Shown: in pieces, positions 1-21,828 of the stretch
How positions within the stretch are numbered: the stretch's first letter is position 1
Layout of the letters: each line of letters starts with the position of its first letter
Source of the DNA: a virus
Length of the DNA stretch: 21,828 bases
Strand: one strand, 5' to 3'
IMG/VR virus record: IMGVR_UViG_3300045733_000255
Span: 1-21,828 of that record
Notes under the pieces: model-generated
Seen by the model: the letters and a program-made list of their open reading frames with translations, nothing else
Told to the model about the DNA's origin: nothing
Databases searched by the model: none
Translations under genes and position numbers: made by a program

Positions 1-217
1 CGAGTGGGTGTCGGTGACCAGCGCATCGCCACCAGGGTCTGTGGACGACGCGCTGGCGGTGATGCTGTGGGTGTCGGTGACGGTCGCGTTCAGTGGTGAC
101 GTGGCACTGATCGCCGAGCTGGTCGAGTGCGTGTCCGCGGTGCTGGCGTCGAGCGGTGACGTGGCGCTCAGCGTGGCGGCTGTCGAGTGGGTGTCGGACA
201 CGCTGGCGTCCGCATTC
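1..217 (-). repeat. Tandem 60-63 bp coding repeat (DTHS repeat)
   Basis: On the plus strand the core GTGGGTGTCGG, or a close variant, starts at 4, 67, 127 and 187, giving spacings of 63, 60 and 60 bases. These are whole codons, so the array encodes 20-21 residue units with an invariant DTH[S] core. It continues past the window edge. It is most likely a repetitive stalk or linker in a tail protein and prone to copy-number change. Confidence 0.8.
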
Positions 218-867
218 TCCGTGCCACCGCCCGTGTCGGTCAGCACCACCCGCAGCCCGACGTTGGTCAGCGACTGAGTGGCAACCGTGGTCGAGCTGGC
301 CACCGTGGTGCTGGTGATCGCCAGGCTGGAGATGAAGCAGCCCGAGTTTCGGTTGGTCCCCGTCAGCGTGGAGCTGCCAACGGGGCCGGACGTGTACCCG
401 CTCGGCCAGGTCGTCACGCCTGGCTGGGTTCCGTCTGCCGCTCCGCGCCCGCCACCGATGGCCAGCGCAACACCCGGCTGAGCGGTGGCGGTGACCGCCG
501 GACTGACCACGTTGGCGCTGGACGCGGTCCCGCTCCCGTTGACCGTGTCCAGCGTCACCCCGCGCCAGACCGTGAGGGCAACGACCTTGCTCGACCCGCT
601 GGACATGGTCAGAGCGAAGGCCGAGCCCTCCTCCCCCCCCGACGCGGTCATCGTGTAGACCGTGCCTCGAGCGGCCGTGCCGTTGGTCCCCGTGGCGCCG
701 GCCGCGTAGCCCGCCGTCACGGCGGAGTGCGTTGCCGCGTTGCCGTGGTAGAACGCGATCAGGATGAGATCCCCGGCCAGGATCGCCGGGGATGCGGGCA
801 GGGTGTAACTCAGCGCCGAGCTGGTGCTGGAGTACCCCAGCACGTCGGAAACGACAAGCGTTCCCAT
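1..867 (-). CDS. Putative minor tail protein with DTHS repeats (partial)
   Basis: The frame is open for 289 codons from ATG 867 to the left edge, so the C-terminus is missing. A purine-rich stretch (AGGGAGGGGG) lies upstream. The first ~210 residues are Ser/Thr/Gly/Ala-rich and look beta-structured, with motifs such as SGSSKVVALTVWRGV and VALAIGGGRG that resemble jelly-roll or Ig-like phage adhesin domains. From about residue 220 there are tandem ~20-residue repeats centred on DTHS, as in DASVSDTHSTAATLSATSPL. The gene is last in the visible tail operon, 25 bases after its neighbour, where host-contact proteins usually lie. I infer a tail-fibre or baseplate-associated protein; there is no catalytic motif. 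The exact family is not recognised. Confidence 0.65.
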   Translation of the reverse strand, partial: MGTLVVSDVLGYSSTSSALSYTLPASPAILAGDLILIAFYHGNAATHSAVTAGYAAGATGTNGTAARGTVYTMTASGGEEGSAFALTMSSGSSKVVALTVWRGVTLDTVNGSGTASSANVVSPAVTATAQPGVALAIGGGRGAADGTQPGVTTWPSGYTSGPVGSSTLTGTNRNSGCFISSLAITSTTVASSTTVATQSLTNVGLRVVLTDTGGGTENADASVSDTHSTAATLSATSPLDASTADTHSTSSAISATSPLNATVTDTHSITASASSTDPGGDALVTDTHS

Positions 868-892
868 TACCCACCCACCCCCTCCCTGCCGA

Positions 893-1270
893 TCAGGCTG
901 CCAGCGGCGCCACGGCCAGGGTCAGGGAGTTGACATGAAGGGTTGAGCCGTTCACCACGGGCACACCCGCCGTGAACGCGAGGGATCGGACGAAGTTGCC
1001 AGCGGTCGACGCGTCCCATAGGGACGCGTGGGTGATGGTCTCGCTGCCGGTCATGCTGTAGTCCGCCAGCGTCGAGATCGCCATGCTGCCTGCGCTGGGT
1101 GCCGCCCATGTGGCCTGGTTTCGGGTCACGACGGCACTGGCCGCTGTCGCTCCGGCTGCACCTGGGTCGGCCGTGTGCAGCTTCAGGTAGAGCACGGCTG
1201 CCGTCTTGTTCGTGGCGCGGTAGGTGTTCAGGAAGGCAGCAGCCTCAGTCGCGGTCATGCCAACAGTCAC
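893..1270 (-). CDS. Minor tail / tail-fibre-like protein
   Basis: This 125-aa protein starts at GTG 1270, overlapping the upstream stop as GTGA. ATG at codon 5 is an alternative. It has the layout of a small family common in actinophage tail operons: a helical N-terminus (TATEAAAFLNTYRATN), then LYLKLHTADPGAAG, then TRNQATWAAPSAG and an ITHASLWDASTAGNFV segment, ending in a hydrophobic beta-rich tail. Relatives are usually called minor tail or tail-fibre proteins. There is no enzymatic motif. The position after the tape measure and before the repeat protein supports a baseplate or fibre role, but the exact place in the tail is not known. Confidence 0.65.
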   Translation of the reverse strand: MTVGMTATEAAAFLNTYRATNKTAAVLYLKLHTADPGAAGATAASAVVTRNQATWAAPSAGSMAISTLADYSMTGSETITHASLWDASTAGNFVRSLAFTAGVPVVNGSTLHVNSLTLAVAPLAA

Positions 1271-1425
1271 AGCCGGTCGTCCCCTTCGTCGTCGTCCAGC
1301 TCGTGCGCGGTGATCTCCTCCACGCTGGGCGGCGTGAGTGAGCCGTCCGGATGCACGACCGTGCCCGGCGGGTGGGTTGCACTGGCACTGGCCTCGATGG
1401 TCAGCACGAGGGGAACGTTCTCCAT
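1267..1425 (-). CDS. Small acidic protein, 52 aa, tail operon
   Basis: ATG 1425 is preceded by GGAG eight bases upstream, and the TGA overlaps the next gene's GTG start by 4 bases. The product begins MENVPLVLTIEASASATHPP, has a central HPDGSLTPP segment, and ends in a strongly acidic tail with DDDEGDD. Ribosome binding site, spacing and overlap make it a convincing gene despite its size. I do not recognise the family. It could be a small tail accessory or chaperone; the acidic tail suggests a protein-protein contact, which is inference. Confidence 0.7.
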   Translation of the reverse strand: MENVPLVLTIEASASATHPPGTVVHPDGSLTPPSVEEITAHELDDDEGDDRL

Positions 1426-1439
1426 CTGCCTATCTCCTC

Positions 1440-3530
1440 TCAGGAACCGAAGGCAACCTGAACGCTGCCACCGCCATAGTTACGAACGATCGACCGAATG
1501 AAGCTCATGACCTCCCGGTCGCCGCGGAACTGAACCACAGCGACGCTCTGCTGGCTGGGAGCGCCGCCACCCATCCCGATGCCGCCGGTCCTGGGCGCCG
1601 GGATGCCGGACAGCGCGCCTGCCATCGCAGCCTTCAGGCGTGGCGCGGCGCTGTCCATCCCGTCACTGACCATGCTGACGATGGCCTTGCCCGCCCGCCC
1701 GCTGTTCAGCACCCGCAGTGGTCCGACCTTGACCGGGGATCCCGGCAGGAACCCGGAGATCGATCCGATGACGTCCCGCGCCGCACCCGCCAGCGCGCCC
1801 GCCATCGCCTTGATCCCGTTGATAATCCCCTGGATTATCTCGCGCCCCTTGTCGTACATGAGCGAGCCGAGATTGCCGATGGCGCCGACCACCCGGCCGC
1901 CGATCCCGCGTACGTAGTTGATCAATCCAACTACGGCGCCGACCACGGCGCTGTTCGCCCGGTTGAACGCGTCCCGGAAGAAGGTGACCACGGCGATGAT
2001 CCCGCGCACGATTCCGAGCATGATGTTGATCTGCATCCGGATGTAGCCGGAGATGAATCCCCAGACCGCGGACGTAACCGACTTGATCATGTTCCAAGTG
2101 CCGGAGATGAACCCCCCGAGCCATCCGAACACGGCGAGTCCGGCAGTCTTGATCGCCCCCCATGCCGCCAATACGACCGTGCGGAACGTCTCGCTGTGCT
2201 TCCACGCGTAGATCAGCCCCGCGACCAGGGCAATGATCAACACGATGATGATGCCAATCGGGTTGGCACTCATCGCTGCGTTCAGCAGCCATTGAACCCC
2301 GGCCCAGACCTTCGTAGCAGCCGAAGAGATTCCGGTCCAGACCGCGGTTGCTGCGGTCTGGATGTTCACAGCCGCCAGCGCGGTGACGATCTGCCCGAGC
2401 GTGCCCGCCATCGCGAAGCCGGGGCCGGCGAAGGAGACCAGGGCTGCGGTGGTGGTGCCAAGCGCGGACGACGAGCTGGTCTGTGCCTGAATCCACTGCT
2501 CGACCGAGCGCTTCATCGTGTCGATTTTCGCCTTGCCCGACGTCCCGGCCGCGTCGGCCATTCGCTGCGTACTCCCGGCCATCCCCTCCATCCCCTCCTC
2601 CGCGCCCGCAATCGAGGGGAGGATCCCGCGCAGGGTGTCCTCCCACTGCGTGCCGAAGAGGGCAACACCCGCCGCGTTCTGCTTGATCGGGTCCTTGATC
2701 TTGTTCAACGCCTGGAGAGTGGTCATCGTCGCGGACTGAGCCGCGGGTCCGCCCTTGGCGATCTGCGCTGCCGTGTCCTTGGCGTTCAGTCCGATCGCCT
2801 TGAAGCCATCGGCCGTTGTCTTGCTTCCGTCGATCGAGCGTAGAGAGAACTCCTTGAATGCGTCCGCGATCGTGTCGGTATCCCGCGCGCCCGCCTGCAA
2901 TCCTGCACTGAGAATGGTCAGCGCGTGCGCGCCGTCGATCCCTAGCTTGGAGAACTGCGGCGAGTATTCATTCAGGGTGTCCATGAAGTCGCCGGACTTG
3001 TCCAGTCCGAGCTGAAACCCCTTGGTTATGATGTCGAAAGCCTCGATCGAGTTCTTCGCGAGGCCGTTCTTGATCATCTGCCCAGCGGCCTTGGTCGACT
3101 CGTTCACATCGACCCCGAACACGTCGGAGAGAGCGAGAGCGCTCTCCGACATCTTCTGTAGGTCGGCGGATGACATCCTGGTTACGTTGCCGAGGTTGTT
3201 GCCTACGGCCTTGATCGTTTCGTTGATCTCGTCGAGGGATCCGCCGAAGTTGTTCGCGTAGACCTTGCCCGCAACGCCACCGATCCGGGCAGAGTCCTCC
3301 GCGCTCAGGTCGAGCTGGGCCGCCAGCTTCGCCCGGCCGGCGCCGATGTCGAGATTGGCGGCGATCCCGGCGCCGAGCGCGGCGCCCGCCGCAGCGCCGG
3401 CCACGGCGAGTCCGGCCTTCGCGGCGTCCCCGAAGCCGGCCAGTCGGCCGCGTGCCGCCGCAAGCCCCTGCCCGAGTCGCGAGTCGTCGGTGCGGAGGTA
3501 GGCGACCAGTTCGCCGATGCTCAGTGCCAC
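1440..3530 (-). CDS. Tail tape measure protein
   Basis: The 696-aa product sets tail length and is threaded through the tail tube, entering the host envelope at DNA ejection. It starts at GTG 3530, 38 bases after the tail chaperone gene, which is the canonical position. The N-terminal ~60 residues include an Ala/Gly-rich stretch. Residues ~100-350 are helical, a clear membrane segment lies at ~424-443 (IGIIIVLIIALVAGLIYAW), and amphipathic or hydrophobic stretches follow to ~590. Near 594-605 is FLPGSPVKVGPL, the F-PGSP-GPL signature common in tape measure C-termini. With the usual ~1.5 Angstrom per residue this predicts a tail of roughly 100 nm, an estimate from family knowledge. Confidence 0.93.
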   Translation of the reverse strand: MALSIGELVAYLRTDDSRLGQGLAAARGRLAGFGDAAKAGLAVAGAAAGAALGAGIAANLDIGAGRAKLAAQLDLSAEDSARIGGVAGKVYANNFGGSLDEINETIKAVGNNLGNVTRMSSADLQKMSESALALSDVFGVDVNESTKAAGQMIKNGLAKNSIEAFDIITKGFQLGLDKSGDFMDTLNEYSPQFSKLGIDGAHALTILSAGLQAGARDTDTIADAFKEFSLRSIDGSKTTADGFKAIGLNAKDTAAQIAKGGPAAQSATMTTLQALNKIKDPIKQNAAGVALFGTQWEDTLRGILPSIAGAEEGMEGMAGSTQRMADAAGTSGKAKIDTMKRSVEQWIQAQTSSSSALGTTTAALVSFAGPGFAMAGTLGQIVTALAAVNIQTAATAVWTGISSAATKVWAGVQWLLNAAMSANPIGIIIVLIIALVAGLIYAWKHSETFRTVVLAAWGAIKTAGLAVFGWLGGFISGTWNMIKSVTSAVWGFISGYIRMQINIMLGIVRGIIAVVTFFRDAFNRANSAVVGAVVGLINYVRGIGGRVVGAIGNLGSLMYDKGREIIQGIINGIKAMAGALAGAARDVIGSISGFLPGSPVKVGPLRVLNSGRAGKAIVSMVSDGMDSAAPRLKAAMAGALSGIPAPRTGGIGMGGGAPSQQSVAVVQFRGDREVMSFIRSIVRNYGGGSVQVAFGS

Positions 3531-3568
3531 CGGTCACCCACCTTCCATCGCCACCACGTCAGAGCACG

Positions 3569-4317
3569 TCAGAGCCAGGGTGTCACGTCGGCGCCCTGGC
3601 CGAGCGCGTCAATCACACGTTTCCGCTGCTCAGGACCGGCTCGGTCCCATAGCAGCCGGGAACGTGCCGTCATACACCCCTCGATCAGGGCCAGGAGCCA
3701 GGACCAGGGCCGCGCCTTCATCAGCGCCAGGTCCCCGACGTCCACCCGGTAGAGCTGGAGCAGGTCCGCCGTGAGCTCTCGCCAGTGATCGATCAGCCAC
3801 GTGTCCCATGCCTGCCCTCCGGCTTCCGGCGGTTGGACTATTCGCCAGCTGCCGTCCGGGAGACGGCCCCTGCCACGCCAGCCGTCTTCGAGGATCGTCC
3901 AGCCGTCGTTCGTCGTTTCGCCCGGTTCGGCTGGACCGGCGCTTTTCCCTCCCAGCACGCCGTTGCGGCCTCCTCGCCGCTCAGGTGCCAGACGGTGAGA
4001 GTGCCGATGATGTGCTGACGTCCCTCACCCATGACCCCCAGCTCGTCGAGCACGTCGCCGGCGTCACCCAGGAGCTCGCGCTCCAGGCGTAGCGCGTCCA
4101 TCTCTGTAGCCGCTCCCGTGCTGAGCACGAGTCCGGCGACGTCGGACGGATCCACGTCGCCGGACTCGATGCTTTCTGCTGCGGCGCGGCGGAGCGCCAG
4201 CAGCAGCGTGCCCGCCCATGCGCTGATCGTTCCGGGGAACTCCACGGAGCGCCCCCGGATAGGCAGCACCTTCGGCGTGGAGACGCCGAGGACGTCCGTC
4301 AGATCCCGGAATGCCAT
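3569..4317 (-). CDS. Tail assembly chaperone GT (frameshift fusion)
   Basis: The fusion is made by reading from ATG 4317 to the AAA codon ending at 3943, slipping back one base, then reading to the stop at 3569: 125 plus 124 residues, 249 aa. The downstream segment has no convincing independent start. It is rich in Trp and polar residues (DGWTILEDGWRGRG, DTWLIDHWRELTADLLQLYRVD). In lambda-like siphoviruses G and GT bind the tape measure and recruit tail tube protein in a fixed ratio set by a -1 frameshift. Gene order (tube, this, tape measure), overlap of the two frames and the G GGA AAA heptamer all fit. It is not a virion component in studied phages. Confidence 0.88.
3838..4317 (-). CDS. 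Tail assembly chaperone G (unshifted product)
   Basis: This 159-aa product is made when the ribosome does not slip. I chose ATG 4317, with GGGAG ten bases upstream. A GTG at 4326 (three codons longer) overlaps the tube-protein stop as GTGA and is an equally plausible start. The N-terminus MAFRDLTDVLGVSTPKVLPI and the central helical region resemble actinophage tail chaperones. The last ~34 residues after the slip site are basic (NRAKRRTTAGRSSKTAG) and are replaced in the shifted product. The partner is the tape measure encoded just downstream. Confidence 0.88.
   Translation of the reverse strand: MAFRDLTDVLGVSTPKVLPIRGRSVEFPGTISAWAGTLLLALRRAAAESIESGDVDPSDVAGLVLSTGAATEMDALRLERELLGDAGDVLDELGVMGEGRQHIIGTLTVWHLSGEEAATACWEGKAPVQPNRAKRRTTAGRSSKTAGVAGAVSRTAAGE
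3943..3949 (-). other. Programmed -1 frameshift site, G GGA AAA
   Basis: On the minus strand the heptamer GGGAAAA is placed so that zero-frame codons are GGA AAA (G124, K125 of the upstream protein), the X XXY YYZ pattern that allows tandem slippage to GGG AAA. Lambda uses the near-identical GGGAAAG. Slippage joins the upstream frame to the frame ending at 3569. A short inverted repeat (CCGGT at 3935-3939 with ACCGG at 3922-3926) begins three bases downstream and could act as a stimulator. Confidence 0.87.
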
Positions 4318-4322
4318 CCTGC

Positions 4323-4826
4323 TCACACGCTCCCCGGGTTCGGACTGACCGCGGTGCGGGCACCCTGACCCGTCAGGGTGAAGGACGCCACCCTGACGTC
4401 GTCGTACCCGTCCGCGTCCTCGCTCCACTCCACGGCAGCCGTGCCCTGCCAGGCCTCAGCCACGGGGCGACCCGACCCGTTGACCTCGTACCAACGGATT
4501 TCGATCACATTGAACGCGCCGTAGAGCAGCGCCTTCGCGCGCAGTGCCTCCTGGCCCACGTCGTAGGCGGTCGGCGCGGCGCTCTGCCCGGCGCGCTTCA
4601 GCTTGCCACTCAGCTCCCACTGATCGGCCGTCTTCTGCGAACTCTGAGCGCCACCGCCGTCGAACGTGCTCGTGTCCTTCATGACCGCCTTGACCGCGGG
4701 CTTGAAGGTCATCAGGCCGGACACGGGGGTCCAGGTCGGGGACACGCTGGTCCCCGTGTTGACGTCCAGATACCAATCCTTGACTCCGGACGCCGGTCCC
4801 AGGGCAACCCGGGTGGTAGCGGTCAT
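4323..4826 (-). CDS. Major tail (tube) protein
   Basis: This 167-aa protein is the building block of the tail tube. The start is ATG 4826, with GAGAGGA eight bases upstream. The N-terminus TRVALGPASGVKDWYLDVNT, the central KAVMKDTSTFDGGGAQSSQKTADQWELSGKL region and the C-terminal EWSEDADGYDDVRVASFTLTGQGA fit the beta-rich tube fold of the lambda gpV / gp17.1-like group. It lies between the tail terminator and the tail chaperones, the standard place. It is at the short end for the family and lacks an added C-terminal Ig-like domain. Confidence 0.85.
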   Translation of the reverse strand: MTATTRVALGPASGVKDWYLDVNTGTSVSPTWTPVSGLMTFKPAVKAVMKDTSTFDGGGAQSSQKTADQWELSGKLKRAGQSAAPTAYDVGQEALRAKALLYGAFNVIEIRWYEVNGSGRPVAEAWQGTAAVEWSEDADGYDDVRVASFTLTGQGARTAVSPNPGSV

Positions 4827-4839
4827 CTGCTCATCCTCT

Positions 4840-5292
4840 CTACCCCCGGTGTGTACCGGGATCGTGGACCAGCAGCCGATAGTTGCTGGTCCGTTCCATT
4901 CTCCCCGCCGCGTCCCGCCCGATCGGCGTGCCGGACGTCCGGATCAAGGTGCTGACCACCACGCCGTTGGCCAGGGTTAGTGGGTAGTTGCCCAGGAGGC
5001 ACTTGCCAATGGCGTCGTCCAGGTCGTCCCCTGCGGCGACGTCCGTGAGTGACGTGCGCGTGCGCACCTGGACCATGATCATCGACCCGGACAGGGTCGG
5101 CTCATCCCCACCCGCGGGGTACGTGGCCAGTGCGGCAGCAACATCAGGCTTATCCGGATAGACCGAATCGAACACGGGCGGAGGGTTGGCGCTGATGCTC
5201 ACCGTGCCGGTCGGTGTCCAGGTCGCCGCACCCTCGGCGTGGAGCAACGCAGCGAGCCCTGCGCGCAGCTTGCGCTGGACCCCCGGGGCCAT
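4840..5292 (-). CDS. Tail terminator protein
   Basis: This 150-aa protein caps the growing tail tube and docks it to the head. ATG 5292 shares one base with the preceding stop (TGATG). The sequence begins with a helix (GVQRKLRAGLAALLHAEG), then TPTGTVSISANPPPVFDSVYPDKPD, a strand-rich middle (MIMVQVRTRTSLTD), a helix with DDLDDAIGKCLLGNYP, and an end with NYRLLVHDPG. This alternation of sheets and helices and the order (gp10-like, this, tube) match the gpU / gp17 terminator family. The call rests on layout and position. Confidence 0.75.
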   Translation of the reverse strand: MAPGVQRKLRAGLAALLHAEGAATWTPTGTVSISANPPPVFDSVYPDKPDVAAALATYPAGGDEPTLSGSMIMVQVRTRTSLTDVAAGDDLDDAIGKCLLGNYPLTLANGVVVSTLIRTSGTPIGRDAAGRMERTSNYRLLVHDPGTHRG

Positions 5293-5642
5293 CAGGCGCC
5301 CGCCGCGCGCTGGACCGCGACCTGGACCAGGCGCCCCACGTCTTCGGCGCCCTCGGCGAGCGCGTTCTCCAGGTACTTGGCCTTGCGCCCACCCGCGTGC
5401 CGAGCGGTCAGGTCCTCGTGCTGACGGACGGCGTACGGTGTATCGAACGAAACGGCAACCGCACCCTCGCCGTCCGACGAGGAGCGCCCCGAACGCTCCA
5501 GAGTGCCCTCCTCCAGCGGCACGGTCGCCCGCGCCAGGTCGAGGATGTGCTCCCCGCCCGCCATGAGCCCGCGCAGTGCGGCCTGCCTGATCTCCTCCTG
5601 AAGCCCCTGGTTCATCTCCAGATGGAACTCGGCGTTGATCAT
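5292..5642 (-). CDS. HK97 gp10-like neck / head-tail joining protein
   Basis: This 116-aa protein starts at ATG 5642 and overlaps the upstream stop as ATGA. It shows the HK97 gp10 layout: an N-terminal helix (QEEIRQAALRGLMAGGEHILDLARATVP), then LEEGTLERSGRS, a strand-rich centre with VSFDTPYAVRQHED, and a C-terminal helix (KYLENALAEGAEDVGRLVQVAVQRA). Members of this family lie between the stopper and the tail terminator and take part in completing or joining heads and tails. The order of genes here agrees. Confidence 0.82.
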   Translation of the reverse strand: MINAEFHLEMNQGLQEEIRQAALRGLMAGGEHILDLARATVPLEEGTLERSGRSSSDGEGAVAVSFDTPYAVRQHEDLTARHAGGRKAKYLENALAEGAEDVGRLVQVAVQRAAGA

Positions 5643-5962
5643 TCGAGCACCAGCTCCAGGTGATCAGGCGTGCCCAGTCCCGACGTGTGCAGCAGGGATG
5701 TGATCACCGTGCTGGCGCGGGAGCCGAAGGTTGCGGGCAGCGTCACCCTGGAGCCGTCCGGGATCGCCGTGGTGGTCGAGGCCAGGAACACGCGCGCCGA
5801 TGTGACCACCTGCTCACCGGTGCCCGACCGGGTCAACTTGTTCCCGGGGTCCACCATCGCAGCCTCGCTGGTCGCGGTGGCGAGCACGGGACCGTAGGCG
5901 CCCGCACCGGTCAGCCGCTCCACGCTCACGGCGAACGTGAACCACTCCGAAACGTCGGTCAC
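5639..5962 (-). CDS. Head closure (stopper) protein
   Basis: This 107-aa protein starts at GTG 5962, overlapping the adaptor stop as GTGA. It is compact and beta-rich, beginning MTDVSEWFTFAVSVERLTGA and ending with a strand-rich stretch containing STVITSLLHTSGLGTPDHLELVLE. Size and position directly after the adaptor match the SPP1 gp16 / lambda FII type stopper that closes the portal after packaging. There is no signature residue, so the assignment rests mainly on gene order and length. Confidence 0.72.
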   Translation of the reverse strand: MTDVSEWFTFAVSVERLTGAGAYGPVLATATSEAAMVDPGNKLTRSGTGEQVVTSARVFLASTTTAIPDGSRVTLPATFGSRASTVITSLLHTSGLGTPDHLELVLE

Positions 5963-6396
5963 AGGGTCATCCCGCGGAAGCTCAGCGCCGGGGTGTCCAG
6001 CAGTCCGGCCGACCGCAGGACCATCAGGCCCTGGGGGCAGAGCTGGGTAACTAGTGCAGCCTTGGCGTCGCGGGCCCTGTCCGCGAAGGTGTACGACACG
6101 GACGCTGACCCGATCGCGCTTGCCTTGATCGAAGAGTCGGTGCCCGCGGCGTCCGGATCCACCCCGGCAGCGGACAGCGCAGCAGCGTGCGCACAGGTGG
6201 CCTCCTTAAAGGCGGCCAGGGTGTCGGCGTCGGTCGGCAGGCCACCCGCGTCTACGAGGTAGAGCGCCGTTGCCGTGGCTTCGCGCACCAGCATGCTGCC
6301 CGCACGGAGCAGCGAAGCCGCGTTGCTGGGAGCGGCACTGCCCGTCCAGCTCCCCGTGCCCCAGCAGTCCGAGGACGCTGCATAGGTCGTGGCCAT
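5959..6396 (-). CDS. Head-tail adaptor (connector) protein
   Basis: This 145-aa protein starts at ATG 6396, four bases after the preceding gene. It is mostly helical: SNAASLLRAGSMLVREAT, then DADTLAAFKEATCAHAAALSAAGVDPD, a central strand pair (IGSASVSYTF), then ARDAKAALVTQLCPQGLMVLRSAGLL. This helix, beta-hairpin, helix pattern and the place at the head of the neck genes match HK97 gp6 / SPP1 gp15 adaptors, which form a ring on the portal. The N-terminal ~25 residues are Ser/Thr/Gly-rich. Confidence 0.75.
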   Translation of the reverse strand: MATTYAASSDCWGTGSWTGSAAPSNAASLLRAGSMLVREATATALYLVDAGGLPTDADTLAAFKEATCAHAAALSAAGVDPDAAGTDSSIKASAIGSASVSYTFADRARDAKAALVTQLCPQGLMVLRSAGLLDTPALSFRGMTL

Positions 6397-6400
6397 GCCC

Positions 6401-7732
6401 TCAGTCCCCGTAGAGCGCGATGAGAGTTGCCCGGGGAGCGGCGGCAGCGGCGGCCCGGTCTGCCCCGCGGGCGACCGCGTAGGAGATCCAGTCGGCCACC
6501 GGCGCCGTCCGCTTCGGCCGCACGACCGGGGGCAGGCTCAGCCCGGCATCAAATGCTGACGTCGGATCCACCACCTGCTGACGGGCGACAGCGGGGCCAG
6601 GCGTCGCCGTGCCGGCAGCGGACCCGACGTCCGCAGGCTGCCACACGAGGGGGTTGTCACGTAGGCGCCCGTGCATGCGCGTGCCTACCGCCAGCGTCAC
6701 CACTTCCTTGGTCCGGACGTTGCGGAATGTCTGGGTTTCCATCCGGTCACCCTCCCTCCCGATCACTGCTGCGATCTTGATCCTGGTCTGCTCCAGCTCT
6801 ACGGCCGGATCCAGCTCCGCGGCCCTGCGAAGGGCTGCGATGTGCAGGTCTGACCAGCTCGGATCGTCGTAGGCCAGCCCCAGTCTGGCACTCCACGCGT
6901 CCGGATCCGCGATGTCCAGCGAAGGCATACCCGGTCCGACGCACTCGCTCAGCCCCTGAGCCCTACTCGCGAGTACGGGTATCCCCCGAGCCATGGCCTC
7001 GACCGCGACCATGCCCCAGCTCTCCTCCGCGCTGGGAACCAGCAGCAAGCGGGTCATTGACCACACCTGGTCCATCGGCGTCCCGTGCGGCAGCACGGTG
7101 ACGTTGCGACCAGTCATCGCCACCTGCGCCCCGTACCCGCCCCGCACGACCAGGAACGGGATGTCCGGGTGGCGCTTCGCCAGCTCGGCAACCAGGCCGG
7201 CGCCCTTCTCCGCGCTGGCGCTGACCAGCGTGACGGCCAGCCCGTCCGGATCGGGGCCGGGCCACGGGGTCGGCCAGTCGATCGGAGGGCGCAGGATGTG
7301 CACCGGTGCACCGGTGCGGGCCAGACCCACCGCCATGAGTCCGGAGTTGGCGATCACCAGGTCCGGGCGGCTCCCCGCCGTGTGCGCCGCCAGCCACCCC
7401 GGGGGCCCTCCGTGCGCGGACACGACCAGGGGAACGCCCCATTGGTCGGCCATCTCGCGCGCCCGCACAAGGAACGGGACGTGAGCGAGCACTACGTCTG
7501 GCCGTGCGTGCCTCGCCAGCTCGGGTGTGACGACGTGCACATCGTCCACCCGGGCAGGGCGTAGGCCACGCACAGTGTGTGGAACCACGACGGACCGCCA
7601 GCCAGAGTCCGCAAGGTGGTTCAGCAAGCCGTGCGTGGCCAGCTCCGCGCCGATACGCCGATGGGGCGGGTAGGACAAGGTGTGAGCCACGATCCGCGGC
7701 CCTGGCCCCCTGCTCAGTCCCACCCGCCCCAT
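6401..7732 (-). CDS. GT4 glycosyltransferase fused to a small structural-type domain
   Basis: The 443-aa frame starts at ATG 7732 after a GGAGGAGG site. Residues ~1-330 are a GT-B, GT4-type glycosyltransferase: N-terminal RRIGAELATHGLLNHLADSGW, central VTLVSASAEKGAGLV, and the donor-site EX7E motif at E237-E245 within EESWGMVAVEAMARGIPVLAS. From M331 (genomic 6742) a second 113-aa module begins: METQTFRNVRTKEVVTLAVGTRM, a proline/valine linker, and a helical end PVADWISYAVARGADRAAAAAAP. That module resembles stand-alone proteins encoded just after the capsid gene in actinophages. No stop separates the two, yet a strong ribosome binding site precedes M331. It may make a fusion, two products, or both. 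The likely substrate is a virion or envelope protein (inference). Confidence 0.8.
   Translation of the reverse strand: MGRVGLSRGPGPRIVAHTLSYPPHRRIGAELATHGLLNHLADSGWRSVVVPHTVRGLRPARVDDVHVVTPELARHARPDVVLAHVPFLVRAREMADQWGVPLVVSAHGGPPGWLAAHTAGSRPDLVIANSGLMAVGLARTGAPVHILRPPIDWPTPWPGPDPDGLAVTLVSASAEKGAGLVAELAKRHPDIPFLVVRGGYGAQVAMTGRNVTVLPHGTPMDQVWSMTRLLLVPSAEESWGMVAVEAMARGIPVLASRAQGLSECVGPGMPSLDIADPDAWSARLGLAYDDPSWSDLHIAALRRAAELDPAVELEQTRIKIAAVIGREGDRMETQTFRNVRTKEVVTLAVGTRMHGRLRDNPLVWQPADVGSAAGTATPGPAVARQQVVDPTSAFDAGLSLPPVVRPKRTAPVADWISYAVARGADRAAAAAAPRATLIALYGD
6750..6760 (-). promoter_or_regulatory. Internal ribosome binding site inside the GT4 fusion
   Basis: The minus strand reads GGGAGGGAGGG, then seven bases, then ATG at 6742. 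This is at least as good as the sites of real starts in this operon. It would yield a separate 113-aa C-terminal product in the same frame as the glycosyltransferase. A TGA is present here in another frame (GGGTGACC). Confidence 0.6.
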
Positions 7733-7754
7733 CGATCCTCCTCCCGCTCTCCGA

Positions 7755-8642
7755 TCAGACCGAGTCGGACAGGCCGTTGATCAGGACGGCGCGGGCGGGA
7801 TCCAGGGTCTTGATCCCGAACAGCAGGTCGAGGGTCAGGACGTCGGTCAGGTAGGTGGGATCCCACGAGTACGTAGCCCGGATGGACAGCCCGTCCCGGC
7901 TCAGGGTCTCCGCACGGGCGCCGCCCATGGCCGGCGCCAGCGGGCGTGCGACGAAGGCGAAGGCGTACGGGTGGAAAGCCACTCCGGTGAAATCGTCGAT
8001 GTTGTTCGTCTCGACGATGTCCATGCCATGAACCCGGCCGACGCTGGCCTCCCGAAGGGCCGTGCCCGCGTCGCCGCGCGCGTCGGCGCGGTTCATGAGC
8101 TCATCACGCTTCCACTGCGCCGCGATGTACTCGTCGACCACAGCGACCCGACCGGTCAGCGGGACCTTGGCTGTGGTCAGCATCCGCCCCGCGTCGATCA
8201 GGTCGAACGTCGGGTTAGGGTTGCTGGTCTTGTTGTACGCAGCGGCGGTGATCTCCTGCGTGACGTCGGTCCGCAGGCTCAGGATCGCCATATCGACCGA
8301 CGCAACCAGCGCGTCGATCGCCGGGGTGACCACCTGGGTCTGCAAGTCGGTCAGGTTCAGCGCGGCGTCCGCGCTCGTGAGCGCGATCGTCACTTCCTTG
8401 TGGTGGTCCAGGGTGATCGAGTCGTAGGTCTCGGTGATGTTCTGCCGCGTGGTGCCGACGCTCTGGACGAAGTCGTGCGCCACGAAGGTGGCCGGCTTGC
8501 GGAAGTTGACCGTGGCGCCGACCCCGGGAGCGAAATCCTCCTCGAAGCCGCGGAAGACCAACGGCAGCATGACGGTGTTGTTTCGCAGGGTCGCGAGCCC
8601 CATCCGAGCAACGCGCTGCGGAAGGGTGAAGGTGTTCGACAC
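7755..8642 (-). CDS. Major capsid protein (P22 coat-like, HK97 fold)
   Basis: The 295-aa coat protein starts at GTG 8642, with GAGAGG seven bases upstream. Features seen in P22-coat-like capsid proteins are the N-terminal helix and arm (PQRVARMGLATLRNNTVMLP), GATVNFRKPATF, the QNITETYDSITLDHHKEVTIALTS strand region, the long spine helix VVTPAIDALVASVDMAILS, and near the C-terminus TYSWDPTYLTDVLTLDLLFGIKTLDP. It follows a scaffold gene and no protease gene is seen, consistent with a P22-type head that uses scaffold release rather than prohead proteolysis. Confidence 0.88.
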   Translation of the reverse strand: MSNTFTLPQRVARMGLATLRNNTVMLPLVFRGFEEDFAPGVGATVNFRKPATFVAHDFVQSVGTTRQNITETYDSITLDHHKEVTIALTSADAALNLTDLQTQVVTPAIDALVASVDMAILSLRTDVTQEITAAAYNKTSNPNPTFDLIDAGRMLTTAKVPLTGRVAVVDEYIAAQWKRDELMNRADARGDAGTALREASVGRVHGMDIVETNNIDDFTGVAFHPYAFAFVARPLAPAMGGARAETLSRDGLSIRATYSWDPTYLTDVLTLDLLFGIKTLDPARAVLINGLSDSV

Positions 8643-8675
8643 GTGAGTGCCTCTCTTGATCGTTTCGGAGCTCGC

Positions 8676-8689
8676 GACCCCTTCGGGTC
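8676..8689 (-). promoter_or_regulatory. Short hairpin between scaffold and capsid genes
   Basis: GACCC at 8676-8680 and GGGTC at 8685-8689 form a five-pair stem with a four-base loop in the 50-base gap before the capsid gene. There is no T tract. It might tune scaffold versus coat expression by mRNA processing or partial attenuation. This is weak evidence and an inference. Confidence 0.35.
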
Positions 8690-8692
8690 AGA

Positions 8693-9451
8693 TCAGTGCC
8701 AGCCTCCCGGCTTGCGCGATCCCTTCGCGAGCTTGTCGAGGTTGTCCCAGTTCAGATCATCGTCGCCCTTGTCCTTCGTGCCGCCCTTGATCTCCCCGCC
8801 ACCCTGGGTGGTCGGCGTGCCGACCCCGAGCTTCGGGTTCTCCTTGACGGCCTGGGACACGGCAGCCTTGAGCGACCCGGCGAAGCCCTCAGACTTCGGG
8901 TCCAGGTCCTTGATCGAGGCCAGGAACGTCCGGGAGTCCAGCAGGGCGCCCGGGTCGCCCCCCTCGGCGCCGGCCAGCTTGAGCACCTGGAGCTCCACGA
9001 GGGTGCTCCGGTGCTCTTCGCGCGCCGTGGTCAGGTCTGCGGCCAGCTTCTCAGGGTCGGGCGCCTGGTCGCGGGCCAGACCGAGCGCCTTCGTCAGCTT
9101 GCCCAGCAGGGCGGCTTCGGCCTCCTGGGCAGCGGTCTGCTTTCCGATCGTGCGCGCCTTGGCAGCGTCGCTGCGCGCCTCGGCGAGCTGGGAACGCAGC
9201 AGCGTCAGCTCCGCAGCAGTGTCCGTGCCACCGGTACCGGTCCCGCCGGGCTGGGTGCTGGACTGCTGGGTACCGGTCCCGCCGGGCTGGGTGCTGGACT
9301 GCTGGGTACCGGTCCCGCCGGAGTTGGCGCCGTCTCCACCGTTACCGGTCCCGCCGGGCTGGGTGCTGGACTGCTGGGTGCCGGTCCCGCCGGAGTTGGC
9401 GCCGTCTCCACCGTTACCGGTCCCGCCGGGCTGGGTGCTGAGCTCTGTCAT
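8693..9451 (-). CDS. Capsid scaffolding protein with Gly/Gln/Ser repeats
   Basis: The 252-aa protein starts at ATG 9451. Residues ~5-78 are a repeat array of STQPGGTG..TQQS and NGGDGANSGGTG type. Residues ~80-160 form a charged coiled coil (ELTLLRSQLAEARSDAAKARTIG onwards). The rest is mixed helix, ending with a lysine-rich segment and KGSRKPGGWH. A coiled-coil, charged protein just ahead of the coat gene is the normal scaffold. No Shine-Dalgarno site is seen; a TACGCT box seven bases upstream suggests leaderless expression. The low-complexity N-terminus is unusually long and not typical of the functional scaffold core. Confidence 0.82.
   Translation of the reverse strand: MTELSTQPGGTGNGGDGANSGGTGTQQSSTQPGGTGNGGDGANSGGTGTQQSSTQPGGTGTQQSSTQPGGTGTGGTDTAAELTLLRSQLAEARSDAAKARTIGKQTAAQEAEAALLGKLTKALGLARDQAPDPEKLAADLTTAREEHRSTLVELQVLKLAGAEGGDPGALLDSRTFLASIKDLDPKSEGFAGSLKAAVSQAVKENPKLGVGTPTTQGGGEIKGGTKDKGDDDLNWDNLDKLAKGSRKPGGWH
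9236..9439 (-). repeat. 36-bp tandem coding repeats, two unit types (A-A-B-A-B-A')
   Basis: Units start at 9236, 9272, 9308, 9344, 9380 and 9416, exactly 36 bases apart. All begin [A/G]CCGGTCCCGCCGG (plus strand). Type A continues GCTGGGTGCTGGACTGCTG; type B continues AGTTGGCGCCGTCTCCACCG. The last copy is partial and runs into the scaffold start. Near-perfect identity indicates recent duplication or ongoing gene conversion. The units encode 12 residues each. Confidence 0.92.
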
Positions 9452-9458
9452 GACCGGA

Positions 9459-9464
9459 AGCGTA
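9459..9464 (-). promoter_or_regulatory. -10 box of a putative leaderless promoter for the head operon
   Basis: TACGCT (a TAnnnT box) lies seven bases upstream of scaffold ATG 9451 on the minus strand, the spacing expected when transcription starts at the A of ATG. No clear -35 element is visible, and the start has no Shine-Dalgarno site. It mirrors the plus-strand box at 9522. Confidence 0.55.
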
Positions 9465-9499
9465 CCCGCAGGTAAGTTGCGCGAACATGCTGCTACGTG

Positions 9500-9519
9500 C
9501 TAGTGGACACGACTAGACA
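9500..9519 (-). promoter_or_regulatory. Putative operator, tandem TGTCYA half-sites (site 3)
   Basis: Read on the minus strand, the site is TGTCTAGTCG (9519-9510) followed directly by TGTCCACTAG (9509-9500), a direct repeat with a 10-bp period. It lies between the two divergent -10 boxes: about -35 to -16 for the plus-strand gene and about -49 to -68 for the scaffold promoter. The same arrangement is found at 17364-17383 and 17989-18008. A perfect CTAGT/ACTAG inverted repeat (9500-9504, 9512-9516) overlaps it. Confidence 0.55.
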
Positions 9520-9521
9520 GG

Positions 9522-9527
9522 TAGGCT
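9522..9527 (+). promoter_or_regulatory. -10 box of a putative leaderless promoter, plus strand
   Basis: TAGGCT lies seven bases before ATG 9535, with no Shine-Dalgarno site in between. The -35 region is not canonical and is occupied by the tandem TGTCYA operator, so expression is probably controlled by that binding protein. Confidence 0.55.
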
Positions 9528-9534
9528 GTTCGGC

Positions 9535-9864
9535 ATGGCCAGAACTCAGCACACCCGGCATCGCGCGCACGTCTCGACGGCGCGCCGATTCTTTCAAGGA
9601 GCCTCGATCGGGGCTGCCCTCGTGGTCGGCGCCCTTGTGATCACGCTGGGTGCGCTCGTGCTGGGCGTGATGGTGCCGAACAAGCCCGATCAGGCAGCGT
9701 GTACTACTGACCTGGTGCAGGTCGGACTGGAGAACATGACCAACGGAAAGCCGGCTGCCGCCCAGCCCCGCCCCGCTTCCTGTAACGGGCTGAGCGAGGT
9801 GAAGTACGCAACGGCTCGACACGAAGCGGCGGTCCAGATCACCGCTATCGTGTCCGGGCGCTGA
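9535..9864 (+). CDS. Single-pass membrane protein, putative moron
   Basis: This 109-aa protein is the only plus-strand gene in the window. It has a basic N-terminus (MARTQHTRHRAHVSTARRFF), one membrane segment at ~22-47 (GAALVVGALVITLGALVLGVMV), and a ~60-residue outer domain with two cysteines (C56, C83) that could pair. Positive residues before the segment predict the C-terminal domain outside the cell. It is wedged between the MuF-like and scaffold genes, convergent with the former (11-base gap) and divergent from the latter, with its own promoter. This is the layout of a moron expressed apart from the late genes; superinfection exclusion or host-surface change is possible but is inference. 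I do not recognise the family. Confidence 0.75.
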   Translation: MARTQHTRHRAHVSTARRFFQGASIGAALVVGALVITLGALVLGVMVPNKPDQAACTTDLVQVGLENMTNGKPAAAQPRPASCNGLSEVKYATARHEAAVQITAIVSGR

Positions 9865-9875
9865 TCGATCCAGAC

Positions 9876-10988
9876 CTACCGGGACCGACCGATCTGCTCC
9901 CGCGCGTTCTGACGCAGCAGTCCTGGCGTGGCCTCCACGTGCTCTCGGATCGCAGCCTGCCTTGCGCGCACCTGCGCGCGTGCCCGCGCGCGCGCGGCCG
10001 GGTCGAGGGCTGCCGCCTCCTGGGTCTTGGCGGCCCTGACCGCACGCTCCAGGGCGCGCAGCCTGACCCGCGCCGCGTTGCCCTCCGGGTCGGCGGTCGG
10101 CGCGGGCGGGATCTTCGTCAGACCTGGCAGGAACGCCCCGTGACTGTGCCGACAGCTGGGGTGATAGAGCCCCGCAGCCTTCGCTTCGTCCAGAGATCCG
10201 GCGATCTCAACCGTGACCGTTTCCCTCAGCTCGACCGCAGACGGGACCTGCATCGTCATCCGCCCTCCCCCCGACAGGCTCAGAATCTTGCCCTCCCAGG
10301 GGCGGCAGCGCTCGCACTCCTGCGGGGCGTTGCTGACGATGATCAGGTCGAACCCGTTCGCCTGAAGCGTCTCTGTGTGCGCCTGCGTCATCGCGCGCTG
10401 CGTGGTGGTCCTGACCGCCATCTCGGTATAGCTGCCCAGCTGCCAGCGCCGTCCACTCACATCCGTGAAGCCCGTCACCCCCCGGGCCGCCAGTCGGCCG
10501 AACACCTGCTGCGCGACGTCGCGCCGGGTGCCGGCGCCGAGCAGCACCTGCCCCACCGTGTCTGCCACCGTCATGCGGAACAGATCGAGCGCCGAGCGCA
10601 GGATGCTCGTGCGAGTGCTGGCGATCACTCCGCTCAGCTCTTCGGCGAGGGAGATTAGCGCGCCCGCTCCGGGTATCCGGCTAGGAGCGGCAGCGGCGCG
10701 AGCGATCCCGCGTAGGTCCATCAGAGCCGCGTCCTGGCCGATCTGCCCGGCGTCCAGGACCGCCCCGTAGGACCCGCGCTGGGCCTCGTCCAGAAAGGCC
10801 CCCACGCTCCCCTCTAGCGCGCGGCTCAGCGAGGACACCTCGGCCAACTTGCGTACCTGCCAGTCCGGAACGTCCAGACCCGCACCCAACCGACGCGCGG
10901 TCATCTCCAGAATCGACGTCTCCACCCCGGACGCCAGGCGGAAGAGAGTCAACGCCAGGCGTCCGGGCACATCCGGATCGATCGGCAC
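9876..10988 (-). CDS. MuF-like minor capsid / head morphogenesis protein
   Basis: The 370-aa product starts at GTG 10988, one base after the portal stop. The N-terminal ~140 residues are helical. Residues ~190-283 contain the recognisable core: RTTTQRAMTQAHTETLQANGFDLIIVSNAP, a Cys pair at C225/C228 (ECERCRPWEGK), and GLYHPSCRHSHGAFLPG at ~274-289. The H-P-x-C-R-H and CxxC elements are typical of the phage minor capsid / MuF group. Residues ~306-360 form a very basic Arg/Ala helix that may contact DNA. A few copies usually sit inside the head near the portal, and some family members carry effector domains; none is visible here. Confidence 0.85.
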   Translation of the reverse strand: MPIDPDVPGRLALTLFRLASGVETSILEMTARRLGAGLDVPDWQVRKLAEVSSLSRALEGSVGAFLDEAQRGSYGAVLDAGQIGQDAALMDLRGIARAAAAPSRIPGAGALISLAEELSGVIASTRTSILRSALDLFRMTVADTVGQVLLGAGTRRDVAQQVFGRLAARGVTGFTDVSGRRWQLGSYTEMAVRTTTQRAMTQAHTETLQANGFDLIIVSNAPQECERCRPWEGKILSLSGGGRMTMQVPSAVELRETVTVEIAGSLDEAKAAGLYHPSCRHSHGAFLPGLTKIPPAPTADPEGNAARVRLRALERAVRAAKTQEAAALDPAARARARAQVRARQAAIREHVEATPGLLRQNAREQIGRSR

Positions 10989-10989
10989 T

Positions 10990-12606
10990 TCAGCTCATCG
11001 CGCCCGTCATCACGGGCTGAACGGGAACCTGCTGCCCGTCCATCTGCCCCATGCCCGCCAGCAGTGCATCTACCGGACTGCCCCCAGCGGCTCCACCCAG
11101 CGCGTCCGGCGCAGGTACGGGCGTGCCGCTTTCCTGCTCGATCCGCGCAACCTCTGCCTTGACCTGCTCTTCACCCCACTCCGGGTGTACCAGCTCGATC
11201 AACGTCTGCGTGCTGGCAGCGTTGGCCTGGCGCAGCAGGTTCGCAGTCTGCGCCGTGTCGAGCGGGCGGGGAGCGATCTCGCGCTCGATCTCCACGCTGA
11301 TCTCCTTCACGTCGCCCGGCCGGATCGCGCCCGGGTAGCGGAAGAACCAGTCAATGGAGGTCATCGCGGCGACCATCTCGCGCAGCGCCGGCTCCCAGTA
11401 GCGCGACTTCTTGCCCTTGGTCACCAGGCTCAGATCAGAGCGTGCATCCACTTCAGTGGCGGTCGCAGCAGCAGCCTGCGGGTCGGCCATTCCGAAGGTG
11501 AACAGGTTGTATCCCGCGCCGACCACCACGCGCTCGACCAGGGCCCGGATCGTGGCCTGGTGCTCGGCGGTCCTGATCGCGAACTGAGTCAACTTGATTG
11601 CAGCCGAGGGGTCGGTTCCGGTCGGCGCCATCATCCGCAACGGGGAGTAAACCTCCCTGTCGACGTCGAACGAGGCACCCTGACCAGCGGTGCCGACCCT
11701 CAGATACTCGTCAGGCACGATGATCCGCGCCTTGGCCAACCGCAGGTCCCTCATCCATGAGGTCCAGGTCTCATCCACCCCGCGCAGCATGTCCTCCTGC
11801 TGCTCGATGTCCGGGCGCCCCAACCTGCTCCCGCGGTCGAGCCTGTTAGGCAGCATGTTCGGGATGTACCCGGCCGTCCGGGTACATCCCGGCATGACGA
11901 TCATGTCCTCGGCGGTCAGGGAGTCCGCGATCCCTGCCGTTTCCGGGTGGTCCACCAGGGGAATCCGCATGCCGAGCTTGGCCTCTTCGCCCTGGTACAG
12001 GGCGTGCTCGATCAGGGCGCCGACCTTCGTCACGCTGTGCCGCTCCAGGTGGCGATACACGGTCCTGTCGGACGATCCCGGGGTCGGCGTGAGCACGCGG
12101 AAGAACGTGACCGCGACCAGCTGCCCCCAGCTCCACTCCGGCCAGGCGTTGTCCGGCTGAACGAAGGTCGGGATCGGCCAGCGCTTTTCGTTGACCAGAT
12201 CGAAGGTCACGCGCCAGTAGATGCCGCTCAGAGCGGCCGCCAGCTCGGCGGCCTCAACCAGGGCCGACTCAAGACCGGTGCCGTCCTCGATCTCTTCCCA
12301 GCGGTCTTGGCCAGCGTCCCCAACGGTGATGTCCGGGCAGTCGCTGAACAGCAGATCGGCCGACGTTCGGGCAAGGTCTGCCGCGAGCGGGACGTGGATC
12401 GGGGACGACTCACCCCAGCCCAGGGTGCTGCCGCTGGCCGTCACGTTGACCTGCCACCAGTGCTTGACCCCGGGCATCGCCCCGCGGTTCTGCGGGTAGA
12501 TCAGCCCCTTGTCCCCCGCGTACCAGCCGGCCAGGTCCTTCACGCGCCTGATCTCTCCAGCTACCGCCGCCGGCGGCCAGGGGATGCTTCCCGTCGGGAG
12601 TCCCAT
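10990..12606 (-). CDS. Portal protein
   Basis: The 538-aa protein starts at ATG 12606, with GAGGGG six bases upstream and a 10-base gap after the terminase. It matches the SPP1 gp6-like actinophage portal type: N-terminal RRVKDLAGWYAGDKGLIYP, then DLLFSDCPDITVGD, ALSGIYWRVTFDLVNEKRWPIPTFVQPDNAWPEW, GQLVAVTFFRVL and TVYRHLERHS. The C-terminal part has a helix (TAQTANLLRQANAASTQTLIELVHPEWGEEQVKAEVARIEQESG), as expected for the crown. Twelve copies form the DNA channel and bind terminase, adaptor and scaffold. Order terminase, portal, MuF-like is canonical. Confidence 0.92.
   Translation of the reverse strand: MGLPTGSIPWPPAAVAGEIRRVKDLAGWYAGDKGLIYPQNRGAMPGVKHWWQVNVTASGSTLGWGESSPIHVPLAADLARTSADLLFSDCPDITVGDAGQDRWEEIEDGTGLESALVEAAELAAALSGIYWRVTFDLVNEKRWPIPTFVQPDNAWPEWSWGQLVAVTFFRVLTPTPGSSDRTVYRHLERHSVTKVGALIEHALYQGEEAKLGMRIPLVDHPETAGIADSLTAEDMIVMPGCTRTAGYIPNMLPNRLDRGSRLGRPDIEQQEDMLRGVDETWTSWMRDLRLAKARIIVPDEYLRVGTAGQGASFDVDREVYSPLRMMAPTGTDPSAAIKLTQFAIRTAEHQATIRALVERVVVGAGYNLFTFGMADPQAAAATATEVDARSDLSLVTKGKKSRYWEPALREMVAAMTSIDWFFRYPGAIRPGDVKEISVEIEREIAPRPLDTAQTANLLRQANAASTQTLIELVHPEWGEEQVKAEVARIEQESGTPVPAPDALGGAAGGSPVDALLAGMGQMDGQQVPVQPVMTGAMS
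11860..11891. other. Perfect 14-bp hairpin inside the portal gene
   Basis: CGGGATGTACCCGG (11860-11873) is the exact reverse complement of CCGGGTACATCCCG (11878-11891), with loop CCGT. It lies within coding sequence for a TAGYIPNM segment. There is no T tract on either side, so it is not a classical terminator. Confidence 0.8.
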
Positions 12607-12616
12607 GGTCTGCCCC

Positions 12617-13900
12617 TCACGCTGCCGTTGTGCCTGTTGTCGAGATCACCGGGTGCCAGAGCGAGCGGGAGGAGTGTCCTCCGTAGCGCCAGGCGTCCAG
12701 TTCGTCGTCAGCTTCCTTGGTCGGCTTGTCCTGCCCGAGCTTGGAAGCCTTCTCATCCCAAGCGTATCCAGGGATCATCTCCACCAGCCCTTCGTTCGCC
12801 TTGCTGATCTTCGCCCTACCGCTGCTGAGGGCGGACGCCATCGTTCTGATGCCCGGGGCCACTTCGTTGCTGGCCAGCGCCACCCCGGGCATGCCCGACT
12901 GCCACAGGTGCTCACGGAAGTCCGCGGCAGCGGGATCGACGAACACCCACTCCGGACCACGGTCCCCGATCCAGTCAGCCAGGTGCCTGGCGTACTGGGC
13001 GCTTGTGAGCTGGGAGCGCTTCACGCGGCTGCTCCAGCGCCACTCGTCGGTAGTCCAGAGCACGCCGTGCCCGATGGCCAACATCTCCGCGGCGAAGGTG
13101 TGCCGGGTGCCGTAGTCCACCCCTACGGCGATCGGTGTGACGTCGTGCGGGATGTCCCTGGGCTCGACCAGGTGACGCCCGGGATCCCACATGTCGTAGA
13201 TGCTGCCCTCGCTGATCACCCACTCGCCGAGGATGAACCGGCGGCGCCATAGGCCCGTGTATTCGGCCTCAAGGTTGCGGATGTAGTCCCGCCCAAGGTG
13301 CGGATTGTCCGGCAGCACGAAGGACATCCGTATGAGGTCGATCTCAGGTTCTGCTCCCAGCGCGCGAACCGGCTTGGTCAGGGAGCCATCGGGCGCCAGC
13401 CATGCGCACGCCCGATCGAGCTCCAGCTTGAGCCAGTGCCGCGGGTTGTCCGGGTTGGTCGTGGCGAACAGCCGGGCGCCGTCGATCGAAAGCCGGGTGC
13501 CGAGCATCCGCCACATGCCTTCCGGCACGAGGGTCGCCTCGTCGACGTACGCACCGGCCAGCGTCATGCCGCGGATCTTGCCCTCGGCCTGGCTGTCGTT
13601 CGCGCCGACCAGGTAGATCCGCCGTCCGGAGATCCACAGCTCCCCGGACCCCTCTACCAGTTGTGCTCGCTTGCCGAGCATGCTCAGGATCACGCCGATG
13701 ATGTTGCGCTTCAGGGTGCGCTCGGTCTTCCCGCACATGAGCAGATCGCCAGGTGGCCCGGTCCGCACGAAGCGCAGCCACGCGAAGATACTCGCGACAG
13801 TCTTGCCCGAGCGGACCGAGCCATCCCAGACGTTCAACCGATGCGTGGCCAGGTGCACGCTCCGTTGCGCCTTCCCGACCAGGGGGGAGTAGGTGCTCAC
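12617..13900 (-). CDS. Terminase large subunit
   Basis: The 427-aa DNA packaging motor and headful or cos nuclease starts at GTG 13900, overlapping the upstream stop as GTGA. The ATPase half has a Walker A at residues 26-34 (DGSVRSGKT), Walker B with catalytic acid at D120-E121 (AGAYVDEAT), and a TTNP coupling motif at 147-150. The RNase H-like nuclease half has D262 (VGVDYGT), D322 (VFVDPAAADF) and the acidic cluster at 398-402 (DDELDAWRYG). Length is normal for the group, and all key residues are present. It works on the portal encoded next. No small subunit lies immediately upstream; the HTH protein at 17377-17928 is the only candidate seen. Confidence 0.95.
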   Translation of the reverse strand: MSTYSPLVGKAQRSVHLATHRLNVWDGSVRSGKTVASIFAWLRFVRTGPPGDLLMCGKTERTLKRNIIGVILSMLGKRAQLVEGSGELWISGRRIYLVGANDSQAEGKIRGMTLAGAYVDEATLVPEGMWRMLGTRLSIDGARLFATTNPDNPRHWLKLELDRACAWLAPDGSLTKPVRALGAEPEIDLIRMSFVLPDNPHLGRDYIRNLEAEYTGLWRRRFILGEWVISEGSIYDMWDPGRHLVEPRDIPHDVTPIAVGVDYGTRHTFAAEMLAIGHGVLWTTDEWRWSSRVKRSQLTSAQYARHLADWIGDRGPEWVFVDPAAADFREHLWQSGMPGVALASNEVAPGIRTMASALSSGRAKISKANEGLVEMIPGYAWDEKASKLGQDKPTKEADDELDAWRYGGHSSRSLWHPVISTTGTTAA

Positions 13901-14634
13901 CGACCGCGCTGCGCCCTGATTGCCTTGATCTTGGCCAGGTCGTCAGTGAAGGCTCGTGATGCAGCCCAGCTCTGAACGCCCATATTGTCCGCCCTGAACT
14001 GCTTGGGGTTGTCGTTCGCCTCTTGGTAGGTGGCGTCGTTCGGCGCCCCCGCGATCCTGTGAAAGTGCCGGATCAGCACTCCGGTCTCGTGGAACAGACA
14101 GCCCGCGGCCAGCCCGAGCTGTCTCCACGCCACGTCGATGCACAGGTGGGTCAGTCCCGGCGGGGAGACCCACCCCAGGGCCTCGTAGAGCTCGATGCTC
14201 ATCACGGTGGCGGTCGGCAGGACCAGGTGCCCCGGATGTCCGTCCAGCGGAACGCCGTCCCAGATTCCATCCCGTCCGTACACCCAGCCCGGACCCTCTA
14301 CCGCCAGGCGGTCGACGAAGGCGGCATCCCAGCCACGCGTGATGGGGATGTTGTCGTCGCCCCAGAGCGCCAGGTGGGTGGCACCACCGACCATGGCCAC
14401 CCTGGCGAGCTCGTTCCATGATCGGGCGAGTCTGATCCTGGGCCCGGTCGAGTACCAGATCCGATCTAGGTACTGGAGTGGGTAGTCGCCTGCGGTCGGG
14501 TCTTCGTTGTCCAGTCGCACCAGCAGCCGCACCTGCTCCGGGTGCGCCGCGGTGCTCTGTATCGCATCCCACAGCCGAGCTATGGACGCCGGGCGCCCCC
14601 TGCTCGGCACCAGGACATCGAGCTGGTACGTCAT
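13897..14634 (-). CDS. GT2-like (GT-A) glycosyltransferase
   Basis: The 245-aa protein starts at ATG 14634, three bases after the preceding gene. It begins with the GT-A nucleotide-binding strand and turn (LDVLVPSRGRPASIARLWDAI). It has LLVRLDNEDP near 37-46, ARSWNELARVAMVGGATHLALWGDDNIPITRGWDAAF with the DxD-like GDDN at ~92-95, and a later metal or acceptor-site helix region (LCIDVAWRQLGLAAGCLFHETGVLIRHFH). Proteins of this layout recur in actinophage genomes beside structural genes. The acceptor is unknown; virion protein, host cell wall or teichoic acid, or DNA are all possible. It is the last gene of the modification cassette and is translationally coupled to terminase. Confidence 0.78.
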   Translation of the reverse strand: MTYQLDVLVPSRGRPASIARLWDAIQSTAAHPEQVRLLVRLDNEDPTAGDYPLQYLDRIWYSTGPRIRLARSWNELARVAMVGGATHLALWGDDNIPITRGWDAAFVDRLAVEGPGWVYGRDGIWDGVPLDGHPGHLVLPTATVMSIELYEALGWVSPPGLTHLCIDVAWRQLGLAAGCLFHETGVLIRHFHRIAGAPNDATYQEANDNPKQFRADNMGVQSWAASRAFTDDLAKIKAIRAQRGR

Positions 14635-14637
14635 GCC

Positions 14638-15255
14638 TCAGCCCTCCGGGTAGAGCGCCGGGTATCGGCGCCGGAACAGCTCGGTATCCACTGCGATGTC
14701 GGTGCTCATGTCCCGGTCGTAGGCCCAGTCGGTCCGCAGGTGTCGGATCGCAAGGCCCTTCACCCCGAGCGCGCCGAGCGGACGCATCTCGCGGGCCCGG
14801 CACTCCAGATCGTGATCACCGAACCACCAGCGGAATATCTCGTCCGGGCGGATCGCTGCCGGGTCGAGCGCGAAGGCATAGCCGGCGATCTCGGTCACCC
14901 GAGTGGCCGCGTGCTCGGGATCGTCCGGCCATACCAGCAGCGGACCGTCCGATCCGACATCGACGTGTGCTGCCAACTCCAGCAGGGCACCCGGGTCGGC
15001 GCCCACGTCGTCGTTGCACACCACGACCACGTCAGCCCCTCGGCCGACCGCGTAGTCGATGCCCCGATTCCACCAGCGATGGATGTTCGGCGCCCCGACA
15101 TCATGGATCACGGTCGAGTCGCACTCCGGCCAGGGCCGGAGATCTCCGGCGACGTCCGTGCGGACGACGACCGAAGGCATCCCCGAGCTCATGAGCAGCG
15201 GGACCAGGTAGTGCGCCCGGTTGTTCAGGGTCGGCACCACGAGCCAGGGGGTCAC
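14638..15255 (-). CDS. GT2-like glycosyltransferase (short)
   Basis: I chose GTG 15255, which overlaps the upstream stop as GTGA, over a TTG three codons earlier; this gives 205 aa. It begins TPWLVVPTLNNRAHYLVPLL, has APNIHRWWNRGIDYAVGRGADVVVVCNDDVGADPGALLELAAHV with NDDV at ~81-84 as the DxD-like site, then IAGYAFALDPAAI and DEIFRWWFGDHDLECRAREM. This is a compact GT-A catalytic domain with no membrane segment. It is paired with the next glycosyltransferase gene, so the two may add successive sugars (inference). Confidence 0.75.
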   Translation of the reverse strand: MTPWLVVPTLNNRAHYLVPLLMSSGMPSVVVRTDVAGDLRPWPECDSTVIHDVGAPNIHRWWNRGIDYAVGRGADVVVVCNDDVGADPGALLELAAHVDVGSDGPLLVWPDDPEHAATRVTEIAGYAFALDPAAIRPDEIFRWWFGDHDLECRAREMRPLGALGVKGLAIRHLRTDWAYDRDMSTDIAVDTELFRRRYPALYPEG

Positions 15256-15398
15256 AGCGGCCAACCCCGCTCGCGTTCGTCCTGGTACGTCTGCGCGCTG
15301 TCCTCAACCTCGGCGCGCCTCTCCAGGACACGGGCAGCGAACCAGCCCCCGATCCAGCCCAGTACGCCGCAGGTCAGGACCCCCAGAAACGTGATCAT
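15252..15398 (-). CDS. 48-aa membrane-anchored peptide
   Basis: ATG 15398 overlaps the upstream stop as ATGA, and its TGA (15252-15254) overlaps the next GTG start. The N-terminal half is a Gly-rich membrane segment (ITFLGVLTCGVLGWIGGWFAA), followed by RVLERRAEVEDSAQTYQDERERG, a charged cytoplasmic-type helix. The GxxxG spacing could support dimerisation. Position between glycosyltransferase genes suggests an anchor or accessory subunit, although holin-like proteins can look similar; no lysin is nearby. No family is recognised. Confidence 0.75.
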   Translation of the reverse strand: MITFLGVLTCGVLGWIGGWFAARVLERRAEVEDSAQTYQDERERGWPL

Positions 15399-15748
15399 CG
15401 GATGCCCCTTCCCCTTCCCGGATAGTCAACCTGAGGAACCACTTCGGTCATCGGTAGCTCCACCACGGATGTCGGGATCATGACGTCGGTGGTGGGGTTC
15501 CACATCACGGTCTCCCCCCGCGGCACGCGCGCCCGACAGGGCACATCCGGGATCCAGTTCAGGGATGCAGGGCCGCGCCCTCGCGGGTCGCGCTGGTGCC
15601 GGGATTTCTTGGCCTTGACGCCGTCCTCGATGGCAATCCTGCGCAGCGTGAGCATCATGCCGACCAGCACGCCGGTCGACAGCGCCGCCGTAGCCGCCAG
15701 GAACATGACCCATGCTGGTGCGCTCGTGAACTCGCTCAGGATCGGCAC
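15395..15748 (-). CDS. 117-aa single-pass membrane protein
   Basis: GTG 15748 lies six bases after AGGAG and overlaps the GT17 gene by 13 bases. Residues ~12-34 form a membrane segment (AWVMFLAATAALSTGVLVGMMLTLRR), followed by a basic patch (KAKKSRHQRDPRGRG) predicted inside, then a Pro/Val-rich C-terminus ending in YPGRGRGIR. There is no lipobox. It belongs to the same translationally coupled string as the glycosyltransferases. The function is unknown. Confidence 0.72.
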   Translation of the reverse strand: MPILSEFTSAPAWVMFLAATAALSTGVLVGMMLTLRRIAIEDGVKAKKSRHQRDPRGRGPASLNWIPDVPCRARVPRGETVMWNPTTDVMIPTSVVELPMTEVVPQVDYPGRGRGIR

Positions 15749-16539
15749 AGCATCTCCTTGAAGTAGTCATCATGCGCGGCCTGGGGGAGCAGTCCGGTCT
15801 CCACCAGGGCGCAACGGTCCAGGATGTCGAGACGCCGACCAATCCGGAGCTCGATCTGCTCCAGGGTGAAGCGCTGGAGCTCCGTGTGAGCACACGCCCG
15901 AAACTTCGCCCGGACGGCAGCAGCGCCACCCTGGAGCGTCATGTGCCAACCCCGAAGAGCTGAGTCCTCCTTACCCAGCTCGACCGCCGAGTAGCCCATC
16001 CATTGAAGTGCGCGCAGGTCCGCACCCGCCTCGAACCCGGTTGCCGCCGGGTCACCCGCCCGCAACGTGATCGGCTGCCGGAACTCCCAGATATGACCAG
16101 GGGACCCACTGGCGCGCAGGTCGAGGAACCACTCGTGATAGGAGCCCCATAGCCGCGCCCTTCCGATCCCGTCGTCCATCACTCGCGCCAGCGCTCGCGG
16201 GTTCGGGATTTCGTCATGGTCCGCCAGCAGGATCACGTCATCGTCGCTGACCGCAACGTTCTTGGCGTGGAGCAGACACGATGATCTCAGGTACTCCTCG
16301 GCCAGCCAGGGGGATCCGAACGCCTTCGCCTGTGTCAGTCCGCGCCACTCCACCTTGTGTGCGAACGGCGCGAACTCGGGGAGTTCCTTCAGGTCCGCCC
16401 AGTCGAAGTCCCGGGGCACTCCGGTGTGAGTCCGGTCAGCCTCGACCATCACATGTAGGTCGACCACGTCCACCAGCTCGCGGAAGCGCAGCAGCAGAAC
16501 CTCGGGGCCATAGGCGTAGGGGAACGCGTCGATCAGCAC
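15736..16539 (-). CDS. GT17-type glycosyltransferase
   Basis: The 267-aa protein starts at GTG 16539, with GGGAGG eight bases upstream and a 7-base overlap with the previous gene. It closely follows the GT17 (bisecting N-acetylglucosaminyltransferase-like) pattern: IDAFPYAYGPEVLLLRFREL, then VVDLHVMVEADRTHTGVPRDF, a central DDDVILLADHDEIPNPRAL with acidic DHDE at ~107-110, an HEWFLDLRASG region, and LRGWHMTLQGGAAAVRAKF. In bacteria and phages the true donor and acceptor are mostly unknown, so the eukaryotic activity should not be assumed. Confidence 0.85.
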   Translation of the reverse strand: MLIDAFPYAYGPEVLLLRFRELVDVVDLHVMVEADRTHTGVPRDFDWADLKELPEFAPFAHKVEWRGLTQAKAFGSPWLAEEYLRSSCLLHAKNVAVSDDDVILLADHDEIPNPRALARVMDDGIGRARLWGSYHEWFLDLRASGSPGHIWEFRQPITLRAGDPAATGFEAGADLRALQWMGYSAVELGKEDSALRGWHMTLQGGAAAVRAKFRACAHTELQRFTLEQIELRIGRRLDILDRCALVETGLLPQAAHDDYFKEMLCRS

Positions 16540-16766
16540 GGGATCGGCCTCCCGCCGACCATGCGCCAGTCCACAGCGCCCTGTCGGCGGTCATCGCGCG
16601 CCTGGTCGCGGACCGCCTCCACCGCGGCGCAGACGTCACCCACGCCCCCCGACAGGGCGCGCAGGATCGCGGCAGACCGCGCCGCACCCTCGCCCAGCAG
16701 GGCGCCTGCGCCCTGCTCCGGATCGCCACCTAGGAACAGTAGGTGTTCCGTCCTGACCTTGCTCAT
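16533..16766 (-). CDS. Hypothetical 77-aa protein
   Basis: ATG 16766 overlaps the methyltransferase stop as ATGA, and the end overlaps the GT17 start by 7 bases; this nesting is the main support. The product is MSKVRTEHLLFLGGDPEQGA onwards, Ala/Gly-rich, with a central helix (AARSAAILRALSGGVGDVCAAVEAVRDQARDD) and one Trp near the end. There is no membrane segment and no known motif. Confidence 0.65.
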   Translation of the reverse strand: MSKVRTEHLLFLGGDPEQGAGALLGEGAARSAAILRALSGGVGDVCAAVEAVRDQARDDRRQGAVDWRMVGGRPIPC

Positions 16767-17320
16767 GCCTGAGCCCTCCAGTACAGATCGCCGGTCGTGG
16801 GGAACTCCGGACGGAAGTTGTACTCCACGACCACTTCACCATCGAACCGACCGAGCAGGGCCTGGGCCAGTTCGGTTGGCCAGACGTTTTCGTACCACTC
16901 TCCCGCCGCGGGATCGAGCGCCCCGCGGGCGCCGTGCGGCCTGCGCTCGATCGATGCGCAGGTACCGATGATCCATCCGCCCGGGCGCAGCACTCCGCGC
17001 GCTCCCGCCACGATCGCACGCCATCCACCCACGTGCTCCAGGGTCTCGGTCGAGATCACCAGGTCGTAACGCGCGCCGTGCTCCTCCAGGAGACCGCGCC
17101 AGAACTCGGGCACGGTGGCGTCCCCGACGATCGTCACGCCCGACCCCGGCGCCACGTCCAGCACGTCCAGCAGCTCCACGCCGTGCCGCTGCCGCAACGC
17201 CGCGTGGACCGTTCCATTGACGTCCGCCCCTCCGACGTCCAGCACGTCCAGTACTCGCGACAACCTCCCATAGGCGCCGAGTAGCTGATTCTTGAACCCC
17301 TGAAGTGCGGTCGGGTGCAT
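16763..17320 (-). CDS. SAM-dependent methyltransferase
   Basis: The 185-aa class I methyltransferase starts at ATG 17320, with GGGAG six bases upstream; GTG 17323 is an alternative. Motif I is VLDVGGADVNGTV at residues ~25-37, then LLDVLDVAPGSGVTIVGDAT, YDLVISTETLEHVGGW for motifs II-III, and RGVLRPGGWIIGT as the post-motif strand. This is the pattern of small-molecule or glycan methyltransferases, not of DNA methylases: no NPPY or target-recognition domain is present. With glycosyltransferases downstream in the same transcript, O-methylation of a sugar is the simplest reading (inference). Confidence 0.83.
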   Translation of the reverse strand: MHPTALQGFKNQLLGAYGRLSRVLDVLDVGGADVNGTVHAALRQRHGVELLDVLDVAPGSGVTIVGDATVPEFWRGLLEEHGARYDLVISTETLEHVGGWRAIVAGARGVLRPGGWIIGTCASIERRPHGARGALDPAAGEWYENVWPTELAQALLGRFDGEVVVEYNFRPEFPTTGDLYWRAQA

Positions 17321-17343
17321 CACTTGCTCCCAGCAGTGGTCAT
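17320..17343 (-). CDS. Putative 7-codon leader peptide coupled to the methyltransferase
   Basis: ATG 17343 opens MTTAGSK, and its TGA shares a base with methyltransferase ATG 17320 (TGATG). A TAGGGT -10 box lies exactly seven bases before ATG 17343, so the transcript could start at this codon and be translated as a leaderless mini-frame that feeds ribosomes into the cassette. Its own codons contain the GGGAG that serves the next start. It is too short to claim a functional peptide. Confidence 0.45.
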   Translation of the reverse strand: MTTAGSK

Positions 17344-17350
17344 GCCGTCC

Positions 17351-17379
17351 ACCCTACGCATCATGTCCACTTGTGTCTA
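17351..17379 (-). promoter_or_regulatory. Promoter of the methyltransferase-glycosyltransferase operon
   Basis: On the minus strand TAGACA (17379-17374, one change from TTGACA) and TAGGGT (17356-17351) are separated by 17 bases. The predicted start is at or near ATG 17343. This is the best canonical promoter in the window. The -35 element lies inside the second half-site of the tandem operator. Confidence 0.65.
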
Positions 17380-17383
17380 CTCC
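17364..17383 (+). promoter_or_regulatory. Putative operator, tandem TGTCYA half-sites (site 2)
   Basis: TGTCCACTTG (17364-17373) is followed directly by TGTCTACTCC (17374-17383), a 10-bp-period direct repeat. It spans about -21 to -40 of the predicted promoter and overlaps the -35 hexamer and the stop codon of the HTH gene. A bound protein would compete with polymerase or contact sigma. Confidence 0.55.
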
Positions 17384-17928
17384 GTGCCGGTCATGTGCTC
17401 GAGCCACTCGTCGAGCTCGGACGACTGCCGCTTGTCCCGGTCGAGCTCACGCCAGCGCAACTCAATGCCGTCCAGATCGGCCACCGCCTTGACCAGCGTC
17501 CCCAGGGAGCGCGACAGGGCTGCCCGGGCAGCGGCGTCACGGACTTCCCTACGGTCGAGCTGGTCGCGCAGACTTGCCTCTCCCAGGGCATCGGCAAGGA
17601 GACGCTCCGCGAGCTCCCTTCGCTTGCTGCGCCCGTCCGTGGCCTTGCGGTCGCCGGCAGCCCTCGCTGCGGTCAGCTCGATGCTGGCACCGAACACCCG
17701 CCCTATGGTGGCCGCCCGCCTGGTGACGGCATCGCGACTCACGCCAGAGCGCCGCACGATCTCGTTCCGGCTCAGGTGTGGATCGCCCAGCAGCCGGTCA
17801 AGCTCGGCCAGCCGCTCGGGCGCCAGGCGTGAGCGGCGAAGCTGCCCGCCGACCGAGGGAACCTCACCCTTGACGACCGTCAACCGTCCCCCTGGCCGAC
17901 CGGACCGCTTCCCGTCCTCATCGCTCAC
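17377..17928 (-). CDS. Helix-turn-helix DNA-binding protein
   Basis: I chose GTG 17928, with GAGGGAGGG eight bases upstream, giving 183 aa. After a basic, Gly-rich N-terminus, residues ~40-78 form a Hin/resolvase-type HTH (LAELDRLLGDPHLSRNEIVRRSGVSRDAVTRRAATIG). Residues ~98-165 are long charged helices suited to oligomerisation (KRRELAERLLADALGEASLRDQL). It could be a transcription regulator of the tandem TGTCYA sites that flank the gene on both sides, or a small terminase subunit, since such subunits have an N-terminal HTH plus a helical oligomerisation region. The 3.5-kb distance from the large terminase favours, but does not prove, the first. Confidence 0.72.
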   Translation of the reverse strand: MSDEDGKRSGRPGGRLTVVKGEVPSVGGQLRRSRLAPERLAELDRLLGDPHLSRNEIVRRSGVSRDAVTRRAATIGRVFGASIELTAARAAGDRKATDGRSKRRELAERLLADALGEASLRDQLDRREVRDAAARAALSRSLGTLVKAVADLDGIELRWRELDRDKRQSSELDEWLEHMTGTE

Positions 17929-17956
17929 GCCGACCACCCTCCCTCTCGTGCCGGCC

Positions 17957-17962
17957 AGGTTA
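17957..17962 (-). promoter_or_regulatory. -10 box upstream of the HTH gene
   Basis: TAACCT lies 28 bases before GTG 17928, leaving a short leader that contains the GAGGGAGGG ribosome binding site. There is no good -35 hexamer at 17-18 bases. The tandem TGTCYA site (17989-18008) sits about -40 to -59 from the predicted start, a position typical of an activator. Confidence 0.4.
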
Positions 17963-17988
17963 CCGATCGCTCGTGCCCACCTGCATCG

Positions 17989-18008
17989 TGTCCACGGATG
18001 TCCACTTA
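17989..18008 (+). promoter_or_regulatory. Putative operator, tandem TGTCYA half-sites (site 1)
   Basis: TGTCCACGGA (17989-17998) is followed directly by TGTCCACTTA (17999-18008), again with a 10-bp period. It lies between the resolvase and HTH genes and overlaps the resolvase stop codon. Confidence 0.55.
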
Positions 18009-18482
18009 CAGAGCGGTCACGTCGATCTGCACTCCCTGATGCCGTCCACCGGACGGATCGGCCCACATCTTCCACGCGTCCCAGTGCACGACCTGCCCAT
18101 CGTCCGCGATCACCTGCGTGTCCGTGAGCGCGTCGCCCACGTTCCGTTCGTACTTGTCCAGGTCGCCGGCCCTCAGGTAGTCCGGCCAGGCGCTGGTCGC
18201 TCCGATGCCCGTAGCTGGCCGCGGGAGCCAGACCAGCAGCCGCACGGCCACGGGGCCGCTCCAGGGCACCCACGGCACAACCGGGCCCCCTGGAGCGAAC
18301 GCTGCGCCGCCCTGACGCAGCACGGTCTCCACCACCTGCTCCCGCCAGCTCTTCGAGCCCTTGACCTGCTCGGCAAGGATCGCCGTCCCGTTCGCCCGCT
18401 TGCCGCGCACGTAGAGACTGCCCTTGGTCCGCGCCCGCCCTGCCACCCACACGCTCAGTGGCAGGGCTCCGGTCGAGCTCAT
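18006..18482 (-). CDS. RusA-like Holliday junction resolvase
   Basis: The 158-aa protein starts at ATG 18482, overlapping the primase stop as ATGA. It has the RusA layout: N-terminal LPLSVWVAGRARTKGSLYVRG, a central PVAVRLLVWLPRP strand, then DYLRAGDLDKYERNVGDALTDTQVIADDGQVVHWDAWK with metal-binding acids at D107, D109 and D127/D128, matching the three conserved aspartates of RusA. It resolves four-way junctions as a dimer, clearing branched DNA before packaging. Its place just after the replication gene fits. Confidence 0.88.
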   Translation of the reverse strand: MSSTGALPLSVWVAGRARTKGSLYVRGKRANGTAILAEQVKGSKSWREQVVETVLRQGGAAFAPGGPVVPWVPWSGPVAVRLLVWLPRPATGIGATSAWPDYLRAGDLDKYERNVGDALTDTQVIADDGQVVHWDAWKMWADPSGGRHQGVQIDVTAL

Positions 18483-21076
18483 GCTGCGCCTGCCCCCGCA
18501 CCCTTGCACCACGGGGCGTGGAGATCACCAGGGCACAGACAGACCTGCGTCAGACGTGCGTCGGTCTCTGGAGAGGTGACGTGGGACGTGGGGGACGTGG
18601 GTGACGTGGGTTCCCCCTTCCCTGAAGTGACGTGACTCTGACCTACGTCACGCACGTCACGCACGTCACGCACTCCATACACACCACTTACTTCACTTGA
18701 TTGCTCGGAGGTACTAGGTACTGACCAGTAACTTAGGCGACCCTTCATTACCATGATGACCCTGCCCCGGGTGGCCAGGTCCCGAGCCGCCCGGTCCACG
18801 GTGGTCGGCGAGTGCCCGGCGTTCACGGCGGCATCCTTGATCTCTCTGGATGCCTTCTCCCCGCCGCTCAGCAGGTCCAGTAGGCATGCCTCAGCCGCGC
18901 GCCGTGGGCCCGAACGCACGTCGTCCCCACCCCTCTCGCTGGCACGCACGATGTCTTCCAATCCGGCCGTCTGACGTCCGACCCTCACGATGTGACTGCC
19001 GTGGATGTCCTTGCCCAGCGCCTCGTCACGCCCGACCAGGGCGGCGTTGATCTGGTACCTGATCGACCAGGGCACCTTCGCCCCGAGATTGCTCTTGACC
19101 TGCCCCAGCAGGAACGTGCGCACCGGTCCCGCGGCGCTGGCCTTCACGGGCGCCGCACGGCGGTCGGGGGTGACGGGGTCGGCCCCGAAGGCGTCCGCTT
19201 GACCCTCCTCCGGATCGTCCCGCTCTTCGGCACACACGAGCGCCGCACGGGCCACCGCGACGAACGCCCTGCTGCCCATCAGTCGCGTGCTCAGATCGGT
19301 CCCGCTGCTCTTGTTATCGTGGATCAGACCGAGCACGGTGATCCCGAGCCCGTGCGCCAGCGCACTGACCGGCTCCAGTGCCTTGCGTACCTCGTGGTCC
19401 TTGTGGCTGTCCAGCTTGGCGCTCAGTACGGTGATGATCGGGTCGAGCACCAGCAGGGCGATCTCCCCGGCGCTGGCCAGCAGGGCACCCAGCGCCGCCA
19501 GGTCGTCCGGAAGGCTGACCCCGGTCACTCTGTCCGGCTCGATGGCGTCGATCCGGTAGACGCGCTCCAGGTCGGCGCCGGCCGCCATCAGTCGAGGGAT
19601 GATCGTTGCCCGCCAGTCGTCCTCGGTAGCCGCGATCACGGCGCTGCGCGGCGTGCCCAGCAGATCTCCCGGCAGCGTCCCTGCGGTCAGTGCCGCGATG
19701 ATCCGGTAGGTCCAGGTGGTCTTCCCCAGACCTTCGCGCCCTCCCAGCAGACACAGCCCCCCGAGCGGCAGCCACTGCGCGTCGTCCTCTTCCCACATCC
19801 ACCGCGAAGCGCAGGGCCCGCCCATCCCGGACGCCGCGATCAGCTCCAGGTGTCGCTCGGTGCTGGGATTCCCAGCACCGAGCAGGGGACCGCCAGCAGC
19901 CCTTGTGCCGGAGCTACCTTGCGGGCCGTACCCGATCGCCTGAACCGCCCGTGCCGCCGTGGACATGTCCCCCCCGTGCCATAGCGCCGCGTAGACGTAC
20001 CCCTTGGTCATCGGCTCTTCGGTCGGCAGCCCGCACGAGCTGCTGAAGTTCCACATCCTGTCCCGCGCCGGATCCTTGCCCGTGGTCGCGCTCAGCGGGT
20101 GGGTGGCATCGGCGTGCCGCCACTCGCAGTAGCCCCCGAGCTCGGCGTCGCCCTTGACCAGAGCCCAGCCCTTCGGCACGAGGATCTGCGCCCACGAGTG
20201 GCGTGTCTCGAAGTCGTCCAGTGGACTGACGTGCCCCACTTCGTGCACCATGGACGCGGGCAGAGGACCATGCAGCTCACCGGCCGCCTTCGCTGCGTGA
20301 CCCCGACCCACATCGGAAGCCCCGACCCCCGTAGTCGGGGCTTCCGTCATGACCAGTCCGGCCAGCTCTCCCGGTGCGTAGCGCGGCCCGTTGTCGCTCA
20401 GGATCACGCGCATGGCCGGCTGCGTGCCGGGCTTGGCGTTCATCGTCCCGACCATGCCCAGCACCCGGTCCAGGTTGCCCACGGGCCCGTAGTGATACCC
20501 GGACAGGGCCGCGCCTTCGCGTAGTTTCGCCTGCCACGCTTCGGACACCTGCGACCAGTAGCCCGGATCGCCGGACACCTCCACGTGCTCACCGAACAGC
20601 CACCAGGCGTAAAGCCCGCCACCGCTGTGAACCCAGGCAGTCGGCGCCGGCAGCATGGCCATCGTCACGATGCCGGCCGCTTCCTCGGCGGTGGCTGGGA
20701 GCACCAGCCCACCGAACTTCTCGGGGTCGTGCCTGTGCCCCGGGCCGGCGATGTCGAGGTCTGCCCAGAGCCCGGGCAGCTCCAGGGAGTCGGCCACCTT
20801 GCCGCGTGCGCCGGCCGACAGGTTGCGGCGCACCGTGGAGCACCGCAGGTAGGTGCCCGCGGCACCGCGCCGGCTCCCGGATTCCGCCAGCTCGGCGATC
20901 CCGTCCACCGCTGCGTCGTACGACCAGCGCCCCGAAGGCATCCCGGTGCCGTTCGGCAGCGAGTGCGAGGCGCTGATCATGCCGCGCCAGCCGAACTCGG
21001 GGGGAAAGATCAGACCCAGATAGCGCTTGATCTGCGCCCGGTCAACTTTCACCGATGGGCCTGAGGGGTCGATCAT
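18479..21076 (-). CDS. Primase-polymerase / AAA helicase (RepA-like) replication protein
   Basis: I chose ATG 21076, with TGAGG five bases upstream (865 aa); an ATG at 21121 adds 15 residues but has no ribosome binding site. Residues ~20-242 are an archaeo-eukaryotic primase-like domain: acids D106/D108 (WADLDIAG), the TAWVHSGGGLYAWWLF motif at ~146-161, and NLDRVLGMVGTMNAKPG at ~201-217. Residues ~275-385 form the linker domain common in phage primase-helicases (DDFETRHSWAQILVPKGWALV). Residues ~408-700 are a RepA/DnaB-type ATPase with Walker A at 445-454 (GGREGLGKTT) and Walker B at ~541-546 (LLVLDP). A winged helix follows (~725-785), then a repeat-coded tail and CLCPGDLHAPWC, possibly metal-binding. 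It likely primes and unwinds phage DNA. Confidence 0.88.
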   Translation of the reverse strand: MIDPSGPSVKVDRAQIKRYLGLIFPPEFGWRGMISASHSLPNGTGMPSGRWSYDAAVDGIAELAESGSRRGAAGTYLRCSTVRRNLSAGARGKVADSLELPGLWADLDIAGPGHRHDPEKFGGLVLPATAEEAAGIVTMAMLPAPTAWVHSGGGLYAWWLFGEHVEVSGDPGYWSQVSEAWQAKLREGAALSGYHYGPVGNLDRVLGMVGTMNAKPGTQPAMRVILSDNGPRYAPGELAGLVMTEAPTTGVGASDVGRGHAAKAAGELHGPLPASMVHEVGHVSPLDDFETRHSWAQILVPKGWALVKGDAELGGYCEWRHADATHPLSATTGKDPARDRMWNFSSSCGLPTEEPMTKGYVYAALWHGGDMSTAARAVQAIGYGPQGSSGTRAAGGPLLGAGNPSTERHLELIAASGMGGPCASRWMWEEDDAQWLPLGGLCLLGGREGLGKTTWTYRIIAALTAGTLPGDLLGTPRSAVIAATEDDWRATIIPRLMAAGADLERVYRIDAIEPDRVTGVSLPDDLAALGALLASAGEIALLVLDPIITVLSAKLDSHKDHEVRKALEPVSALAHGLGITVLGLIHDNKSSGTDLSTRLMGSRAFVAVARAALVCAEERDDPEEGQADAFGADPVTPDRRAAPVKASAAGPVRTFLLGQVKSNLGAKVPWSIRYQINAALVGRDEALGKDIHGSHIVRVGRQTAGLEDIVRASERGGDDVRSGPRRAAEACLLDLLSGGEKASREIKDAAVNAGHSPTTVDRAARDLATRGRVIMVMKGRLSYWSVPSTSEQSSEVSGVYGVRDVRDVRDVGQSHVTSGKGEPTSPTSPTSHVTSPETDARLTQVCLCPGDLHAPWCKGAGAGAA
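18576..18671. repeat. Two opposed blocks of 9-bp ACGT-core repeats
   Basis: On the plus strand GACGTGG starts at 18578, 18585, 18594 and 18603 (the last three 9 bases apart), then GTGACGTG again at 18627, then three exact ACGTCACGC units at 18645, 18654 and 18663. The second block is inverted relative to the first around the shared TGACGT core. The sequence encodes low-complexity VRDVRDVRD and PTSPTSPTS in the primase tail, so DNA-level function is plausible: iterons, a replication initiator site, or a repressor site. Confidence 0.75.
19855..19883. other. Perfect 13-bp hairpin at a primase domain linker
   Basis: GCTCGGTGCTGGG (19855-19867) and CCCAGCACCGAGC (19871-19883) pair fully, with a three-base loop ATT. 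It encodes about residues 398-408 of the primase-helicase, just before the ATPase domain. There is no T tract. Confidence 0.8.
20314..20346. other. Perfect 13-bp hairpin at a primase domain linker
   Basis: CGGAAGCCCCGAC (20314-20326) and GTCGGGGCTTCCG (20334-20346) pair fully, with a seven-base loop. It encodes about residues 244-255, the join between the primase domain and the linker domain. There is no T tract. Confidence 0.8.
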
Positions 21077-21125
21077 GTTAGCCTCAATTCGCGATGTGAC
21101 GTGCTGGGCATGGTCCGTCATGAAG

Positions 21126-21166
21126 CGAAGGCCCGACCGTGAGACCCCTCTCCGGCCGGGCCTTCG
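21126..21166 (-). terminator. Terminator-like hairpin upstream of the primase gene
   Basis: CGAAGGCCCG (21126-21135) pairs exactly with CGGGCCTTCG (21157-21166). After one mismatch three more pairs form, leaving a 13-base loop. It lies between the stop at 21179 and the primase start, so it probably ends the upstream transcript. It lacks a T tract, as many actinobacterial terminators do. Its presence argues for a separate primase promoter, although none is obvious. Confidence 0.6.
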
Positions 21167-21178
21167 TACGTTGCTGGT

Positions 21179-21511
21179 TCAGTCATCCGGGGTGTCAATC
21201 ACCGTACCCCCGAGCCGTTCCGCCACCAGGGCCGTTGCCCAATCGAGGGCATCCGCACCGGCAGCGGCCACGCCATGCCCGGGACCTTCGTCCAGCTCCA
21301 CCCGCGCCGTGGCGTCCGGTACGCGCATGATGCGCTGCTCGCTCCCGCCGTCCAGCTCGACCCGGCAGCAGACCGCGCCGTCCCCGTCCCTGCTGCCGTG
21401 CTCGACCGCGATCTTGCGCACCGACCAGGCGCGCCCGCTGCGATCGTGCACGACGTCCCCGACCATCACCGCGAGCCAGCTCCGCCAGTACGTTTCCCGG
21501 ATCGCGGTCAC
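21179..21511 (-). CDS. Hypothetical 110-aa protein
   Basis: GTG 21511 overlaps the upstream stop as GTGA; a longer frame to 21649 exists but lies inside the upstream gene. The product starts MTAIRETYWRSWLAVMVGDV, has a beta-rich middle (VVHDRSGRAWSVRKIAVEH, AVCCRVELDGGSEQRIMRVPDATARVELDEG) and ends with a helix (DALDWATALVAERLGGTVIDTPDD). The VGDVVHDRSGRAW segment looks like a small barrel or SH3-like fold, but this is a guess. No membrane segment. Unknown function in the early region. Confidence 0.68.
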   Translation of the reverse strand: MTAIRETYWRSWLAVMVGDVVHDRSGRAWSVRKIAVEHGSRDGDGAVCCRVELDGGSEQRIMRVPDATARVELDEGPGHGVAAAGADALDWATALVAERLGGTVIDTPDD

Positions 21512-21828
21512 GCGCCACCGCCCATCGAGCGCAGCAGCTTGCCGATCGCCGTCACATTGACCGGCCAGATACGGCCTTCCCAGACGGCGTAGGCGGCATC
21601 CACCTGCCACGTCTCTTCCCCCTCGCGCCGGTTCCATGCAACCGCGCACACTCCGGATACGCGCAGCGCCACCGACTCCACGGGCCAGGGCAGGAACTTC
21701 CCCTTCCCGTCATCTCCAGCTCCCGGGACCAGCCTGCGCCCCCAGCCCCTCGCGTAGGTCAGCCGTGTCGGGCGGTCGCCGGTCGACGCGAGCAGCCGGC
21801 TGGCGGCAGGTGGCAGCGGGTCGGCGTC
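21508..21828 (-). CDS. Hypothetical protein, C-terminal 106 aa (partial)
   Basis: The minus-strand frame is open from the right edge to TGA at 21508-21510; the start lies outside the window. It reads TYARGWGRRLVPGAGDDGKGKFLPWPVESVALRVSGVCAVAWNRREGEETWQVDAAYAVWEGRIWPVNVTAIGKLLRSMGGGA near its end, Trp-rich and without catalytic motifs. It is coupled by a GTGA overlap to the next gene. I do not recognise the family. Confidence 0.68.
   Translation of the reverse strand, partial: DADPLPPAASRLLASTGDRPTRLTYARGWGRRLVPGAGDDGKGKFLPWPVESVALRVSGVCAVAWNRREGEETWQVDAAYAVWEGRIWPVNVTAIGKLLRSMGGGA

Follow-up and report, generated by a model that had tools for sequence, protein, structure and literature searches.

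Why would a phage carry a glycosyltransferase (GT) between its coat and adaptor genes, and why would this enzyme run without a stop into a head-region protein that in other phages has a gene of its own? The question is raised by IMG/VR virus record IMGVR_UViG_3300045733_000255, whose 21,828 bases form the window analyzed here and whose phage probably infects actinobacteria. Some phages are shielded from antibodies by the glycosylation of their virions, and which phages do so is largely unknown. The head and tail operon of the window is of the ordinary tailed-phage type, with the minus-strand gene order terminase, portal, MuF, scaffold-like, P22-type coat, a 443-aa frame, adaptor, connector genes, major tail protein, and tape measure (coordinates refer to the minus strand unless marked otherwise). 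The major capsid protein (MCP; 7755..8642) is P22-coat-like (PF11651, P22_CoatProtein, 4.3e−27; phrog_283, 8e−49), the probable scaffolding protein (8693..9451) was assigned from its position, its homology to scaffold-slot genes and a match to phrog_8952 (1.9e−36), for which PHROG gives no function, and the head-tail adaptor (5959..6396) is Ad1-like (phrog_541, 4.6e−9; phrog_477, 0.006). The placement of a GT between coat and adaptor genes, noticed in an earlier sequence-only reading of this DNA, was confirmed by Pfam or PHROG matches for all three genes.

The frame in question (7732..6401) translates into 443 aa without a stop and consists of a GT-B/GT4 glycosyltransferase (aa 1–330) and, without a linker, a 113-aa head-region protein (aa 331–443); the two segments were searched separately. 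The GT domain (6743..7732) matched phrog_26352 over aa 13–324 (4.8e−41) as well as Pfam group-1 glycosyltransferase models (Glyco_trans_1_4, 8.7e−12; PF13692, 45.9 bits, cut-off 27; PF00534, 44.3 bits, cut-off 26.4). The EX7E residues E237/E245, the phosphate-binding lysine K176, and G28 were invariant in 46 aligned rows. AlphaFold2 returned a GT-B model with pLDDT mostly around 90 for aa 11–320, and the nearest solved folds found with Foldseek were MshA (2e−15), GlgM (1e−13), and PimA (3e−13). The segment is a GT4 glycosyltransferase with an intact catalytic motif, whose activity is predicted from sequence and model. Several kilobases of sugar chemistry are also found on the terminase side of the window (13897–17323), where two or three more glycosyltransferases and a methyltransferase are encoded: a second glycosyltransferase adjoining the terminase gene (13897..14634; phrog_14945, 1.3e−27), a possible one that is GT2-like by eye only, with no match in the Pfam and PHROG searches (14638..15264), a GT17-type enzyme (15736..16539; PF04724, 3.2e−13), and a SAM-dependent methyltransferase, possibly a sugar methylase (16763..17323; phrog_32762, 4.2e−10).

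The C-terminal 113 aa (6401..6742) are PHROG 2322-like, as judged from a profile match, from the alignment with free post-coat proteins starting at M6742, and from the model. The match to phrog_2322 ('head-tail connector') had an e-value of 1.6e−10 and covered only profile positions 53–126 of 126, and the connector role is to be read as the annotation label of this PHROG. In keeping with the genomic context of that family, the C-terminal part lies behind the coat and ahead of the adaptor, here with the GT inserted between the coat and itself. Its model shows an N-terminal beta hairpin, a low-confidence middle, and a C-terminal three-helix mini-domain, which about 70 low-confidence residues link to the enzyme. 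A fold search with the C-domain model gave no significant match among solved structures, and tblastn of the C-terminal part alone against phage records gave no relative.

At the junction the fused frame reads ATC GGG AGG GAG GGT GAC CGG ATG, the last codon being the internal start of the C-terminal protein (6740..6742), and the G-run GGGAGGGAGGG (6750..6760) is both the ribosome-binding site of ATG 6742, as judged from sequence and pairing energy, and the candidate site of a one-base length difference. The pairing with the anti-SD ahead of this ATG reached −12.5 kcal/mol, the strongest of 18 starts tested in the window. Only 2 of 276 in-gene ATG/GTG codons reached the same value, and as the scan included the GT gene, ATG 6742 should account for one of them; the internal start exceeds chance expectation. 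Homologs of the C-terminal part also begin at this position, and together with the SD strength this argues that the start signal of a once separate and probably still used gene is present here. A free C-terminal protein is therefore probably made from ATG 6742 anyway, in which case both translation products, the fusion and the free protein, would exist. An out-of-frame TGA (6747..6749) lies 4 nt ahead of the ATG, and a one-base change in the G-run would bring it in frame. This TGA is weak evidence when taken by itself, as an out-of-frame stop is found within the 12 nt ahead of 13% of in-gene positions. The last helix of the GT aligns up to a few codons short of the G-run, so that a shift in the run would be free of cost and both states would fit a working enzyme.

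Relatives of the two halves are almost always encoded separately. GT homologs are free proteins of mostly about 320–345 aa that end at the junction position, a median of 8 residues beyond the profile end, and C-domain homologs in portal-related phages are free proteins of 92–97 aa (some called longer) that lie between coat and adaptor and start at the position of M6742. At 19 loci the gene right after the GT encodes a small post-capsid protein on its own, and the stop of the GT overlaps the start of this gene or lies within a few bases of it. In four distinct relatives (L303, L305, L306, and L310, the last identical in sequence there to L175 from Actinokineospora and counted once with it) the GT stops with a TGA one codon ahead of the next start, and GT and small gene share one frame divided by this TGA and a single codon (TGA CCC ATG in L305, L306, and L310; TGA ACC GTG in L303). 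The stop in these four same-frame loci is a candidate leaky stop, with a TGA-C context in three of them. The only other fusion seen was in L110 (IMGVR_UViG_3300016268_000041), where a GT4 likewise continues in frame into a small post-capsid protein and the join contains TGATG out of frame. Unlike in the window, the small protein of L110 is of a different type (52 aa, with a basic tail and no C-terminal helical mini-domain), and its SD is weak (−4.2 vs. −12.5 kcal/mol). L110 is far from the GT of the window, and the other members sampled from its clade have no fusion, so the two fusions are independent, and the fused form would be either a derived state that is rare and arose twice, or a one-base error that escaped detection. 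The sequence-only reading had described an in-frame join to a protein that is elsewhere a separate post-capsid gene, with a strong ribosome-binding site and ATG at the join, and this observation holds; its interpretation was supported in part. Separate genes, which it had named as the pattern that would speak against a real fusion if found always, are the rule but for L110.

Further searches for fused relatives were made. The fused protein, searched directly in IMG/VR and in species genomes, had no relative, and no second copy of the junction turned up in IMG/VR in a pattern search that tolerated additional bases in the G-run. Five apparent spans of GT and C-domain with an internal TGA (L245, L249, L254, L267, and L270) were rejected as chance extensions into other genes, while the TGA-containing match in L241, which covers the locus of L175, consists of two genuine genes. 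Long C-terminal extensions of other GT homologs were discarded as well, being GT-GT tandems, unrelated tails, or open high-GC frames, with the exception of L110. In L316 a GT4 (3001–4089, plus strand) stays open in frame into 308 more residues that by appearance are a second, GT2-like sugar transferase.

The position of the enzyme turned out to be a recurrent one. Among 129 GT homologs with pairwise identities below 90%, an MCP gene lies upstream within 1.5 kb in 80, and in 75 the GT stands between MCP and head-tail adaptor genes whose identities were checked with Pfam and PHROG; these fractions are valid for this GT4 family only, because the homologs were collected by their likeness to the GTs of the window and of Streptomyces phage TurkishDelight. 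No MCP was detected ahead of the GT in 44 of the 129, several of which are second GT copies behind the adaptor or belong to a different Streptomyces context; at some loci a GT is found on each side of the adaptor. The neighboring MCPs fall into two Pfam families, Phage_capsid and P22_CoatProtein, and the GT is therefore linked to the capsid slot rather than to a single lineage. The MCP-GT4-adaptor order recurs in dozens of phages and is well supported as a genomic pattern. We consider this capsid-linked GT4 family more interesting than the fusion itself, as a GT4 between capsid and adaptor genes would be an easily read genomic sign that a capsid may be glycosylated, and isolates such as TurkishDelight allow this to be tested. 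An MCP followed by a GT4 (RefSeq annotation) also occurs in L284 (2505–4916) on the complete 88-kb Streptomyces plasmid NZ_CP108705, which carries phage head genes and is a probable phage-plasmid. Further sugar genes were seen behind the GT4 in L101, where the next gene matches phrog_1721, and in L142, where the next but one matches the glycosyltransferase phrog_1579. Streptomyces loci L217, L220, L230–L232, L236, and L237 encode GT-GT tandem proteins, several of them followed by a protein of about 234 aa that we liken to the major tail protein following TurkishDelight gp20.

Known systems resemble the locus in part. TurkishDelight gp20 belongs to the same family as the GT of the window (phrog_26352, about 35% identity) and likewise lies in the region between the major capsid and tail genes, two genes behind the MCP, but it is a two-GT tandem of 678 aa with no head-protein fusion and with the major tail protein gene next to it. 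Gordonia phage Aleemily has a coat with 40% identity to that of the window; its gp8 occupies the same post-coat slot and matches the C-domain profile, while the head region shown has, unlike the window, no GT. Free actinophage post-capsid proteins of this kind (phrog_2322 'head-tail connector', Aleemily gp8) are homologs of the 113-aa C-terminal part in the window, small phrog_748-like 'head-tail connector' proteins occupy the same slot behind the GT, and post-capsid proteins were separate genes in all cases seen except for the window and L110. Mycobacteriophages Che8, Corndog, and Myrna, which like the phage of the window encode glycosyltransferases, are described in PMC12363180 (citing Freeman 2023) as having glycosylated virion proteins and using their own GTs for this. 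In Che8, gp108 carries a methyltransferase domain behind its GT2 domain, and gp109 belongs to phrog_1721, the PHROG of the gene next to the GT4 in L101. Unlike the GT4 of the window, the Che8 enzymes are of GT2 and GT25 types and are encoded at the far end of the genome, with gp109 and gp110 being other GT types. A comparison of the window GT4 with the Che8 gp108 GT detected no similarity. Virion GTs belong to several families, and likeness to a tested virion GT is not a required feature.

Taken together, we favor, with a probability of about 0.65, the view that the head operon encodes, at the place customary for its family, an enzyme that glycosylates the virion, and that its gene has lost its own stop while the resulting fusion to the next protein is tolerated. 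The kept active-site residues and GT-B fold, the slot between MCP and adaptor, and the division of homologs at the junction all point this way, and given this slot and the known glycosylated mycobacteriophage virions, the GT most likely glycosylates the capsid or a neighboring virion protein. It would add a sugar from a nucleotide-sugar donor to the adjoining capsid protein (or another virion protein), and the glycan may be extended or capped by the products of the GT/methyltransferase cluster on the terminase side. The stop of the GT would have been lost, probably when the G-run in the ribosome-binding site of the next gene became longer or shorter by one base, and the enzyme would then read into this small head-region gene. 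With an ATG and a very strong ribosome-binding site of its own, the small gene would still yield its free protein and the fusion would be tolerated; in our best reading the fusion is incidental or mildly useful. The target, the sugar, and the mechanism of the fusion are what we infer here. Against a virion role, which is a predicted one, stand the wider substrate range of GT4 enzymes, which includes lipids, small molecules, and polysaccharides, the negative comparison with Che8 gp108, and the 44 homologs with no MCP detected ahead of them. The versatility of GT4 enzymes also underlies the rather improbable idea that the enzyme modifies a host surface glycan, e.g., to exclude superinfecting phages, and lies in the head operon only for the convenience of late transcription: surface glycans and small glycosides are often the products of GT4 enzymes, and MshA, GlgM, and PimA are the closest solved folds. 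Without a head link, however, the MCP-GT-adaptor slot in 75 of 129 homologs with two capsid families is hard to explain, and superinfection-exclusion genes are usually expressed in lysogens and not from a late operon.

The fused state itself could be a sequencing or assembly artefact, in which the contig is one base wrong in the G-run, the GT in fact ends at the TGA before 6742, and the phage always makes two separate proteins. The out-of-frame TGA lies where the four distinct relatives have the stop of the GT, a shift in the run would cost the enzyme nothing, and all 19 free pairs obey the two-gene rule. However, the other examined genes of the window are intact, so that the contig is not generally error-prone, the run is no long homopolymer but three short G triplets, in which short-read indel errors are rare, and a fusion of the same kind exists in the second, unrelated record L110. 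With the intact genes and L110 in mind, we regard a real change as somewhat more likely and an artefact as unlikely, albeit with some weight; an indel hiding a TGA, the dull alternative of the sequence-only reading, gained from the relatives and lost from L110 and the intact genes. Conversely, the fusion may have been selected as a tether, with the C-terminal head protein bringing the enzyme to capsids under assembly, whose subunits would then receive their sugar as assembly proceeds or immediately afterwards. Two independent fusions to a small post-capsid protein, the one shared frame in L303, L305, L306, and L310, where read-through would give the same product, and the long low-confidence linker in the model are consistent with this, but head binding by the C-domain is putative, its PHROG label being an annotation and no solved fold matching it, the proteins are kept apart in the great majority of relatives, and the excess of fusions is marginal (2/14 to the small gene vs. 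0/57 to the adaptor, p = 0.037, or about 0.07 in a larger sample by hand calculation). The tethering design proposed from the sequence found no direct support, as the enzyme is separate in relatives and the fusion occurs in two records only, and we hold such a tether to be highly doubtful. It would be just as much of a long shot that some phages link the GT of the capsid operon physically to the post-capsid head protein, either permanently, as a fusion (window, L110), or through a leaky stop (L303, L305, L306, and L310), and that a fraction of the head-protein copies takes the enzyme to assembling capsids, where it adds the sugar on the spot. A functional fusion would mean that a glycosyltransferase is brought to the capsid by tethering; we know of no earlier case.

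Elsewhere in the window, a GGGAAAA slippery heptamer (3949..3943) lies, correctly phased, where the tail-assembly-chaperone frames 4428..3838 and 3958..3569 overlap and, judging by its sequence, looks like the ordinary −1 frameshift of these chaperones. A 109-aa ORF with a hydrophobic segment (9535–9864, plus strand) is encoded on the opposite strand between the scaffold and MuF genes, and a lipoprotein-like ORF (3052–3417, plus strand) occupies the same slot in L003, but there it is oriented with the operon.
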